Assembly: GCA_900543715.1 (NCBI GenBank) | Contig: UQSX01000009.1 | Span: 1 to 64,000, forward strand | Length of the DNA: 64,000 nucleotides | Source: an uncultured Blautia sp. | GTDB taxonomy: Bacteria > Bacillota > Clostridia > Lachnospirales > Lachnospiraceae | Direction of reading: 5' to 3' | Part shown: positions 1 to 64,000 of the stretch, piece by piece | Layout: the number at the start of each line of letters is the position of its first letter | Position numbering within the stretch: position 1 is the first letter of the stretch | Made by a program: the position numbers and the translations under genes | Notes under the pieces: model-generated | Told to the model about the DNA's origin: nothing | Database searches by the model: none | What the model saw: only the letters and a program-made list of their open reading frames with translations

Positions 1-273
1 AAGGGTCTTCAGATCCTCAACAGGAAAATATCCTCTGTAAGCAAGAGTAGAATATAAGCCGGGAGCTGTATGTCCTTTTGAAAGAACAAACCGGTCTCTG
101 TCCGCTTTCTTTGGATTCTTTGGATCGATATTCATCTCTTCAAAGTATAAGTAAGTAAATAAGTCTGCTGCGGATAAAGACCCGCCGGGATGTCCCGCTT
201 TTGCAGAATGTACAGCTGTGACGATACCCTTGCGGATCTCGTTAGCTGTCTTCTGAAGTTCTAACTTGTTCAT
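1..273 (-). CDS. Transketolase, N-terminal subunit (3' part lost at window edge)
   Basis: The 91 visible residues are the start of a thiamine-diphosphate transketolase N-terminal subunit, which moves two-carbon units between sugar phosphates in the non-oxidative pentose phosphate pathway. The visible part has the family hallmarks: GHPGGSLS near residue 28 and RDRFVLSKGHTAPGLY near residue 60, where GHxxPxLY is the substrate/ThDP-site histidine segment. The ATG at 271-273 is preceded by AGGAGG. It lies 22 bases behind the transaldolase gene, so the two are probably co-transcribed and supply one pathway. In Lachnospiraceae the enzyme is often split into N and C genes, so a C-subunit would be expected just outside the window. 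That is inference, since only the N-terminus is visible. Confidence 0.9.
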   Translation of the reverse strand, partial: MNKLELQKTANEIRKGIVTAVHSAKAGHPGGSLSAADLFTYLYFEEMNIDPKNPKKADRDRFVLSKGHTAPGLYSTLAYRGYFPVEDLKTL

Positions 274-295
274 TTATTTTCCTCCTGAAATAAGA

Positions 296-949
296 TTATT
301 CCCCAAATACAGCAATATAATCCTTTTTAAACTTTTCGATACCTGCGTCTGTCAGTGGGTGATGTGTCATCTGCTCCAGTACCTTGTAAGGAACAGTTGC
401 AATATCAGCTCCTGCCAGAGCGCACTGGGTTACATGAACCGGATGACGAACGCTGGCGGCGATGATCTCTGTAGAAATATCAGCAACCGCAAAAATGTCT
501 GCAATAGTCTCAATAAGTTCTACACCGTCTGTGGAGATGTCGTCCAGTCTTCCTAAAAACGGAGATACATAGGTAGCTCCTGCTCTGGCAGCCAGCAGTG
601 CCTGGTTTGCTGTAAAGATCAATGTCACATTTGTCTTGATCCCTTCTGAAGCCAGTACCTTCACAGCCTTTAATCCCTCTGTAGTCATTGGAATTTTGAC
701 TACCATGTTGGGATGGATAGCTGCGATCTCACGGCCTTCTTTGATCATACCTTCTGCGTCTGTGGTAGTAGCCTTTACTTCGCCGCTGATAGGTCCGTCA
801 ACAATAGATGTGATCTCTTTGATCACTTCATTGAAGTCACGGCCTTCCTTTGCGATCAGGGATGGATTTGTAGTAACACCGCAGATAATACCCATGTCAT
901 TTGCTTTTCTGATGTCCTCAACCTTGGCTGTGTCAATAAAAAACTTCAT
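296..949 (-). CDS. tal: Transaldolase, TalC/FSA-like subfamily
   Basis: A 217-residue, single-domain TIM-barrel aldolase of the small transaldolase/fructose-6-phosphate aldolase family, which transfers dihydroxyacetone units in the pentose phosphate pathway. It opens with [13 protein letters not shown] and GVTTNPSLI. The Schiff-base lysine is in VVKIPMT near residue 85. In SPFLGRLDD (about 130-138) the position that is Tyr in E. coli fructose-6-phosphate aldolase (APYVNR) is Phe, as in true transaldolases of this clade such as B. subtilis YwjH. The sequence therefore favours transaldolase over aldolase activity. GGAGG lies 9 bases before the ATG. It is followed by the transketolase subunit in a likely two-gene operon. 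Confidence 0.93.
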
Positions 950-1103
950 AATTCTTTACCTCCGTTTGCGCTCTTGGCGTTTTATTGTTTCTTGAATATA
1001 GTTTACGCCTTAAACAAATTCTCTGCAAGAGGCCTTTCTATTATAAATATGTAAAATTATTAATATTTTTCATTTTTATTAATAACTTTCTTACTCAAAG
1101 AAG

Positions 1104-1130
1104 AAAATCCCCCCTTATATAAAGGGTTTT
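1104..1130 (-). terminator. Probable terminator of the LacI-type regulator unit
   Basis: AAAACCC and a facing GGG-GATTTT arm around a TATA-rich loop form a short hairpin, which on the minus strand is followed by T-rich sequence. It sits between the regulator gene (ending 1248) and the transaldolase start. The rest of 950-1247 is AT-rich and probably holds the transaldolase promoter, but no convincing -35/-10 pair was found. Confidence 0.5.
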
Positions 1131-1247
1131 CTCCATCATAAAAAAATATTTATTATTAATAATTATCCTCTTTTTATTTAATTTATTTCGATAAACGGAG
1201 GGCCAAGTGTCCATACTTGTATGCATGTTCAACAACTGTCCCAGAAC

Positions 1248-2399
1248 TCATACATTCCTCTTGGATACAGCACTGCCGGTCTGGTCTGCGGCTGTCTGCG
1301 GAGGGGTTTTAGCCCTGCTTTTCTGTCTGACATATCCGGTGGTTTTCCGGACGATCAGCTTTGGCTCGTACTCTATATGATAGATACTTGTAGGCTCTGT
1401 CTCCGAATAGGCGCTGTGAGCCGACTCAATCTTCCGCATGATAATATCACAGGCGTCTCTGCCCTTTAAAGGGACAAAATGTTCGATAGTTGTCAGAGCC
1501 ATCTGAGACATTCTGGAAAAAATAATATTATCACATCCGATCACAGACACATCTCCCGGCACCTTCAGCTTTTCCTCCTGAAGGGCGTCAATGATCCCAA
1601 AAGCGATCATGTCATTGAGTCCTGCAATAGCGGTCACATCCCGCTGTTCTGAGAGAAGCTCTTTCGTGAGATTGTAGCCGATCCGATACTCCGAATCTAT
1701 ACTGGGCAGAACTTCATCCCAGATATCGTCTGCCGCCTTGATGATCACAGAATCTGTCAGACCTTCCTTTTCATATTCCTTTACAAAGCCTTCCACTCTC
1801 CGGGATCGCTGCTGCTGCCGTTTCGTAAGAGGCGGTGCGATAAAAGCCACCTTTCTGTGACCCAGATTCAGCAGATGTCTGGCCATAAGACTTCCTACTT
1901 TGGTATTATCCTGATTAATAGCGTCTACCTTTACCCGCTCCCGATTGCTGATGATCACCAGAGGAATCTTCTCAGCCAGCTCTTCCACCTGATCCATAAA
2001 AGCATAACTGGGATTGCAGGTGTAGATGATTCCCGCCGGAGCCACACTGGGCATCATACGCAGATACTGTTCCTCTATTTTCAGCTCCCTTTGTGTATTG
2101 CAGGTAAATACTCCATAGCCCTTCTCCTTAGCTACTGTCTCTATGCCCTGCAGAAGCATCACATAATAGGGATTTGTCAGGGTGGGGCAGAACACAACGA
2201 TAAGACGGCTGTTTTTGCTGTTTTTAGGACTGCGTCTTTTTGGCAGCACATATCCCAGCTCTCTGGCAGCCTGTTCTACCTTTTCCACCGTTTCCCTGGA
2301 AAAAGAAACATTATATTTTTTGTTCAGCACCATAGACACGGTGGCCTGGGAGACTCCCGCCGCCTTGGCGATGTCTGTGGAAGTTACTTTTTTTCTCAT
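1248..2399 (-). CDS. LacI/GalR-family transcriptional regulator
   Basis: A 383-residue repressor-type protein. The N-terminal helix-turn-helix and hinge are clear: TDIAKAAGVSQATVSMVLN at about 8-26, then a LacI-type YVLP linker near residue 51. A periplasmic-binding-protein-like effector domain follows (about 65-345), with PTLTNPYY, NQDNTKVG and GLNDMIAFG. The last 35 residues form a basic, Ala/Thr-rich tail that is longer than usual for the family. The effector is unknown; this type normally senses a sugar. The gene is 24 bases downstream of recR on the same strand and may be read from the dnaX-recR unit. Next on that strand are transaldolase and transketolase, so pentose or hexose control is plausible but unproven. 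Confidence 0.9.
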   Translation of the reverse strand: MRKKVTSTDIAKAAGVSQATVSMVLNKKYNVSFSRETVEKVEQAARELGYVLPKRRSPKNSKNSRLIVVFCPTLTNPYYVMLLQGIETVAKEKGYGVFTCNTQRELKIEEQYLRMMPSVAPAGIIYTCNPSYAFMDQVEELAEKIPLVIISNRERVKVDAINQDNTKVGSLMARHLLNLGHRKVAFIAPPLTKRQQQRSRRVEGFVKEYEKEGLTDSVIIKAADDIWDEVLPSIDSEYRIGYNLTKELLSEQRDVTAIAGLNDMIAFGIIDALQEEKLKVPGDVSVIGCDNIIFSRMSQMALTTIEHFVPLKGRDACDIIMRKIESAHSAYSETEPTSIYHIEYEPKLIVRKTTGYVRQKSRAKTPPQTAADQTGSAVSKRNV

Positions 2400-2423
2400 T
2401 CTATCTTCCCCGCCATTTCTGCT

Positions 2424-3023
2424 CTACAACTCCACTCTTCCCTCCAAAGCCCGAAGAAGGGTAACTTCATCGATATATTCCAGATCTCCTCCCACAGGCA
2501 CTCCGCTGGCGATCCTGGTAACTTTGATCCCCACAGGCTTTAACAGCTTGCTGATATACATAGCCGTAGTCTCTCCCTCCAGGCTGGAATTGGTGGCAAT
2601 GATCACCTCTTCCACCTCCTGCTGGGATATGCGCTCCATCAGCTCCTTCAGCTTTATATCGTCCGGTCCAATGCCCAGCATGGGAGAAATAGCTCCATGG
2701 AGCACATGGTACACGCCCTCAAACTTTCCTGTTTTTTCATAGGCAGCCAGGTCCCGGGTGTTCTCCACCACCATGATCACCTTTTTATTCCTCCTGGGAT
2801 TGCTGCAGATAGGACAGATTTCCTGATCCGTAAGGGTGTAGCAGCACTTACAATACTGCACATTCTCCTTGGCATCCACAATTGCGTGAGCCAGACTTTC
2901 CACCTGATCCTTAGGCATGTTTAAAACGTGGAACGCCAGGCGTTGTGCAGATTTCGCACCAATGCCCGGCAATCTGGAAAATTCTTCGATCAACTTGTTG
3001 ATATGACTGCTGTAATACTCCAA
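2424..3023 (-). CDS. recR: Recombination mediator protein RecR
   Basis: 199 residues, the normal RecR length. With RecO and RecF it loads RecA onto gapped DNA. The order is typical: an N-terminal helix-hairpin-helix ([15 protein letters not shown] at about 18-32), a four-cysteine zinc motif (CKCCY and CPIC at about 57-72), a Toprim domain ([14 protein letters not shown] at about 82-95) and a C-terminal Walker-like segment ([15 protein letters not shown]). It lies 20 bases behind the YbaB gene in the conserved dnaX-ybaB-recR arrangement. Confidence 0.97.
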
Positions 3024-3043
3024 CTTACTCTCTCCTCTACTTT

Positions 3044-3391
3044 TTAGAAAGGAAATCCGCCGCCCAGGCCGCCTGTAAGCTTGGACATTACTGCTGCGGA
3101 CTCTTCCTCTACTTTGCGGAGAGCTTCATTTGTCGCTGCCATGATCAAATCTTCCAGCATTTCAATATCATCGGGATCCACCACTTCTTCCGCCAGCTTC
3201 ACCTTGGTCACTTCTTTCTTACCGGAAATAGTAACCTCCACAGCACCGCCTCCGGCAGCCGCAGTGAACTCTTTTTCCTCAAGGGCCTTCTGGTTTTCTT
3301 CCATCTGGCGCTGCATTTTCTGGGCCTGTTTCATTAAATTATTCATGTTTCCCGGCATCATTCCGCCCGGGAATCCTCCTCTTTTTGCCAT
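3044..3391 (-). CDS. YbaB/EbfC family nucleoid-associated protein
   Basis: A 115-residue small DNA-binding protein of the YbaB/EbfC family. A Gly/Met-rich start ([20 protein letters not shown]) precedes the conserved amphipathic helix ([20 protein letters not shown], about 18-37), followed by the [11 protein letters not shown] strand region and a Gly/Phe-rich tail. Members bind DNA as dimers and are linked to recombinational repair through their fixed position between dnaX and recR, which is the case here. Confidence 0.95.
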
Positions 3392-3405
3392 TCTAATAAT
3401 TCCTC

Positions 3406-5049
3406 CTAGTCATCATCCTCTATATTTTCTACAGTTATATCCATATGAATATTCTGCTGAAGCAGATCATCCACGGAAATATCAGCCAGATTTCCTCCTC
3501 CGGCCCCCGGCTCTTCTTTCTTCAGAACCATCTTTACTTCCAGGTCCTTCCCTATCTTTTTCTGGATCGCCTGTTTCAATATCTGCAGATTTTCCGGATC
3601 ATCGATGCACGTCTGTGCCAGAAAATTCCGGAACTCCACATATAAAACCGGTTCTCCTGTATTCCCGTCATACTTTGGTGAGGATTCCAAAAGCATTTGC
3701 TGAAAGAGCCCCTTTGTTTCCCGGATAATAGAATTCCAGTTTTTCTTTACATACTGTAAATCCTCCGGCGCTGCTTTAGCCGGCTTTTTTTGCAGGGCTG
3801 TTTCCTCCTCTGCCGCCGCACAAGCGCCGCCTCCCATGCTTCCTGAAATTCCCCCTCCAGCCTTTGGGGCTGCCTGGACCGCTGCAAAAAGCCCTGGATC
3901 GCTGAGCTTTTCTTCCAGCACCCGCACCCGGTCAAAAAGGGAATCCAGATTAGTCTCCATCACCGGCTGACACAATTTAATCAGAGCGATTTCCACCAAA
4001 ACCCTTTTTTGCGAAGCATAGCGGATTTCATTGGAAAGCTGGGAGAAGACCCGGATATACCGCATAAGTGTCTCCGTATCCACCATACTGACTTCTTCTT
4101 TCATCCGTTCCAGATTCTCCCGGGATACGTCTACCGCCTCCTCAGGGTTTTCGGAAGCAGAGATCAGAAGAAGATTCCTGAGATACCAGATAAAATCCGT
4201 CACAAACTGTCCCAGTTCCCGCCCTCTTATGATCAGATCTTCTAAAATCTTAATGGCCTGGGAAGTATGCTGGGCCATTATCTCTCTGAGCAGCCTGCTG
4301 AACACCTCGGTATCCACGGCCCCTAAATTTTCCAGCACCTTTTCGTAGGTAAGCTTTTCTCCCAGATAAAAGGCAATACACTGATCCAGAAGAGACAGGG
4401 CATCACGCATAGAACCATCTGCAGCCTTGGCAATATAACGGATCGCCTTCTCCTCAACGTCATTTTCTTCTTTCCTCATCAGCTCCATAAGACGATCCGC
4501 AATGGTCTCTACGGTAATCCTCTTAAAGTCATATCTCTGGCATCTGGAAAGAATTGTAATAGGAATCTTATGGGCCTCTGTAGTAGCCAAAATGAAGATT
4601 ACATAAGAAGGAGGTTCCTCCAGTGTTTTCAGCAGCGCATTAAAGGCTCCCGCTGATAACATATGAACCTCGTCTATAATGTATACCTTATAGCGTCCCT
4701 GTGTAGGACGATAGGCCACTTCCTCCCGGATCTCCCTGATGTTGTCCACACCATTATTGGAAGCAGCGTCGATTTCTATTACATTCATGGAAGTCCCTGC
4801 ATTGATCGCCCTGCAGGTAGGGCAGTCGTTGCAGGGGCTTCCGTCTACGGGATGTTCACAGTTTACCGCTCTGGCCAATATTTTTGCAATAGTGGTCTTT
4901 CCGGTTCCTCTGGTCCCGCAAAAAAGATAAGCATGTCCGATTCTGTCAGCCTTTATCTGGTTTTTCAATGTTGTCACAATATGTTCCTGTCCCTTCACAT
5001 CTTCAAAGTCCTGGGGACGGAACTTTCGATAAAGAGCAGTATAGCTCAT
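3406..5049 (-). CDS. dnaX: DNA polymerase III subunits gamma and tau
   Basis: 547 residues. This is the clamp-loader ATPase that, with delta and delta', opens the beta clamp; the tau form also links polymerases to helicase. Seen: Walker [10 protein letters not shown] at about 45-53, a zinc module (C-x8-C-x2-C-x2-C at about 64-79), Walker [11 protein letters not shown] near 118-127, sensor 1 ILATTEAHK near 150, then domain III and a less conserved C-terminus. The start ATG follows an AGGAGA-type site. Inside codons 421-422 there is a slippery A AAA AAG in the same frame as in E. coli dnaX. A -1 shift there would end the protein after two more codons and give a 424-residue gamma (see separate entry). 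Confidence 0.97.
3765..3810 (-). promoter_or_regulatory. Predicted programmed -1 ribosomal frameshift signal in dnaX
   Basis: Reading the minus strand there are three elements in order. First is a Shine-Dalgarno-like GAGGAGG (3810-3804), then 12 bases later an A7G run whose last seven bases read A AAA AAG in the zero frame CAA AAA AAG (3792-3784). Directly after it is a hairpin CCGGC-loop9-GCCGG (3783-3765). After a -1 slip the next codons are GCC GGC TAA, so translation stops at 3776. E. coli dnaX uses the same three-part layout (upstream SD-like site, A AAA AAG, downstream hairpin) to make gamma. The layout is read directly; function is inferred. Confidence 0.7.
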
Positions 5050-5089
5050 GTAAACTCTCCTTTTTGCTGCCTGTAGTTATGCGGGAAAA

Positions 5090-6181
5090 TCAGTCGCCAA
5101 AGCTTATGCCAATACGTTTTGCATCCTGTACAAGCTGTTCATCAGGAGAAACCATCTTTAATTTGCCGGCGCATTCTTCCAATGGCACTTTCTTTACCTT
5201 GCCGTTGACAATGCCTACCATATATCCGTACTGATCATTGAGGATCAGCTTTGCAGCCTCGGAACCCAGTCTGGTGGAAAGAACTCTGTCGTAAGGGCAG
5301 GGACTTCCGCCTCTCTGTGTATGCCCCGGAATCGTAATACGGATATCCAGGTTTAATTTCTTCTGAAGCTCATCCTCCAGTTTATAGGCCACAGAGGGAT
5401 ATTTCTTTTTGTCTTCTTCCTGTTTTTTCTTCAGCTCTTTTTTGGAAAGTTTGGAGTCTTCCTTAGAAATCGCTCCTTCTGCCACAGCCAGGATCGTAAA
5501 GCCTTTTCCCGCTTTATTTCTCTTATTGATCGCTTCTACAATCTTGTCTATATCGTAAGGGATCTCCGGAATCAGGATAATATCGGCGCCTCCCGCGATA
5601 CCTGCATGAAGGGTTACCCAGCCTACTTTGTGTCCCATGATCTCCACAATAAACACACGGCTGTGGGAAGCCGCTGTTGTATGAATGCAGTCGATTACAT
5701 CTGTAGCAATATCTACGGCGCTCTGGAATCCAAAGGTCATATCTGTTCCCCAGATATCATTGTCAATAGTCTTTGGCAGATGGATAATATTCAGACCTTC
5801 TTCTCTCAACAGATTGGCTGTCTTCTGTGTCCCGTTTCCTCCCAGGATTACCAGACAGTCCAAACGGAGCTTATGATAGGTCTGTTTCATAGCCTCTACT
5901 TTATCAAGGCCTCTTTCATCGGGAACCCGCATAAGCTTAAAAGGCTGACGGGAAGTTCCCAGGATTGTACCGCCCCTGGTAAGAATTCCTGAGAAATCCT
6001 TAGATGACAGCATTCTATAGTTTCCGTAGATCAGGCCTTTATAACCGTCATCAAATCCGTAAACTTCCAGTTCGTCCAGATTCGTACTGAGACCCTTTAC
6101 AACGCCTCGCATGGTGGCATTTAATGCCTGGCAGTCGCCTCCGCTTGTAAGCAAACCGATTCTCTTCATTTTTTTCCACAT
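5090..6181 (-). CDS. 6-phosphofructokinase
   Basis: 359-363 residues of the PFK-A superfamily, which phosphorylates fructose 6-phosphate at C1. Visible motifs: TSGGDCQALNATMRG at the N-terminus, GGNGTQKTA near 113, the catalytic PKTIDNDIWGTD near 136-147, and MGHKVGW near 183. At the two positions that track phosphoryl donor, the residue after GGN is Gly (ATP-like), while the residue before TIDND is Lys (common in PPi enzymes and in group X/III enzymes). The donor therefore cannot be assigned. The frame opens at 6181, but ATG 6167-6169 (MKRIGLLTSGG) matches the usual family start and has GGGA about 10 bases upstream. The gene is monocistronic with a good promoter upstream and lies 40 bases ahead of dnaX. 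Confidence 0.92.
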   Translation of the reverse strand: MWKKMKRIGLLTSGGDCQALNATMRGVVKGLSTNLDELEVYGFDDGYKGLIYGNYRMLSSKDFSGILTRGGTILGTSRQPFKLMRVPDERGLDKVEAMKQTYHKLRLDCLVILGGNGTQKTANLLREEGLNIIHLPKTIDNDIWGTDMTFGFQSAVDIATDVIDCIHTTAASHSRVFIVEIMGHKVGWVTLHAGIAGGADIILIPEIPYDIDKIVEAINKRNKAGKGFTILAVAEGAISKEDSKLSKKELKKKQEEDKKKYPSVAYKLEDELQKKLNLDIRITIPGHTQRGGSPCPYDRVLSTRLGSEAAKLILNDQYGYMVGIVNGKVKKVPLEECAGKLKMVSPDEQLVQDAKRIGISFGD

Positions 6182-6247
6182 CCCATCTTTATTAAATTAG
6201 TATCTGCACAGCGGATAAAACTATGCTTTATCCCCTCAGCTAAACCT

Positions 6248-6276
6248 ATTATATTATATTTTTCCAGGGGGCTCAA
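6248..6276 (-). promoter_or_regulatory. Sigma-A-type promoter of the phosphofructokinase gene
   Basis: On the minus strand TTGAGC (-35) and TATAAT (-10) are separated by 17 bases, about 70 bases upstream of the gene. The leader between them and the start can form a small hairpin (GGATAAA-loop-TTTATCC). Confidence 0.65.
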
Positions 6277-6311
6277 CTTAAATTTCGTGAAATTTTTTGC
6301 AGAGTGTTATG

Positions 6312-6340
6312 TTGACAAGCGATTTAAAAACCGCTATACT
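6312..6340 (+). promoter_or_regulatory. Consensus promoter of the SRP RNA gene
   Basis: A perfect TTGACA (6312-6317), a 17-base spacer and TATACT (6335-6340) place the transcription start at about 6346, exactly where the folded RNA begins. Confidence 0.9.
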
Positions 6341-6345
6341 GTAAA

Positions 6346-6612
6346 CATCGTGCAGCCGGGGAGATAGCGGTGCCCTGTACCTGCAATCCGCTACAGCAGG
6401 GGTGATGCCAAACCGAGGGATTTCTTTCTGTGGGGCTGCCCTCTATAAGTGGCGTTGACGTCTGGGTCTTACGCAACAGGAATCTGTGAACCGTGTCAGG
6501 GCAGGAATGCAGCAGCACTAAGCAGAACCTTCTGTGTGCCGTAAGGGTGCCTGGGCTGAGTTAACTGTAGAGGTAACGTCCATGGGAGAGTCTCGAAGGG
6601 CGGCGCACGATG
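6346..6612 (+). ncRNA. ffs: Signal recognition particle RNA (long, Alu-containing bacterial type)
   Basis: About 267 bases. This RNA scaffolds Ffh to target ribosomes making membrane proteins. The ends pair: CATCGTGC-A-GCCG at the 5' end with CGGCGCACGATG at 6601-6612. The 5' part has the GCCGGGGAGATAGCGGTGCC Alu-domain pattern. The apical helix 8 has the conserved AGGAATGCAGCAGCACTAAG segment near 6503-6522, which is the Ffh site. The length and presence of an Alu domain match the Bacillus/Clostridium form rather than the 4.5S RNA of E. coli. It is flanked by its own promoter and terminator. Confidence 0.95.
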
Positions 6613-6625
6613 AAAAAGACGAATA

Positions 6626-6671
6626 CCCTGTTTTTTACTGCATAATATAGTAAAAAACAGGGATTTTTATT
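6626..6671 (+). terminator. Intrinsic terminator of the SRP RNA
   Basis: CCCTGTTTTTTACT and AGTAAAAAACAGGG form a 14-bp stem with a 9-base loop, followed by ATTTTTATTT. The ATG of the next gene starts at 6673, right behind the T-tract, and the only ribosome-binding-like sequence for that gene (AGGGA) is in the 3' arm of this hairpin. Confidence 0.9.
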
Positions 6672-6672
6672 T

Positions 6673-7299
6673 ATGGATCAATGGATACTGGAAACCATGA
6701 GCAGATATGGCTACCTGGGCCTGGCGCTTCTGATCATGGCAGAAAATCTCTTTCCTCCTATCCCCTCAGAGATCATCCTCACCTTCGGAGGTTTTATGAC
6801 TACCTATACGCAAATGCATATTCCCGGAGCCGTTCTTTCCGCCACAGTGGGAAGTGTAGGCGGGGCGATCATCCTCTATCAGGCAGGCCGTCTTCTTTCT
6901 CCGGACAGAATGGAGGCAGTTCTTTCAGGAAGGATCGGAAAGGTCCTCCGCCTAAAAAAAGAGAACCTTCAAAAAGCCTCCGCCTGGTTTGACAGCAAGG
7001 GAAATTATACGGTATTTCTCTGCCGTTTCATTCCCATTATCCGCAGTCTGATCTCCATTCCCGCAGGCATGGCCAACATGGCCCTGGGACGTTTTCTCTG
7101 GATGACTGTTCTTGGCAGTTTTCTCTGGAATCTGGCTTTGATCTGCGCCGGTGCAGCCGCCGGTTCTTCCTGGCAAAAAGCAGTGGAGTATTTCGGAAGC
7201 TATACCCAGGCGGCCAAAATTGTCCTGGGAGTATTCCTGCTGGCAGGCGCACTGGTTTTACTCAGAAAATACCTAGGAGCCAGGTCTTCCAAAACATAA
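6673..7299 (+). CDS. DedA-family membrane protein
   Basis: 208 residues with the DedA (SNARE-associated/VTT) pattern. YGYLGLALLIMAENLFPPIPSE at about 13-34 is the family's N-terminal re-entrant signature, followed by TFGGF. Later come FLCRFIPIIRSLISIPAG (about 115-132), which carries the conserved R-x-x-P-x-x-R motif, and C-terminal helices. DedA proteins are integral membrane proteins; several act as undecaprenyl-phosphate or phospholipid flippases, but the substrate here cannot be told. The first ATG is kept because the usual family N-terminus precedes the YGYLG motif by about 12 residues. An internal ATG at 6697 is possible. Confidence 0.9.
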   Translation: MDQWILETMSRYGYLGLALLIMAENLFPPIPSEIILTFGGFMTTYTQMHIPGAVLSATVGSVGGAIILYQAGRLLSPDRMEAVLSGRIGKVLRLKKENLQKASAWFDSKGNYTVFLCRFIPIIRSLISIPAGMANMALGRFLWMTVLGSFLWNLALICAGAAAGSSWQKAVEYFGSYTQAAKIVLGVFLLAGALVLLRKYLGARSSKT

Positions 7300-7301
7300 T
7301 A

Positions 7302-7349
7302 TACCCTCAGTGTACAAAGGACCAGACGGCCTTTTGTGCACTGAGGGTA
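7302..7349. terminator. Strong hairpin between convergent genes
   Basis: TACCCTCAGTGTACAAAGG pairs with CCTTTTGTGCACTGAGGGTA around a 9-base loop, lying between the DedA gene and the convergent Rpn remnant. The + strand is followed by CTTAACTTTTA and the minus strand by ATTATGTTTTG. It could serve both directions. Confidence 0.75.
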
Positions 7350-7357
7350 CTTAACTT

Positions 7358-7873
7358 TTACAGCTGTTTTCTGCAGTCATTGATCTCTTTCTCTGTGGTG
7401 TCGCAAAGTGACATGATCTGCCCATCGGTAAATCCTTGAGACAGCATTTTTATAATGATTTTCCGGCGCTCCTCTTTGATTCCTTCTTTCCGCCCCTCCA
7501 TTTTGCCTTTTTCAATATTTTCCTGATCTCTCATCAATAAAGTCATATATTCATGCCTCCAGTTCCGATTTTTCTTAGCCTCAGCAACTGCTCTGTCCAG
7601 CTCCCGCACATAAGGGTCCTCTGTTATTCTCCCGCCTACATAGTCCAAAAAGGCCTCCAGCTCTTTGCTTACATCCTTCATTTTACTATCTGTATTTAAG
7701 AAAATTTTAGTTGTACCATCTTCCAGAAAAACGCTGGTATCTTCTTTGCAGATGTTTTCAAAAGTATACTGATGGCGTCCTCTTCCGAAAACATCTTGCA
7801 GACAGATAAATATAACAAAACTTCGAGCCAGCTTTTTATAGGCCTGTCCTGTGTCGATCAGCTGCAGTTTTGT
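7358..7873 (-). pseudogene. C-terminal remnant of an Rpn-family PD-(D/E)XK nuclease/putative transposase
   Basis: The open frame from 7873 to 7358 reads like the last half of the Rpn (YhgA-like) recombination-promoting nuclease family. It has the LARSFVIFICLQD strand, YTFENICKED, LEDGTTKIFLNTDS, and the charged tail KGKMEGRKEGIKEERRKIIIKML with a closing small helical domain. The N-terminal half bearing the PD-(D/E)XK catalytic residues is absent: an in-frame TAG at 7874-7876 and no matching upstream sequence. An internal ATG at 7679-7681 with only 107 codons is all a gene finder would call. I read it as a decayed copy, although a short product starting there cannot be ruled out. Confidence 0.8.
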
Positions 7874-7953
7874 CTAACGCTTCATGCATCTTTATCGTGT
7901 TTCAATGACTTTTGCACCTCCGAAATTTGGCTCGTTTTATAGTACTGGCTTAT

Positions 7954-8003
7954 AACATAAAATTAGAACCCATTGGCTGGATTCTAATTTCATGTTTTAT
8001 GTT
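7954..8003 (-). terminator. Probable terminator behind the small exported-protein gene
   Basis: On the minus strand AAATTAGAATCC pairs with GGGTTCTAATTT (7990-7960) around AGCCAAT, followed by TATGTT. An outer AACATAAAA/TTTTATGTT pair extends the structure. The remaining bases between 7874 and 8093 show no gene. Confidence 0.55.
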
Positions 8004-8093
8004 GAGATTAATCAAATATATGCTTAATGCGTAGGGCTACTAATATCTTGCAACTCTTGCTAAGACTCTTTATTTTTTTAATTACATTCTATG

Positions 8094-8588
8094 TCAATCA
8101 ATCCAAATACCATCAGTAACTGGCATTTGAGATTCACTTGCCCCTCCTTCAAAAGCGACACAAGCTACCTTCAATCGATAGTAATATCCTCCTGCAACAC
8201 TCGTGTTATAGCTTTTAGTCAGCAAAGAACTGTTATACGCCGTATCTGAAAATGTTTTTACAGTTGTCCATGTTCCGCCCTGCAATCTTTGTAATGTCAT
8301 CCTTAATTCTAGTCTATCACAAATTACTGCACCTACTACAGCTCCATATGAATTAACGGATCCATTTCCATTATTAGTCAGTCTGGCCACCCCTCTATTT
8401 AAAAAGTTTCCTCTGGTGCGATTCTCCATAATTTTCTCACTAAATGTTTCATTTGTAAGCATTGATCCGTCTATCGTTTCTCCTAAATTCCCTTGCATTG
8501 GCTCCGCATATGTAGTTACATTTATTGCCAATATCATAACTATTGCTAATAGTGCATTCACAATTTTTATTTTATATTTTTTCATCAT
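8094..8588 (-). CDS. Small exported protein, possibly DUF6147-like
   Basis: 164 residues with a clear Sec signal peptide: KKYKIKIVNALLAIVMILAIN, then cleavage near TTYAEP at about residue 28. The mature part begins acidic and then has RGNFLNRGVARLTNNGNGSV (about 58-77), a probable beta-rich domain with LELRMTLQRLQGGTW, and GGYYYRLKVACVAFEGG near 138-154. This pattern of a repeated small secreted protein ending in YYRL...V.DGI resembles the DUF6147 proteins of Lachnospiraceae, whose function is unknown; that assignment is from memory and uncertain. The start is 12 bases behind the DUF4367 gene, so the two are co-transcribed. Confidence 0.75.
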   Translation of the reverse strand: MMKKYKIKIVNALLAIVMILAINVTTYAEPMQGNLGETIDGSMLTNETFSEKIMENRTRGNFLNRGVARLTNNGNGSVNSYGAVVGAVICDRLELRMTLQRLQGGTWTTVKTFSDTAYNSSLLTKSYNTSVAGGYYYRLKVACVAFEGGASESQMPVTDGIWID

Positions 8589-8600
8589 TCATCTTTTCCC

Positions 8601-9569
8601 CTAAAATAAAATTTCTTTTGCAATGTTTTCCATTTCGTCTTTAGCAAGTTTACCAGAGAGCTCATAATATGTGTTTTTATATTCCCACTGTAACATATAT
8701 GTTGGCTGTTCATCATCTGCCTCAAAAATTTCCCATAAAATTGCTTCAGTACTACTTGATAAATCACTTTTAATTCGCCCGATTTGCGTTCCCTGGTCAC
8801 TAATTGCCATAGTTGTTGCATCCCTTTCATTAGAAAAAACCATTAGGCTAATTGACTCAGATTCATATAAGTATTGTAGAAATGCAATATGAGCACTGCT
8901 ATCTAAAGAATAGCCTATATATTCCATTCCATCTGGCAAATAATAAAATTGAGGCAATTTTATTCCAAAAGTATTCTCAATCTCTGCTCTAGCCTCATCT
9001 TCTGTAGTCGCACGTCCTAGCATCTCATCATTATTAATTTTAGTCCCAACATCATTTCCTAATATAACATCTACTTTTTCCATCACATACGCCCTGTTCG
9101 CCTCACTGGTCATGGAAACTCCAAAGATTCCAAATACTGTGATCGCCGCAACAGCGGCCCACTTTATCACCTTCTCTCCTACATTGGCAAACTTGTGTCT
9201 ATGAGTTGCTTTATTTTGGATTTTATTCGTTTCAATATTCAATTTTTCATTATTCAGTTTTTCGCTTATAACTGTTTCTTCTGTAGTTCTACTACTCTTT
9301 TCCTTGGGTTGATCTTCGCTTACTTTCGTTTGTGCAGAATCAGGCTCCGATTGAATGGTACCCTGCTCTTTTGCCTTCTGCAGAAGCATCTGGAATTTTT
9401 CTTCTGTGGGTTCCCAGTCTTCAGAATCGGGGATCTCATCAATCTCTTTTGCGATAGCCTCCGCTTCCGCCATAAATTGCTGCTTTACCCACTGTTCAAA
9501 TTCTCGGTCATTTACTTCCTCAGCAGACTGGAGCTCTGCATTGCCGTTCTTTTCTTCTATTTTACTCAT
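8601..9569 (-). CDS. DUF4367 membrane protein, candidate anti-sigma factor
   Basis: 322 residues. The N-terminal ~130 residues are acidic and cytoplasmic (EEVNDREFEQWVKQQFMAEA near 17-36; IPDSEDWEPTEEKFQMLL near 47-64). One transmembrane helix follows (VIKWAAVAAITVFGIFGVSM, about 134-153), then an outside domain with the DUF4367 pattern FGIKLPQFYYLPDGMEYIG and a YMLQWEYKNTYYELSG close. Such single-span proteins are often encoded beside sigma factors and act as anti-sigma-like sensors. The sigma gene here (10705-11274) is on the same strand, but murG on the other strand lies between. Partnership is inference. Confidence 0.8.
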   Translation of the reverse strand: MSKIEEKNGNAELQSAEEVNDREFEQWVKQQFMAEAEAIAKEIDEIPDSEDWEPTEEKFQMLLQKAKEQGTIQSEPDSAQTKVSEDQPKEKSSRTTEETVISEKLNNEKLNIETNKIQNKATHRHKFANVGEKVIKWAAVAAITVFGIFGVSMTSEANRAYVMEKVDVILGNDVGTKINNDEMLGRATTEDEARAEIENTFGIKLPQFYYLPDGMEYIGYSLDSSAHIAFLQYLYESESISLMVFSNERDATTMAISDQGTQIGRIKSDLSSSTEAILWEIFEADDEQPTYMLQWEYKNTYYELSGKLAKDEMENIAKEILF

Positions 9570-9586
9570 GAAACTCCTATCTTTTC

Positions 9587-9615
9587 TTGACTTTTCCCCG
9601 CAAGTGTATCATATT
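9587..9615 (+). promoter_or_regulatory. Candidate murG promoter
   Basis: TTGACT, 17 bases, then CATATT, about 37 bases ahead of the murG ATG, which has its own GGAGG. The -10 match is only moderate. Confidence 0.4.
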
Positions 9616-9651
9616 ATCTTATAGTTACATTTTTGAATCAGGAGGAACACC

Positions 9652-10716
9652 ATGAAGCATATCGTTCTTACCGGCGGAGGTACTGCCGGACATGTAACCC
9701 CAAACATTGCCATGATACCCAGGTTAAAAGAACTGGGATATAAAATTTCTTATATTGGTTCCTACGAAGGAATCGAAAAAAAACTTATTGAGGAATTGGG
9801 AATCCCCTATTATGGAATTTCCTCTGGAAAATTAAGACGGTACTTTGACGTCAAAAACTTTACAGATCCGTTCCGGGTTCTGAAAGGATTCATGGAAGCC
9901 AAAAAGCTTATGAAGGAGCTGAAACCCGACGTTGTATTTTCCAAAGGCGGTTTTGTCACAGTTCCTGTAGTGATTGCTGCCAGCAGGAAAAAAATTCCTA
10001 CCTTTATCCACGAATCTGATATGACACCGGGACTTGCCAACAAAATCTGTATTCCCTTCGCCACGAAGGTCTGCTGTAACTTCCCGGAAACAGTTTCCCA
10101 TCTTCCTGAAGATAAGGCTGTTCTTACCGGAACCCCTATCCGCCAGGAACTTCTCACCGGAAGCAGAGACAAAGGCTTAGCATTTACTGGTTTTTCTCCC
10201 AATAAGCCGGTTATTCTCATTATCGGAGGAAGTCTGGGCGCTACTGCCGTTAATCAGGCGGTAAGGGCCATTTTGCCTGAGCTTCTCCAGGACTTTCAAG
10301 TTATACATCTCTGCGGTAAAGGCAAATTAGATGAAAGTCTTAAAGACACCAAAGGTTATGTACAGTATGAATATATCAAGAAAGAGCTGGCCGATCTTTT
10401 TGCTTTAGCAGACGTTGTAATCTCAAGAGCCGGCGCCAATGCTATCTGTGAGCTCAGCGCATTAAATAAGCCCAATCTTCTCATTCCTCTCTCCGCTCGC
10501 GCCAGCCGTGGAGATCAAATATTAAATGCACATTCTTTCGAACACCTGGGCTATAGCAAAGTTCTGGAAGAAGAGGAAATTACAAATGAATCTCTGCTGG
10601 ATGCTGTTTATGACCTTTACGAAAACAGAGAATCCTATATCACTGCAATGTCATTAAGCAAACACAAAGATTCTATTGAACAGATCGTTCAGCTTTTTGA
10701 AACGTCATTGAAGTAA
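9652..10716 (+). CDS. murG: UDP-GlcNAc:lipid I N-acetylglucosaminyltransferase MurG
   Basis: 354 residues, GT28 family. It adds GlcNAc to undecaprenyl-PP-MurNAc-pentapeptide on the inner face of the membrane to give lipid II. Seen: [11 protein letters not shown] at about 7-17 (lipid-I side loop), [12 protein letters not shown] near 122-133, [11 protein letters not shown] near 191-201 and [23 protein letters not shown] near 260-282 (UDP-GlcNAc site). The second motif differs from the common HEQNxxPG but fits a clostridial branch. The gene stands alone, not in a dcw cluster, and its 3' end overlaps the convergent sigma gene by 12 bases. The ATG follows GGAGGAACACC. Confidence 0.93.
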
Positions 10717-11274
10717 CCCTGCTTTTTCGTATATATCTTTGTAATGCTCTTTTATCCACATTTTCATTCTGTGTTTCTTGGCTCTCAGATTTCCCACTGA
10801 GATGCCAAGAGCACGAGCTGCCTCTTCTGCACTTTCACCTTCCACAACAGTTCTCATTATAATTTCATACCACTCACTGTTCTTTTTGGCCAAATCCTCA
10901 AATAATTTTCCTGTCAATTCTTTTAGCATGATCTTATGAGCAATTTCATCCTCGAAGAAATCTTGTTTTATATCGCCGATCCATTCTGCTGCATTATCCA
11001 GATACTCTTTATCCTCATCAAGGGACATGGATGCTGTAACTTCATGCACCTGATATGCTTTCCTGCAAAAGTCTATGGCTTTTCTCTTAGCATTTACCAG
11101 AAACCATTGATAGTAATAGTCTTCCTTCAAAGTATCTGCTTTCATTGAAAATAAAAGAAATACTTCCTGACATACATCATCCGCAAAATCCAGATCATTC
11201 AAAACACTGAACGCAACTTTCTTTACTAAACGATAGTATTGCTGATAGATTTCCCGAAATCGTTCTTCGTTCAT
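10705..11274 (-). CDS. Sigma-70 family RNA polymerase sigma factor (ECF-like)
   Basis: 189 residues with region 2 ([17 protein letters not shown] and [11 protein letters not shown] at about 6-45) and region 4 ([25 protein letters not shown] near 150-174), with no region 3, as in small alternative sigma factors. Region 4 should bind -35 elements. It is 17 bases downstream of the HIT gene on the same strand. Its natural partner may be the DUF4367 protein, the next minus-strand gene about 1.1 kb away past murG. Confidence 0.88.
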
Positions 11275-11291
11275 CTTTTGTATCCATTCTC

Positions 11292-11699
11292 TTATTTTAA
11301 AGAAAATTTTGACAGAATCTCTTCTTTGTCTTCAGGAGTCAGTGTTCCTGGAGTCCAGGAAATGCCTGCTTCATCACCATCTCTTCTGGGAATCAAGTGC
11401 ATGTGAAAATGAAATACCGTCTGTCCTGCAGCCCTTCCATTATTTTGGACTACATTATATCCGTCGCACTTTAGTATCTCTTTCATTTCTGTAATCACCT
11501 TTTTCGCCAGTACCATCGCATCTGCTGCAAGTGTTTCCGGCAGTTCATACAGATTTTCATAATGGGCCTTCGGAAGGATCAATGCATGTCCCTTGGTCGC
11601 AGGTCCAAGATCCAGGATCACCCTGAATTCTTCATCCTCATAGAGGGTCGCTGATGGTATTTCTCCATTAGCAATTTTACAAAAAATACAATCATTCAT
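11292..11699 (-). CDS. HIT-family nucleotide hydrolase
   Basis: 135 residues, typical Hit/HINT-like. CIFCKIANGEIP at the N-terminus has the CxxC zinc pair, KGHALILPKAHYENLYEL is near 36-53, and the catalytic histidine triad HFHMHLIPR is near 97-105. Such proteins cleave AMP-lysine, adenosine phosphoramidates or similar nucleotides; the real substrate is unknown. It probably leads a unit with the sigma gene. Confidence 0.92.
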   Translation of the reverse strand: MNDCIFCKIANGEIPSATLYEDEEFRVILDLGPATKGHALILPKAHYENLYELPETLAADAMVLAKKVITEMKEILKCDGYNVVQNNGRAAGQTVFHFHMHLIPRRDGDEAGISWTPGTLTPEDKEEILSKFSLK

Positions 11700-11728
11700 C
11701 TTTATTTTTCTCCTTTCCTATATAATAT

Positions 11729-11743
11729 CCGAATTAAATTCGG
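11729..11743. promoter_or_regulatory. Perfect 15-base inverted repeat in a divergent promoter region
   Basis: CCGAATT-A-AATTCGG is an exact palindrome around one base. It sits between the HIT gene (minus) and the histidine kinase (plus) and overlaps AT-rich -10-like sequence, so it looks like an operator. The binding protein is unknown. Confidence 0.5.
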
Positions 11744-11755
11744 TATATGTGACAC

Positions 11756-11766
11756 TTTTGTCGAAA
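11756..11766 (+). promoter_or_regulatory. Spo0A box-like site upstream of the orphan kinase
   Basis: TTTTGTCGAAA contains the core TGTCGAA of the Spo0A-binding site and lies 87 bases ahead of the kinase start. A weaker relative (TGTCAAA) occurs at 13385. Confidence 0.55.
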
Positions 11767-11852
11767 TTTGGCATTTTTTGTATAACAAATTTGGTTGCTA
11801 TTTGAAATTTTCAGTGCTAAACTATCTACGAAAAAAATTTGGGAGGAATATT

Positions 11853-12581
11853 ATGGAATCGCAAACAAGCTCTTCTATATTTTCTGCATCAGGAAATAAC
11901 AATTCTGACTATAAGGCCCTTTATCAGGAGTCACAGGTAAAACAGCAGTTTCTGCTGTCACAGATTTCTCATGAAATCCGCAATCCGGTAACCCTTATCA
12001 ACAGCTTTCTTCAGCTTTTTGAAAGCCACCACCCAGAAATCACAAAAGATGACTGCTGGGAAAAGATCATGGAAAACATGAGTTTTCTCAGAGCCTTGCT
12101 GGAAGAATTTTCTTCCTTTAATAATTCTGCAAAACTAAATTTACGGGAGATAAATCTGGACAGCATTGTGCGGGAGACTGTAGCGTCTGTTGCTCCAATC
12201 TGCCAGGATCTGGGGATCTCCGTTCTTTACGAAAAGGAAACCGCAATTCCCCTGATAACCGCTGATCCTACAAAAATCCGTCAGGTCCTCCTGAATCTCC
12301 TTACCAATGCCAGGGAAGCTATCGGAAGCCAGGGATTGATCCGCTGCTCACTGAGCTGTGACGGTAATAATCTTTATCTATGTGTAAAAGACACCGGAGC
12401 TGGTATTCCTGCTAATTATCAGAAAGATATTTTTGAACCTTTTGTCACTCACAAACAAGGCGGTACCGGTCTTGGTCTGGCCATTTGTCAAAAGATCGTA
12501 TCCGCTCACCAAGGCCACATTTTCTTCCGTTCTGCCGCCGGAGAAGATACTGCCTTCACAGTGATACTACCGATCACCTGA
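11853..12581 (+). CDS. Orphan sensor histidine kinase without membrane or sensor domain
   Basis: 242 residues from the ATG at 11853, chosen because GGGAGG lies 6 bases upstream; the frame opens earlier without a site. It has a short N-terminus, then the phospho-acceptor SQISHEIRNPVTLI near 35-48, an N box (RQVLLNLLTNAREAI near 148-162), G1 (VKDTGAGIP) and G2 (GGTGLGLAICQKIV). There is no transmembrane segment or PAS domain and no adjacent response regulator. This resembles cytoplasmic sporulation-type kinases feeding Spo0A, an idea supported by the Spo0A-box-like site upstream. Its 3' end overlaps the convergent rhomboid gene by 15 bases. Confidence 0.88.
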   Translation: MESQTSSSIFSASGNNNSDYKALYQESQVKQQFLLSQISHEIRNPVTLINSFLQLFESHHPEITKDDCWEKIMENMSFLRALLEEFSSFNNSAKLNLREINLDSIVRETVASVAPICQDLGISVLYEKETAIPLITADPTKIRQVLLNLLTNAREAIGSQGLIRCSLSCDGNNLYLCVKDTGAGIPANYQKDIFEPFVTHKQGGTGLGLAICQKIVSAHQGHIFFRSAAGEDTAFTVILPIT

Positions 12582-13196
12582 TCGTTTCGGCTTTTTTCTC
12601 TTATGATAAAAAAGAATCCCTAAAAGAAATCCGCAAAGCAGGCCTCCCAGATGAGCAATGTTATTCACGCCAGTGCTGGTCAGTCCATGATATAAAGACA
12701 GAAAGGCCAGTATAAGAAGCTGTCGGGAACTAAAGTTCTCTATATGTCCTTTATTTCTGATCACAATATACAGTAATCCGCCAATTACAGCGAATACAGC
12801 TCCGGAGGCCCCGGCAGATACTACATATTCTTTAGAATAAAGTTCATGGAAAAGGGATAGCAGATTTGCTCCTGCACCGCCCAGAAGATAAAGAAGTCCG
12901 TATCTTATTTTGCCCAGATTTCTTTCCAGGCAGTCTCCGATAAAAAGGAGTACCAGCATATTATTGCCCAAATGTTGGATACCGAAGTGAAGAAACATAG
13001 CCGTAAACAGGCGATAATATTCATGCTGCTGCATAATATCCAAAGTTCCTGCTGCCCCCCACCTAAGCATATGGTTTACGTCTTCCCAGGATCCTGTGAA
13101 TTCAACCAGGAGAAATACCAGGATATTTAATAATATAATCGTATGATTTACCGGCGCCTGTTTCCAAAAGGCAATGGCTTGTTTAAAATCTTTCAA
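12567..13196 (-). CDS. Rhomboid-family intramembrane serine protease
   Basis: 209 residues, six predicted membrane helices. The catalytic serine is in SAGASGAVFAVIGG (GxSG, about 127-140) and the histidine in NNIAHLGGLLCGFLLG near 178-193. The helix-1 region TIILLNILVFLLVEFTGSW and the HFGIQHLGNNMLVLL segment (helix 2) fit the family. Rhomboids cut membrane proteins within the bilayer; the substrate is unknown. Confidence 0.93.
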   Translation of the reverse strand: MKDFKQAIAFWKQAPVNHTIILLNILVFLLVEFTGSWEDVNHMLRWGAAGTLDIMQQHEYYRLFTAMFLHFGIQHLGNNMLVLLFIGDCLERNLGKIRYGLLYLLGGAGANLLSLFHELYSKEYVVSAGASGAVFAVIGGLLYIVIRNKGHIENFSSRQLLILAFLSLYHGLTSTGVNNIAHLGGLLCGFLLGILFYHKRKKPKRSGDR

Positions 13197-13469
13197 TTTC
13201 TCTATATTCTTTCTACTTTTCTAATTTAAGTGTATTATAAAACTTCTACCATGCATATGCAAGATATACTCTATATTGTCTTAAAAATTTAGCCAACTTA
13301 TCTAAATTTCTCCTGCATAATTATGCTTTTTAAGAACCGCAAAATCTTCAGCCGCCATCTTTTCAGCCGAATTGACTATATTTTTGTCAAATTTTAATGG
13401 TTTTTGGCATCTGTAATTCCATACATTTTATATACTGTTTCCAAACTCTCTTTTTGTATATTATTTTAC
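13197..13469. other. AT-rich gene-free stretch ahead of the Tad operon
   Basis: No gene was found. It holds the presumed rhomboid promoter on the minus strand and a TGTCAAA motif at 13385-13391 that is one base from a Spo0A-box core. Confidence 0.4.
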
Positions 13470-13498
13470 TTTACACAGCCATTTCATGAGGGTATAAT
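13470..13498 (+). promoter_or_regulatory. Promoter of the Tad pilus operon
   Basis: TTTACA, 17 bases, TATAAT. Transcription would start near 13505, giving a leader of about 115 bases before the first gene. GGACCG-TT-CGGTCC at 13563-13576 lies in that leader and may be an operator. Confidence 0.65.
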
Positions 13499-13618
13499 TT
13501 GGCTTACATCAGCAGAAGAGCTTTTCCTTTATGGGAGAATCTCAGGTATCTTTTATTTCTAAGGACCGTTCGGTCCAAGTTTCCATTCCAAAATTGTATT
13601 ATGAAAAGAGGTGATAAC

Positions 13619-14128
13619 GTGCCCGTCCGGGAAATGCTTCTTTTAATCGTTGCCGGCGGAGGGCTTCTAATGGACCTGTTGCAGGAAAAGGTAGATAACC
13701 GGCTGATCTGCCTGGGCTTTGGTTTCGGCTTTATTCTGGCGCTTATGTCTCACAGCATATCCGGAATCCTGAATTTTTTCTTCGGTATTCTCTTTCCCTT
13801 ATTTTCTCTTCTTCCACTCTTCTACTTTCATATGATCGGAGGAGGCGATATAAAGCTTCTTTCTGCCCTGGGAAGCATTCTTGGCTGTCCAAAAACTATT
13901 GGACTGCTGATCTTATCATTCCTTACGGGAGCAATTCTTTCCATAGCATTTCTTATTTTCTGCGGAAATCTGAAAGAACGCATTTCTTATTTTATAAGGT
14001 ATTTCTATGATCACAGAGAAACTGGAAGTACAAAGGGATATCGGAAAGAAGGGCTGCAGCCAGAAAATTTTCATTTTACTGTTCCCATTTTTGTTGGAAT
14101 TCTTTTATTGATAGGAGGCTGCTATTGA
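13619..14128 (+). CDS. Prepilin peptidase, A24 family (TadV/CpaA-like), first copy
   Basis: 169 residues from GTG 13619, chosen because AGAGGTGAT ends 4-5 bases before it. An ATG at 13601 is in frame but has no site. This aspartic protease removes prepilin leaders at the membrane. The two catalytic aspartates are in MDLLQEKVDNRL near 15-26 and IGGGDIKLLSALG near 80-92, within a short all-helical protein lacking the N-methylase domain. It is the first gene of the Tad operon and overlaps the next gene by 4 bases. A second A24 enzyme sits at 20796. Confidence 0.88.
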   Translation: MPVREMLLLIVAGGGLLMDLLQEKVDNRLICLGFGFGFILALMSHSISGILNFFFGILFPLFSLLPLFYFHMIGGGDIKLLSALGSILGCPKTIGLLILSFLTGAILSIAFLIFCGNLKERISYFIRYFYDHRETGSTKGYRKEGLQPENFHFTVPIFVGILLLIGGCY

Positions 14129-15126
14129 AAAAAGATATGATTGCTGTCTGCGACTCTGAAGCAGGTTATGCTGGAAATTTAGCAGAATATTTAAACGCTA
14201 AAAAAAAGCTGCCTTTTTATGCAGAAGCATTTACCAGTTCTGAAATATTCTGTCAGTATGCAGAAAAAAATCACCCTAAATTTCTTCTCATCGCAGAAGA
14301 AAATCTAAACAGCCAGATTCAGGCACTCCAAATTCCAAATATGATTCTGCTCTCTGCAGACAGAGGCCAGGAAGCATGTTCTAAAAAATCCATTTACAAA
14401 TATCAGTCTGCGGAAAGCCTTATACGCGAAGTAATGTCCTATTGCAGTGAAACAGTACGTTCAGAAGTCTCTTACAGCTATGAGAAAAAAATTCACTTGG
14501 CTGGAATCTACTCACCTATCGGCAGATGCGGAAAAACACTTTTTTCCCTTACCGCCGGCCAGATATGGGGGGAGGAGCGAAATGTTCTTTATATCAATAT
14601 GGAGGATTTTTCCGGCTGGCAATTCTTTTCTCCTAATACCTCCTCTGAAAACTTAAGCGACCTTTTCTATTGTCTTCGCAAAGGCAGATCTATCCCTGAT
14701 CTTAGCGCTCTTATACACACCTGGGGGAATCTGGACTATATTCTTCCGGTCTCCTCTTTTGAGGATCTGCGCAGTATAAGTTTTAAAGAATGGACGGAAT
14801 TTTTTGAATATCTAGAAAAGGATAGCAGTTACCAGCTTCTGGTTCTGGATATCGGAAATGGGACTGACCAGCTGTTTTCTATACTTGAACTCTGTACCCA
14901 GGTTTATATGCCAGTTTTAGATGATTGGGTTTCCCGGCAAAAAATCGCACAATTTAAAGAAATGGCCAATTATCTCTCCGATGATCTGGAAGAAAAAATT
15001 CTGGAACTTCATCTGCCTTTTGCTCCCTGTACAGATAAAAGTGCGGACTTTCCAAAAAATCTTCTGTGGGGAAAATGGGGGACCGATATCAGGAAAATTC
15101 TGGAGGTGACAGCTTTCCATGGATAA
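14125..15126 (+). CDS. CpaE/TadZ-like ATPase with N-terminal receiver-like domain
   Basis: 333 residues from TTG 14125, preceded by ATAGGAGG. The N-terminal ~110 residues look like a degenerate response-regulator receiver (MIAVCDSEAGYAGNLAEYL, then PKFLLIAEENL). Residues ~120-330 form a MinD/ParA-type P-loop domain. Its Walker A is unusual: SPIGRCGKTLFS lacks the signature lysine of KGGxGKT. LLVLDIGNGTDQLF near 240 is the Walker B region. TadZ/CpaE proteins place the pilus machine at the cell pole. The gene is coupled to its neighbours by 4- and 8-base overlaps. Confidence 0.85.
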   Translation: MKKDMIAVCDSEAGYAGNLAEYLNAKKKLPFYAEAFTSSEIFCQYAEKNHPKFLLIAEENLNSQIQALQIPNMILLSADRGQEACSKKSIYKYQSAESLIREVMSYCSETVRSEVSYSYEKKIHLAGIYSPIGRCGKTLFSLTAGQIWGEERNVLYINMEDFSGWQFFSPNTSSENLSDLFYCLRKGRSIPDLSALIHTWGNLDYILPVSSFEDLRSISFKEWTEFFEYLEKDSSYQLLVLDIGNGTDQLFSILELCTQVYMPVLDDWVSRQKIAQFKEMANYLSDDLEEKILELHLPFAPCTDKSADFPKNLLWGKWGTDIRKILEVTAFHG

Positions 15127-16321
15127 ATCTCAAGCTCTGCTTGGCAGACTGCGCACACAGCTTGCTTCAGATCTGGAAAACACCTGGGAAGTTTCTGACG
15201 AAGAAGTCCTGGAGATTATTGACCGCCTCCTTTTAAACGAAAGCAAAACCTCTTATTTATCCCTGAGCCGGTTAGAAGAGCTGCGAATGGAGCTTTTCCG
15301 CTCTCTGCGAAAAATGGATGTACTTGAAGAGCTGTTAGAAAATGACTCCATCACTGAGATTATGGTAAATCGCTGGGATCAGATCTTCATTGAGCAGGAA
15401 GGGCAGCTCAGCCCCTGGAAAAAAACATTCTCCTCGCCAGAAAAACTGGAAGATGTCATCAGCCAAATCGCTTCCCGGTGTAACCGGGTGATCAACACGC
15501 TCCAGCCTGTTGTGGACGCCCGTCTTCCTGGCGGCGAACGAGTGCATGCCGTAATTCCTCCTGTAGCCCTGGACGGTCCGGTACTCACTATCCGTAAGTT
15601 TCCCCGGGAGCCAATCACCATGAAAAAACTTCTGGATCTGGGCAGTCTTACTCCAGAGGCAGCCGCCTTTCTCCAAAAGGCTGTAGAAGCAGGTTATACC
15701 ATCCTCATAGGCGGAGGAACCGGTTCCGGAAAAACAACCTTCCTAAACGCACTATCCCAATATATTCCTCAGGATCAGAGGGTAATTACCATTGAAGACA
15801 ATGCCGAACTGCAGATACAGGGAATCCCCAATCTGATAAGACTGGAGTGCAGGCAGGCAAACATTGAAAAATCTCAGGAAATAACGATTGCTGATCTTCT
15901 CAAAGCATGTCTGCGGATGCGTCCCAGCCGGATCATCGTAGGCGAAGTCCGCTCAGGAGAAGCCGCACAGCTTCTCCAGGCAGTCAATGTAGGAAACGAC
16001 GGAAGTCTTTCCACCATACATGCCAACACTTGTCAGGATATGGTCAGCAGATTGGAAACTATGGTTCTCATGGGAATCCAGCTTCCCATTCCCGTGATCC
16101 GCAGACAGATCGTCTCGGGTTTTGACCTGTTCATACATCTGGGAAGAATGAAGGACAAAAGCCGCAAAGTTCTTGAAATTGCGGAAATAGAAGGTATGAA
16201 TGGAGAAGAAGTACGTTTAAATCCTCTGTTTATACGGGATGATGAGTTAAAAAAGGTCGGCAAAATGCTTCACCGAGAAAAGTTCAGAAAGGCAGGCATC
16301 CTCTATGATGAAGAACTTTAA
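15119..16321 (+). CDS. CpaF/TadA secretion ATPase
   Basis: 400 residues, the VirB11/CpaF hexameric ATPase that drives Flp pilus assembly. An N-terminal helical part (1-70) is followed by NDSITEIMVN at 75-84, INTLQPVVDARLPGGERVHA near 125-144, TIRKFPREPITM near 157-168, Walker A GGGTGSGKTT at 198-207, the Asp box ITIEDNAEL near 224, Walker B RIIVGEVRSGEA near 269 and the His box STIHAN near 294. Length and motifs are complete. It overlaps the CpaE gene by 8 bases and TadB by 17. Confidence 0.96.
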   Translation: MDKSQALLGRLRTQLASDLENTWEVSDEEVLEIIDRLLLNESKTSYLSLSRLEELRMELFRSLRKMDVLEELLENDSITEIMVNRWDQIFIEQEGQLSPWKKTFSSPEKLEDVISQIASRCNRVINTLQPVVDARLPGGERVHAVIPPVALDGPVLTIRKFPREPITMKKLLDLGSLTPEAAAFLQKAVEAGYTILIGGGTGSGKTTFLNALSQYIPQDQRVITIEDNAELQIQGIPNLIRLECRQANIEKSQEITIADLLKACLRMRPSRIIVGEVRSGEAAQLLQAVNVGNDGSLSTIHANTCQDMVSRLETMVLMGIQLPIPVIRRQIVSGFDLFIHLGRMKDKSRKVLEIAEIEGMNGEEVRLNPLFIRDDELKKVGKMLHREKFRKAGILYDEEL

Positions 16322-17108
16322 TAATTTCAGAAAGGCAGGTCATCAAAAGCATAAAGCTGCGGGAAAAACTTCCATTTATCAATATTATAGAATATCCTGG
16401 AAAAAATATTTCCGTTTTACAGGGGAGGCTCTCCTTCTGTGCCTCGGAATGAATTATCTGTTTTATCAAAGAATTCTGGCTTTTTTCTTCCTATGGCCGC
16501 TGGGTATATGGTACATCTTCCAGCGGAAAAACAGAGAGAAAAAACTGCAGAAAAACAGGCTTTGGATGCAGTTCCGAGATGCCCTTGCCGGGCTTCAGGT
16601 AAGCATTGCTGCAGGATACTCTATAGAAAATGCCATCAAAGAAGCAAGAAAAGACCTGGAAAAAATTTATGGAAAAAAGGGTGAAATGACAGCAGAATTT
16701 TATCATATCGAAACTCAGCTGGAACATGGCGTTTCTATCGAAAAGCTGTTGGCCGAGCTTGGCAGCCGCAGTGGAATTGAGGACATACAGAATTTTTCTC
16801 AGATTCTTATACAGTCAAAAAAAATGGGTGGAAATATGCGTAAGGTCCTTCAGGAATGTATTTCCACTATGGAGGAACAGATGGATGTAAAAAAAGAAAT
16901 CCAGACAATGCTGGCTTCCAGAAAACTGGAACAACGGATTATGAGCGTCATCCCTCTTGGAATGATCTTGTATATGCAGTGTACCTCTGCTTCTTTTTTA
17001 TCCGTACTATATAGAAATACGGCTGGTGTCTGTATCATGACACTATGTCTGGGCATTTATCTCTGTGCTTATCACTGGGCAGAAAGGTTGGTGGATATTG
17101 AAGTTTAA
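16305..17108 (+). CDS. TadB-like inner-membrane platform protein (type II secretion F family)
   Basis: 267 residues. Two hydrophobic helices near 42-70 (LLLCLGMNYLFYQ, FFLWPLGIWYIF) precede the cytoplasmic T2SSF domain with FRDALAGLQVSIAAGYSIENAI near 88-109 and FSQILIQSKKMGGNMRKVLQE near 165-185. Two C-terminal helices follow (IPLGMILYMQC, GVCIMTLCLGIYLC). TadB pairs with TadC as the membrane platform turned by CpaF. Confidence 0.9.
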   Translation: MMKNFNNFRKAGHQKHKAAGKTSIYQYYRISWKKYFRFTGEALLLCLGMNYLFYQRILAFFFLWPLGIWYIFQRKNREKKLQKNRLWMQFRDALAGLQVSIAAGYSIENAIKEARKDLEKIYGKKGEMTAEFYHIETQLEHGVSIEKLLAELGSRSGIEDIQNFSQILIQSKKMGGNMRKVLQECISTMEEQMDVKKEIQTMLASRKLEQRIMSVIPLGMILYMQCTSASFLSVLYRNTAGVCIMTLCLGIYLCAYHWAERLVDIEV

Positions 17109-18321
17109 AATTCCTGTCAGCAGAAGAAAAGAATTCTTTCTGTCGCTTTCCATCATCTTAGTTGGAAATACCCTTGGCCTGGGAATGTATATACAGGAAA
17201 GCCGATCTTCTTATACCCAGTCCCTGCCGAGAAAAGGCTTCGGGGAAGGAACATATGAAGAAACCCTAAAAGTATACACTGAAAAAGGTTCTGACGAGAT
17301 ACAGATAACCGTTGCGGAACAGAAGTATTCTCAGGAACAGATAGAGGATAACCTCGCAGAAGCCTACACCTTTCTATCCCAATGGTTTCAAAAAAATATT
17401 TCCGGCTCTGACGGTATCCGTAAAAACCTCATTTTCCCTTCTGAATTATCCGATAATCCTGCTCAATTTTTCTGGAGTACAGATGCCCCTGATCTTCTTT
17501 CCTGGGATGGGGAATTAGGCGAAGAAATTCCTGAAGAAGGCAGCCTGGTCACTCTCCGGTGCGTCCTTTCTATAGGAGAAAATGAACTGGTGTGGTCAGA
17601 AACGGCAACAGTCTTCCCACCTTCCCTTTCCCATAGTGATCTGCTGGGAAAAAATATTCAGCAGAAGGCTGAGGAAATCAGTGACCAAACAGGGAACGAT
17701 TTACTCCTGCCCTCTGAAGTCCAGGGTACGAAACTGACCTATCAGCGCATGGAAAGCAGGGACAGCTGGATGATCTGTATCTTATCTCTGCTGCTGGGTC
17801 TTGGCATTTTTCCTCTGGCTAAGGAGAAAGAAAAACAAGCCCAGGCAAAGCGCTTCAGACAAATGCAGCGGGATTATCCGGATATTATCCAAAAACTGAT
17901 CCTTTTTCTCAAAGCCGGTCTCAGTATCCAAAAGTCTGTGGAAAAACTGGCTGCAGATTATCTGAACAGGAAAAATCTTGCCCTTACAGGGACCCGGTAT
18001 GCCTATGAAGAACTCGTCAAAACCTGTCATGAAATGGAAAAAGGAATCTACGAAAAAGATGCTTATGAACGATTTGGAAAACGATGTGGTCTTGCAGAAT
18101 ATAAGATTCTGTCTGTTCTGCTGGTGCAAAATTTAAGAAAAGGGAACCAAAGTATCCTGGAACTTTTAGAAAGAGAAGCTGTTTCTGCCGGTGAGGAAAG
18201 GCTCAGAAGGGCGAAAATACAGGGAGAAGAAGCCGCTACCAAACTTCTGCTGCCTATGATCCTGCAGCTTTTAGTCGTTCTCATTATACTAATGGTTCCC
18301 GCATTTATAAATTTCTTTTAG
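17098..18321 (+). CDS. TadC-like platform protein with a large inserted outer domain
   Basis: 407 residues from TTG 17098 (GGTGG 5 bases upstream, overlapping the TadB stop). The first helix (FFLSLSIILVGNTLGLGMYI) is followed by about 200 residues predicted outside the cell. These are rich in Glu/Ser/Gln and contain YSQEQIEDNLAEAYTFLSQW and a beta-like stretch before helix 2 (SWMICILSLLLGLGIFPLA, near 230). Then comes a T2SSF half with RDYPDIIQKLILFLKAGLSI and a last helix (LLLPMILQLLVVLIILMVPAF). Typical TadC proteins are about 300 residues without such an ectodomain. It could touch the nascent pilus or cell wall; no known domain was recognised. Confidence 0.82.
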   Translation: MKFKIPVSRRKEFFLSLSIILVGNTLGLGMYIQESRSSYTQSLPRKGFGEGTYEETLKVYTEKGSDEIQITVAEQKYSQEQIEDNLAEAYTFLSQWFQKNISGSDGIRKNLIFPSELSDNPAQFFWSTDAPDLLSWDGELGEEIPEEGSLVTLRCVLSIGENELVWSETATVFPPSLSHSDLLGKNIQQKAEEISDQTGNDLLLPSEVQGTKLTYQRMESRDSWMICILSLLLGLGIFPLAKEKEKQAQAKRFRQMQRDYPDIIQKLILFLKAGLSIQKSVEKLAADYLNRKNLALTGTRYAYEELVKTCHEMEKGIYEKDAYERFGKRCGLAEYKILSVLLVQNLRKGNQSILELLEREAVSAGEERLRRAKIQGEEAATKLLLPMILQLLVVLIILMVPAFINFF

Positions 18322-18349
18322 CCCCGAAGTGAGAGGAGGTGGCAACATT

Positions 18350-18517
18350 ATGATGCTTCTGAGAGAATTATGGAAGGAAGAAGATGCCGTAGGCGTTGTA
18401 GAAATTATCTTAATATTGGTGGTTTTGATCGGTCTGGTAATTATATTTAAAGAACAGCTCACCAGTCTTGTAGAAAATATTCTTTCAAAGATCACCAGCC
18501 AAAGCAACAGTATATAA
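18350..18517 (+). CDS. Flp1-type pilin
   Basis: 55 residues from ATG 18350 (GAGGAGGTGG upstream; ATG 18353 equally possible). The charged leader MMLLRELWKEEDA is followed by VGVVEIILILVVLIGLVIIF and a short helical tail, as in Flp1-like putative pilins. With cleavage after Ala, Glu falls at +5, as pilins require, but the -1 residue is Ala where Gly is usual. It is the likely major subunit of the pilus. Confidence 0.85.
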   Translation: MMLLRELWKEEDAVGVVEIILILVVLIGLVIIFKEQLTSLVENILSKITSQSNSI

Positions 18518-18563
18518 CGTGCTTTTCGCCGAAATTTTGCAGTGGTAGGGGGTGAGCAGAATT

Positions 18564-19934
18564 ATGAAATCTAAAGGAAGCATGACCTGTACTATGTGCC
18601 TGCTGCTTCTGGTAATTATTTCTCTTCTGGGGGCATGTATCCGCTCTTCCAGAATTTCTGTGGGCAGAGTACAGGCTGTAAATGCCATGGATACTGCCAT
18701 GTATTCTCTATTTTCCCAGTATGACCGGGATCTTCTGACCGATTATCATCTTTTCTTTCTTGACGGCAGCTATGGAAAAGGTTCTCTCAATCTCGCACAG
18801 GTTCTTGCGGAAGCTGAAGCCTTCACTCTGCCTGTCCTATCCTCTGGACTGGCCCCCTGCCGCCTGGAATCCTGCGGAGTCAACGGCTTTCGGCTGGCTT
18901 CTGATAACAGCGGTGAAGCTGTTAGGGCCCAGATTATCCGCTATATGAAGGACAATTTAGGAAGTAAAGGAATACAGCTTATAAGAAATCAGCTTACTCG
19001 TAATAAAACGGCAATGGAAAAGCAGGAAATGATTCAGGAAGGTGGATTGGAAGAAGCTCCTATTAACCAGGAAGCCCCTATGGCAGAAATATCGGAAACT
19101 AATAATCCTCTGGAGATCATAGAAAACATACGCAGCCATGGTTTTCTCGGCCTGGTACTGCCGGATGGGCATCAGCTGTCCGAAAAATCTCTGGACCTCC
19201 AGTCTCTTCTTTCCAGGAGGGAGCTGTCCCATGGGTTTGGAGCACTTCCCTTATCTCAGGCAGACGGGTCCGCAGCTGATAAACTTCTGCTGCAGGAATA
19301 TATTCTGGATAATCTCAGTTATTATACCCAGAGCAGTCACAGCGGGAAACTTGACTACCAGGCAGAATATATCCTGGGCGGCAAAGACAGTGATCAGGAA
19401 AATCTCCGATATGTGGTAAACCGTCTTTTACTTATAAGAGAGACCTCTAACATCGCTTTTCTATATACAAATCCTCAGAAACGGGCGGAACTCCAGGCCT
19501 GTGCCTCTGCTCTTTCTTTGCTGCTCCTGATTCCCGAAGGAATGGCTCTCGTTCAGGGTATACTGGCAGCGGGCTGGGCCTATATAGAAAGTATCTGTGA
19601 TGTAAAGATCCTTCTTTCCGGCGGAAAAGTCCCTCTGACTAAAGACAGTGCTTCCTGGAAGACACAATTAAATCATCTCAGTACAGAAGCCTCTTCTTCC
19701 GGTTCTTTTGGCCTGGACTATCGTGAATATTTATTTCTGCTCCTCTCTTTCTCTTCAGCAGATACATTGACTCTGCGCTGTATGGATATGATTGAGCAAA
19801 ATATCCGATCTATAGAAGGAAGAGAATCTTTTTCTTTTGACGCCTGTCTGGACGCGCTCTCTTTAAATTTTCTGATCTCCGGCCCCGAGGAACAGCAATG
19901 GCAGGGAGAACGTTTTTATACTTATGATATGTAG
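18564..19934 (+). CDS. DUF5702 pilus-associated protein with prepilin-like N-terminus
   Basis: 456 residues from ATG 18564 (GGGGGTGA 8 bases upstream; GTG 18552 is in frame). The start MKSKGSMTCTMCLLLLVIISLL has a KGS pseudopilin-like junction and one membrane helix, but Thr rather than Glu at +5. The long outside part starts ISVGRVQAVNAMDTAMYSLFSQYDRDLLTDY, the DUF5702 pattern found in Firmicutes Tad loci. A second hydrophobic stretch lies near 325-345 (ALSLLLLIPEGMALVQGILA). Function is unknown; it is perhaps a large minor pilin or TadG-like assembly protein. Confidence 0.82.
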   Translation: MKSKGSMTCTMCLLLLVIISLLGACIRSSRISVGRVQAVNAMDTAMYSLFSQYDRDLLTDYHLFFLDGSYGKGSLNLAQVLAEAEAFTLPVLSSGLAPCRLESCGVNGFRLASDNSGEAVRAQIIRYMKDNLGSKGIQLIRNQLTRNKTAMEKQEMIQEGGLEEAPINQEAPMAEISETNNPLEIIENIRSHGFLGLVLPDGHQLSEKSLDLQSLLSRRELSHGFGALPLSQADGSAADKLLLQEYILDNLSYYTQSSHSGKLDYQAEYILGGKDSDQENLRYVVNRLLLIRETSNIAFLYTNPQKRAELQACASALSLLLLIPEGMALVQGILAAGWAYIESICDVKILLSGGKVPLTKDSASWKTQLNHLSTEASSSGSFGLDYREYLFLLLSFSSADTLTLRCMDMIEQNIRSIEGRESFSFDACLDALSLNFLISGPEEQQWQGERFYTYDM

Positions 19935-19950
19935 AACAAGGAGGCAGAAC

Positions 19951-20781
19951 ATGGGAGTATTGTCTGCAGCACAAAATCATAGAAGAAAGGAGGATGGCTC
20001 TCTTCGGTATAAAGGAAGCCTGACTGTAGAAAGTGCTTTTGTACTTCCTCTCTTTTTTTTCTTAATTACCATCCTTACATGTGCTTTGGATTTGTACCGA
20101 ATCAGCACCTTGATCCAGACTTCTCTGTGTGAAGGTGCAAAAGAATTAGGAATGTATGCCTACTGTACAGAAGAAGACAGTTCTTCTCCGGTAGGGGCTG
20201 TAACGGATGTAGTCTGTACCGCCTATGGCACAAAAAAAGTGCGGGAGGTTCTGAATGGAGAAAACCTTCTTGGTATTCAGGGCGGAATAAACGGAATCTA
20301 CCTTCTCGGTTCAGGCTTTCAAAATGGGACAGTTACTCTGAAAGCCTCCTTTTTCTACTCTGGACCCGGAGAAATTTTTCGGATTTTTCCTATAAAACTT
20401 CAGCTCGTGGGACAGGCACAGGCCTGGACAGGTTATAATGGATCTCTTCATTCTGCCGGCTCTTCAGAAGATTTAGTCTACATCAGCCAATGGGAAAGTG
20501 TTTATCATACTTCTCAGGAATGTACGCATCTGGAGCTTTCTATAAACAGAGTATCCAAAAACAGCGCTAAGGAACATTTGAATCAGTACGGCGGGCATTA
20601 CTATCCCTGCGAAAAATGTATGAAAAATGACAACGGAGAAAATTTCGTATATATCACTAAAACGGGCAGCCGTTATCACAGCAGTCGAAACTGCGGAGGA
20701 CTGACCAGGACAGTTACTGCTGTCAGAAAATCTGATATAGGAGGTCTGAGGCTTTGCAGCAGGTGTTCCGGTCATCATTAA
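19951..20781 (+). CDS. TadE-like pseudopilin with two C-terminal Cys/His repeats
   Basis: 276 residues from ATG 19951, preceded by AAGGAGG. The N-terminus YKGSLTVESAFVLPLFFF is a TadE junction: cleavage after Gly gives Glu at +5. After a pilin-like body to about residue 175 there are two copies of a Cys/His pattern. These are VYIxxxxxxYHxxxxCxxL...YYPCEKC (about 178-222) and VYIxxxxxxYHxxxxCxxL...RLCSRC (about 231-274). Each could bind a metal or make disulfides. Such tails are not part of the basic TadE fold. Confidence 0.85.
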   Translation: MGVLSAAQNHRRKEDGSLRYKGSLTVESAFVLPLFFFLITILTCALDLYRISTLIQTSLCEGAKELGMYAYCTEEDSSSPVGAVTDVVCTAYGTKKVREVLNGENLLGIQGGINGIYLLGSGFQNGTVTLKASFFYSGPGEIFRIFPIKLQLVGQAQAWTGYNGSLHSAGSSEDLVYISQWESVYHTSQECTHLELSINRVSKNSAKEHLNQYGGHYYPCEKCMKNDNGENFVYITKTGSRYHSSRNCGGLTRTVTAVRKSDIGGLRLCSRCSGHH

Positions 20782-20795
20782 AAAGAGGTGATCAC

Positions 20796-21239
20796 TTGAA
20801 TTCAAGATGGATAATAAATATAGCAATGCTCTTTATTTGCGGCATACAGGATTTCAAAGAAAGAGAAATCTCACTTTGGAAGATAAAACTATATGGCATT
20901 CTGGCGCTGGCCGTAAGCATATGGGATCTGTTTTCTCTAAATGATGACCGTCTCCTTCTTATGGGAAAACTTCTCTCTGGTCTGATCCCCGGCTTTTTTC
21001 TTCTTCTATTAGCAAAAGCCTCCAAAGAAGCTGTGGGATATGGAGATGGGTGGATACTGCTGTTCATCGGCTTATCCATGGGATTCTGGGAATGCCTGAG
21101 CGTACTGTTGATAGGTCTGTTGGGTATATTTCTCACTGCGGTTTTCACAGCAATACTTTTAGGCAGAAAAAAAGAAATGCGGATTCCTTTCATCCCCTTT
21201 TTGTTTATTGGAATGGCAGGTGGATATTTTTGGATGTAA
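20796..21239 (+). CDS. Prepilin peptidase, A24 family, second copy
   Basis: 147 residues from TTG 20796, after AAGAGGTGATCAC. A short membrane enzyme with the two aspartates in CGIQDFKEREISLWKI near 13-28 and GYGDGWILLFIGLSMG near 81-96, and helices in between. It differs clearly from the first copy (GGGD versus GYGDG), so it is not a recent duplication. The two may serve different substrates, e.g. Flp1 versus the TadE-like proteins on either side of this gene. Confidence 0.85.
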   Translation: MNSRWIINIAMLFICGIQDFKEREISLWKIKLYGILALAVSIWDLFSLNDDRLLLMGKLLSGLIPGFFLLLLAKASKEAVGYGDGWILLFIGLSMGFWECLSVLLIGLLGIFLTAVFTAILLGRKKEMRIPFIPFLFIGMAGGYFWM

Positions 21240-21655
21240 AAACGAGTTTAAAAAAATGCAAAGGCAGTTACACGGTAGAGATGGCCATGCTTTCTGGGAT
21301 CTGGCTATTGGTCATCTTTTCCTCTCTTTTCCTTATAACAGGGACCTACAGCAGGATACGCGATACTGCTTCCCTGACAGAGGCTGCGGTATATGGCAGT
21401 TCTTCCTCTGTATACAAATCCGGAGACGGTGTCCAGCAGGCCACTCAGAGGCTTCAGAACAGAGCCGATTATTTTTCTGTTTCCGGAAGCAAAAGAGAGA
21501 TTACAGCCAGTTTTTCTCATACGATAAAAATTCCTTTTGGAAATCTTAAATGGCAGCAGACGGAAACTTTAAAAAGCAAGGTCATACGCCCGGTATTATT
21601 TATTGAAAAAGTAGAAAAGGCAAGAAATTTAAGAGATACTATAGCAAATCCCTGA
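21230..21655 (+). CDS. Second TadE-like pseudopilin
   Basis: 141 residues if the start is TTG 21230, inside the end of the peptidase gene with AGGTGG about 5 bases ahead. No better start was seen; the open frame extends further upstream without a site. CKGSYTVEMAMLSGIWLLVIF carries the G-x4-E pseudopilin junction and one helix. The rest is a short outside domain with Ser/Arg-rich strands. It is likely a minor pilus component. Confidence 0.78.
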   Translation: MDVKTSLKKCKGSYTVEMAMLSGIWLLVIFSSLFLITGTYSRIRDTASLTEAAVYGSSSSVYKSGDGVQQATQRLQNRADYFSVSGSKREITASFSHTIKIPFGNLKWQQTETLKSKVIRPVLFIEKVEKARNLRDTIANP

Positions 21656-21668
21656 ATGAGGAGTGTGA

Positions 21669-23069
21669 TTGATTATGGAGGCAGGCTACAAAAGAAGCCG
21701 AGGCAGCAGCTATCTGCTCCTCTCTGAAAATCCACAGAAAGCCGCTCTGCATTATCAAAAAACAATTTTTCTTGAAAATACCATTCCCGGTCTGCTCTCC
21801 TGCAAGGTCCAGAGACTCGATGGCGAGGAATCTTTTCACTATGATATCACCGGCTGCCAATCTTTGAAAAATCTTTTTAGCAAGGAAAAATTATCCAGAA
21901 AAGACTTAGAAGAAATTTTCCAAAGCTGGATAAAGGTTTGTGAAATCCTGGATGAATATCTTCTGGACACAGATTTTCTCTTACTGGATCCTTCTTATTT
22001 ATATAGAAATACTCAAACCGGAAATTATTTCTTTATCTGGTTTCCTTTTCATCTGCAAGAACAAGAGGCCGGGAAAGAGCTTCTGTCCCTGTCTGAATAC
22101 TTTCTCCCCAGAATTGATCATAAAGATAAATCTGCCATAGCCTTGGGTTATGGTGTATACAAAGAGGCTGTGGCGGGAAATATCCGGCCTGACATAATAA
22201 AGGCCCTCTTATACGATCCTAAGCCTCCGGAAGAAAAAGCAGACGGATTCCAAGAAAAGGAAAGCCTGCAGTTTTCTGCAGAAGAATGTCAGGAAATGGA
22301 AGCCCAGAAAAAAGCAAGGCAGAAAATATTAGATGATTTTTATAAAGAGGAAGAGGATGAAGATTCTTCCGGCTATGGGATCATCGTCGGAATAGGCATT
22401 TCCCTGTTTTGTATTCTGGTCTTTCTTATATGGCATTTCCGCCTTCTCTCTCCTCTTCAGTTATTTATTCTGTCAGGCTGTTTACTGCTATTGGCCGGGC
22501 TTGGGATTCTTATCTGGTATTTACGTTCCAGGAAAAAAACGCCCTCAGTTCCTTCCCCCCAAAAGTCCTCGTTCCAAGAACAGGATGCCGGACAGGTATG
22601 CTCTGAGAATGCTTCCGGCAAAGAAGAATCCGAAATTTCCACTTTCTGCAGTTTTCTATCATCTGAAGGAGAAAAAGATCTGCAAAAAGTGCAGCCTGCA
22701 GAATCACTCACTGTTCTTTTAGACGAAAATCCATCTCTCTGCCCCGTACTTGCCGGACTTGGGAAAAACTCTGACAAAGTTTTCCCTCTGGAAAGAGATA
22801 CAACCATAATTGGGAAATGGGCTGCTTCTGCAGACATCTGTTTAGATATCCCCACTGTCAGCAGAATACACGCGAAGATCATACGAGAAGGAGAGAATTG
22901 TTATATTATAGACCTGAATTCTAAAAATGGCACCTGGGTAAATGGTGTTCCCCTGAATCCTGAAGAAAAAACAACCCTAAAAAGAAATGATATTATTTGT
23001 TTTGCAAGAGAAGAATTCCGCTATACTGCACCAGATCTTCCGCATTCAGATAATGCCGCTGAAAATTAG
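21669..23069 (+). CDS. DUF6382-type protein with two membrane helices and a C-terminal FHA domain
   Basis: 466 residues. TTG 21669 is 5 bases after GAGGAG; ATG 21675 is an alternative. The N-terminal ~200 residues (SSYLLLSENPQ; LLDTDFLLLDPSYLY) form the cytoplasmic domain found in Firmicutes Tad loci as DUF6382. An acidic linker follows, then two helices (YGIIVGIGISLFCILVFLIW; FILSGCLLLLAGLGILIWYL, about 237-285), a second linker, and a forkhead-associated domain (about 375-455) with TIIGKW, SRIHAKI and NSKNGTWVNG. FHA domains bind phosphothreonine, so a Ser/Thr kinase elsewhere may signal to the pilus machine. It is the last gene of the operon. Confidence 0.87.
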   Translation: MIMEAGYKRSRGSSYLLLSENPQKAALHYQKTIFLENTIPGLLSCKVQRLDGEESFHYDITGCQSLKNLFSKEKLSRKDLEEIFQSWIKVCEILDEYLLDTDFLLLDPSYLYRNTQTGNYFFIWFPFHLQEQEAGKELLSLSEYFLPRIDHKDKSAIALGYGVYKEAVAGNIRPDIIKALLYDPKPPEEKADGFQEKESLQFSAEECQEMEAQKKARQKILDDFYKEEEDEDSSGYGIIVGIGISLFCILVFLIWHFRLLSPLQLFILSGCLLLLAGLGILIWYLRSRKKTPSVPSPQKSSFQEQDAGQVCSENASGKEESEISTFCSFLSSEGEKDLQKVQPAESLTVLLDENPSLCPVLAGLGKNSDKVFPLERDTTIIGKWAASADICLDIPTVSRIHAKIIREGENCYIIDLNSKNGTWVNGVPLNPEEKTTLKRNDIICFAREEFRYTAPDLPHSDNAAEN

Positions 23070-23072
23070 CGT

Positions 23073-23101
23073 TTGCAATACGACGGATTTTCAGTTAAAA
23101 T
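23073..23101 (+). promoter_or_regulatory. Promoter of the SGNH hydrolase gene
   Basis: TTGCAA, 17 bases, TAAAAT, directly after the FHA gene stop. Confidence 0.55.
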
Positions 23102-23149
23102 AGGGATTAGGAGTATGCGATCCCTTATGAGGGCAAAGAGGAGTATGTT

Positions 23150-23764
23150 ATGGGAATCATTGTGTTTTTAGGTGACAGTATTACAGATGCCAAAAGAAAA
23201 AACTCTCCCAACCAGTTGGGTTATGGATATGTAAATATGCTTGCAGAATCTGTAAAGGACTCTGATGCAAGCTGGAATATAGTAAATCGCGGTGTTGACG
23301 GTTATATAACTGAACGAGTAGCAAGGGGACTTCATCACGATTGTATTTCACTTCATCCTGATTACGTAAGTATTTTAGTGGGAATCAATGATATCGGCAT
23401 AATCGTCCAGTCTCAGGCTTCCTGGCAGGACAAATTATATCTTCTAGAGGACAGTATCCGTTCCTACCATGAGATGCTTTTTGACTTATCCAGAGAGACA
23501 AATGCAAAAGTAATTACCCTGGAACCTTTCGTCTTCCCTAAAGATGATAAATACCAGGATTGGATCCCATGGCAGAAAAAAATGTCAAAAAACATCTATA
23601 AGCTGGCCAAAAACTATGGTGCTTATTTTATTCCTACTCAGGAGCCTTTAAATCAGAAAATCGAAGAATTAGGATATGACGCTGTTACTACAGATGGAAT
23701 TCATCTTACCCAGCTTGGACACCGGTTCCTGGCTGATATTATAAAAAAGACTTTCCATCTTTAA
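23150..23764 (+). CDS. SGNH/GDSL-family hydrolase
   Basis: 204 residues, cytoplasmic (no signal peptide). The catalytic blocks are present: FLGDSITDA at 6-14 (nucleophile Ser), the Gly of NRGVDG near 46, GINDIG near 81-86 (Asn) and DGIHLTQLGH near 185-194 (Asp and His). It is probably an esterase acting on a lipid, acyl or acetyl ester; the substrate is unknown. Confidence 0.92.
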   Translation: MGIIVFLGDSITDAKRKNSPNQLGYGYVNMLAESVKDSDASWNIVNRGVDGYITERVARGLHHDCISLHPDYVSILVGINDIGIIVQSQASWQDKLYLLEDSIRSYHEMLFDLSRETNAKVITLEPFVFPKDDKYQDWIPWQKKMSKNIYKLAKNYGAYFIPTQEPLNQKIEELGYDAVTTDGIHLTQLGHRFLADIIKKTFHL

Positions 23765-23774
23765 GACCCCAGAC

Positions 23775-24263
23775 CTAGACTATGATATCTTCAAACTCTG
23801 CCCTTACTGCCTTACCGAGATCTTCCGGGTTTAGCTTTAAAGTGGTTCCTATACGTCCTCCGCTAACATAAATTTCCTCATAGTCCAAGGCGGAACGGTG
23901 GATAACCGTTGCATATTGTTTTTTCATGCCAAGGGGACTGCAGCCTCCTCTCACATATCCTGTCACATTGGTTATGTCTTTCACATGTATCATCTCTATG
24001 GATTTTTCTTTCAGTACTCTGGCTGCTTTTTTCAGGTCGATTTCCTCTGCAATAGGGATCACAAGGACATAGTAACCTTTGCTTTTTCCCTGAACGACCA
24101 GGGTTTTAAAGGACTGCTCTACAGGTGCTCCCGTCTTTTGGGCCGTATGAAGGCCATCAATAAATTCATCACATTCGTATTGTATTGTTTCATAAGGAAT
24201 CTTGTTCTTTTCTAAAATTCTCATAGCGTTTGTCTTAATTTCTTTTTCTTTATGTTTTCCCAT
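23775..24263 (-). CDS. YbaK/EbsC-family aminoacyl-tRNA deacylase
   Basis: 162 residues, close in length and pattern to Cys-tRNA(Pro) deacylase YbaK. VVQGKSKGYYVLVIP near 50, the conserved lysine segment DLKKAARVLKEKSIEMI, and GYVRGGCSPLGMKKQYATVI near 103-122, the family's signature around the active site. It removes cysteine wrongly attached to tRNA-Pro. It is convergent with the SGNH gene and only 10 bases apart. Confidence 0.93.
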   Translation of the reverse strand: MGKHKEKEIKTNAMRILEKNKIPYETIQYECDEFIDGLHTAQKTGAPVEQSFKTLVVQGKSKGYYVLVIPIAEEIDLKKAARVLKEKSIEMIHVKDITNVTGYVRGGCSPLGMKKQYATVIHRSALDYEEIYVSGGRIGTTLKLNPEDLGKAVRAEFEDIIV

Positions 24264-24327
24264 ATTCTTTTTCTCCTGTATATATTATCTTTTTTCGGAA
24301 ATCCTAATCTCAAAAGGAGGTAAGCTC

Positions 24328-24528
24328 ATGAAAGAAAAATTACTCTCTGGAGAAGATAAATACAATGTTGAGGCAACTTCTTCCAATGATTTAGATGGAT
24401 GTGGAACTACAGAGGCCACCGGGCTGATTCCTTCTCTCCCACAGTCTTTGGAACAGTTAGATTCCTATAAATCTATCCTTCCTTTTTCTCCGGATTGTAT
24501 CACCAGTCATGATTCTCAAAAATCCTGA
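24328..24528 (+). CDS. Small protein of unknown function
   Basis: 66 residues from ATG 24328, behind a near-perfect AAAAGGAGGTAAG site and followed by a terminator. It has a charged start MKEKLLSGEDKYNVEA, then GLIPSLPQSLEQLDSYKSI and a Pro/Cys-containing end, with no membrane helix or known motif. The strong ribosome binding site and own terminator argue that it is expressed. I do not recognise the family. Confidence 0.65.
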   Translation: MKEKLLSGEDKYNVEATSSNDLDGCGTTEATGLIPSLPQSLEQLDSYKSILPFSPDCITSHDSQKS

Positions 24529-24537
24529 TTATGAAAC

Positions 24538-24582
24538 AGAGGCTCTCCCGGAAAATATTTGTTTTTTCGGGAAAGCCTCCGT
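24538..24582. terminator. Bidirectional terminator between convergent genes
   Basis: AGAGGCTCTCCCG pairs with CGGGAAAGCCTC, followed by CGTTTTAC on the plus strand. The A/T-rich loop gives little T-tract on the minus strand, so the plus-strand role is better supported. Confidence 0.7.
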
Positions 24583-24583
24583 T

Positions 24584-26083
24584 TTACTCTCTGGAATTAT
24601 TGTTTACGGCATTCTCTTCCTCTGTATCGCTCAGACTGGAATTACTGCTGCTGTTTCCATCTTCTTCGCTCTCAGTATCCTGTTGACTGTCTGTATTCTC
24701 TGTGTTGCTGCTTTCGCCGCTGGAATCGGAGTCTGTATTGTCAGACTCATCGGAACTGTCCGTCTGGAAATCCCATTCTGTCTGAAGTTCTCCCGCCGCA
24801 TCTGCCGCCTCTTCCAGCGCAGCCACTGTAAACTCAGCCTCCGGATCTTCTTCATGAATACCATGTTCCTGAGCCAGTTCGTCTGTATAGTCCTCTAGTT
24901 TATAAACCGAGCACTCTGTATAATCCTCATTATAATGCATTACCAATGGGATCATGGAATAATCTTCTATGGTGATCTCATCACCATTTTTCTTCAATGT
25001 AAAATCAGCCATTCCTCCCAGCAGATTCTCCAGGCTGGCCTGGTCGCTGACAAAATTACCCAGAGAATAATAAACCAAGGTTTCCTTTCCGTCAGGTCTT
25101 TCTATTTTTTCATAGCCCTTTAAAATATGGGGATGTGAACAGATGATCACATCTGCCCCCTGTTCCGTCAAAAATTGGACTCTCTCTTTCAGTCGCTCTT
25201 CCGGCTCTACAGATTCGTCCTGACCACCATGAAGATATACGATTGTTACATCTGCCTCTTCCTTGACCGCCTCCAGGTCCGTTTGGGCCTGTTCTTCCGA
25301 ATAAATATTGACCATATGGGAAGATTCTTCAGGAATAGAATGATTTTCACTTAACATAGTGCTGTAATTCATAACAGCTATTTTAAAGTTTTTCTCTTCA
25401 ATGATCTGATAACTTGGATCGTTTTCACTGTTGTGGATTCCCAAAAGCGTTACATTCTCATGGTTATCTTCCCAGAAGGAAATCGTATCCTTGATGCCTG
25501 TTTCCTCCTGGTCAAATGCATGCTCTGTAGCCTGGGTGACAATATCAAATCCGGCGTCCGCCAAAGCATCTCCCACTTCAGAAGGAGTATTAAAATCCGG
25601 ATACCCTGCCGCATTCTCATGTTCTGTGGTTAAAGGAGTCTCCTGATTTACCGATGCCAGATCTGCTTCTGAAATATCGTCTCTGATATTTTCATACAGG
25701 AAATCAAAATCCCAGTCATTATCTCTTCCTGCCTCAATAAAGGCCTCATGTATCAGATTATCTCCCACAGCCCTTATGTGAAGAGTATTATTTTCCTCCT
25801 CAGCCAGTGCAGCCTCTTCTTCCTGCTTCTGTCTCTCGATCTCCTCCTGCCTCTGTCTCTCCTGGTTTCTTCTATGTATGGTTACCGCTGCTGCCCCTAT
25901 CACAATCGCCAGCAACAGCAGTCCTCCCAGCGTCATCATTCTGCGGCGTCTGATCACCTGCCGGCGGCGTCTGGCTCTGGCTATCCTTCTTCGTCTTTCT
26001 TCCCGGAGTCTTTCTTCTTCCCGGAGTCTTTCCTCCTCCATCTGCCTCCTTCTTCTATGACTGCTTCTACGGCGTTCGCTCAT
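24584..26083 (-). CDS. CapA-family metallophosphatase-like protein
   Basis: 499 residues from ATG 26083 (AAAGGGATG upstream; the frame opens at 26128 without a site). The N-terminus is a cytoplasmic stretch of Arg/Glu repeats (REEERLREERRRRIARARRRR), then one helix (TLGGLLLLAIVIGAAAVTI, near 52-70). The outside CapA domain has AVGDNLIHEAF, VNQETPL, YLHGGQDES and CSHPHILKGYE, the metal-binding blocks of the poly-gamma-glutamate synthesis protein CapA. The last ~60 residues are Ser/Asp/Asn/Glu only. No capB/capC genes are nearby, so a poly-glutamate role is not shown; it may be a general cell-surface phosphoesterase. Confidence 0.88.
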   Translation of the reverse strand: MSERRRSSHRRRRQMEEERLREEERLREERRRRIARARRRRQVIRRRRMMTLGGLLLLAIVIGAAAVTIHRRNQERQRQEEIERQKQEEEAALAEEENNTLHIRAVGDNLIHEAFIEAGRDNDWDFDFLYENIRDDISEADLASVNQETPLTTEHENAAGYPDFNTPSEVGDALADAGFDIVTQATEHAFDQEETGIKDTISFWEDNHENVTLLGIHNSENDPSYQIIEEKNFKIAVMNYSTMLSENHSIPEESSHMVNIYSEEQAQTDLEAVKEEADVTIVYLHGGQDESVEPEERLKERVQFLTEQGADVIICSHPHILKGYEKIERPDGKETLVYYSLGNFVSDQASLENLLGGMADFTLKKNGDEITIEDYSMIPLVMHYNEDYTECSVYKLEDYTDELAQEHGIHEEDPEAEFTVAALEEAADAAGELQTEWDFQTDSSDESDNTDSDSSGESSNTENTDSQQDTESEEDGNSSSNSSLSDTEEENAVNNNSRE

Positions 26084-26151
26084 ATCTTCATCCCTTTCCT
26101 GTCCTATGCTAATTTGCCAAAAAAGCATTAATATTTCAGAATTTTTTCTAT

Positions 26152-26180
26152 TTGCGTTCTATCTGAAAACGGTGTATGAT
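26152..26180 (+). promoter_or_regulatory. Promoter of the acyltransferase gene
   Basis: TTGCGT, 17 bases, TATGAT, giving a leader of about 65 very AT-rich bases. Confidence 0.5.
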
Positions 26181-26251
26181 ACTCCCGAAATCAGAAGAAA
26201 AAATTACTAATTAATTTCATATTTGTTAAATATAATATTAAATATAATAAT

Positions 26252-27274
26252 ATGAAAGTGAATATTATGTCAACAAAATCCCGCAATTACTTTTTGGATA
26301 ATTATAAATCTTTCCTTATCTTGCTGGTTGTTATCGGGCATTTTATTGAGCCCTGTTATACAAACAATTTATTTCTCACCATCTTAAAATGGGTTATTTT
26401 TTCTTTCCATATGCCTGCCTTCATCTTTATATCCGGCTATTTTTCTAAAAAGGATATGGGACTTGAAAAATTAATACAAAAGCTGGTAATCCCCTACTTT
26501 ATTTTTGAGCTGCTTTATTATTTTTTATATGTTTTTGTGATACACAAAGAGACCGGTCTGTATTTTAACCGTCCTAAATTTTCTCTTTGGTATTTGATGT
26601 CACTGTTTTTCTGGCGGATTGCTACTCCTTATTTAAAAAGGATCCCAGGCAATCTGTTTATCGTCATTACAGGAGGGCTGCTGATCGGCTTTACCCAGTT
26701 AGGTAATTTTTTCAGTATTCCCAGAACATTATTTTTCTATCCTTTTTTCCTGGCTGGCTATTATTTCCAGGAGAACTGGTTTGACACCGTCCGCAGGCAC
26801 TGGAAAACATTTACCATAGGACTTGCTGCAGCTCCCGGGCTGTTAGGCGGCTGGGTGCTGTTCACTGGCCAGGAACTGACTCCCTTTATTTTCTATGGAA
26901 GATATTCCTATGCGGATATGGGACTCACCAATGGTGTGGGCTTACTTGTCCGTCTTGTTTGTTATGGGATTTCTTTCCTGGCAATTTTTGCTGTCTGCGC
27001 CATTATCCCCAGGAAGAAACACTTCTATTCTATACTGGGAGTCCGGACCATGTCCATTTATCTATTCCATGGACTTGTGTACAGCATACTGAAGGATGGT
27101 CATGTTCTGGAAAAAGTTAATACTCCTCTGGAAACTGTGCTGCTTCTTGGATTTTGTATTCTGCTCACCTTTGTTCTGGCTTCCAGTCTTCCTTATCGGT
27201 TTGTTGCCTGGATATCCTCTTTTCCAATCCGGCTGCCGAAAAGTCCCTTTAAATCGAAAAAGACTGCGGTATAA
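26252..27274 (+). CDS. Acyltransferase 3 family membrane protein (fucose 4-O-acetylase-like)
   Basis: 340 residues, about ten membrane helices. The start YFLDNYKSFLILLVVIGHFIEP has the catalytic-type His after a membrane helix, followed by FSFHMPAFIFISGYF, the acyltransferase-3 signature. TMSIYLFHGLVYSI is near the C-terminus. Such enzymes O-acetylate surface sugars with acetyl-CoA. ATG 26267 has a weak AAAGTGA site and is an alternative start. No glycan cluster is adjacent. Confidence 0.87.
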   Translation: MKVNIMSTKSRNYFLDNYKSFLILLVVIGHFIEPCYTNNLFLTILKWVIFSFHMPAFIFISGYFSKKDMGLEKLIQKLVIPYFIFELLYYFLYVFVIHKETGLYFNRPKFSLWYLMSLFFWRIATPYLKRIPGNLFIVITGGLLIGFTQLGNFFSIPRTLFFYPFFLAGYYFQENWFDTVRRHWKTFTIGLAAAPGLLGGWVLFTGQELTPFIFYGRYSYADMGLTNGVGLLVRLVCYGISFLAIFAVCAIIPRKKHFYSILGVRTMSIYLFHGLVYSILKDGHVLEKVNTPLETVLLLGFCILLTFVLASSLPYRFVAWISSFPIRLPKSPFKSKKTAV

Positions 27275-27321
27275 AGCCTGGGAGAAATCACATTTTTCTC
27301 CCGGATTATACACCGCAGTTT
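27263..27321 (+). terminator. Terminator overlapping the acyltransferase stop
   Basis: ACTGCGGT-TA with TA-ACCGCAGT and inner GGGAGAAA/TTTCTCCC form a long hairpin ending in TTTTAGG. The 5' arm includes the last codons of the gene. Confidence 0.75.
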
Positions 27322-27354
27322 TAGGCTGGCAGTTTTCTGATTTGTTCTTTTCTG

Positions 27355-27531
27355 CTATTCCTGATAATCTCTTTCGCAGTCTTTACACTTTCCATTAATG
27401 CTGCAATGAAAATGCAGAAGCGTATCCGGCACCCGGGTACAGGTCGCCCTGGCGTATTCTATTTCATGTTTTCCCCTCTGCTGTGTCCGGGGACAATATA
27501 CCGGATACTCTTTTACATATTTTTCTCCCAT
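27355..27531 (-). CDS. Small cysteine-rich protein, possible zinc ribbon
   Basis: 58 residues from ATG 27531, chosen because GTGAGGTGG lies 5-6 bases ahead. Four or five cysteines: YPVYCPRTQQ near 10-19, ATCTRV near 31, then HCSINGKCKDCERDYQE at the end. The CxxxxxxCxxC cluster plus an upstream Cys suggests a zinc site. The family and function are not recognised. Confidence 0.6.
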   Translation of the reverse strand: MGEKYVKEYPVYCPRTQQRGKHEIEYARATCTRVPDTLLHFHCSINGKCKDCERDYQE

Positions 27532-27644
27532 CTCATTCCACCTCACAATCCGTATGTTTTATCATAGCACCCTTTCCTTTTTGGTGCAAAGATTTTCTCC
27601 CCGCCGATGCAAAGGACCAGATCCCTTTATATAAAGAAAACAAA

Positions 27645-27674
27645 TTGAATTCTCTCTGGCCAGTATGCTATAAT
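27645..27674 (+). promoter_or_regulatory. Promoter of the TRIC-like channel gene
   Basis: TTGAAT, 18 bases, then ATGC-TATAAT (extended -10). Confidence 0.65.
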
Positions 27675-27718
27675 GAGCCACGGTATAAAATACTGCTTTG
27701 GAAAAAGGAGTTCTATTT

Positions 27719-28357
27719 ATGGATACATTTATATTTGTTCTGGAGATTATCGGCACAGTTGCCTTTGCCTCCTCCGGGGCCATGACTGCCATTGAGAAAA
27801 AAATGGATATTTTCGGAGTAAATGTTTTAGGCGCCACCACCGCTGTAGGAGGCGGAATGATGCGGGATATCATATTGGGAGTAACTCCCCCCGCCGCATT
27901 CTCTCAGCCTGTATATATTCTTTTCTCCATTTTAACTTCTACCCTGCTTTTCGCCATAGTTTACACCAACCCGGAGATCCTCCAGTCCAGGATCAAAAGC
28001 CGGTATTATGACAAAATCATGCTCTGGTGTGATACTGCTGGGCTGGGGATCTTCACTGTAGTAGGAATTCAGACTGCTTCCCGGATCGTCTCTCAAGACA
28101 ATGCTTTTTTCTTTATTTTTATCGGCGTCCTTACCGGTGTAGGGGGCGGTGTATTGAGAGATATTATGGCAGGGGAAACTCCTTATATCCTGGTCAGGGA
28201 AATTTACGCCAGCGCTGCTATCGCAGGGGGCATCACCTGTGTCGTATGCGGCAGCTCTATGGGGGAGGCCGCCGGAACGGTTCTGGGGCTGACCGTCACT
28301 GTAGTAATCCGGTCTCTGGCCGCCTATTTTCACTGGAATCTGCTCCGGATCCGCTAG
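27719..28357 (+). CDS. TRIC-like cation channel (YadS/UPF0126 family)
   Basis: 212 residues from ATG 27719, with AAAAAGGAG upstream. Seven hydrophobic helices with an internal duplication: TAFASSGAM-like helix 1, GGGMMRDIILG near 43-53 and GGGVLRDIMAG near 135-145. The two GGGxxRD motifs define the family. Bacterial members form trimeric monovalent-cation channels; the role in this cell is unknown. Confidence 0.92.
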   Translation: MDTFIFVLEIIGTVAFASSGAMTAIEKKMDIFGVNVLGATTAVGGGMMRDIILGVTPPAAFSQPVYILFSILTSTLLFAIVYTNPEILQSRIKSRYYDKIMLWCDTAGLGIFTVVGIQTASRIVSQDNAFFFIFIGVLTGVGGGVLRDIMAGETPYILVREIYASAAIAGGITCVVCGSSMGEAAGTVLGLTVTVVIRSLAAYFHWNLLRIR

Positions 28358-28373
28358 AATTTTTTTGCATCCA

Positions 28374-28401
28374 TTGACTCCCCCCGGAGAAATGGTATAC
28401 T
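28374..28401 (+). promoter_or_regulatory. Promoter of the YqeY-like gene
   Basis: TTGACT, 16 bases, TATACT, about 33 bases ahead of the ATG. Confidence 0.7.
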
Positions 28402-28434
28402 TATAGACAGTTAGAAAAAAGGAGATGTTCAGAT

Positions 28435-28881
28435 ATGAGTAAAATTGATGACGTAAGAAAAGCAATGGTAGAAGCCATGAAATCCAAAGATAAAGACCGG
28501 AAGGATTCTCTCTCCATGCTGCTGGCCGCGCTGAAAAACAAAGCCATTGACAAACGAGAGGATCTCACAGAAGCGGAAGAAAATGAAGTTGTTTTAAAAG
28601 AAATCAAACAAACAAAAGAAACTTTGGAAATGACTCCTCCCGACAGAACGGATATTATCGAGGAGTGTTCAAAGCGTATTGCTGTTTATGAAGAGTTTGC
28701 TCCTAAAATGCTCAGTGAAGATGAGATCAGAGAAGTGATCCAGGGCGTTCTGGCAGAGCTTTCCATTGAGACCCCTACTGCAAAAGACAAAGGAAAAATC
28801 ATGAAAGTCCTCATGCCAAAGGTCAAAGGAATTGCTGAAGGTAAAGTGGTAAACCAGGTTCTGGCCTCCATGCTCCAGTAA
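28435..28881 (+). CDS. GatB/YqeY domain protein
   Basis: 148 residues, the whole-protein YqeY form. SMLLAALKNKAIDKREDLTE near 27-46, IEECSKRIAVYEEFAPKMLSEDEI near 75-98 and a C-terminal helical tail like that of GatB (KDKGKIMKVLMPKVKGIAEG near 116-135). The tail domain of GatB binds tRNA; the stand-alone form has no firmly known job. Confidence 0.93.
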   Translation: MSKIDDVRKAMVEAMKSKDKDRKDSLSMLLAALKNKAIDKREDLTEAEENEVVLKEIKQTKETLEMTPPDRTDIIEECSKRIAVYEEFAPKMLSEDEIREVIQGVLAELSIETPTAKDKGKIMKVLMPKVKGIAEGKVVNQVLASMLQ

Positions 28882-28956
28882 GGATCTGGGAGATATTTCA
28901 GCAGCGTTGAAAGTAGGATACCCGGCTGCTGGACCATCCGCTCAGCCGGCACATGA

Positions 28957-29005
28957 AAAGAAGCAAAGGATTGCTCCATATTGGAGGAATTCCTTTGCTT
29001 CTTTT
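28957..29005. terminator. Terminator behind the YqeY-like gene
   Basis: AAAAGAAGCAAAGGA pairs with TCCTTTGCTTCTTTT. Both strands end in a T-run, so it also suits the convergent TlpA unit. Confidence 0.8.
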
Positions 29006-29061
29006 ATTCATGACAATAGACATCCCAGAGCGCACTGTCTATTATTTGTCTGTTTCTCTGA

Positions 29062-29649
29062 TCATTCCATCACTTCATCCAGAAGCTCCTGCAGTGTCTC
29101 CCTGGATATCATACCGCTGCCTCCGGTCACCAGTCTTCCTTCACTGTTGAGGATATAGGTGGTAGGAAAAGCCTGGATTCCGTAGTTTATCACAGCGTCC
29201 ATTTCCTTATCATAGTACACCGGAAAGGTAAAACCCTGTTCTTCCACATAGGCCCGGCCGGATTCCTCTGTTTCGCCCATGCAGCCAACTCCGTCTACCA
29301 TGATAAACTGGACCTGGTCCTTCATCTCCTGATACATCTCTTCAAAATCCGGCATTTCCTCCCGGCAAGGCGGACACTTGCTGGTCCAAAAATTGATCAC
29401 CGCCGGCTTTCCTTCCAGGATTTCTTTCAGGCTGGTCTGATTTCCATCCTGATCCCACACTGTAAAGTCCGGCGCTTCTGCATATTCCGTTGCTTCCTTT
29501 TCTTCCTGGGCGGCATCTTCATCGGCTTCTGCCTGTTTTTCAGCCTGGCGTTCTGCCTCCTTTTGAAGCTCCTGATATCCAAAGCCTGCGATCACCAGCA
29601 GCAGCAAAAAGGCCACTGCACCCAGGATCCATTTCTGTTTTGCGTTCAT
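29062..29649 (-). CDS. TlpA-like membrane-anchored thiol-disulfide oxidoreductase
   Basis: 195 residues. An N-terminal helix (WILGAVAFLLLLVIAGFGY, about 6-24) acts as anchor or uncleaved signal. A Glu/Ala-rich linker precedes the thioredoxin-fold domain with WTSKCPPCREEMP near 88-100 (active site CPPC) and a cis-Pro loop at QAFPTTYIL near 160. It acts outside the membrane. It is last in the operon with a CcdA protein, which would supply it with electrons. Confidence 0.93.
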   Translation of the reverse strand: MNAKQKWILGAVAFLLLLVIAGFGYQELQKEAERQAEKQAEADEDAAQEEKEATEYAEAPDFTVWDQDGNQTSLKEILEGKPAVINFWTSKCPPCREEMPDFEEMYQEMKDQVQFIMVDGVGCMGETEESGRAYVEEQGFTFPVYYDKEMDAVINYGIQAFPTTYILNSEGRLVTGGSGMISRETLQELLDEVME

Positions 29650-29662
29650 ACATGCCCCTTTC

Positions 29663-30328
29663 TCAGCTTACCAAAGCCAGGTATTGATTCATCAGTCCGG
29701 TCATCATCAGTATTCCCACCAGGATCAAAAGGCCTCCGGAAATTTTATTGATAATTCCATAATGGCTTTTTATCCAGTCAAAAGTTGTCTTTAATTTCTG
29801 TATCAACACGGCACTGATAAGGAAGGGGATTCCAAGGCCTGCGGAGTAGCACAGTAACAGCAGGATTCCCTGTCCCCAGGACGCCTGAGAAGAAGCCAGC
29901 ATCAGCGCAGACCCCAGAAAAGCTCCGATGCAGGGCGTCCATCCCAGGCCAAATACAACCCCAAAAAGAAGTGTGGAAAAGATTCCCATCTCTGTACTTT
30001 GGTCCATACCGGCAGTGCCTTTGAACAGATTCAGCTTAATAACCCCCAGAAAGTTCAGGCCAAAAATAATCACCATCAGGCCGCAGACCAGATTCACCTC
30101 TGTCTGATAGCGTCTGAGAAGGCCTCCCAGTGTCCCCGCAAATGCACCCAGTACTCCAAAGGTAACCGTGAAGCCCAGCACAAAGGCCAGAGCCTTCCAG
30201 AAAGGAGAGCGGTTCTCCTGTCCGTCTCTTCCGCCGGCAAAATACGCTACATATACCGGAAGCATGGGAAGAAGACAGGGTGAAATAAATGTGATCAGTC
30301 CCTCTAAAAAAGTAATCAGATAAGTCAT
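29663..30328 (-). CDS. ccdA: CcdA-type membrane electron carrier
   Basis: 221 residues from ATG 30328, which overlaps the previous gene's stop (ATGA) and has AAAGGAAG upstream. Six helices and the two family cysteines: FISPCLLPMLPVYVAYF at about 12-28 and GWTPCIGAFLGSAL near 115-128. It passes reducing power from cytoplasmic thioredoxin across the membrane, here probably to the TlpA protein encoded 13 bases further on. Confidence 0.93.
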   Translation of the reverse strand: MTYLITFLEGLITFISPCLLPMLPVYVAYFAGGRDGQENRSPFWKALAFVLGFTVTFGVLGAFAGTLGGLLRRYQTEVNLVCGLMVIIFGLNFLGVIKLNLFKGTAGMDQSTEMGIFSTLLFGVVFGLGWTPCIGAFLGSALMLASSQASWGQGILLLLCYSAGLGIPFLISAVLIQKLKTTFDWIKSHYGIINKISGGLLILVGILMMTGLMNQYLALVS

Positions 30329-31119
30329 TTTTCTTCCTTTCTTCTGCCTACCGGCGCCGCATAGACAGCACATTCATAGTCTTTCTCTCCTGAAGGCCCC
30401 GGTGCAAATCCCAGAAGCTCATCCAGACATTCCTGGTCATACGCACCTATGGCGCAGGTGCCGCAGCCAATAGACTGGCAGGCAAGATACAGGTTTTCAC
30501 ACACATGGCCTGCATCCAGGAGAATATATTTCGCCGCCTTTTGTCCATAACGCCACTCCGTCCTGTAGGGAAGGGCGCTCCACACAAAAACAACAGGAGC
30601 GGCAGCCGCAAAAAACTGGCCGCAGAAAGCCTGGGTCAGTTCAGTCTCATAGTCCGCCCGGTCTTCCCAGAGTTCCAGACGGTGGTTTTCAGGGAGATAA
30701 TGATAAATACCTTTTTTCAGCCCCTCTACCTGGCTGACAAACAAATAGGTCTCAAAAGGATGCCTGGAACCTGCAGAGGGCACGTTCCGGAAGGTTACCG
30801 GGTTTTTATGCCCCGCCATGTTCCGGACACCCTGAGTTGCCCACAGAAGATAGGACAGTTCCAGAAGAGTAAGAGGCTCCTCCTGGTACTGTCTTCTGCT
30901 CTGTCTCTCTGTGATCAGCTCCAGAAAGTTACCGTTTATGGAAAGCTCTCCAAAATCCTTTGGCAGAGAGATTTCTCCTCTCCCCTGCTTTTCTTTTAAA
31001 GGCTTGGGTCCAGGCAGCTTCTGCTGCTGGTCTGTAGCCTCCTCTCCTGCGTCGTTTTTTTGATATCCTTTTAAAAGCTCTCTGTTTCGCATAAGCTGGT
31101 ACTTTGTTTTCTCATTCAT
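30325..31119 (-). CDS. SagB/nitroreductase-like FMN oxidoreductase
   Basis: 264 residues. After a charged N-terminus comes the nitroreductase fold with RQSRRQYQEEPLTLLELSYLLWATQG near 73-98, VPSAGSRHPFETYLFV near 113-128 (FMN phosphate segment of SagB/ThcOx types), and SIGCGTCAIGAYDQECLDELLGF near 214-236. SagB enzymes oxidise azoline rings in peptide maturation, but no precursor or SagC/D gene is nearby, so here it may be a general quinone/thiol-linked reductase. It heads an operon with ccdA and tlpA. Confidence 0.88.
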   Translation of the reverse strand: MNEKTKYQLMRNRELLKGYQKNDAGEEATDQQQKLPGPKPLKEKQGRGEISLPKDFGELSINGNFLELITERQSRRQYQEEPLTLLELSYLLWATQGVRNMAGHKNPVTFRNVPSAGSRHPFETYLFVSQVEGLKKGIYHYLPENHRLELWEDRADYETELTQAFCGQFFAAAAPVVFVWSALPYRTEWRYGQKAAKYILLDAGHVCENLYLACQSIGCGTCAIGAYDQECLDELLGFAPGPSGEKDYECAVYAAPVGRRKEEK

Positions 31120-31241
31120 GGTAAAAGTCCTCCTTTCGCCTTGCAGACTGAAAGTTCATTCTGCGTCATTAGTTGAATTATGGTCGTATCAGTACACTGC
31201 TGCTGTGCGGCTAGTATACCATCTGCCTGCAAAATGGGCAA

Positions 31242-31305
31242 GAAAAAAAGGAGTTTCCGCATTAGGCAATACACTTAGCCTTCGCTTAATGCGGCATACT
31301 CCTTT
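31242..31305 (-). terminator. Terminator behind a 43-codon gene
   Basis: On the minus strand AAAGGAGT and CCGCATTA pair with TAATGCGG and ACTCCTTT, followed by TTTTTCTTG. It closes the unit of the small gene at 31350-31481. Confidence 0.8.
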
Positions 31306-31349
31306 ATATTTCCATATTTTATTTCCACAGGCAATGAGCCAGGCATAAT

Positions 31350-31481
31350 TTAATGAGCAACAGCGTAGGGTTTTCTTTTGAAAATATCTTTTGCCTTCTG
31401 GCTGACCTTTGCTTCCATTCCTGAATAGCTGCGCATCAGGTCATATTTCATCTGTTTCCGGTTTCTTCTCTCTTTTCTCAT
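31350..31481 (-). CDS. Small basic protein
   Basis: A 43-residue frame from ATG 31481, with GAGGTG 6 bases ahead and its own terminator 45 bases after the stop. It is strongly positive: MRKERRNRKQMKYDLMRS, then KVSQKAKDIFKRKPYAVAH. The charge suggests RNA, DNA or ribosome binding. No family is recognised. The paired ribosome site and terminator make it a probable gene despite its size. Confidence 0.65.
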   Translation of the reverse strand: MRKERRNRKQMKYDLMRSYSGMEAKVSQKAKDIFKRKPYAVAH

Positions 31482-31666
31482 TTCAAACACCTCGCTGTTT
31501 TTATAGATACGGCCGCTTCTTCAGCGTCCTTTTTTTTTCTGCCTGCAGGCCTGCCGGAATCAGACTTTCCTACGGCCTGCAAACATTGATTCTGTGGCTG
31601 CATATTTATAGTAGCACAGGAATGTTTGAAACATATTATGAGATTTTCAAATCTATGTAAACCAAC

Positions 31667-31709
31667 AAAAAAACACCGTCCCCAAAGCTCTATGGCTTCA
31701 AAAACAGTG
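31667..31709 (-). terminator. Terminator of tRNA-Lys with a wobble-rich stem
   Basis: CACTGTTTTTGAAGC and GCTTTGGGGACGGTG form a 15-bp stem, six of the pairs G-U (five in a row), with a 6-base loop and a run of seven T. Confidence 0.75.
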
Positions 31710-31717
31710 CTTTTAAG

Positions 31718-31790
31718 TGCGCCTTCAGGGACTCGAACCCTGGACAAATAGATTAAGAGTCTACTGCTCTACCAACTGAGCTAAAGGCGC
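31718..31790 (-). tRNA. tRNA-Lys (anticodon CTT)
   Basis: A 73-base cloverleaf. Acceptor GCGCCTT pairs with AAGGCGC, the D arm has AGCTCAGTTGGTAGAGC, the anticodon loop reads CTCTTAA (CTT) on a TAGA/TCTA stem, and the T arm GGGTTCGAGTCCC is intact. The discriminator is A and CCA is not encoded. Confidence 0.95.
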
Positions 31791-31891
31791 GTTTCTTATG
31801 TTTTTTTTGCGTTTCCCTCAACGCAAGAGATATTATAACTCAGCCATTTACAAAATGCAAGCTTTTTTTTATATTTTTTTACATTTTATTT

Positions 31892-32041
31892 TTACCGTGT
31901 TTTTTTTAATTTTACATTCTCTAAAATCTTTTCTGTTTCTTCTATAGATTTTAAGATTCCTGCTGCCTTTGTGCCTGCTTTCCGGTTCTGATAGGCCCAT
32001 TGAAACAGACAGCTCTCAAGGCCCCCTTTTTTCTTTGCCAT
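31892..32041 (-). CDS. Small basic protein downstream of trmB
   Basis: 49 residues from ATG 32041, with GGGAGGGAAG upstream. It starts MAKKKGGLESCLFQWAYQNR and continues as a Lys-rich helix (AGILKSIEETEKILENVK). The frame opens further up at 32146 without a site. It lies about 110 bases behind trmB on the same strand and ends before a T-rich stretch. The family is not recognised; a chance frame cannot be excluded. Confidence 0.5.
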   Translation of the reverse strand: MAKKKGGLESCLFQWAYQNRKAGTKAAGILKSIEETEKILENVKLKKTR

Positions 32042-32149
32042 AGATCTTCCCTCCCAATCTTTCCAGTGTGCTGTCTCACTTTCAGAATATGGCGGAGCAG
32101 GAAAAAAGTTCCCGGATCCAGAGGCAGACCTCGGCTTTGTTTCCAAGGT

Positions 32150-32803
32150 CTACCGTCCGGCGATCAGTTTATAGATGGGATTTCCCATGGAAGAAAATTT
32201 TTCTTCATATTCGGTCATCACATTTCCCTCATTCATAGAAGGATCATGATGAAGATCAAAGGTATGGGCCATGACCTTCCAGCCGGCTTCCTCAGTCTCT
32301 TCCAGAGAAAACTCAAAAAGAAGGCGGTTGTCTGTCTTGAATTCTACCACGCCCCGGGGCGCAAGGATCTGGTCATACCGCTCAAAGAACTGCCGGGAAG
32401 TCAGGCGCCGCTTTGCGTGACGTTCCTTGGGCCAGGGATCAGAAAAATTCAGGTAGATCCTGTCCACTTCATTCTTATGAAATACCAGTGGAAGTTCCCT
32501 GGCATCCATCCGGATAAAACGGAGATTTTCAGGAGCGGTTCCCTCTTCTGCCTTTTCTTCCATTTTCTGGACAGCTCTGAGAAGCACACTGTCATACATT
32601 TCAATTCCGATATAATTGATCTCCGGATTCAGCGCCGCCATCTCCATAAGGAAACGTCCTTTGCCCATTCCCACTTCTATATGTATGGGATTGCTGTTTC
32701 CGAAGACATCCTTCCAGTTTCCCTTCTTCTCCTGGACCTGGTGGACCACGAATCTGCTGCTTTCAATGGCTTCCTTCGCTCCCGGTATATTTCTTAATCT
32801 CAT
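32150..32803 (-). CDS. trmB: tRNA (guanine-N7-)-methyltransferase TrmB
   Basis: 217 residues. It methylates G46 in the tRNA variable loop using S-adenosylmethionine. HIEVGMGKGRFLMEMA near 40-55 is the SAM site, INYIGIEMYDSVLLRA follows, and LNFSDPWPKERHAKRRLT near 117-134 carries the family's DPWPK motif. The C-terminal TEYEEKF motif is present. Confidence 0.96.
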   Translation of the reverse strand: MRLRNIPGAKEAIESSRFVVHQVQEKKGNWKDVFGNSNPIHIEVGMGKGRFLMEMAALNPEINYIGIEMYDSVLLRAVQKMEEKAEEGTAPENLRFIRMDARELPLVFHKNEVDRIYLNFSDPWPKERHAKRRLTSRQFFERYDQILAPRGVVEFKTDNRLLFEFSLEETEEAGWKVMAHTFDLHHDPSMNEGNVMTEYEEKFSSMGNPIYKLIAGR

Positions 32804-32955
32804 GGTATGCCTGCCTTTCCTGATTTTCTTTAAGAGTATACATGATTTCTCATCAGAATTTCAAGTATATTTCCCCAATTCATTCTTTATGTCATTTTTG
32901 CTCTTATTTCGTAATGCAATTTAAGCATTTTTCCTGTTTTTTCCTTGGATTTTAT

Positions 32956-32984
32956 ATGACTTTTCTCCAAAAATGGTGTATGAT
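32956..32984 (+). promoter_or_regulatory. Promoter of the V-type ATPase operon
   Basis: ATGACT, 17 bases, TATGAT, about 30 bases upstream of the first subunit gene. Confidence 0.5.
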
Positions 32985-33015
32985 AAGTGGTAGAAATTTG
33001 CGAGGAGGAAATCCT

Positions 33016-33327
33016 ATGGAAGACATTATCAACAAACTGGCTGAAATAGAAGCTGCGGCCTCCCATATAATGGAAGATGTGGCCGAGCAAAAAAAGCAGC
33101 TGGCGTTGGAATATGATCAGGCGGTTCAGGACTTTGACCAGTCCATAGATGAGGAAATCCAGAAGAAGACAGCCAGGATCCGACAGGAGCTGGAAGTCCA
33201 GATGAAAGATAAGCTGGCCACCCAGGAATCGGAAACTGCCCGTACTCTGAAACAAATGGAAGACCATTATCAGGAGCATCATCAAGAACTGGCCGCAGAA
33301 ATATATAACCGAATATTAAGGATGTGA
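33016..33327 (+). CDS. V-type ATPase subunit G/H-like (peripheral stalk)
   Basis: 103 residues from ATG 33016 after GAGGAGG. It is almost wholly a charged coiled coil (EIEAAASHIMEDVAEQKKQL; QEVQMKDKLATQ-like heptads), as expected for the small peripheral-stalk subunit that pairs with subunit E (NtpF/AhaH type). First gene of the operon, 4 bases ahead of subunit C. Confidence 0.85.
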   Translation: MEDIINKLAEIEAAASHIMEDVAEQKKQLALEYDQAVQDFDQSIDEEIQKKTARIRQELEVQMKDKLATQESETARTLKQMEDHYQEHHQELAAEIYNRILRM

Positions 33328-33331
33328 AATT

Positions 33332-34372
33332 ATGGGAAATCTGCTTTCTTACAGCGGTCTGTCCACAAAAGTCCGGGCCATGCAGAGCAAGCTTATCGGC
33401 GAAGCACAGTTTCAGGAAATTGCCCAGATGGATTCGGTTCCTCAGGTAGTTGCTTATCTGAAAAAGCAGCCGGGATTTGCAGATCTGTGGGCAGATTTAG
33501 ATGAGAACAGCCTTCACAGAGGAGATATCGAAAAACTTCTCCTTCACACCGTTCACCAGAATTTTGCCAAGCTGTACCGATTTGCCAACCCAGAACAGAG
33601 AACCTTCATGAAGCTCTATTTCAAGAGATATGAGATTGCCATTATGAAGGACTGTCTGCGGAAGGTTTTTGACGAAGGACGGGGAGAGCTGGATCTCTCC
33701 CTTTTTAAAGCTTTCTTTGATCAGCACTCCAGGCTGAACATTGAAAAGCTTACAGATGTGTCCACAATCGAAGAATTCGTGGAAGAGCTTAAGGGTTCGG
33801 AGTATTACGCTCCTTTAAAAAAGCTGAGCAATGACTTCTCCCCCACTCTTTTCGATTATGGTATGGCTCTGGATCAGTATTATTTTGCAAATATCTGGTC
33901 TGTAAAGGAAAAACTGTTCAAAAAGCGGGATCTTGCGGAGATCACTACAGCCTATGGCAATAAGTTTGATATGCTGAACCTGCAGTGGATCTACCGCTCA
34001 AAAAAATACTATCATATGGCGCCGGCAGATATTTATGCCCTGCTGATCCCGGTGCACTACCGGCTGTCTAAGAATGATATCTCAGCCTTGGTGGAGGCTT
34101 CTGATCTGGAAGAATTCCGCCGGGGGCTGGATTCCACTTATTACAAAAAACGTTTCCCCGAACTTGCCCCGGAGAAACTGGAAGAATTCTATAATCTGAA
34201 CCTGAAAACAATTATAGAAAAAGAGGCAAGAAATTATCCACACTCAGTAATTGTGATCTATTCTTATCTATATCACAAAGAACACGAAGTAGACCGGCTG
34301 ACCACAGCAATAGAATGTGTCCGTTACGGACTTTCGCCTGCTGAGACACTGGATTATATTCATAAAACGTAA
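33332..34372 (+). CDS. ntpC: V-type ATPase subunit C
   Basis: 346 residues, all-alpha. This subunit links the central axle to the membrane rotor ring (d/C subunit of V/A-ATPases). LLSYSGLSTKVRAMQSKLIG at the N-terminus and RNYPHSVIVIYSYLYHKEHEVDRLTTAIECVRYGLSP near the end are typical. In E. hirae ntpC lies further down the operon; here it is second. Confidence 0.92.
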   Translation: MGNLLSYSGLSTKVRAMQSKLIGEAQFQEIAQMDSVPQVVAYLKKQPGFADLWADLDENSLHRGDIEKLLLHTVHQNFAKLYRFANPEQRTFMKLYFKRYEIAIMKDCLRKVFDEGRGELDLSLFKAFFDQHSRLNIEKLTDVSTIEEFVEELKGSEYYAPLKKLSNDFSPTLFDYGMALDQYYFANIWSVKEKLFKKRDLAEITTAYGNKFDMLNLQWIYRSKKYYHMAPADIYALLIPVHYRLSKNDISALVEASDLEEFRRGLDSTYYKKRFPELAPEKLEEFYNLNLKTIIEKEARNYPHSVIVIYSYLYHKEHEVDRLTTAIECVRYGLSPAETLDYIHKT

Positions 34373-34390
34373 GAACTCGGAGGTGATTAC

Positions 34391-36349
34391 ATGATCGAGA
34401 AAATGAAGTTCCTGAGTATCACAGGACCTAAGGCGGATATCGACCGGGTGGTAAACGATTATCTTTCCAAATATGAGATCCATCTGGAAAACGCCATGGC
34501 GCAGCTTACCCAGGTACAGCATTTATCTCCCTATATCCAGATCAATCCCTACAGAGATCTGCTGGCAAAAGTAAATGAATTTGCAGGTCTTCTGGGGGAT
34601 ACCAAAAATATTCCCATCCAGGATATTTCTCTGGAGGAAATACAGCCTCTGCTGGATACTCTGGGAGAAAGGATTGCGACGCTGCGCCGGGAATGTGACG
34701 AGCTCATGGCTCAGCGCACTTCCATTGCTGAAGATATCAATCGTCTGTCCCCCTTTTCCTCCCTGCCGGAGGATGTGGATAAGCTGGTCCATTACCGGTT
34801 CGTTCAGGTCCGGTTCGGAAGGATACAAAAGGAATATTATGAAAAATTCAAAACTTATGTATATGACGACCTGGATACGATGTTCTACCCCTGCCGGGAA
34901 GACGCCGACTATATCTGGGGACTCTATTTTGTCCTGTGGACAAAGATGGAAAAAGTAGATGCCGTCTTCTCTTCCATGCATTTTGAGCGGCTCTATCTGA
35001 AGAAAGATTTTTATCACGGTACGCCTCAGACACTCTGCGTTCAGTATGATCAGCAGCTGGAAAATCTGAGAAAAGAATACGACAGCCGGCAGGAAGAAAT
35101 ACAGAAACTGCTTCATGAAGACGCATCTGTCATTCTTTCCGCCCAGGCAGCTTTAAACGCTCTGTCCACCAACTTTGACGTGCGGAAAGTAGCCGCCTGT
35201 GTCAAAGAACATCAGGAAACTTTTTATATTCTCTGCGGATGGATGACCCAAAAGGATGCCTCTGCCTTTACAAAAGAAATCGAGGACGATGCCAACCTTT
35301 TCTGTGTAGTGGAGGATGACAAAAACAAAATAAGCTGCAAGCCCCCCACAAAGCTGAAGAATCCCAAAATCTTCAAGCCTTTTGAAATGTATGTAAAGAT
35401 GTACGGGCTTCCCGATTATCATGAAATGGATCCCACCATCTTCGTGGCGGTGACCTATTCCTTCATCTTCGGAGTTATGTTCGGAGATGTAGGCCAGGGT
35501 CTTCTCCTGGCAGTCGGAGGCTTCCTTCTATATAAGATAAAGCATCTGGATCTTGCCGCCATTATCGGCACTGCCGGTATTTTCTCTACTTTCTTTGGCT
35601 TTATGTTCGGCAGTATATTCGGCTTTGAGGATATTATAGACGCCGTATGGCTGCGGCCTGCAGAGGCCATGACCCTGGTGCCGGGCCTTGGAAATATGAA
35701 CACCATCTTTGTAGTAGCGATCGTTTTCGGTATGTTCCTGATCCTGCTTACCATGGTCTTCCATATCATAAATGCTGTAAAGTCCAGAGATATCGAGGGC
35801 ACCTGGTTTGATCAGAACGCCGTGTGCGGCCTGGTATTTTACGGAACACTGACTATCTCCGCCGTACTGCTGCTTACAGGGAATCCCCTTCCGGCGGCTG
35901 CGCTGCTGGCAGTACTCTTTGTGGTTCCCCTAATCATCATTATGCTGAAGGAACCCATTACCCGGCTGGCAGAAAAGAAAACACCTGCCATTGAGGGAAG
36001 CAAGCCCATGTTTTTTGTACAGAGTTTCTTTGAGCTCTTTGAGATCATGCTGAGCTTTCTTTCCAATACGCTTTCCTTTGTACGTATCGGCGCCTTTGCT
36101 GTAAGCCATGCCGCCATGATGGGCGTGGTCCTGATGCTGGCAGGGGCTGAAGGCGGAGGAAACATCAACTGGATCATCATTGTGCTGGGAAATCTTTTTG
36201 TATGCGCCATGGAAGGACTGATCGTAGGAATACAGGTCCTCCGTCTGGAGTATTACGAAATGTTCAGCCGTTTTTACAAAGGCAGCGGAAAGGAGTTCCG
36301 TCCTTTCCTGAAACGTGTCAACCGTAAAGGTTCATCAGGCCAGGCATAG
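34391..36349 (+). CDS. ntpI: V-type ATPase subunit I (a-subunit, stator)
   Basis: 652 residues. The N-terminal ~340 residues are cytoplasmic coiled coil (EIQPLLDTLGERIATLRREC). The C-terminal half has about eight helices (FGVMFGDVGQGLLLAVGG; SNTLSFVRIGAFAVSHAAMM near 560-580) with the conserved Arg of the ion half-channels in FVRIGAF. It forms the stator against which the K ring turns. Confidence 0.95.
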   Translation: MIEKMKFLSITGPKADIDRVVNDYLSKYEIHLENAMAQLTQVQHLSPYIQINPYRDLLAKVNEFAGLLGDTKNIPIQDISLEEIQPLLDTLGERIATLRRECDELMAQRTSIAEDINRLSPFSSLPEDVDKLVHYRFVQVRFGRIQKEYYEKFKTYVYDDLDTMFYPCREDADYIWGLYFVLWTKMEKVDAVFSSMHFERLYLKKDFYHGTPQTLCVQYDQQLENLRKEYDSRQEEIQKLLHEDASVILSAQAALNALSTNFDVRKVAACVKEHQETFYILCGWMTQKDASAFTKEIEDDANLFCVVEDDKNKISCKPPTKLKNPKIFKPFEMYVKMYGLPDYHEMDPTIFVAVTYSFIFGVMFGDVGQGLLLAVGGFLLYKIKHLDLAAIIGTAGIFSTFFGFMFGSIFGFEDIIDAVWLRPAEAMTLVPGLGNMNTIFVVAIVFGMFLILLTMVFHIINAVKSRDIEGTWFDQNAVCGLVFYGTLTISAVLLLTGNPLPAAALLAVLFVVPLIIIMLKEPITRLAEKKTPAIEGSKPMFFVQSFFELFEIMLSFLSNTLSFVRIGAFAVSHAAMMGVVLMLAGAEGGGNINWIIIVLGNLFVCAMEGLIVGIQVLRLEYYEMFSRFYKGSGKEFRPFLKRVNRKGSSGQA

Positions 36350-36392
36350 GTCTCAATATAAAACAGAATTTATTAGTAGGAGGATTTATATT

Positions 36393-36830
36393 ATGACAAC
36401 TATTATCCAAATTACCATTGCAGCAGCATTGATCTTGAGCATCATCGTTCCCTTCGGAGCCTTTTTCCTGGGAGAAAAAAACAAAAAACGTTACAAAAAA
36501 TCTCTGGCTGCCAACTGTTTCTTCTTTTTCGGAACTCTTCTGGTGGGCACTATCGTCATGTTCGGCGGAACAGTAAGCGCTCAGGCTGCTGCAGACGCCG
36601 CAGGCTCCGGTCTTGCAGAAGGCCTTGGATATCTGGGTGCTGCACTGGTTACCGGACTTTCCGGTATCGGCTCCGGTATTGCTGTTGCCAGCTCTGCCAG
36701 CGCAGCTCTTGGAGCTATCAGTGAGGACGGTTCTCTCTTCGGTAAGTCCATGATCTTTGTTGCCATGGCAGAAGGTATTGCCCTCTATGGTCTGATCATT
36801 TCCTTCATGATCCTGGGAAGATTGGGCTGA
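36393..36830 (+). CDS. ntpK: V-type ATPase subunit K (rotor ring)
   Basis: 145 residues from ATG 36393 behind AGGAGG. Four helices in two hairpins. The second hairpin is canonical: GAALVTGLSGIGSGIAVASS with the Gly ladder, then FVAMAEGIALYGLIISFMIL holding the ion-binding Glu. The first hairpin (TIIQITIAAALILSII; CFFFFGTLLVGTIVMFGG) has no carboxylate. Each subunit therefore carries one ion site on four helices, as in E. hirae NtpK. Na+ or H+ specificity cannot be told from this. Confidence 0.93.
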   Translation: MTTIIQITIAAALILSIIVPFGAFFLGEKNKKRYKKSLAANCFFFFGTLLVGTIVMFGGTVSAQAAADAAGSGLAEGLGYLGAALVTGLSGIGSGIAVASSASAALGAISEDGSLFGKSMIFVAMAEGIALYGLIISFMILGRLG

Positions 36831-36853
36831 CAGATAAGGAAGGATGATTTCCT

Positions 36854-37162
36854 ATGAAAATGTTTTTGATCAGTGACAATATTGATACTTACACCGGCAT
36901 GCGTCTGGCAGGGGTGGAAGGGGTAGTTGTCCATGAAAGAGAGGAACTGAAAAAAGCTCTTGAGGAGGCCATCGCCAATAAAGAAAACGGGGTGATCCTT
37001 CTCACAGAGAAATTCGGAAAGGAATTTCCGGATATCATTGATGATGTCCGTCTGAATCACCGCCTCCCTCTTCTTGTGGAAATTCCTGACCGCCACGGAA
37101 CCGGACGGGCCCCCGACTTCATTACTTCCTATGTAAATGAAGCTATCGGACTAAAATTATGA
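36854..37162 (+). CDS. ntpG: V-type ATPase subunit F
   Basis: 102 residues. Alpha/beta fold: MKMFLISDNIDTYTGMRLAGV at the start and GVILLTEKFGKEFPDIIDD near 48-66. Central-shaft subunit that sits with D. The ATG follows AAGGATGATT. Confidence 0.92.
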   Translation: MKMFLISDNIDTYTGMRLAGVEGVVVHEREELKKALEEAIANKENGVILLTEKFGKEFPDIIDDVRLNHRLPLLVEIPDRHGTGRAPDFITSYVNEAIGLKL

Positions 37163-37178
37163 CAGGAAGGTGATAGGT

Positions 37179-37766
37179 ATGACAACGGAAGAAAAACTGC
37201 AGCACTTCTATGCGGTTTCCATAGAAAGCGCTAAAGAGGAAGCAGACAAAGCCATTTCCGAATATCGGGCTTCCCTGGAGGAAGACCTGGAAAAACACAA
37301 GAAAGAAAAGAAAGCTGCCTCTGAAAATCAGTTTAAAATAGAATCTGAAAATGCTGCCAGAGAGATCAACAAAGCCCTCTCCTCGGAGCATCTCCATATT
37401 AAAAGACGTCTTTCCAAAAAGCATCAGGAGCTTGAGGAAAAACTTTTTGAAGAAGTGGAAGAAATGCTGCGGGCATTCCTTACCAGCCCCGAATATGCCG
37501 GCTGGCTGGAAGACAAGGTAAAAAGAGCTTTAGCAGCCGCTGAGGGTGACCAGATAGATATCTATCTCTCTTCCGGCGATGAAGCCCTGGCAGGAGAAAT
37601 CCAGCAGCGTACAGGAATCCGTCCGCTGATCTCTCAGTCTTCATTCCTGGGGGGGATACGGGCAGTAATTCCTGAAAAAAATATTTTGATCGATTATACT
37701 CTTCTCACTATGCTTGAGACAGAGAAGGAAAATTTTAATTTTGACGGAGGGCTGAAGCATGAGTAG
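37179..37766 (+). CDS. ntpE: V-type ATPase subunit E (peripheral stalk)
   Basis: 195 residues from ATG 37179 (GGAAGGTGAT upstream; GTG 37170 also in frame). N-terminal charged coiled coil (EEADKAISEYRASLEEDLEK), then a C-terminal alpha/beta head ending SFLGGIRAVIPEKNILIDYTL. It forms the outer stalk with the subunit encoded at 33016 and overlaps the A gene by 8 bases. Confidence 0.9.
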   Translation: MTTEEKLQHFYAVSIESAKEEADKAISEYRASLEEDLEKHKKEKKAASENQFKIESENAAREINKALSSEHLHIKRRLSKKHQELEEKLFEEVEEMLRAFLTSPEYAGWLEDKVKRALAAAEGDQIDIYLSSGDEALAGEIQQRTGIRPLISQSSFLGGIRAVIPEKNILIDYTLLTMLETEKENFNFDGGLKHE

Positions 37767-39525
37767 AACTGGTATTATTTACGGCATTAACGGCCCTGTC
37801 ATCTATCTGAAAGGAAACACAGGGTTTAAGATGTCCGAGATGGTACATGTAGGTGAGGAACACCTGGTAGGAGAGGTTATCTCTCTGAAAAAGGACACCA
37901 CCACAGTACAGGTCTTTGAGGAGACCAGCGGCCTAAAGCCCGGAGAAGTGGTCACCGCCACAGGAGACGCCATCTCCGTAACCCTTGGGCCTGGGATCCT
38001 GGACAATATTTTCGACGGTATCCAGCGGCCTCTCTCCGTGATCGCAGAACAGTCCGGAAAATATATATCCCGAGGCATGCAGGTAGACTCTCTGGATACA
38101 GAAAAGCTCTGGGACGTGCACATGACCATCACCCCGGGCATGGAGATCTATGGAGGAACGATCATTGCAGAGGTTCCCGAGACTTCCTCTATTACCCATA
38201 AATCCATGGTTCCTCCCAATATCCATGGAACTGTGAAATCTGTGGTTCCCGATGGGAAGTACAACATTACCCAGACGATAGCAGTGCTTTCTTTAGCAGA
38301 CGGCACTGAGTATGAACTAAAACTGGCCCAGAAATGGCCCATCCGGGTTCCCCGGCCTACCAGCCGCCGCTACCCGGCCTCTGTGCCTCTGGTCACCGGC
38401 CAGCGTATCCTGGATACTCTCTTTCCCATCGCAAAGGGCGGCACCGCTGCAGTGCCAGGGGGGTTTGGAACAGGAAAGACCATGACCCAGCATCAGATTG
38501 CCAAATGGTCTGACGCAGACATCATCGTATATATCGGCTGCGGCGAACGAGGCAATGAAATGACCCAGGTATTGGAGGATTTTTCCAAGCTCCATGACCC
38601 GAAAACAGGAAATCCTCTGATGGCCCGTACAACTCTGATCGCCAATACCTCTAATATGCCTGTGGCCGCTCGTGAGGCTTCTATTTACACAGGCATCACC
38701 CTGGCAGAATACTACCGGGATATGGGCTATGACGTGGCTATTATGGCCGACTCTACCTCCCGGTGGGCCGAGGCCTTAAGAGAACTTTCCGGCCGTCTGG
38801 AGGAAATGCCGGCTGAGGAAGGTTTCCCGGCTTATCTGGCCTCCCGGCTTTCCGGTTTCTACGAGAGGGCCGGTATGATGCAGAACTTAAACGGTACCGA
38901 AGGATCCGTATCCATCATCGGCGCTGTATCTCCTCAGGGAGGCGACTTCTCAGAGCCTGTTACTCAGAATACCAAGCGTTTTGTCCGCTGTTTCTGGGGA
39001 CTGGATAAATCTCTGGCCTATGCCCGTCACTTTCCTGCGATCCACTGGCTTACCAGCTACAGTGAATATCTGGGAGATCTGGCTCACTGGTACAGTGAAA
39101 ATGTTTCTCCCAAATTTGTGGAAGACCGGAATCAGCTTATGGCGATCCTGAACTCGGAAAGCAGTCTCATGGAAATTGTAAAGCTGATCGGAAGCGATGT
39201 GCTTCCCGACGATCAGAAGCTGACTTTGGAAATCGCCAGGGTCATCCGCCTGGGTTTTCTCCAGCAGAACGCCTTTCATCCCGATGATACCTGCGTTTCC
39301 CTGGAAAAACAGTTTAAAATGATGGAGGTCATTCTCTATCTGAATCAGAAATGTAAGATTCTGGTAGGTATGGGAATGCCGGTATCTGTACTGAAACGGG
39401 AAAATATCTTTGAAAAAGTAATTTCTATTAAGTATGACGTACCTAATGACCACCTGGAAATGATGGACGACTATATGAAAGCCGTTGATGATTTCTATAA
39501 TACAGTAATGGAAAAGAACGGATAA
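37759..39525 (+). CDS. ntpA: V-type ATPase catalytic subunit A
   Basis: 588 residues. Beta-barrel N-domain, the A-specific bulge near 115-190 (PETSSITHKSMVPPNIHG), Walker A GGFGTGKTMTQHQ near 234-246, YIGCGERGNEMT near 258, and DSTSRWAEALRELSGRLEEMP near 331-351 (catalytic Glu/Arg region). ATP hydrolysis or synthesis occurs at its interface with B. Confidence 0.97.
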   Translation: MSRTGIIYGINGPVIYLKGNTGFKMSEMVHVGEEHLVGEVISLKKDTTTVQVFEETSGLKPGEVVTATGDAISVTLGPGILDNIFDGIQRPLSVIAEQSGKYISRGMQVDSLDTEKLWDVHMTITPGMEIYGGTIIAEVPETSSITHKSMVPPNIHGTVKSVVPDGKYNITQTIAVLSLADGTEYELKLAQKWPIRVPRPTSRRYPASVPLVTGQRILDTLFPIAKGGTAAVPGGFGTGKTMTQHQIAKWSDADIIVYIGCGERGNEMTQVLEDFSKLHDPKTGNPLMARTTLIANTSNMPVAAREASIYTGITLAEYYRDMGYDVAIMADSTSRWAEALRELSGRLEEMPAEEGFPAYLASRLSGFYERAGMMQNLNGTEGSVSIIGAVSPQGGDFSEPVTQNTKRFVRCFWGLDKSLAYARHFPAIHWLTSYSEYLGDLAHWYSENVSPKFVEDRNQLMAILNSESSLMEIVKLIGSDVLPDDQKLTLEIARVIRLGFLQQNAFHPDDTCVSLEKQFKMMEVILYLNQKCKILVGMGMPVSVLKRENIFEKVISIKYDVPNDHLEMMDDYMKAVDDFYNTVMEKNG

Positions 39526-39537
39526 GGAGGGACTGAA

Positions 39538-40923
39538 ATGGCAATAGAATATTTAGGATTAAGCGAGATCAACGGCCCTCTTGTTGTTCTGGAAGGGGTA
39601 AGAAACGCCTCTTATGATGAGATCGTGGAATTCCGCATTGACGACGGAACCAGAAAACTGGGACGTATTGTGGAAATCTATGAGGATAAGGCTGTGATCC
39701 AGGTATTTGAAGGTACAGAAAACATGTCCCTTATGAATACCCATACAAGGCTCAGCGGCCGTCCTATGGAGATCGATCTTTCTCCTGAGATTCTGGGCCG
39801 TACTTTTGACGGTATCGGAAGGCCCATTGACGGTCTGGGGCCGGTAGGCGCCGAGGCACGTCTGAATATTAACGGGCTGCCTCTGAATCCGGTTACCCGG
39901 GAGTATCCCAGAAACTTTATTCAGACCGGTATCTCTGCTATTGACGGACTGACTACTCTGATCCGGGGGCAGAAACTTCCTATTTTTTCCGGAAACGGTC
40001 TTCCCCATGACCAGCTTGCCGCTCAGATCGTACAGCAGGCTTCTCTGGGCGGAGACAGCGATGAAAATTTCGCCATTGTCTTTGCAGCAATGGGCGTCAA
40101 ATATGACGTGGCAGAGTTTTTCCGGAGAACCTTCGAGGAAAGCGGCGTATCTGACCACGTAGTCATGTATCTGAACCTTGCCAATGACCCGGTAGTAGAA
40201 AGGCTCATCACTCCCAAGGTAGCCCTCACCGCTGCAGAATATCTGGCTTTTGAGAAGGGTATGCATATCCTGGTAATCCTGACGGATATCACCTCATTCT
40301 GCGAGGCCATGCGTGAAGTCTCTTCCTCCAAGGGAGAAATCCCTTCCAGAAAAGGTTACCCAGGCTATCTTTACAGTGAACTTGCCACCCTGTACGAAAG
40401 GGCGGGAATTGTAAGGGGCGGTTCAGGTTCTGTTACCCAGATCCCTATTCTGACCATGCCCAACGATGACATCACCCACCCCATTCCTGACCTGACCGGA
40501 TATATTACCGAAGGCCAGATCGTTTTGGAGCGGCAGCTTCACGGACAGGCCATCTATCCTCCCATTAATGTACTGCCCTCTCTGTCCCGTCTGATGAAAG
40601 ACGGTATCGGAGAAGGCTTTACCAGAGAGGATCATCAGGACGTAGCCAATCAGCTCTTCTCCTGCTATGCAAAAGTGGGAGATGCCAGAGCCCTGGCTTC
40701 TGTTATCGGCGAAGACGAACTTTCTCCCATAGATAAGATCTATCTGAAATTTGGAGAGGCCTTTGAACACGAATTTGTGGGGCAGCGTGCCGATGAAAAC
40801 AGAAGCATCACTGAAACGCTGGACAAAGGCTGGAAGCTGCTGGGCATGATCCCAAGAGAGGAACTGGACAGGATCGATACCAAGATTTTGGATAAATACT
40901 ATAAACCGGCAGAGGAAGAATAG
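39538..40923 (+). CDS. ntpB: V-type ATPase non-catalytic subunit B
   Basis: 461 residues. [18 protein letters not shown] near the start, [21 protein letters not shown] P-loop remnant near 151, [24 protein letters not shown] near 285-308, and [18 protein letters not shown], the typical B-type nucleotide-site residues. AAGGAGG precedes the ATG. Confidence 0.97.
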
Positions 40924-40965
40924 GTTAAAGAATAAGTTTGGGCAGCAGAAAAGAGAGGTGATGAT

Positions 40966-41583
40966 ATGGATCCCAATACCTTTCCCACCAAAGGAAACCT
41001 GATATTGGCAAAGAACTCCCTGGCTCTTTCCAGACAGGGGTTCGATCTGATGGATAAAAAAAGGAATATCCTTATCCGGGAGCTGATGGAGCTTATCGAC
41101 CAGGCCAAGGACATACAGTCCCAGATCGACGTTACCTTCCGTACCGCTTATGCTGCGCTTCAGAAAGCAAATATGGAGATCGGCATCAGCAATGTACAGG
41201 AAATCTCCCGGACAGTGCCCATTGAAAATTCCATTGAGATCAAGACAAGAAGTGTTATGGGTACGGAAATTCCTCTGGTTCGGTATGAACCGGATTCCGG
41301 AGCTCCCACCTACGCCTACTATGGCACTAAGGCCTCTCTGGACGAGGCCAAGGCTGCCTTTGAAAAAGTAAAGGAGCTGACCATACGTCTGTCTATGGTG
41401 GAAAATTCCGCCTACCGGCTGGCGGTAAATATTAAAAAGACCCAGAAACGGGCAAATGCTTTAAAGAATATTACCATTCCTAAATTTGAGGCTCTCACCA
41501 AGAGCATTTCCAATGCTCTGGAAGAGAAAGAAAGGGAAGAATTCACCCGTCTGAAAGTAATCAAGAGAATGCAGAGCGGGTAA
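40966..41583 (+). CDS. ntpD: V-type ATPase subunit D (central shaft)
   Basis: 205 residues. Long antiparallel coiled coil: FPTKGNLILAKNSLALSRQG at 5-24 and RRANALKNITIPKF-like end (KRANALKNITIPKFEAL near 163-179). It rotates inside the A3B3 ring. Last gene of the operon, followed by a strong terminator. Confidence 0.95.
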   Translation: MDPNTFPTKGNLILAKNSLALSRQGFDLMDKKRNILIRELMELIDQAKDIQSQIDVTFRTAYAALQKANMEIGISNVQEISRTVPIENSIEIKTRSVMGTEIPLVRYEPDSGAPTYAYYGTKASLDEAKAAFEKVKELTIRLSMVENSAYRLAVNIKKTQKRANALKNITIPKFEALTKSISNALEEKEREEFTRLKVIKRMQSG

Positions 41584-41613
41584 CAGAAAAATCTTCATAG
41601 TGGAGAAATGGAT

Positions 41614-41660
41614 AACCGTCCATCCGAGGCACCAAATATGCCGGATGGACGGTTATTTTT
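41614..41660 (+). terminator. Terminator of the V-type ATPase operon
   Basis: AACCGTCCATCCG and CGGATGGACGGTT form a 13-bp perfect stem with a 15-base loop, followed by ATTTTTAT. Confidence 0.9.
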
Positions 41661-41751
41661 ATCAAAATCTCATTTGTGTCCGTACTAATTTCCCTGCTCG
41701 AACGGTTATATTTTCAGAATTCTCTTTTGCAGCCGTTCTAATTTGCTAAAG

Positions 41752-41789
41752 GTACGGTTACTCGGCAGAAATCTGCTCTATAACCGTAC
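41752..41789. repeat. Inverted repeat behind the RpiR gene
   Basis: GTACGGTTA and TAACCGTAC (9 bp), with an inner GCAGA/TCTGC, make a hairpin just after the regulator stop. A 12-base stretch of it (CTATAACCGTAC, 41778-41789) recurs as its exact reverse complement at 42599-42610 over the regulator's start codons. Another ACGGTTA lies at 41702. It could be a terminator or an operator set. Confidence 0.5.
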
Positions 41790-41792
41790 ACC

Positions 41793-42614
41793 TCATCTAA
41801 ATTTTTCTTTCAGCTTCTGTATTTTTAAAAGGTTCTGGGCGGTCTTTCCCTGGTCTTTTTCGGACAGCGCCAGGATCAGGGCATCTATCATGGCTGCCGG
41901 GGCAGTCATGGAGTGAAACTCTTCTTTTTCTCCTCTGTATACATACAGATTAATGTCTGCTCTCTGCTCCTGAGGCGCATACAGACGGCTGGTAAAAGCC
42001 AGGGTCCTATACCCGGCTGTCCTGGCATACTCCAGGATCATTTTTCCCTCTGCAGATACCTTAGAATAGCTGAAAATGATCACCAAATCTCCTTCTCCTG
42101 CATGTACGATCCCTTCGATGACTTCTGACCCGCCGGAAGGTACCGGAAATACTTTATATCCCAGTCTTCTCAGACGAAAAAACAAAAGCTGTGCCGAAGA
42201 AGCCGAGGCATTTTTTCCATGGATATAAATATTTCGGGCATTTTGTATCTGGGATACTGCGGCAGAAAATTCCTGCTGGTCAAAATTTTCCAAAGTATTG
42301 CTCAGACATTCCTGCTGCATGGCAAACCATTTTCCCATATCAAATCCCTGGGTTTTCTGAAGAGTTCCGGCGATTTTTCCTGCGGCTCCTTTCCCGGTTT
42401 TCTGTACAATGATCTCATTTTTCATCTCCTTAAAATCCCGGTATCCCAGATGCCTTGCCGCTCTTGAAATGGTGGCCTCCGAAATTTCCAGCCGCTTAGC
42501 CACTTCTCCGATACTCATAAACAGGAATTCATCTGTATGGGTTTCCATAAACTCCAGGATCTTCTCATCAGACTTTGTATATTTCACATCTCTTCCAGGT
42601 ACGGTTATAGTCAT
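41793..42614 (-). CDS. RpiR/MurR-family transcriptional regulator
   Basis: 273 residues. N-terminal HTH_6 domain (FMSIGEVAKRLEISEATISRAARHLGY near 32-58) and C-terminal SIS phosphosugar-sensing domain (IYIHGKNASASSAQLLFFRLR near 131-151; DLVIIFSYSKVSAE near 174). Such proteins respond to sugar phosphates. Its ATG overlaps the stop of the inositol-monophosphatase-like gene by 4 bases, so it is probably the regulator of the ECF/phosphatase operon it closes. Confidence 0.92.
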   Translation of the reverse strand: MTITVPGRDVKYTKSDEKILEFMETHTDEFLFMSIGEVAKRLEISEATISRAARHLGYRDFKEMKNEIIVQKTGKGAAGKIAGTLQKTQGFDMGKWFAMQQECLSNTLENFDQQEFSAAVSQIQNARNIYIHGKNASASSAQLLFFRLRRLGYKVFPVPSGGSEVIEGIVHAGEGDLVIIFSYSKVSAEGKMILEYARTAGYRTLAFTSRLYAPQEQRADINLYVYRGEKEEFHSMTAPAAMIDALILALSEKDQGKTAQNLLKIQKLKEKFR

Positions 42615-43369
42615 ACTTTTTCCTCCGCTTTTTCTGCGATATAGAAGAACTCTTCTGCAATGCCGGGCGCTGATGCAAATACTCTTTCCGGATCCGCCAG
42701 GACAGTTCCTCCAGCTTCCTCCACCAGAAGCTTCCCTGCTGCATAGTCCCAGAGCTTCAGATGGCCCTCATAGAATCCTTCCAGCCGGCCGCAGGCCACA
42801 TAAGCCAGCTCAAGAGCCGCGGATCCAATTCTCCGCACATCCTGACACCTGTCATAGATACGCCGCATACGGGCAAAAGCCCGGTCTGCGTCTTCTCTGC
42901 AGCCCGGCGCAGTGCCTATACTGATCAGGCTCTGAGAAAGAGAACTGGCTTTGCTCACAAAAATCTGTTCTTCATTCAGGAAGGCCCCCTGTCCTTTTCC
43001 AGCCTGGAAAAATTCATGAGAAAAGGGATTGTATACGATTCCAAACTGAATCTCTCCTGCCTCTGCATAGGCCAGAGAGATAACGCTGTGCTGGAAATCA
43101 TGGATAAGGTTGGTAGTGCCGTCTACAGGGTCCAGGATCCAGATCTTTCCATTCATATCTATTTCCTGATTATCCTTCTCTTCCCCCAGAAACTGGATAC
43201 TGCTGTCGAGCTGAGACAGCTTCTCAAAAATCATCTTCTGTACCCGGATATCCACCTCTGTTACATAATCTGTTTTGCTCTTTTCTGAAATCCTCTCGAT
43301 TCCTTCCCGTTCTATCAGCTCATTGCCTGCCTCCAGAACAATATCCATCGCCCTGCTGTATAAATTCAT
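42611..43369 (-). CDS. Inositol monophosphatase family phosphatase
   Basis: 252 residues from ATG 43369, GGAGG 7 bases upstream. Metal-site motifs complete: FLGEEKDNQE near 62-71, WILDPVDGTTNLIHDF near 79-94 (DPVDGTTN) and LKLWDYAAGKLLVEEAGG near 206-223. The family hydrolyses inositol-1-phosphate, PAP, FBP or similar phosphomonoesters with Mg2+. Coupled to the RpiR regulator; 90 bases behind the PHP gene with no clear terminator in between. Confidence 0.93.
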   Translation of the reverse strand: MNLYSRAMDIVLEAGNELIEREGIERISEKSKTDYVTEVDIRVQKMIFEKLSQLDSSIQFLGEEKDNQEIDMNGKIWILDPVDGTTNLIHDFQHSVISLAYAEAGEIQFGIVYNPFSHEFFQAGKGQGAFLNEEQIFVSKASSLSQSLISIGTAPGCREDADRAFARMRRIYDRCQDVRRIGSAALELAYVACGRLEGFYEGHLKLWDYAAGKLLVEEAGGTVLADPERVFASAPGIAEEFFYIAEKAEEKV

Positions 43370-43459
43370 TATTTTCCTCCATGCTCCTGAAATTCTATAA
43401 AACATCCATGGGTGTCCGCCCCAGCATGATGCCTGTAAGCTTTCGCCTCTTTTGTATCA

Positions 43460-44257
43460 TTATACTCCTTGTTGGGTGGTTAGTATAGAGACATAATCGC
43501 CGCCTATGGCATAGATTTCTTTCAGGGCTTTTTTAAGGAGGCCGGCTGTTTTTACCTGGAAGCTGGCAAAGTCTGAGACTTTTATGCTGTATCTTCCGGC
43601 CTTCATTTCTTCGTACAGATCTTCCACACGGCAGGTCTCTTTGGTGAAGCTGGTGCGGATACAGCCATACTGGACGGCCTGGTGGGTGTCGCTTCCTGCT
43701 ACTACCGGGATATTCAGCCGTTTCCCCAGCTCCTCTGTTTTCTCCTCAGTTGTCCTCCGGTCTGCTGCGATGTCTTTGCCATTCAGATCCAGGAAGTCCA
43801 GCCTCCTTAACTGTTCCATAGGAAGCTCCGGAATATGTCCCCCTTCCCGGAAAGGGTGTCCGGCTCCTACGATCACATGATACTGGTCAAAGAAATCCCG
43901 CAGCTTTTCAAAAGGAAGAAACTTTTCCTTTTCCTTATAGGGTTCCAGCCTCTTATTCAGCTCCAGGATCTCTTCCGGAATTCCCACGCAGAGGATATGA
44001 CCGCCCTCTGCAATATCTGTTTCCATACCTGCGAATATCCGCAGTCCCTGATCCGTAACCAGTGTATCCCCTTCTCTGTCGTATTTGTCCAAGAGATATC
44101 CGTAAACCTCATCAAACTGCAAGGTATTAAAATGTTCTGTCAGGCATAAAGCATCCAGTCCTGCTCCCTTTGCTTCGCCAAAAAGCCAGTCTGTATAGAC
44201 GGTAGAGAAAGGAAGCCGCTTAGCCAGCTTCCCATGTGTGTGAAAATCCATATACAT
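43460..44257 (-). CDS. PHP-domain phosphoesterase
   Basis: 265 residues from ATG 44257 (GGAGG 11 bases ahead; GTG 44269 overlaps that site). The metal-binding blocks of the PHP fold are present in order: MDFHTHGKL, DALCLTEHFN, AGMETDIAEGGHIL, GAGHPFREGG and VAGSDTHQ. This arrangement is shared with histidinol-phosphatase and nucleotide or sugar-phosphate esterases. Substrate unknown; position between EcfT and the IMPase-like gene suggests it works on the imported compound. Confidence 0.9.
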   Translation of the reverse strand: MYMDFHTHGKLAKRLPFSTVYTDWLFGEAKGAGLDALCLTEHFNTLQFDEVYGYLLDKYDREGDTLVTDQGLRIFAGMETDIAEGGHILCVGIPEEILELNKRLEPYKEKEKFLPFEKLRDFFDQYHVIVGAGHPFREGGHIPELPMEQLRRLDFLDLNGKDIAADRRTTEEKTEELGKRLNIPVVAGSDTHQAVQYGCIRTSFTKETCRVEDLYEEMKAGRYSIKVSDFASFQVKTAGLLKKALKEIYAIGGDYVSILTTQQGV

Positions 44258-44272
44258 GCTTATGAGCACCTC

Positions 44273-45109
44273 CTAAAGTATTGTAGCTGCCATCACCGTA
44301 AGGGAAACCCACAGAAAAGACACGGCCAGGAAAAGCAGATCATCGTAAGTCACCTTCAGAGTGGAAAGCTTCATCTTCTTTACTTCTTTGTTTCCTGCAT
44401 CGTAGCGGTATCCCTTGATCTCTAAAGCCTCCACTGTAGTCCTGGAACGCTTTGCTGTATTCAGCATAAGAGGATAGAACGAATGGATAATAATCTTGAT
44501 CTGATAAATCAGATATCTGATCTTTCCTGTCAGAGATTCTATCTGCGGAGCATTTCCTCTCAGGCGGTAAGACAGTAGAACATTCTGAAATTCTTCCATG
44601 AGCATCGGAAGCATACGGTATGCATAGGAAATGGAGAAAGAAAGCTTCTCCGGGCAGCCATACCACATCAAGCCCTTGGAAAGCCTGTCTGGATCCAGCC
44701 CTGAAAACACAGTGACAGAGGCCAGGGAAACTGTGGCAACTTTCAAAGTAAGGACTAAGAGCGGCAATATAGTCTCTGCATTTCCTCCGAAAAGCAAAGA
44801 AACCACAAAAAGATAACCGGTCTGGGAAAATACTCCCAATATAAAGAGAAACAATACCAGACCGGCTACTCTGGCCATAATGGTCGTTACTGCCACCAAA
44901 AGGAAGCAGCCCAGCAGGAATACCAGGTTATCCACAAACCAGGGGGCCAGGGCAAAAAATACATACCACACAAGAAGAATCCTGGGATCCAGCTTTGCGA
45001 TTACCGTATCGTCATTTCCATAGGCATTTTTCAACACCTGGTTTCTGAGAAAATCCATAGATATCTTGTCCACAACACTGTCCGTCAGTTTTTTCATAAC
45101 CTTTTCCAT
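44273..45109 (-). CDS. ECF transporter transmembrane subunit EcfT (first module)
   Basis: 278 residues from ATG 45109 (GGAGGTTGAGAGA ahead). About five helices (ILLVWYVFFALAPWFVD; LVFLLGCFLLVAVTTIM) and the coupling-helix region with YRLRGNAPQIESL near 176-188 and TTVEALEIKGYRYDAGN near 225-241. It couples ATP hydrolysis to the toppling of the S component. Follows the ATPase gene by 4 bases. Confidence 0.9.
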   Translation of the reverse strand: MEKVMKKLTDSVVDKISMDFLRNQVLKNAYGNDDTVIAKLDPRILLVWYVFFALAPWFVDNLVFLLGCFLLVAVTTIMARVAGLVLFLFILGVFSQTGYLFVVSLLFGGNAETILPLLVLTLKVATVSLASVTVFSGLDPDRLSKGLMWYGCPEKLSFSISYAYRMLPMLMEEFQNVLLSYRLRGNAPQIESLTGKIRYLIYQIKIIIHSFYPLMLNTAKRSRTTVEALEIKGYRYDAGNKEVKKMKLSTLKVTYDDLLFLAVSFLWVSLTVMAATIL

Positions 45110-45113
45110 TCTC

Positions 45114-46805
45114 TCAACCTCCGAATCCATCCACAAACTCATCTACTGTATAACAGTAGGCCTGCTTGTCAAGGGCCTGGCCCATGGCAAAAATCTCAGG
45201 AGGACGGATTCCTGCAGTATCCACAACTTCCTGACTGCCGAATATCTCATCCCTGCTCCCGTCTGCTATGATCCTTCCCTGAGAGAGAACGATGATCCTC
45301 TGGGCCCACTCACATACAAGCTGCATGTCATGTGTAGCGATCATTACTGTTTCCGTAATATCCTTCATATCATTAAGAGTTTTCATGATTTCTTTTCTGG
45401 TAGCAATATCCAGATTTGCAGTAGGCTCATCCAGAAGGAGGATCTCCGGATCCAGGGCAATACCTATAACCAGGCTTGCTCTTCTCATCTGTCCTCCGGA
45501 AAGGAGCCTGCCGTCCCGATCTTTCAGCCTTGTAAGACGGAATCGTTCCAAAAGCTTTCTGGTTCTCTCTTCCCAGTCCTCCACACCCCGCACCTTCATG
45601 GCAAAAGAAATATCATTTTCTATGGAATCCTTGATAAACATATCCTCCGGATTCTGATAGACAAGGGATACATACCTGGAAAGGTTCTCAGGTCTGGTGT
45701 CCTTTGTATTAATATCTTTTATCAATACCTCCCCGGAAACAGGTTTCAAAAGCCCTGTCATCATTTTCATCAAAGTGGATTTCCCTGCCCCATTGGAACC
45801 GATAAGAGCGATTTTTTCGCCTCTGCGTATTTCCAGGTTCAGATCCTCAAAAATTTTTCTGGGCTCTCCCTTTACAGAACGATAAGAAACTGACGCATGT
45901 TTATACTGTACTGAAGGCTCTGTTCTTTTCTCCTGGGTCCGGTGTTCCATATGTCTGTTATCAAAAGACAGGTTCTGAAAAGCCTTTTTCCCTTCCTCTA
46001 TAGTAGAAGGGTAGACTCTTTTACAAGGGAGCAGGCCTTTTTTCTCCATCTGGTATGCAGCCAGAGTTATCTGAGGTGGGAAAATATTACAGGACTGAAG
46101 CTCCTCCACCCGGCTTAAGGCCTCTCTGGCAGACAGTTTCCATTCCACATGTCCGTCCTTTAAAAGCAATACGTTTTTACAGTAATCTGCAATATATTCC
46201 GTATGGTGTTCGATAACAATGATGGTTTTCCCCTGGTTTTCATTAAGCTCTTTCAAGACCTTATAAATCCGGTCTGCATGGCAGGGATCCAGCTGAGCGA
46301 TAGGCTCGTCCAGTATCAGCACGTCCGGTCTGAGAGAAACGGCTCCTGCCAGAGCCAGAAGATGAGTCTGGCCTCCGGAAAGCTGGAATACATAATCATT
46401 TTCTCTTCCGGTAAGGCCGCAGAGCTCCAGAGCTTCCATTCCCCGCTCCCTGTAATCCTTCATAGCATAATTCATACATGCATAAGAAGCATCGTCCAAA
46501 ACTGTGGGACGGACAATCTGGTTCTCAAAATCCTGATACACATACCCCACCTTCTGGGCCAGAGTTCCGATATCCAACTCCCTGGTGGAAACTCCTCCTG
46601 CCAGAACCTCTCCCTGAAAGTCCCCGGTGATAAAATGGGGGATCAGCCCGTTCATGACTTTGCACAGTGTAGACTTGCCGCATCCGTTATTCCCCACAAT
46701 AGCCAGAAAGTCTCCCTTTTCAATTTCCAGATTTACGTCTTTTAAAGTGGGGGCCAAAGCCCCCGGATAAGAATAGGTAAGATTTTTGATTTCTATACTG
46801 TTCAT
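45114..46805 (-). CDS. ECF transporter ATPase, two ABC domains in one chain (first module)
   Basis: 563 residues from ATG 46805; the open frame runs 47 codons further up into the S-component gene without a site. Domain 1: GNNGCGKST near 37, LSGGQTHLLALAGA, LILDEPIAQLD. Domain 2: GSNGAGKST near 342, LLSGGQMRRASLVIG, LLLDEPTANLD. The two halves correspond to EcfA and EcfA' fused, typical of dedicated (group I) ECF transporters. Confidence 0.94.
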   Translation of the reverse strand: MNSIEIKNLTYSYPGALAPTLKDVNLEIEKGDFLAIVGNNGCGKSTLCKVMNGLIPHFITGDFQGEVLAGGVSTRELDIGTLAQKVGYVYQDFENQIVRPTVLDDASYACMNYAMKDYRERGMEALELCGLTGRENDYVFQLSGGQTHLLALAGAVSLRPDVLILDEPIAQLDPCHADRIYKVLKELNENQGKTIIVIEHHTEYIADYCKNVLLLKDGHVEWKLSAREALSRVEELQSCNIFPPQITLAAYQMEKKGLLPCKRVYPSTIEEGKKAFQNLSFDNRHMEHRTQEKRTEPSVQYKHASVSYRSVKGEPRKIFEDLNLEIRRGEKIALIGSNGAGKSTLMKMMTGLLKPVSGEVLIKDINTKDTRPENLSRYVSLVYQNPEDMFIKDSIENDISFAMKVRGVEDWEERTRKLLERFRLTRLKDRDGRLLSGGQMRRASLVIGIALDPEILLLDEPTANLDIATRKEIMKTLNDMKDITETVMIATHDMQLVCEWAQRIIVLSQGRIIADGSRDEIFGSQEVVDTAGIRPPEIFAMGQALDKQAYCYTVDEFVDGFGG

Positions 46806-46816
46806 AGCTTCACTCT

Positions 46817-47662
46817 CTATGCGTGATTCTCTGCAGGTTTCTCTGCTTTTTTCTTTATTACCACAATTACTGCTACTGCGATCACTGCCGCTGCTGCCAT
46901 GCCTGCGGCCAGGGCTGTGCCGCTGCCTGCCCATCCGGCTTCCCAATCGATCAGCGCCATGCCGTTCTCTGCCAGCATTTCTGAAACCACTGCCAGCGCG
47001 AATGCCGCCAGTGAACAGACAATAACTTTTCCTCCGATAGGATCCATGGCAGTCTTCTCAGTTCTTGGCTCAATTCCCAGCAGAGGCTCGATCTTCCCAT
47101 AAAGCTTTGGCACCAGAAACAAGGTTGGAAGCATACAGAAAAGAATTCCGGAAAATACCACGTCATTGAGGCAGGCAAAGCCCTCTGTGGCAAATACACT
47201 CTGGGGAAGGCCGGGAACCGCCTCAAAATCCTGCACAGCAAACTGGACCTTCAGGATATCTACGATCATGCCCAGGACCTGCTGAATAGCCACACCGCCG
47301 ATAGCGGCCGCACCTACCAAAGTTCTGTTTTTGGGATTTCTCACCAGACGTCCTGCAATATACACGCCGATGGTCACTGTGATAAATTTTTCCAGTTCTC
47401 CCAGTCCTCCGAACTGACCTAACATGATCTCACTGAAAATCAGCTCTCCTGTGGCTGCTCCGAGGGCTGCGGACATAGGATCAAAAAGCATTGCAAGGAC
47501 CAAAGGGATAAACAGAAAATACTCCACGGAAAATTCTACGATCCCTACCTGAAAAGAAGGGATCAGTTCTGTAAATAAAGTTGCTAATCCGTAGAGAGAC
47601 ATAGTAAGCACAAATACCATCAATTTCTGAGACTGGGTCATCCTTTGAGTTTTCATCGTCAT
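46817..47662 (-). CDS. ECF transporter substrate-binding (S) component, unknown substrate
   Basis: 281 residues, start ATG 47662 after AGGAGGAG. Seven or so helices: VFVLTMSLYGLATLFTELI; FLFIPLVLAMLFDPMSAALGAATGEL; ITVTIGVYIAGRLV; a last helix near 250-270 (AAAVIAVAVIVVIKKK). The N-terminal part has the S-component look and ALGAATGEL is the sort of loop that faces EcfT. The C-terminal extension beyond ~200 is longer than common vitamin S components. First gene of the operon that ends with PHP, IMPase and RpiR genes. Confidence 0.8.
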   Translation of the reverse strand: MTMKTQRMTQSQKLMVFVLTMSLYGLATLFTELIPSFQVGIVEFSVEYFLFIPLVLAMLFDPMSAALGAATGELIFSEIMLGQFGGLGELEKFITVTIGVYIAGRLVRNPKNRTLVGAAAIGGVAIQQVLGMIVDILKVQFAVQDFEAVPGLPQSVFATEGFACLNDVVFSGILFCMLPTLFLVPKLYGKIEPLLGIEPRTEKTAMDPIGGKVIVCSLAAFALAVVSEMLAENGMALIDWEAGWAGSGTALAAGMAAAAVIAVAVIVVIKKKAEKPAENHA

Positions 47663-47855
47663 TTACTCCTCCTGAAAAATAAATCTCGTTTCTTTTTACA
47701 GGAATATCATAGCAATGTGAATTTAAATCTGATAGCTTGATTTCGTAAAATGTAATTTAACTTTCATAATTATTCTATTTGAAAATTTTATTGCATTTAT
47801 CACAGCTGTATTTTACTAGGCTTGCCCTGCAGTCCATCTGTTTCGGAAAATATGC

Positions 47856-47913
47856 AAAAAAGCATATCCTGCAGAAGAAAATGTCCTGAAACATTTTCTT
47901 CTGCAGGATATGC
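47856..47913 (-). terminator. Terminator of the pst-pho operon
   Basis: A 23-bp perfect stem (arms 47862-47884 and 47891-47913) with a 6-base loop, followed on the minus strand by TTTTTTGC. The stretch 47663-47855 between it and the S-component start is AT-rich and holds no gene; no riboswitch was recognised there. Confidence 0.92.
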
Positions 47914-47940
47914 CCGTACAGTCATATAAACTTTATGTGA

Positions 47941-49602
47941 TTATTGGTCTTCCGGCAGCGTAAGGATAAACTTGCTGCCTTCTCCTAAGGTACTTTCCAC
48001 CTTCATGTCTGCACCCAGGAACATGGTGCCGTGTTTTACGATAGACAGCCCCAATCCGGTTCCGCCAATAGCTTTGGAATGACTCTTATCTACCCGGTAG
48101 AATCTCTCGAAAATACGCTTCTGATCCTCCTCAGATACGCCGATTCCCGTGTCCTCCACAGTGATCACCGGCCGTTCTCCTTCCTGAGATATAGTCACGG
48201 TCAAGCTTCCGCCTTTTTTGTTATACTTGATCCCGTTATCACAAAGATTATAAATGATTTCATCCAGGATGGTCTTAACCGTATTTGTCTTAATATGAGG
48301 TCCATAGAGATAGCAGTGAACACCCTCTGCCTTGGCATGGTCTTCCATTCGCATAAAAATCTCTCTGACCAGTTCATAGAGATCCACGTTTTCCTTTTCA
48401 TAAGGGAGTTTCCCTTCGTCAAGCTGGGAAATCTTGATCACGTCATTGACCAGAGTGATCAGTCTCTGGGCCTCCTTAAATATCCGGCCGGCAAATTTCT
48501 TGGTATCCTCCGGCTTTACAAATCCATCGCTGATGATCTCCGCAAATCCGGAAATAGAAGTCAAAGGAGTCTTGAGTTCATGAGATACATTTGCAGTAAA
48601 CTCCCTCCTCATCTGCTCCCCTTTCATCTTTTCTGTTACGTCCAGGATCAAAATCACTGCACCGGTAACCTTACCATTCTGAAAAACAGGGTTCGCCGCC
48701 ACCTGGCAGGTAATTCCCTGAAACTCCTGATTGGAGATCACATGCTGGCCGCTGAGCACTTTTTCTACAGTCTTCTGGAAATTTTCGCTTCTGTTAAGGG
48801 CCAGTACACTTTGTCTGGCGTCCTTTTCTCTGGCCCCCAAAAGTTTCAGTGCGCTGGAATTATAAGACAGAACTTCTGTATGAGAATCTATGACCAGGAA
48901 TCCCTCTTCCATATTGTCAGTGATCATAGAAAACTCTTCCTGTTGGCGCTTGGCCTCAGCAATTTCTGCCTGAAGAGATTTCTGCTGCCGGTTGATCCTT
49001 GTAAGCAGAGGTGCAACCTCCTCATAGGTCTGATTTTCTTCCGGATGGTCCAGATCCAGTCCATTCAGCGGATTTACGATCTGTTTTGCCAGTCTGGAGG
49101 CAAGGACTCCCGCCAGGACCAGTGCCAGGATCAGAATGATCAGCAGAGGCTGGATCATACCGCCTAAAAGACCCGGCAGATTATACTGAACGCTGGAAAC
49201 CCGGAGTACTGTGCCGTCACTGAGCCGCACAGCATAGTACAGGGTTCTTTGGGACAGCGTATCTGAATCTCTTACTGCCATTCCGCTTCCATCCGCCATT
49301 GCTTCCTGTATTTCTTCTCTGTCCAGATGGTTTTCCATATCCTCTGCATCTGAACGGTTATCAAAAAGTACGGTGCCGTCTGTGTCAATGTAGGTGATCC
49401 TTTCTGCCTCAGCAGGAATAGAGTCAAAGGCCCCCATTCCTTCATTTTCCACGGCAATAGAAAGGAACTCCGCTTCTGTGCGGAGTTCCTCTTCCAGCTG
49501 ATTTCCAAAGTGGTTATACAGCACCCCCATGGTCAGCCCGCCGCTGGCCAGAAGCACGATCACAGACGCCAGGATGATTGATTTAAAAATCCTTTTTGTC
49601 AT
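47941..49602 (-). CDS. phoR: Phosphate-regulon-type sensor histidine kinase PhoR
   Basis: 553 residues. Helix 1 near 7-28 (SIILASVIVLLASGGLTMGVL), an outside domain, helix 2 near 152-170 (PLLIILILALVLAGVLAS), a PAS-type segment (FLVIDSHTEVLSYNSSALKLLG), the H box FTANVSHELKTPLTSISGF near 338-356, and N/G boxes (NLCDNGIKYNKKGG, VEDTGIGVSEED, GGTGLGLSIVKHG). Overlaps phoB by 4 bases. Senses phosphate state through PhoU/Pst in known systems. Confidence 0.93.
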   Translation of the reverse strand: MTKRIFKSIILASVIVLLASGGLTMGVLYNHFGNQLEEELRTEAEFLSIAVENEGMGAFDSIPAEAERITYIDTDGTVLFDNRSDAEDMENHLDREEIQEAMADGSGMAVRDSDTLSQRTLYYAVRLSDGTVLRVSSVQYNLPGLLGGMIQPLLIILILALVLAGVLASRLAKQIVNPLNGLDLDHPEENQTYEEVAPLLTRINRQQKSLQAEIAEAKRQQEEFSMITDNMEEGFLVIDSHTEVLSYNSSALKLLGAREKDARQSVLALNRSENFQKTVEKVLSGQHVISNQEFQGITCQVAANPVFQNGKVTGAVILILDVTEKMKGEQMRREFTANVSHELKTPLTSISGFAEIISDGFVKPEDTKKFAGRIFKEAQRLITLVNDVIKISQLDEGKLPYEKENVDLYELVREIFMRMEDHAKAEGVHCYLYGPHIKTNTVKTILDEIIYNLCDNGIKYNKKGGSLTVTISQEGERPVITVEDTGIGVSEEDQKRIFERFYRVDKSHSKAIGGTGLGLSIVKHGTMFLGADMKVESTLGEGSKFILTLPEDQ

Positions 49603-50276
49603 GAAGGTCCTCCTATTTTATATCCCATGCCTCTTACTGTTTCAATATAATGTCCCGCTTCTCCCAGCTTTTGTCTGAGAGTACGAATATGGACATCTAC
49701 GGTCCTGCTCTCTCCGTCAAACTGATATCCCCAGATTTTATCCAAAAGCTGAGCTCTGGTAAACACAATACCTGGATTTGACAGCAAAAGAAGCAAAAGC
49801 TCGAACTCTTTTAAGGTCAGGACTACCTCTCTGTCTCCCACTTTCACCTGATGCTTTTTCTGAGAAACATACAGGCCGTCAAGTGCATATTCCTTATCTG
49901 TCTGCCCTGTCTTTCCGCTTCTGCGAAGAAGAGCCTTAATCCTGGATACCAGCTCCATCATACGGAAAGGTTTGGGAATATAGTCATCTGCACCGCTGTC
50001 CAGTCCTCTCACAGTATCATACTCACTGCCTTTGGCAGTCAGCATGGCAATGGGAAGATTTTTCGTTTCACTTCTTTTTCTTAATTTTGCCAGGATATTC
50101 AGGCCATCCTCCTCTGGCAGCATAATGTCCAGAAGTATCAGATCCGGAATCTTGTTTTCTAAAGCTTTCCAGAAGTCAGAGGGCGTTCCAAATCCTTCTG
50201 CCTCCATACCCTGGCTGTTCAGCGTATAGACTACCAGTTCCCGGATACTCTCATCATCTTCTACTAAATAAATCAT
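49599..50276 (-). CDS. phoB: Phosphate-regulon response regulator PhoB/PhoP
   Basis: 225 residues. Receiver domain with DLILLDIMLPEEDGL (phospho-Asp) and PIAMLTAKGSEYD (Thr-Ala-Lys), then an OmpR-type winged helix (LTLKEFELLLLLLSNPGIVFTRAQLL; SRTVDVHIRTLRQKLGE). It should bind the Pho box ahead of pstS and activate the whole operon, including itself. Confidence 0.93.
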   Translation of the reverse strand: MIYLVEDDESIRELVVYTLNSQGMEAEGFGTPSDFWKALENKIPDLILLDIMLPEEDGLNILAKLRKRSETKNLPIAMLTAKGSEYDTVRGLDSGADDYIPKPFRMMELVSRIKALLRRSGKTGQTDKEYALDGLYVSQKKHQVKVGDREVVLTLKEFELLLLLLSNPGIVFTRAQLLDKIWGYQFDGESRTVDVHIRTLRQKLGEAGHYIETVRGMGYKIGGPS

Positions 50277-50283
50277 GAATTAT

Positions 50284-50940
50284 CTACTCCTGTCTAAGAG
50301 CCTCATGTACCCCTGTTATGGAATATTCCACCCACTGGGCAATATTCTCTGCATGGTCACCGATACGCTCTAAATATTTTGCAATCATAATCAGATCAAT
50401 ATAGTATTCAGCGTTCTTAGCATCCTTCTGCATAAGTTCAGGAAGTTCTCCTTTTACTTTGAGGAACAGATTATCCACAATATCGTCAGATTTCACTACC
50501 TCTTTGGCAGCCTCTAAATCTCTCTTTACGAAAGAATCTATACTTCCGGTTACCATCTTGATAGCAGCTTCCGCCATCTCGCCGATATGGATCTTGTGAG
50601 CGATCTCCTGGACTTTCACAAATTCAGCCATATTGGCAATGTCCTGGGCCTGGTCTCCGATCCTTTCCATATCTGAGATCATCTTTAAAGCAGAAGAAAT
50701 ATTCCGCAGATCTGTTGCCACTGGCTGCTGCTGAAGAAGGAGCCGCATACAGAGAGTCTCAATGTCTCTCTCCTTCTGATTGATCTCCTCTTCTATAATA
50801 TCCACATCTTTAATGCTGGCATTTGTATTCTCTTCCATAAGAAGATCTACCGCTTTGCGGATCCCTCTCTCACAAAGAGAACCCATCTTAATCAGTTCCA
50901 GATTTAATTCTTCAAGCTGCTGGTCGAATCTTGGTCTCAT
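50284..50940 (-). CDS. phoU: Phosphate transport regulator PhoU
   Basis: 218 residues, two three-helix repeats. RFDQQLEELNLELIKMGSLCE at the start; E/DxxxD metal-site segments in ISDMERIGDQAQDIANMAE near 84-102 and YLERIGDHAENIAQWVEY near 185-202. It relays phosphate status from PstB to PhoR. Start shares one base with the pstB stop. Confidence 0.96.
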   Translation of the reverse strand: MRPRFDQQLEELNLELIKMGSLCERGIRKAVDLLMEENTNASIKDVDIIEEEINQKERDIETLCMRLLLQQQPVATDLRNISSALKMISDMERIGDQAQDIANMAEFVKVQEIAHKIHIGEMAEAAIKMVTGSIDSFVKRDLEAAKEVVKSDDIVDNLFLKVKGELPELMQKDAKNAEYYIDLIMIAKYLERIGDHAENIAQWVEYSITGVHEALRQE

Positions 50941-51695
50941 CAGCCAAACCTCCCTGTAATATATTCCTCAGTTTTCTTATTCTTCGGCATAGAGAAGATC
51001 TGCTCAGTCTCACCGTATTCAATAACTTCTCCAAGAAGGAAGAATGCGGTCTTGTCAGAAATTCTGGCTGCCTGCTGCATATTATGAGTAACCATGACAA
51101 TAGTATAATTCTTCTTTAACTCTACTGCAAGTTCCTCGATCTTAGAAGTAGAAATCGGGTCAAGAGCGGAAGTAGGCTCGTCCATAAGAAGGACTTCCGG
51201 TTCTACGGCCAGAGCTCTGGCGATACAGAGACGCTGCTGCTGTCCGCCGGACATTCCCAGAGCGCTTAATTTCAGTCTGTCTTTTACTTCATCCCAGATG
51301 GCTGCGCCTCTTAAAGAACGCTCTACGATATCGTCCAGTTTTACTTTAGAACGGATACCGTGGGTTCTGGGTCCGTAAGCAATGTTATCATAGATGCTCA
51401 TGGGGAAAGGATTGGGTTTCTGGAATACCATACCTACTCGTTTTCTCAGAAGGTTTACATTCATACTACCATAAATATCCTCTCCGTCCAGAAGGATCTG
51501 TCCGGTGATCTTACATCCCTCTACCAGGTCGTTCATACGGTTCAGGGATTTTAACAGGGTTGATTTACCACATCCGGAAGGACCGATAAATGCTGTGATC
51601 TCATTTGCCTGGATTTCCAGGTTAATATTTTTTAAAGCTTTGAAAGCTCCGTTATCATAATAAAGATCCAAATTAGAAATTGAAAATTTACTCAT
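50940..51695 (-). CDS. pstB: Phosphate ABC transporter ATPase PstB
   Basis: 251 residues. Walker [13 protein letters not shown] near 38-49, the PstB-type [22 protein letters not shown] near 83-104, signature [15 protein letters not shown] near 148-162, and [15 protein letters not shown]. Energises phosphate uptake. Confidence 0.97.
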
Positions 51696-51704
51696 GTTCC
51701 TTAA

Positions 51705-52583
51705 TTATCCTTTCTTTATCATCTTGGCCACTCTTCCGGATACCCAGTTAATAAAGAGTACCACGATCAGAAGCACTACTGCTGTGGCATAGGCTGCATC
51801 AATATGAAGTCCCTCGCTTGCCAGAGTATACATGTGTACGGAAAGTGTTCTTGTAGAAGACATAACGCTCTTGGGCATTTCTGCAACAGTACCGGCTGTA
51901 TACATCAAAGCTGCCGTCTCACCTACGATACGTCCGATAGCCAGGATAACACCGGAAAGAATACCAGGTACAGCGGAAGGAAGGATTACCACAAAAATTG
52001 TCCGCAGTCTTCCGGCTCCCAGACCGAAGCTGGCTTCTCGATACATATCCGGCACTGCCAGCAGAGCTTCTTCTGTGGTCCTCATGATAACTGGAAGGAC
52101 CATAATAGCCAGGGTAAAGGCGCCTGCCAGCATAGAATAGCCCCACTTCAGTGCAGTTACAAAGAACAGCATACCGAAAAGTCCATATACGATAGACGGA
52201 ATACCCGTCAGGGTTTCAGCGGTCACACGGACAACGCTTACCAGTTTGTTGCCCTTTTTCGCATACTCTACCAGGTATACAGCCGCCAGGATTCCCAGAG
52301 GTCCTGCGATCACCAGAGACAGCAGGGTCATACCAACGGTATTGATAATCGAAGGCAGCATAGAAACATTGTCTGAATTATACTCCAGCTGGAATAAGCT
52401 GGGTTTCAGGTTCGGGATTCCCATAACCAGAATATATCCGATAATAAATACTAAAGTCAAGAAAGTGATCAGTGCAGCAAGTCCCACCAGCACGGCAAGG
52501 ATCAGAGAGCCGGGATTGCTGGAATAAGATTTGATACGCTGCTTTGTAGTCTGCACATTAATTGGTCTTATTGCCTCATCCAT
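51705..52583 (-). CDS. pstA: Phosphate ABC transporter permease PstA
   Basis: 292 residues, six helices. The start of the core is at LAALITFLTLVFIIGYILV. The EAA-like loop TTEEALLAVPDMYREASFGLGAGRLRTI (about 165-192) contacts PstB. Overlaps the end of pstC by 8 bases. Confidence 0.95.
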   Translation of the reverse strand: MDEAIRPINVQTTKQRIKSYSSNPGSLILAVLVGLAALITFLTLVFIIGYILVMGIPNLKPSLFQLEYNSDNVSMLPSIINTVGMTLLSLVIAGPLGILAAVYLVEYAKKGNKLVSVVRVTAETLTGIPSIVYGLFGMLFFVTALKWGYSMLAGAFTLAIMVLPVIMRTTEEALLAVPDMYREASFGLGAGRLRTIFVVILPSAVPGILSGVILAIGRIVGETAALMYTAGTVAEMPKSVMSSTRTLSVHMYTLASEGLHIDAAYATAVVLLIVVLFINWVSGRVAKMIKKG

Positions 52584-53448
52584 TTGCGCTCCTCCTCTTC
52601 ACCAGTGAGAATAACAGGTTAATGATCAGAATAAATACAAAGAGTACAACCGCTGTAGCGATCAGGGCCTCTCTGTGAAGGTCTGTGGCATATCCCATCT
52701 CCATAACGATATTAGAAGTCAGGGTACGGACACCTTCAAAAATTCCCTTTGGCATACGTGGCTGGTTTCCGGCGATCATGATAACTGCCATGGTCTCGCC
52801 GATAGCTCTTCCGATTCCCAGAATGATCCCGGCCATGATACCTGATTTTGCTGCAGGTACGATGGTACAGAACACACTTCTCTCATGGGTAGCCCCCAGA
52901 GCCAGGGAACCTTCATAATAGCTGTTTGGCACCGCACGGATAGAAGATTCTCCCACGCTGATGATGGTAGGAAGGATCATGATCCCCAGCATTACGGAAG
53001 CTGTAAACATGCTGGATCCGTTTCCTCCGAATCCCAGAGTCTGTCCGAAGAAATTCCGGACAAAAGGTACCAGCACCACCATACCAAAGAAACCATATAC
53101 AACTGAAGGAATACCTGCCAGCAGATCAACTGCAGGCTTCATAAATCTGTAAATAGATTTCGGACAGAATCTTGCCATAAAAATAGCTGTCAGAAGTCCG
53201 ATAGGAACACCGATGACGATGGCTCCTGCTGTTACATAAATACTTCCCAGAATGAAGGGAAGGATTCCATACAGATCATTTCCCGGTTTCCATGTCTCCC
53301 CCAGCAGAAAATTAAAAACTCCTATTTTGCCAATGGCAGGTACGCCATTGGCAAATAGGAATGCACAAATCAAAATTACTGCCAGGATGGAAGCGCATGC
53401 ACATACCAGAAACACATATTTCATAACTGTTTCTTTAACGTCTTTCAT
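52576..53448 (-). CDS. pstC: Phosphate ABC transporter permease PstC
   Basis: 290 residues, six helices. YVFLVCACASILAVILICAFL at the N-terminus; EAA-like loop SSIRAVPNSYYEGSLALGATHERSV near 165-190; ILGIGRAIGETMAVIMIAGN near 206-225. Partner of PstA. Confidence 0.95.
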   Translation of the reverse strand: MKDVKETVMKYVFLVCACASILAVILICAFLFANGVPAIGKIGVFNFLLGETWKPGNDLYGILPFILGSIYVTAGAIVIGVPIGLLTAIFMARFCPKSIYRFMKPAVDLLAGIPSVVYGFFGMVVLVPFVRNFFGQTLGFGGNGSSMFTASVMLGIMILPTIISVGESSIRAVPNSYYEGSLALGATHERSVFCTIVPAAKSGIMAGIILGIGRAIGETMAVIMIAGNQPRMPKGIFEGVRTLTSNIVMEMGYATDLHREALIATAVVLFVFILIINLLFSLVKRRSANG

Positions 53449-53485
53449 TGTACTTTGCTCCTACTCCTCTTTTTTCAGATTACGA

Positions 53486-54418
53486 TTACTGAAGATCTTC
53501 CCAGTTTGTAACCTCTCCCGTATAAATCTGTTTTACCTGATCAGATGTGATATCTGTCATGCTGTTTTCATTGTTTACGATAATTGCGATACCGTCAATA
53601 GCGATTTGAGTTCCTGTAACGCCTTCAGATGTCTCTGTATCTTTCAGTTCTCTGGAAGCCATACCGATATCACAGATACCGCTGATAGTAGATTCTACAC
53701 CAGTTGTAGAGTCGCTTGTCTGGATCTCGATAGAAGCGTTTGGATTTACAGCTTCATATCCTTCTTTCAGTTTTTCCATTACAGGAGATACAGAAGAGGA
53801 TCCTGCAACTACTACGCTGCCTTCCGGTGATGTTCCTGCATAAGCTTCTGCCGCATCATCTACAGGAATATAATCTTCTCCTACAATAGCCTGTCCGTCA
53901 GAGCTGAGGATATAATCAACAAAATCCTGAGCCACATCGCTGAGACTGTCACCTGTTACAATATTGAAAGGACGGGATACTTTGTATGTACCGTTCTTTA
54001 CATTCTCAGCAGATGCTTCAGCTCCATCTACTTTCAGAGCTTTTACGCTGTCATCTAAGGAACCAAGGGAAATATAACCGATAGCCTGAGGATCCTGAGC
54101 AACACCTGTCATCATAACGGCGGTGCTGTTTGTTACCTGGGCGTCTACGGTAGTGTTATCTACTTTTTCCCCATCAGCATTCTCTTCCTCTACACCGAAC
54201 AGCTCTACAAAAGCTCCTCTTGTACCGGAACCTTCCTCACGGGAAAGTACGGAAATTGTTCCGCTTGGTGCGGAAGCATCAGAACCGCTGTCAGAAGATG
54301 CACTGTCTTCTGTTGTTGTACTGTCTGAACTGCTGCTGCCTGAATCGCTTGAACCGCAGGCTGCCATGCTGAATACCATTGCTCCCATTAATACTGCTGC
54401 TAATACTTTCTTCTTCAT
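53486..54418 (-). CDS. pstS: Phosphate-binding lipoprotein PstS, circularly permuted
   Basis: 310 residues. Lipoprotein signal with lipobox SMAAC (Cys 21) and a Ser/Asp-rich linker to about 52. The order of the rest is unusual. The half that is normally C-terminal comes first (SREEGSGTRGAF 59-70, IGYISLGSLDDSVKALKVDG 113-132, then the FVDYILSSDGQAIV end at 166-179). The half that is normally N-terminal comes after it (VVVAGSSSVSPVMEKLKEGY 202-221, DIGMASRELKD 250-260, IVNNENS), ending TGEVTNWEDLQ, where an ordinary PstS continues into SREEGSGTR. Both ligand-loop motifs are intact, so phosphate binding is expected. It leads the operon behind a Pho box. Confidence 0.9.
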   Translation of the reverse strand: MKKKVLAAVLMGAMVFSMAACGSSDSGSSSSDSTTTEDSASSDSGSDASAPSGTISVLSREEGSGTRGAFVELFGVEEENADGEKVDNTTVDAQVTNSTAVMMTGVAQDPQAIGYISLGSLDDSVKALKVDGAEASAENVKNGTYKVSRPFNIVTGDSLSDVAQDFVDYILSSDGQAIVGEDYIPVDDAAEAYAGTSPEGSVVVAGSSSVSPVMEKLKEGYEAVNPNASIEIQTSDSTTGVESTISGICDIGMASRELKDTETSEGVTGTQIAIDGIAIIVNNENSMTDITSDQVKQIYTGEVTNWEDLQ

Positions 54419-54515
54419 TATTATACTCGCTCCTTGTGTTTGCTTTTTGCTTTCTTGATTTATTTTTGACAGGATTAAATATAAAGAAGTTTTGTAAAAT
54501 CACCAATCTTCTTTC

Positions 54516-54532
54516 TGTTAAATGTGTGTAAA
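54516..54532 (-). promoter_or_regulatory. Pho box upstream of pstS
   Basis: On the minus strand TTTACA-N5-TTAACA is a direct repeat with the 11-base period of PhoP/PhoB sites, about 100 bases before the pstS start. More TTTACA/TTAACA-like elements lie on both sides. Confidence 0.65.
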
Positions 54533-54557
54533 ATAGTTGTTTAACATTTTACAAATA

Positions 54558-55514
54558 TCATTTTACATTTGAATTTTCAAATTTAACATTTCCCTTTTTC
54601 CCTTGATTTATGTAATGTTTTCTATACTTTAAAGGAGAAAGTCCGTAGTATTGGCGGAATTTTTTTCCAAAGTAGCTGGGGTGACTGAAGCCGCTGCTGA
54701 TACAGATCTCTGTAATACTGTCATCTGTGTTGCGGAGCTTATAGGCCGCCTGCGAAAGCCGGTAAAAGGTCATATATTCCATGGGCGGCTGACCGGTTAT
54801 CTTCTGAAAACTACGGAAACATTCTGTCCGGCTGATGTTTGCCTGCCGGGCCATATCTTCTATAGTAATATAGTCTCCATAATGGACTTCTATATACTTC
54901 AGTATTTTCTTGACTCTCTGCTCATACTTGGTGTCAGAAGCTTTCTCCGCATAGATTCCTCTGTCCGGTTTCTCCTGACGGGCCAGTATGGCCCAGGCTC
55001 TGCTGAGGGCATTCCGCACCATAAGCTCGCTGTCCCATTTTTCTTCTTTACAGAAAATATAAACTTGTTTCAGACACTCCAGGACTTCTTTCTGCCAGTC
55101 AGTCTCCAATCTTAACACACAGCCCTTAAAATCCGGATCTTCCGCCATGGGTTTAACATATTTCTGATAGAGCAGGCCCCGCTCCTCCCCGGAAATAAAT
55201 TTGGGAGAAAATACAAAAGATACAGACCGTCCCCTGCAGTCACCACTATGGGTTCCGGCCATATGAAGGGCTCCGCAGTTTATAAAGATTCCCTCTCCTT
55301 TTTCCAGCACATACTGCTCTCCGTTGCTTCCGCACCGTATATTGCCTTCCAGCACCAGGAGAAACTCTGCCTCCTTATGCCAGTGCCATCCTTCCCCCTG
55401 AAGGGTTCTGTCCTCATTCATATAGCCCTGAAAAGGAAAATCTCTGGTGCCATGGACCTGGATCTCGAACATTGAATCATTTACAGAAAATTCCTCCGGC
55501 TTTATCAGAAGCAT
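54558..55514 (-). CDS. AraC-family transcriptional regulator with cupin sensor domain
   Basis: 318 residues. N-terminal cupin-like domain (GWHWHKEAEFLLVLEGNIRCG near 42-62; EKGEGIFINCGALHMAG) and two helix-turn-helix motifs at the C-terminus (ITIEDMARQANISRTECFRSF near 215-235; ITEICISSGFSHPSYFGKKFR near 268-288). Likely sugar-sensing. A short Lys/Asn tail follows the usual end. No obvious target except the divergent membrane-protein gene. Confidence 0.92.
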   Translation of the reverse strand: MLLIKPEEFSVNDSMFEIQVHGTRDFPFQGYMNEDRTLQGEGWHWHKEAEFLLVLEGNIRCGSNGEQYVLEKGEGIFINCGALHMAGTHSGDCRGRSVSFVFSPKFISGEERGLLYQKYVKPMAEDPDFKGCVLRLETDWQKEVLECLKQVYIFCKEEKWDSELMVRNALSRAWAILARQEKPDRGIYAEKASDTKYEQRVKKILKYIEVHYGDYITIEDMARQANISRTECFRSFQKITGQPPMEYMTFYRLSQAAYKLRNTDDSITEICISSGFSHPSYFGKKFRQYYGLSPLKYRKHYINQGKKGNVKFENSNVK

Positions 55515-55651
55515 TTTCGTCTCCTCCTTTTGGTACGATTTTAATATTTTTTGAAAGTATTGTAATAGATTTCTTTTTCTTTTTTCTTTACTCTATTCTA
55601 GCATGGATGTAAGCGGATTATAAATATTTTTGTATTTTGAGGGGAATTGTT

Positions 55652-56356
55652 ATGTCAATGGAATTTACATCAGAGAAATTAAGACGTGTGGTGATGACTG
55701 TGGCGGGAGTCACTGCCAGCGGCGTGGCCGTGGGATTTTTCAACTATTCTGCCTTTGGTATGGATCCTTTCCAGGTCCTGGCCCACGGACTTTGGAATCT
55801 GACGCCAATCGGCTACGGAACTTTCTATACCATATTCAGCCTGCTGCTTTTCGTATTTACCCTGGTCATGGACCGTAAAAAGATTGGTCTGGGAACAGTG
55901 ATCAATATGTTCCTTCTGGGATATATTACAGAGTTTTTTTCCTGGCTCTTTGCCACCCTGTTTCCAGGCGGAGGCTTTTTCTTCCGGCTCATTATGCTGC
56001 TGATCGGCATAACCATCATGTGTCTGGCCGCTTCTTTATATTTTACCGCCAATATGGGGGTATCCGTCTATGACGCCATAGCCCTGTGCCTGTCAGAACG
56101 TACCCCCATAAAATTCCAGTACTGCCGCATTGGCAGCGACGTTGTCTGTGTTGTGGTAGGATTTATCTTTGGGGCCCAGGTAGGTCTGGGAACGGTGATC
56201 ACCATGTTTTTCACAGGGCCCCTGATCCATGTTTTCCAGGAGATACTGGCCATTCCTCTTCTCAGGGGACGTAATCCTGTAGCTTACAATATCCGGAAGT
56301 TATATCTCCGTATTAAAAAGGCTCTAAGACAAAAATCTGCAGGCCGGCATATATAA
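55652..56356 (+). CDS. YczE/YyaS-like integral membrane protein
   Basis: 234 residues from ATG 55652 (GAGGGG upstream). Five helices and the family traits: NYSAFGMDPFQVLAHGLWN near 28-46, FTANMGVSVYDAIALCLSE near 130-148 and GAQVGLGTVITMFFTGPLIHVF near 180-201, the latter two repeating a G-xDP/GxG pattern. COG2364-type; function unknown. Divergent from the AraC gene, so possibly controlled by it. Confidence 0.85.
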   Translation: MSMEFTSEKLRRVVMTVAGVTASGVAVGFFNYSAFGMDPFQVLAHGLWNLTPIGYGTFYTIFSLLLFVFTLVMDRKKIGLGTVINMFLLGYITEFFSWLFATLFPGGGFFFRLIMLLIGITIMCLAASLYFTANMGVSVYDAIALCLSERTPIKFQYCRIGSDVVCVVVGFIFGAQVGLGTVITMFFTGPLIHVFQEILAIPLLRGRNPVAYNIRKLYLRIKKALRQKSAGRHI

Positions 56357-56421
56357 AAAGGCCAGTCCTCAGGAAAATCTTTCAAATGTAGAGAAATGAT
56401 CCTCCTGAGGGCTGGCCTTTT
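56356..56421. terminator. Bidirectional terminator
   Basis: A 19-bp stem (arms 56356-56374 and 56403-56421, one G-T pair) with A-run before and T-run after, lying between the YczE-like gene and the convergent ECF operon; it ends both. Confidence 0.88.
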
Positions 56422-56442
56422 CGTTTTACTTATTTATAAATA

Positions 56443-57801
56443 TTACGGCTCCAGAATCCCATATTTTTTCTTAATCCTGTCCAGCTTTCTCATAATGGGA
56501 TTTCCCAGCACCGCAAGAAATACCACTGAGGCCGTTGCATGTATCATATTCATAGGAAAACCGCTGATATAAGCGGCCAGAAAAGCGGTCTCCTGTACAG
56601 CTCCCAGTCCCATAAATACACTGGCCGTATCCATGAGAAATCCATAAATGATCAGTGTAGACAATCCTCCGTAGATACACAGCCACAATGTGAAATGTTT
56701 CCATTTTCCCCGTTTTCTTCGAAAGATCAATCCTGCCAGAAATCCGATGATGCCAAAGGAAAACATCTGCCATGGAGTCCATGGCCCTTGCCCGAAGAAA
56801 AAGTTGGAAGCAAATCCTGCCAGGGCGCCTGTGAGGAATCCTGCTTCTGCCCCCAGACTGACTCCGGTAATAATCACAATAGCCGCTGTAGGTTTAAACT
56901 GAGGCAGCATAAAGAACGCTGTCCTGCCTGCTACTCCAAGTCCTGCCATAACGGCGATTACTACCACCTCCCTGGCCTGAGGCCTCCGATTCTCAAATAC
57001 GAAAAAAAACGGCAGCATGGATAAAATGATCACACACAGGGAAATAAAGTAATCACTTCTGTCATTGAGGAAAAAGATGCCAAAGAGGATCACACCAGGT
57101 ATAGCTGTGAAGATAAGGATAAAGGCCAGGATCGTTCTCTTTCCGATTCCCTGATCTTTTGTCTCTCTTCTGTCCTGATAGAACTCGGCGGCATACTCTT
57201 TCCTGGTATCCAGCAATTTTCGGAGAAAAGGGATCAGAAGGACTGCCAGGAGGATCTGCAGATAGGCTGCTGCCGTAAGCTGCACATGGCTGTAAAGAGT
57301 CAGATTAGCAAAGCTGTTCTCTCTCCCTTCCAATATATTTAAAGCCATGTTCGTATCCGTCACCCAGGCAAAAGCAGCCCCTGTCAAAAAAGCATTCCAC
57401 AGAAAAGCAATCCGGCCAAAACCTGCTGCTCTTACCTTTTTCCAGAATGCCAGAATGATGAAAAGCACCCCCAGAAGAATCCCTGCTGCCATTCCCAGAC
57501 GCAGCAGAGCTGCTGTCTGCTCTGCTGCCCTGGTCATAGTCTCCGGCACCGGATATGCCCAGGCAATGCCGGCAGCCGTCTCTTCCAGTTTCCACAGCAT
57601 GCCGGCTGAAGAATAGGGGGAATACTTCAGGTCCGGCACAGAAACCCAGCGGAAGCACAGCATAGATAAAATTTCCGCTGTCATAGCAATAACCGGCAGC
57701 ATAGCCTGGGTATCCATTCCTTTTGCCATTTCCCGGTCCTGGGCTTCCTTCCTGGCAAACTTTTCTCTGTTGTTGTCTTTTTGTCTTGCTATTTCCGGCA
57801 T
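56443..57801 (-). CDS. ECF transporter S component with long N-terminal membrane extension
   Basis: 452 residues from ATG 57801, which overlaps the ATPase stop by 13 bases and has AAAGGATGTGA upstream. Residues ~35-240 hold four to five helices of no known family (LLRLGMAAGILLGVLFIILAF; YLQILLAVLLIPFLRKLL). Residues ~245-440 look like a complete S component (AVMAGLGVAGRTAFFMLPQF; GVSLGAEAGFLTGALAGFASNFFFGQG; FGIIGFLAGLIFRRKRGKW). Last gene of the operon with EcfT, EcfAA' and two surface proteins. Substrate not shown by sequence alone. Confidence 0.8.
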   Translation of the reverse strand: MPEIARQKDNNREKFARKEAQDREMAKGMDTQAMLPVIAMTAEILSMLCFRWVSVPDLKYSPYSSAGMLWKLEETAAGIAWAYPVPETMTRAAEQTAALLRLGMAAGILLGVLFIILAFWKKVRAAGFGRIAFLWNAFLTGAAFAWVTDTNMALNILEGRENSFANLTLYSHVQLTAAAYLQILLAVLLIPFLRKLLDTRKEYAAEFYQDRRETKDQGIGKRTILAFILIFTAIPGVILFGIFFLNDRSDYFISLCVIILSMLPFFFVFENRRPQAREVVVIAVMAGLGVAGRTAFFMLPQFKPTAAIVIITGVSLGAEAGFLTGALAGFASNFFFGQGPWTPWQMFSFGIIGFLAGLIFRRKRGKWKHFTLWLCIYGGLSTLIIYGFLMDTASVFMGLGAVQETAFLAAYISGFPMNMIHATASVVFLAVLGNPIMRKLDRIKKKYGILEP

Positions 57802-59453
57802 CTTTCGATCACATCCTTTGCTGTCACCACCTCCGGACACCATTTCCTGGCCATCCGGTTTGCGGCTGTAGTATAAAAGCTGTTTCCCATAAAAAATTCC
57901 CTGGCCGGCTTGCTTGTCACTGCACTTCCATAAAAGAACATGGCACAGGTATCCCCAAATTCTGCACAAAATTCTATGTCATGGGAGACCATCAGTATAG
58001 TTCTCCCTTCTGCCGTAAGTTCTTTTAATATCCCGGCCAGTTTCTGTTTATAAAAGCCGTCCATTCCTTTGGTAGGCTCATCCAGAAGGATGATCTCCGG
58101 GTCCAGTAGGAGCACTTTAGCCAGAGCTGCTCTCTGCTGTTCTCCTCCCGACAGATCATAGGGATGGGTATTCAGCAGATGACGGATTTCCGTCTTTTCA
58201 ATAACCTCTTCCATCCGGTTTCGATCTCCATGTCTGCCGGCCATTTCCCGCAGATCCTCTTCCACAGTATCCTTCACAAAGAGGCACTGGGGGTTTTGAG
58301 GCAGGATTCCCAAAAGAGAACCAAACAGTTCCTGCTCTCTGTATTTACTGATATCTTTTCCTTTTAGAAATATCTTCCCCCTGTATGGTTTCCGAAGCCT
58401 GCCAATGAGATTCAGGGTGGTGGTTTTTCCTGTTCCGTTTCCTCCCATAAGGCAGAACAATTCCCCTTTTTTTACCTGCATATTCAAATCCCTTACCACA
58501 TCCGGAAGGTCTTTCTCATACCGGAACCAAACGTCCCGTATTTCAATAACAGGTGTTTCCTTTTCTTTTTTCTCTCTTTTTCCACGCTGCTTTCTCTCCC
58601 CTTCATTTTCCGTCTCCTGTACAGGCTCCGGCCTGGGGAATTTCTGAAGCCATTCTCTGCCTTCCCGGACGGTTACCGGAGATTTTCCCTTGCCGCCCAG
58701 GGCGTCAAAAATACGCATGGGAACCGGCATAGCCTGGAACATATCGTTTCCGTGAAGTTTCTCCCCCAGATACTCCGGAGGCGCCATAGCCAGGATCTTC
58801 CCGTCTTCCATGACCATGACCCTGTCTGCATAAGACAGTACTTCCTCCAGCCTGTGCTCAATGAGTACAATGGAGGTTCCCAGTTCCGCATTGATCTTCC
58901 GCAGTGTAGCCAGGAAATCTCCCGCCGCCAGAGGATCCAGCTGAGATGTGGGCTCGTCCAATACCAGTATATCCGGCTGCATAGCCATCACCGCCGCCAG
59001 ATTTAAAAGCTGTTTCTGTCCTCCGGACAGTTCGTCCACCTTTTTCATAAACCAGGTCTGTATTCCGAAAAAGCTGGCCATCTCTGCTACCCGCAGGCGG
59101 ATAGTACCTGTATCATATCCCAGGTTTTCCAGTCCAAAGGCCAGTTCATGCCATACCTTGTCTGTAACGATCTGATTATCGGGACTCTGGAGCACATATC
59201 CAATACGGGCCCCCTGTTCCCGGACAGAGACTTCGTTGAGAACCCTTCCGTCAAAAAGTATTTTTCCTGTACGGGTGCCAAAAGGTGCCATCGCAGTCTT
59301 AAAATGCCGCAGAAGGGTAGATTTTCCGCAGCCGGATTTCCCGCAGATTACCAGAAACTCCCCTTCTTCCACTGAGAAATTCAGGTCTTCCAGAGCTGGT
59401 TCCTCCTGGCCGGGATATGTAAATGTCAGATTTTTGATCTCAAAGAGCGCCAT
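57789..59453 (-). CDS. ECF transporter ATPase, two ABC domains in one chain (second module)
   Basis: 554 residues from ATG 59453 (GGAGG 7 bases ahead). Domain 1: [15 protein letters not shown] near 37-51, LSGGQKQLLNLAAV, LVLDEPTSQLD. A Glu/Lys linker follows. Domain 2: GGNGTGKTTTLNLIG near 336-350, DLSGGEQQRAALAKV, LLDEPTKGMD. Same architecture as the ATPase at 45114 but clearly diverged. Overlaps EcfT by 28 bases. Confidence 0.94.
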   Translation of the reverse strand: MALFEIKNLTFTYPGQEEPALEDLNFSVEEGEFLVICGKSGCGKSTLLRHFKTAMAPFGTRTGKILFDGRVLNEVSVREQGARIGYVLQSPDNQIVTDKVWHELAFGLENLGYDTGTIRLRVAEMASFFGIQTWFMKKVDELSGGQKQLLNLAAVMAMQPDILVLDEPTSQLDPLAAGDFLATLRKINAELGTSIVLIEHRLEEVLSYADRVMVMEDGKILAMAPPEYLGEKLHGNDMFQAMPVPMRIFDALGGKGKSPVTVREGREWLQKFPRPEPVQETENEGERKQRGKREKKEKETPVIEIRDVWFRYEKDLPDVVRDLNMQVKKGELFCLMGGNGTGKTTTLNLIGRLRKPYRGKIFLKGKDISKYREQELFGSLLGILPQNPQCLFVKDTVEEDLREMAGRHGDRNRMEEVIEKTEIRHLLNTHPYDLSGGEQQRAALAKVLLLDPEIILLDEPTKGMDGFYKQKLAGILKELTAEGRTILMVSHDIEFCAEFGDTCAMFFYGSAVTSKPAREFFMGNSFYTTAANRMARKWCPEVVTAKDVIERCRK

Positions 59454-60313
59454 CGCAAGTCCTCCACAATATTCAAGATTAAGGGCAGGATACACAGAAG
59501 CCCATACAGCCCGTAGGTCAGCACTGCTGCCGGTGTAACCTTATTCATAGTAAACACTGGAAAGTATAGGATGTGGATCTTTTCAGCCCCGATCCCTGCC
59601 AGAAGCAGCCCGAAAACTCCTGCCAAAAACAGCAGAAGGCAGCCGTCTCTTCTGTCAAATCGGTAAATTGAAAAATTTGTCCTTCCCCGAAGTCCATAAG
59701 CTCTTGATTTCATAGAGTCTGCTGTCTCTACGGAATTTTCCAGGGCCCAGGTGGTGGTAATAGAAAGAATCTTCAGTCCATGAAGGGCCCTCTCCCATAT
59801 CCTGCCGTTGTTTACATTCCGTCCTATGCATTGCTGCGCCTGGGCTACTCTTTTGATCTGTCCTGTAAATCTTGGAACAAACCGCAGACACATGGACAAA
59901 AGCAGAGAAAAGGCAGGGATGACCCGTCCGAAAAGATACATGAACTTATCTGAAGTCATAACCTCGTGGAATGCAGAAAACCAGGAAACCACACAGGCCA
60001 GCATGGTACCGGAACCGATCCCATATAAGATGGACTCCAGAGTAATCGGATTTCCGTTATCCAGATAAAAAAGTATGGTGGCTCCCTCATGACTGAACAT
60101 AGGATTAATGACCATCATTACAAGGCAGGCCGGCAGCATTCCAAAAACAAAGACTTTCACCGTCTTTCTGCCTTTTAAATAGATAGAATAGGCCAGCGAA
60201 CCGGCCAGGGACAGCGCCAGCAGGACCGGGTGCATATAAAACATAGAAATCCCTATGACCAGGACAAAATAAACGAAGTTTATCAGAGGGTGATATTCTG
60301 AAAAAGTATCCAT
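59426..60313 (-). CDS. ECF transporter transmembrane subunit EcfT (second module)
   Basis: 295 residues from ATG 60313 (AGGAGA 6 bases ahead). Helices LINFVYFVLVIGISMFYM and LLLSMCLRFVPRFTGQIKRVA; the coupling segment SMKSRAYGLRGRTNFSIY near 223-240 has the Arg-Gly pattern of EcfT. Separated from the DUF4430 gene by a hairpin. Confidence 0.9.
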   Translation of the reverse strand: MDTFSEYHPLINFVYFVLVIGISMFYMHPVLLALSLAGSLAYSIYLKGRKTVKVFVFGMLPACLVMMVINPMFSHEGATILFYLDNGNPITLESILYGIGSGTMLACVVSWFSAFHEVMTSDKFMYLFGRVIPAFSLLLSMCLRFVPRFTGQIKRVAQAQQCIGRNVNNGRIWERALHGLKILSITTTWALENSVETADSMKSRAYGLRGRTNFSIYRFDRRDGCLLLFLAGVFGLLLAGIGAEKIHILYFPVFTMNKVTPAAVLTYGLYGLLCILPLILNIVEDLRWRSLRSKI

Positions 60314-60339
60314 ATTCATTCTCCTAAATAGATAAAGAT

Positions 60340-60367
60340 TTGGGCGCTCCTGTTTCGGAACGCCCAA
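60340..60367 (-). other. Hairpin between the DUF4430 and EcfT genes
   Basis: TTGGGCG and CGCCCAA, with inner TCC/GGA, form a stem of 7-10 bp in the 59-base gap between the two genes. On the minus strand it is followed by ATCTTTATCTATTT, too weak for a full terminator. It could allow partial read-through or protect the upstream mRNA, giving more surface protein than transporter. Confidence 0.5.
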
Positions 60368-60372
60368 GGCTC

Positions 60373-61290
60373 TTACCGCTGCCACTCAGATGCATCCCGG
60401 CCAAGGTCCCGGCCAAGATCACAGGTATAATGCCATTCGATCACATCTCCCTGCTGTACCTGGTAACGGCTGCACCCATAATTGGGATACCACCCATTGA
60501 CACAGTACATCCAGCCGGACCACCGTCCGCAGTCAAACTCATAAAGATTGTTGATCCCTTCTACATACACGCTGTTGTACATGGCTGAAAAACTGGATTC
60601 CATGTGTATCCGGCTGTTCTGCATTTCTCTGAGCAGTACGTCATAGACAGATTCTCCTTCATAGAAAGTTACTGTAGTAGTGTCATAGATCACTCCATCA
60701 GAAGGGACCAGGGATTCTTTTCCCTCTGTGAGATTTTCCATATTATTCAGGATCGTGGAGCACTCTACCAGCAGTGTGCAGGTCAGGGGGCTGTCCGTAT
60801 TGACCTGGGCGTCCTGAGGCTCTACAGGCTGAGGCATCCCTTCTGGTATGGGATCTGTATAATAGTTCTCAGCACTTGCCTCTTCACTGACAGTCGCTCC
60901 GTTTTGGCTTCCGCTTTCTCCCGCCTCAGTACTTTCTTCTGAAACTTCCCCGCTGCTTTGCGCTTCTCCAGATGAAGCAGTCTCCCGGCTGGTATCTGCG
61001 GACGCTTTATATTTACTCAGATCCTCTTCCTGACCCTCTCCGTAATTCTCATCTACATAAGCTTCGTCAATATATTCCTGCTCTGCTTCCTGTTCTTCTT
61101 CAGTATTTCCAGTATCTTCTTCCTGGGAGTCTTCCTCTGTTTCTTTCTCCGGCTCCTCTGAAGAGGATGTCTGTACCTGATCTTCCTCTGAGGCTGCCTG
61201 AGCCGCAGAAGACTGGCAGCCGGAAAATACCATAGTGATCACCAGCAGAAAGCAGAGCAAAAAACTCTTTTTTCTCATACCCTTCCTCAT
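60373..61290 (-). CDS. DUF4430 lipoprotein (transcobalamin-like C-terminal domain)
   Basis: 305 residues. ATG 61290 overlaps the upstream stop (ATGA), with AAAGAGGAG ahead. Lipoprotein signal with lipobox VFSGC (Cys 25). An acidic Glu/Ser spacer follows to about 165, then the DUF4430 domain at about 168-297 with STILNNMENL, YEGESVYDVLLREM, GRWSGWMYCVNGWYPNYGCS and QGDVIEWHYTCDLGRDLG. This domain is the beta fold found at the C-terminus of transcobalamin and intrinsic factor. It has six cysteines (171, 177, 254, 263, 273, 290), enough for three disulfides. It would sit on the outer face of the membrane beside the partner barrel protein. Confidence 0.88.
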   Translation of the reverse strand: MRKGMRKKSFLLCFLLVITMVFSGCQSSAAQAASEEDQVQTSSSEEPEKETEEDSQEEDTGNTEEEQEAEQEYIDEAYVDENYGEGQEEDLSKYKASADTSRETASSGEAQSSGEVSEESTEAGESGSQNGATVSEEASAENYYTDPIPEGMPQPVEPQDAQVNTDSPLTCTLLVECSTILNNMENLTEGKESLVPSDGVIYDTTTVTFYEGESVYDVLLREMQNSRIHMESSFSAMYNSVYVEGINNLYEFDCGRWSGWMYCVNGWYPNYGCSRYQVQQGDVIEWHYTCDLGRDLGRDASEWQR

Positions 61291-64000
61291 CTGTGTCTCC
61301 TCTTTCTTCTATATATAATAAGTCCTGCAATAAGCACTGCTGCGGCTGCTGCTGCCGGCAGTACATAGACAAGAGGTCTGGAAGTATCCTGGACTCCAAG
61401 TACTGATACCTCCTGGCTTTCGTCCCATGTGTCTGCAGCATCGGTGTCCCCGGCTTTTGTCTGAACAGAGGCCTCTGCCACTTCAATATCATTCAGAGAA
61501 CCTGACAGAGCTCTTTCGGCAATAAAGTAGTCTCCGCCTTCTTCCAGAGTAAATTCAATAACGCCTTTTTCTATGGTAAGCTTTTTCACATACCCGGCTT
61601 CTCTTGTCTCGGGGTCATAAGAGAAAAGCAAGGTCGTGCCATCTTCCATTTCTGTATTCAGGGTAACCAGCATCTTCCCGGGGAAAGTCTCCATAGATTC
61701 CATACACAAGATCAGCGGCTCCTGGGCCAGCGTCTCTATATCTTCCTTATGCTCACAGTCTTCTCCTGTACGGATCCGAAACTGAAAATCTTCGGTCCTC
61801 TCCACATCTTCTCCGTTGATCGTAAGAGTATAACTGATCTTATCATTCAGTTTTCCCTCACCCTGGAGATTTCGGCTGGTACCTTTGATCTCCTCTAACT
61901 CTTCCTTGCTCATGATGCCTTCTGTCTCTACTTTAAGAATATTCTGACTGGAGCTGGCTGCAGAAGATGTGGAAACTTTTCTTGCGCTTCCTGTGGAAGC
62001 GCTCCTGCTGGTACTGATACTGTAGCCTGAACCGGTGCCGGCAAGGCTTTTCTCCGTATCACTGTTTCCAAGGATCGTAAGTTCCCCCTGAGCGTTGGAC
62101 GTCAGTCCTTCCGGTGTTCCGGAATTATCGTTTCCATTTAGTCCCAGAATTTCCTTCGCCAGCCAGTAACGGCCTCCTATGGAAACCGTCATCTTCAGCT
62201 TCCCTGAGGCAACCTGGGCTGTTCCTGCACTCTGGATAGTCAGTTTGTCCGGGTTGAGCCAGTATAAGTCGTAGGTTCCATCTGCTGCGCTGCAGGTCGT
62301 CTCCAGTGTCACCGGACCGTTCATGCTGCCGTTCTGTAAAAATTCCACCTGAAGGGCCGCTCCTTCCACACTGACGTCTCCCTGAGAAATCTTTACGCCT
62401 GCCTGAATATCTGCTGCCGCCTGGATCTCAGCGCCCTGATAGGTCAGAGTATAGTCTGTTCCGTCAGCCAGTTTTCCCCGGTACACAAAACTTTCCTGAG
62501 TTCTCCGGATATTCTGAAATACCGCTTCAGGGATAACTCCGTCATCCAGGCTCTGGACGATTTCTGCTGCGTTCAGAAGACTCTGGATATTTACCAGCAG
62601 CTCCTGCTCTTCTGTTTCCAGCTGGCTGTATCTGGTCATCAATGCATTTACCGTATCGGCGCTGTCCTGGTTTATCCTGAGGGGATCTATCTGATCCCAG
62701 ATATCCTGATCCAGGGCATCTGCCACAGCCTCCCGCTCTTCTATCTGCTTCAGATATCCTTCCAGCGCAGCCTTCAGTTCTGCTTTCTGGGGCCACTCTC
62801 CCAGGGCCTCCAATTCAGTGAGATATTGATGTATCATAAGTTTGTCAGAAATTTTCACCGGCGTCTCAATTCCCTGGATTTTTTCCTGGAATTCCTGCCG
62901 TTCCTGATCCCTGGCTTCCTCATCTTCCGCTTCCAGTTCCTGAAGCCGGGCCTGAAGTTCCACAAGTTTTCCATAATTAGTCACCTGGACCTTCTCTTCC
63001 TCTGTCAGAGAATCATAGGCTGCCTGTGCTGCCTGGACAGCTGCCTGGTGTGTCAGAGTCAGTTCAGCTACAGAAGGAAGCCGGTCAATCTGGCTTATCA
63101 CAGCCTGCACTGCAGCGGCGCCGTCAGCCTGAATGGTCAGCGTCCAGTTTTCCTGGCTGCCGTTCTGCCGGTACACGGTAATATTCAATACCGTACCACT
63201 CTCCACAGGAATAGTCCCTTCCACAGGAGTGCTTCCATCGGCTTTTCTTCCGGTGGTACGGTAGGTATCCTCTCCAACTGTTATTTCTGCTGCGTCATAG
63301 TTTCCTATAGGAAGGTTCTGTATCTGGATTTCCTGTACATTGCTGCCTATCTCCAGCACCGCCTCACTGCCGGCGGCGCAGGTATAGGTCATGGCGCCGG
63401 CCTGGACTGCATAGGCTGAAGTATCTGCCTGGGCTTTAAAATCCCAGACACTGCTCCCCTGCTGCCAGCACCGGTAGGCTGCAATGGCATAAAGAGCCTG
63501 ATCTGTTGCCATACCGTTTGACTCTGTATCTTCTGCCAGATGTTTAAATCCTCCCGTGCTGGTGTTATAATACTTTGCCAGACCATCCAGCAGTGACTTT
63601 CCCGATGAAGAAGTCACGGAAGCCGGGTCGATTCCCATGGCCGCAAAGGCTGCAATAGCCTGGGCTGTAGATTCACAGTTATAATCTCCGCTGCTCTGAA
63701 GATCTCCATCCTGGGAAATCCCTGCTCTCAGCACAGAAAGGCCGCTGTCCACTGCTGTACGGATCTCCTGGTCTCCCGCATAATAAGGGGCAAGAGCATA
63801 AACGGTCATCCCGGTTATATCTGCATCTGCTGGGTCCTGACCGCCGTAAAGACTCCAGCCTCCTCCCGGAGCCTGATTGTCCAGAATATAACGGATCAGG
63901 CTTTCTCTGCCATAGGCGCTGCCTTCCGTAACTTCATATCCTAGGCTGTCCAAAGTCAGAAGCCCCCAGACGGCGCCGTTGATCCCCTGCTGCCAGGGCT
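61287..64000 (-). CDS. Surface protein with terpenoid-cyclase-like (alpha6/alpha6) domain, 5' end outside window
   Basis: 903 residues visible; the frame stays open to the window edge (a TTG at 63953 is not a start, since NGAVWGLLTLDS reads through it). Domains in order: alpha6/alpha6 barrel repeats of the prenyltransferase/squalene-oxidase type (PGGGWSLYGG, DADITGMTVYALAPYY, NCESTAQAIAAFAAMGIDP, MATDQALYAIAAYRCW). Then a beta domain (about 63385-63130), a long helical part with the Firmicutes linker repeat (VAELTLTHQAAVQAAQAAYD; SLTEEEKVQVTNYGKL), further beta domains, a Ser-rich stretch, a C-terminal helix (LVYVLPAAAAAAVLIAGLII) and RRKRRHR as membrane anchor. The barrel is the fold of the transcobalamin alpha domain. 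Signal peptide not visible. Confidence 0.87.
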   Translation of the reverse strand, partial: PWQQGINGAVWGLLTLDSLGYEVTEGSAYGRESLIRYILDNQAPGGGWSLYGGQDPADADITGMTVYALAPYYAGDQEIRTAVDSGLSVLRAGISQDGDLQSSGDYNCESTAQAIAAFAAMGIDPASVTSSSGKSLLDGLAKYYNTSTGGFKHLAEDTESNGMATDQALYAIAAYRCWQQGSSVWDFKAQADTSAYAVQAGAMTYTCAAGSEAVLEIGSNVQEIQIQNLPIGNYDAAEITVGEDTYRTTGRKADGSTPVEGTIPVESGTVLNITVYRQNGSQENWTLTIQADGAAAVQAVISQIDRLPSVAELTLTHQAAVQAAQAAYDSLTEEEKVQVTNYGKLVELQARLQELEAEDEEARDQERQEFQEKIQGIETPVKISDKLMIHQYLTELEALGEWPQKAELKAALEGYLKQIEEREAVADALDQDIWDQIDPLRINQDSADTVNALMTRYSQLETEEQELLVNIQSLLNAAEIVQSLDDGVIPEAVFQNIRRTQESFVYRGKLADGTDYTLTYQGAEIQAAADIQAGVKISQGDVSVEGAALQVEFLQNGSMNGPVTLETTCSAADGTYDLYWLNPDKLTIQSAGTAQVASGKLKMTVSIGGRYWLAKEILGLNGNDNSGTPEGLTSNAQGELTILGNSDTEKSLAGTGSGYSISTSRSASTGSARKVSTSSAASSSQNILKVETEGIMSKEELEEIKGTSRNLQGEGKLNDKISYTLTINGEDVERTEDFQFRIRTGEDCEHKEDIETLAQEPLILCMESMETFPGKMLVTLNTEMEDGTTLLFSYDPETREAGYVKKLTIEKGVIEFTLEEGGDYFIAERALSGSLNDIEVAEASVQTKAGDTDAADTWDESQEVSVLGVQDTSRPLVYVLPAAAAAAVLIAGLIIYRRKRRHR

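Follow-up and report, generated by a model that had tools for sequence, protein, structure and literature searches.

A candidate corrinoid-scavenging operon that sets separate barrel and DUF4430 surface proteins beside a dedicated ECF importer

Corrinoid acquisition by B12-dependent gut bacteria has been stated to be an open problem (Rodionov et al.). The locus described here, which runs off the end of a 64,000-nucleotide stretch of DNA (the window), raises the question of whether two surface proteins resembling the halves of transcobalamin are coupled to an importer of their own and, if so, what that importer carries. The best explanation is that low-GC Gram-positive bacteria probably use this operon to scavenge corrinoids (vitamin B12, cobamides or cobinamide). 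Corrinoid import by the dedicated ECF transporter is, as predicted from sequence, very probable, while the suggestion that the two surface proteins form a clamp is made more tentatively.

A five-gene operon with its own ECF module

The operon occupies the minus strand of the window from 56443 to 63998 and beyond, its 5′ end lying off the window. All five genes named in a sequence-only reading of this DNA were confirmed, in the order and on the strand that it gave: a membrane-anchored surface protein containing an (alpha/alpha) barrel (61287..63998, open at the window end; recognised by a barrel profile and 97% identical to P0121), a DUF4430 lipoprotein of the transcobalamin beta-domain family (60373..61290; PF14478, E 1.6e-15), the EcfT transmembrane component (59426..60313), a double ECF ATPase with EcfA and EcfA′ in one chain (57789..59453) and an S component of the CbrT kind (56443..57801). 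The genes do overlap or lie close together, as had been claimed: the barrel stop and the DUF4430 start share an ATGA, the EcfT and ATPase genes overlap by 28 bp and the ATPase and S component genes by 13 bp, and a gap of 59 bp separates DUF4430 from EcfT. A hairpin of 11 pairs between these last two genes (60340..60367, minus strand), found by pattern match alone, is possibly an attenuator or processing site; sites of this type numbered eight, against 6.6 in shuffles.

The five-gene arrangement is not due to chance, because in 65 of 80 loci that were retrieved with nothing but the S component EcfT has a DUF4430 gene beside it, and a gene matching the barrel profile lies upstream of DUF4430 in 51 of those 65. 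EcfT, two ATPase domains and an S component occur together, as in an ECF transporter with a dedicated module; so do an exported SLBB domain, a toroid and CbiO-/CbiQ-like genes, as in a transcobalamin-clade SLBB operon. The EcfT gene gave no meaningful Pfam match; its profile (A7, 18 members) matches solved EcfT chains, namely 5d3m_D and two others (E 8.6e-17 to 3.6e-13), and the gene also matches the EcfT chain listed under 6fnp. The double ATPase scores 338 bits against TIGR04520 (cut-off 315) and contains two PF00005 stretches.

The barrel and DUF4430 proteins as a possible clamp

The window holds 903 residues of the barrel protein, some 278 N-terminal residues lying beyond its end, while the relative P0121 has a full length of 1181 aa. 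At the C-terminus a hydrophobic helix and a basic tail, read by eye, would form a transmembrane anchor. The in-window part gave no significant Pfam match, and the barrel was recognised via relatives, a home-made profile matching residues 189–460 of P0121 with 201 bits. The alpha/alpha barrel fold is present in a model of the split barrel of a relative, L028 (pLDDT 94.8), the window copy being cut. The DUF4430 lipoprotein carries the lipobox VFSGC, also read by eye, and through its PF14478 match has the beta-domain trait of a family that includes the animal carriers, which contain DUF4430 (PMC4350170).

In the window, alpha and beta domains are encoded by two genes and not as one chain. The sequence-only reading had taken these separate proteins for the two halves of a transcobalamin-like clamp that closes on one corrinoid, the barrel being the alpha half and the DUF4430 protein the beta half; by analogy with the animal carriers this may be so, and we treat it as a near-even prospect. 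The link to those carriers was made through the structure of a single-chain relative, since the DUF4430 sequence profiles gave no animal carrier when compared with the PDB: the whole-protein profile found matches mostly in its linker part, and the best match of the domain-only profile had E 0.14.

Some relatives encode a protein with barrel and DUF4430 domains in a single chain upstream in such operons (for example L060). For the L060 model (residues 240–690, AF2 pLDDT 91.8), the 12 best PDB matches were transcobalamin, haptocorrin and intrinsic factor (E 2e-11 to 6e-9) and the 13th an isolated transcobalamin beta domain, although the placement of the domains differs from that in the animal proteins (rmsd 22–25 Å). 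L060 itself has no match to PF01122 (Eukaryotic cobalamin-binding protein) at E ≤ 0.01; this family is shown in 21 of 120 listed relatives of L060, 13 of the 21 having PF14478 as well, and all six of these PF01122 relatives that were rescanned scored above the cut-off, five of them with PF14478 too. Comparison of sequence profiles relates both split proteins to their single-chain counterparts: split and single-chain barrels (A3 against A6) matched with probability 100, in a score that includes shared SLH domains, and the DUF4430 profiles (A5 against A6) with 99.3% and E 7.5e-21.

The split barrel on its own presents a different picture. The L028 model does match rat transcobalamin (E 6.4e-4, TMq 0.53), in a fold common to many other families; terpene cyclases head its Foldseek list, where transcobalamin appears from rank 23 only, and the 50 VIA-align rows listed consist of terpene cyclases, sugar epimerases and others, the absence of transcobalamin from those rows proving nothing. 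Compared with the PDB, the split barrel sequence profile found S-layer proteins, squalene-hopene cyclase and other terpene cyclases, and no animal carrier at E ≤ 0.01. The PF01122 signature of the animal carriers was matched neither by the window barrel part (E ≤ 1) nor by P0121 (E ≤ 0.01), and was absent among the 25 of 37 families listed for 33 members of A3. Where TN.Y stands in 26 of 67 rows of the single-chain profile A6, at the corrinoid-contacting TNYYQ-like motif, split barrels have QG.N. By these comparisons the split barrel folds as a carrier barrel should, with a closer resemblance to terpene cyclases than to transcobalamin.

Both the missing signature and the terpene cyclase matches favour a possible, if weaker, reading in which a corrinoid is imported with no single clamp, the DUF4430 lipoprotein delivering it alone to the S component and the barrel serving as an independent capture or anchoring protein. 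The same is true of operons that encode a single-chain protein in addition to the split pair (L060, L030 and L028), because the complete clamp may then be elsewhere. Set against this are the ATGA overlap of the barrel and DUF4430 genes in the window and the barrel-profile gene that directly precedes DUF4430 in 51 of the 80 loci, both as expected for a stoichiometric barrel–DUF4430 pair.

Under the split-clamp reading, the exported barrel and DUF4430 proteins would capture a corrinoid outside the membrane and hand it to the S component, which would release it inside, driven by EcfT and the double ATPase. An extended version, which we consider quite doubtful, is a relay that would cross the Gram-positive wall in two stages, from anchored single-chain transcobalamin homologues to split transcobalamin and on to CbrT. 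Wall- or S-layer-anchored single-chain homologues would catch the corrinoid far from the membrane, the split transcobalamin at the membrane would free its ligand by the parting of its two halves, and CbrT would then import it. Animals release carrier-bound B12 by degrading the carrier. On this view animals would have received their B12 carriers from a donor whose living relatives include the bacterial single-chain proteins.

Substrate, riboswitches and corrin-ring synthesis

The S component (452 aa, with an ATG start that agrees with relative L090) has a hydrophobic N-terminal extension of about 190–250 aa, and its last ~175 residues match PF07155/PF12822. Compared with all PDB sequences, its profile (A1) had a sole match at E ≤ 0.1, 6fnp_A (E 2.1e-16), which places it nearer to CbrT than to other S components; 6FNP is CbrT, the S component of the demonstrated B12 importer ECF-CbrT (PMC5997447). 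The protein of known structure nearest to the window's S component transports B12; it is not, as the sequence-only reading had allowed for, an S component for another substrate.

Forty-one relatives' loci were scanned with Rfam; of the 32 in which the operon 5′ end is present, 25 have a cobalamin riboswitch (RF00174; once RF01482) ahead of the operon. Relatives with a long S component are among them (L005, L006, L007, L009, L093 and L094), and seven of the riboswitches were aligned. The other seven testable loci had no riboswitch at the operon (L015, L061, L072, L076, L078, L091 and L092); L091 and L092 both come from G147, a genome whose S component is long and 71% identical. No riboswitch was found within the 64,000-nucleotide window, as the operon runs off its end; the riboswitches seen upstream are those of relatives, and the window's own upstream region lies beyond base 64000. 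The contigs of the nearest relatives (L001, L002 and L090) likewise stop inside the operon; L090, the nearest with the complete five-gene set, has a further surface gene upstream (774 aa up to the contig end) and no riboswitch in the upstream part up to that point. By the example of the relatives, a cobalamin riboswitch would repress expression and would sit beyond base 64000, perhaps ahead of one more surface gene. The sole PDB match to CbrT, the relatives' riboswitches and the L060 model support corrinoid import by a dedicated ECF transporter well.

The proposed link to loss of B12 synthesis shows as a family-wide trend. The family of the nearest relative was surveyed in 200 genomes, of which 55 have the S component, all 55 with PF14478 (against 50 of 145 S-negative genomes) and at least 50 with the S component within 10 kb of a PF14478 match; PF01122 was found in none of the 200, nor in the control genomes, which makes its absence uninformative. 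CbiC occurred in 16 of the 55 S-positive and 103 of the 145 S-negative genomes (Fisher p 1.2e-7, uncorrected for kinship and genome completeness), and was missing from 39 of the 55. However, CbiC is present in G001, G147 and G173, the top three of the five genomes scoring highest to profile A1 (followed by G125 and G101), and the trend therefore does not establish that bacteria of the window's own type have lost B12 synthesis. In G147 the barrel–DUF4430 pair and the importer lie on separate contigs.

Those three CbiC-bearing genomes lend weight to a somewhat unlikely alternative, namely that makers of the corrin ring import a corrinoid precursor or non-B12 cobamide (cobinamide, pseudo-B12) for salvage or remodelling. 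ECF-CbrT accepts cobinamide as well as cobalamin (PMC5997447); the S component, though, is mostly found without CbiC across the family, and sequence cannot reveal corrinoid specificity.

It is highly improbable that the S component is a riboflavin or folate carrier whose neighbouring surface proteins serve that vitamin. PF07155 (ECF-ribofla_trS) does match at E 4.8e-11, but the weak NCBIfam matches to riboflavin S (28 bits where 99 are required) and to the FolT family (27 bits where 60 are required) fall far below their cut-offs, and CbrT is the sole match in a PDB that holds RibU and FolT structures. Nor was the element for a different vitamin that had been envisaged seen at the relatives' operons, the scans of the 41 loci having listed riboswitches for cobalamin but none for FMN or THF. 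Least credible of all is transport of cobalt ion in place of a corrinoid, first suggested by the CbiQ/CbiO-like neighbours that Burroughs et al. noted (PMC1796856) and favoured by a score above cut-off for the cobalt-transporter ATPase model TIGR01166 (252 against 211.8 bits), given that Pfam listed no CbiM or CbiN family for the operon's five proteins, that the S component matches CbrT and that large clamp-like surface proteins would have no obvious place in metal import.

Comparison with known systems

The main functional idea is not new: B12 scavenging was predicted from transcobalamin-clade SLBB/alpha-alpha toroid operons by Burroughs, Balaji, Iyer and Aravind (2007; PMC1796856). Those operons share with ours a secreted transcobalamin-like beta-grasp domain, a toroid, CbiO/CbiQ-like genes and Gram-positive hosts, and both stand-alone and fused SLBB domains were described; the consulted text of that article names no S component, whereas here the S component groups with CbrT, cobalamin riboswitches occur in relatives, and the barrel and DUF4430 domains sit in two neighbouring proteins. 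We found no experimental study of such operons in the library of open-access papers that was searched. A B12 importer of known structure and cobalamin riboswitches can now be linked with the 2007 prediction, which strengthens its computational support; the operon becomes a named candidate for corrinoid capture outside the membrane in gut bacteria, and whether a transcobalamin works in split form or as a relay becomes directly testable.

In Bacteroides, BtuG-type surface lipoproteins likewise capture B12 for an importer; that system differs in being Gram-negative and TonB-dependent and in its unrelated folds. In annotation resources, a predicted ECF transporter for cobalamin (CbrTUV) includes an extra lipoprotein. 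CbrUVT has been named as a B12 transporter (Rodionov et al., 2019). The S component of ECF-CbrT from Lactobacillus delbrueckii (6FNP) belongs to the same sequence family as ours; its chain has 182 aa and uses an ECF module shared with other S components, in contrast to the 452 aa and dedicated module found here, and the consulted text on that system mentions no surface capture proteins (PMC5997447), which are present in the window operon. Animal transcobalamin, haptocorrin and intrinsic factor combine the same alpha/alpha barrel and DUF4430-type beta domain in one soluble chain, whereas the window encodes two anchored proteins, the barrel being without PF01122; it is the single-chain bacterial relative that matches both domains of the animal carriers.

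Operon layout in the window and in relatives

The window ends in a single minus-strand run of five genes (56443–64000), in which the barrel protein, DUF4430 lipoprotein, EcfT, double ATPase and S component named by the sequence-only reading were all found. The barrel gene (61287–63998, its 5′ part lying beyond the window) and the gene called for the DUF4430 lipoprotein (60373–61290) overlap as claimed, the stop codon of the former and the start codon of the latter sharing an ATGA; they are followed by EcfT (59426–60313), the called double ATPase (57789–59453) and the S component (56443–57801), the last assigned using Pfam and a profile comparison with the PDB. Judging by a 97% identical full-length protein (P0121), the barrel protein has about 1,181 residues, the last 903 inside the window; this in-window part gave no significant Pfam match and the barrel was therefore assigned through relatives. 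For EcfT, Pfam gave no meaningful match and a profile matched solved EcfT chains (E 8.6e-17).

An 11-pair hairpin (60340–60367, minus strand), found by pattern matching, separates the DUF4430 gene from EcfT and could make for weaker expression of the importer than of the surface proteins. Directly 3′ of the S component, a strong inverted repeat with T-runs seen by eye (approximately 56370–56430) is perhaps a terminator common to the operon and the opposing, convergent gene for a YczE-like membrane protein (55637–56356, plus strand; NF052291 scores 98 bits against a cut-off of 205). Beyond this lie an AraC-type regulator (54558–55514) and, named by eye, a phosphate-binding-type protein (53486–54418). 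The window also carries a large signal recognition particle RNA (6348–6610, plus strand) and a tRNA (31718–31790, minus strand).

Thirty-five aligned S components (A1) served to scan one genome per species, and the best 80 of 569 confirmed matches were taken as a sample of loci. By record title, the hosts of these 80 were mainly Clostridia-type, but included Paenibacillus, Bacillus and Enterococcus; four loci (L017, L049, L055, L057) come from metagenome bins with an archaeon or actinobacteria in the title. Among these best 80 of 569, EcfT is present in 76, a DUF4430 gene adjoins EcfT in 65 and 51 combine this arrangement with a barrel-profile gene upstream, although BLAST recovers a barrel in some loci scored as barrel-less by the profile count (L001, L002, L006). 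Some of the 15 loci with no DUF4430 gene beside EcfT are incomplete or rearranged (L023, L064); in L021, L046, L059 and L073, none was found beside EcfT within a stretch of about 20 kb each. In genome G147, the barrel–DUF4430 pair and the EcfT–ATPase–S genes occupy separate contigs (L091, L092). ATPase and S component form one open frame in 33/80 loci (including L012, L013 and L014), a fusion unusual for ECF transporters.

In L010, L016, L027, L050, L054 and L074, the single barrel protein is replaced by giant surface proteins that reach about 2,200 residues and string together several barrel and DUF4430 domains. A second S-component-like gene lies directly upstream of the DUF4430 gene at L015:5049–5960 and L038:4941–5897, and a second EcfT and ATPase lie 3′ of the S component in L018.

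Substrate, regulation and host metabolism

Pfam assigns the S component to PF07155 and PF12822, two broad families of ECF S components. Checked for kinship with families for other substrates, it matched the NCBIfam riboflavin and folate models far below their cut-offs, and the sole match of A1 among all PDB sequences at E ≤ 0.1 was 6fnp_A (E 2.1e-16), from ECF-CbrT, for which transport of cobalamin and cobinamide has been demonstrated (PMC5997447). The N-terminal part is longer than in most relatives: tblastn matches begin at residue 106 or later in 72/80 loci and before residue 40 in 8/80. This hydrophobic extension of approximately 190–250 residues is conserved in A1 and unmatched in most of the 80 loci.

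Forty-one relatives' loci were scanned with Rfam, nine of which (L002, L008, L024, L029, L047, L062, L080, L090, L095) were left out of the count because the first barrel or DUF4430 gene of the run either touches the end of the stretch or leaves no more than about 110 bases before it. A cobalamin riboswitch lies upstream of the operon on the coding strand in 25 of the 32 countable loci—23 from a table of 24 minus L072, together with L093 and L094. The distance to the annotated start is 16–540 bases in most loci, while L019 and L044 have a gap of about 1.2 kb; in L006, 115 bases separate the riboswitch from the barrel gene start at 3355, and in L007 and L034 the riboswitch overlaps an annotated start that is probably over-long. 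The L018 element belongs to the AdoCbl family RF01482, while two cobalamin riboswitches stand in tandem before the operon at L020:2421–2880 and L036:661–1224. Long-S loci with a riboswitch among those scanned are L005, L006, L007, L009, L093 and L094; neither stretch from G147 (L091, L092), also with a long S component, has a gathering-level cobalamin riboswitch.

The Rfam scan found no riboswitch at the operon in 7/32 loci (L015, L061, L072, L076, L078, L091, L092). The riboswitch of L072 and the second element of L005 precede another barrel/DUF4430 or DUF4430 gene; with neighbours named by eye, further elements away from the operon precede a methyltransferase-like region (L078), another DUF4430-like protein (L029) and a small GTP-binding protein (L015). 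From the relatives, we infer riboswitch control of the window's own copy.

The family to which G001 belongs (the genome carrying L001, a near relative) was sampled evenly for 200 genomes. Of these, the S component occurs at E ≤ 1e-10 in 55, the corrin-ring synthesis marker CbiC in 119 and both in 16 (odds ratio 0.17, p 1.2e-7, uncorrected for kinship or genome completeness). This anticorrelation fits use by cells unable to make corrin rings, and the anticipated co-occurrence with loss of B12 synthesis appears as a family-wide trend; but among the five top-scoring S genomes, CbiC is present in G001, G147 and G173 and absent in G125 and G101. The window's host may thus well be a corrin producer that also salvages. 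PF14478 (DUF4430) occurs in 105/200 genomes, comprising 55/55 S-positive genomes and 50/145 others, so DUF4430 alone is no mark of B12; in S-negative genomes it often sits in short frames of 135–190 aa.

Comparison with animal B12 carriers

The minimal split barrel of L028 was modelled as an (alpha/alpha) barrel (pLDDT 94.8). Foldseek placed terpene cyclases on top and rat transcobalamin at rank 23 (E 6.4e-4), a result too unspecific by itself to point to B12 carriers. Several loci (L028, L030, L056, L060, L065 and others) carry a further upstream gene with barrel and DUF4430 in one chain. Residues 240–690 of the L060 protein, folded with 66 relatives (A6), gave a model with pLDDT 91.8 and pTM 0.71. 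In its ranking of PDB matches, the first 12 places all go to transcobalamin, haptocorrin and intrinsic factor (E 2e-11 to 6e-9), followed by the isolated human transcobalamin beta domain in 13th place (9.7e-4) and the remainder at 1.5e-3 or worse. Over both domains the rmsd to the animal carriers is 22–25 Å, and relative domain placement in the model thus differs from that of the closed animal protein. PDB entry 3u7z (Ruminococcus gnavus RUMGNA_00854, titled putative metal binding), which may be a short DUF4430 protein, matches about 111 columns of the L060 model.

At E ≤ 0.01, no match to PF01122 (the family Eukaryotic cobalamin-binding protein) was found in L060 itself. This family was found on 21 of 120 listed L060 relatives, taken as proteins without genomic context, and 13 of the 21 also carry PF14478. 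All six of the 21 that were rescanned exceeded the 25-bit cut-off (27.0 to 43.2), five of them with PF14478; the best PF01122 scorer, P0329, lacks it. The split-pair DUF4430 aligns to its single-chain counterpart (probability 99.3%, E 7.5e-21), and the two kinds of barrel also align, with a score that includes common SLH domains. At the position of the TNYYQ motif in the alpha domain of animal carriers, reported as a corrin-ring contact (PMC4350170), 26/67 rows of A6 read TN.Y and split barrels read QG.N.

Probable corrinoid scavenging and the published prediction

The best-supported reading of the window operon is a corrinoid scavenging system, in which the barrel and DUF4430 proteins would be exported and act outside the cell, an S component of the CbrT kind, served by a dedicated energising module, would import the corrinoid, and cobalamin would act as the switch, as in relatives. 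Corrinoid import by a dedicated ECF importer, as the sequence-only reading proposed, is supported by observed features: beyond gene content, these are the CbrT kinship of the S component, riboswitches in relatives and transcobalamin-type domains in the single-chain relative. The split pair would then bind the corrinoid, close around it as a clamp and hand it over to the S component.

The central idea is already in print. Burroughs et al. 2007 (PMC1796856) describe, for low-GC Gram-positives, SLBB domains that form a transcobalamin clade, are fused to alpha/alpha toroids and are encoded in operons with CbiO- and CbiQ-like genes, in hosts usually without key B12-synthesis enzymes; they propose B12 scavenging and transfer to animals. 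We found no experimental work on the idea in the library of open-access papers that was searched. To the 2007 account, the present analysis adds that the S component is tied to CbrT and that relatives carry riboswitches; it further contributes the structure model, matches to PF01122 and a picture in which single-chain and split putative receptors share one operon. The published prediction is now backed by several independent lines and ready for the bench, the new part being the splitting of the receptor and a possible relay.
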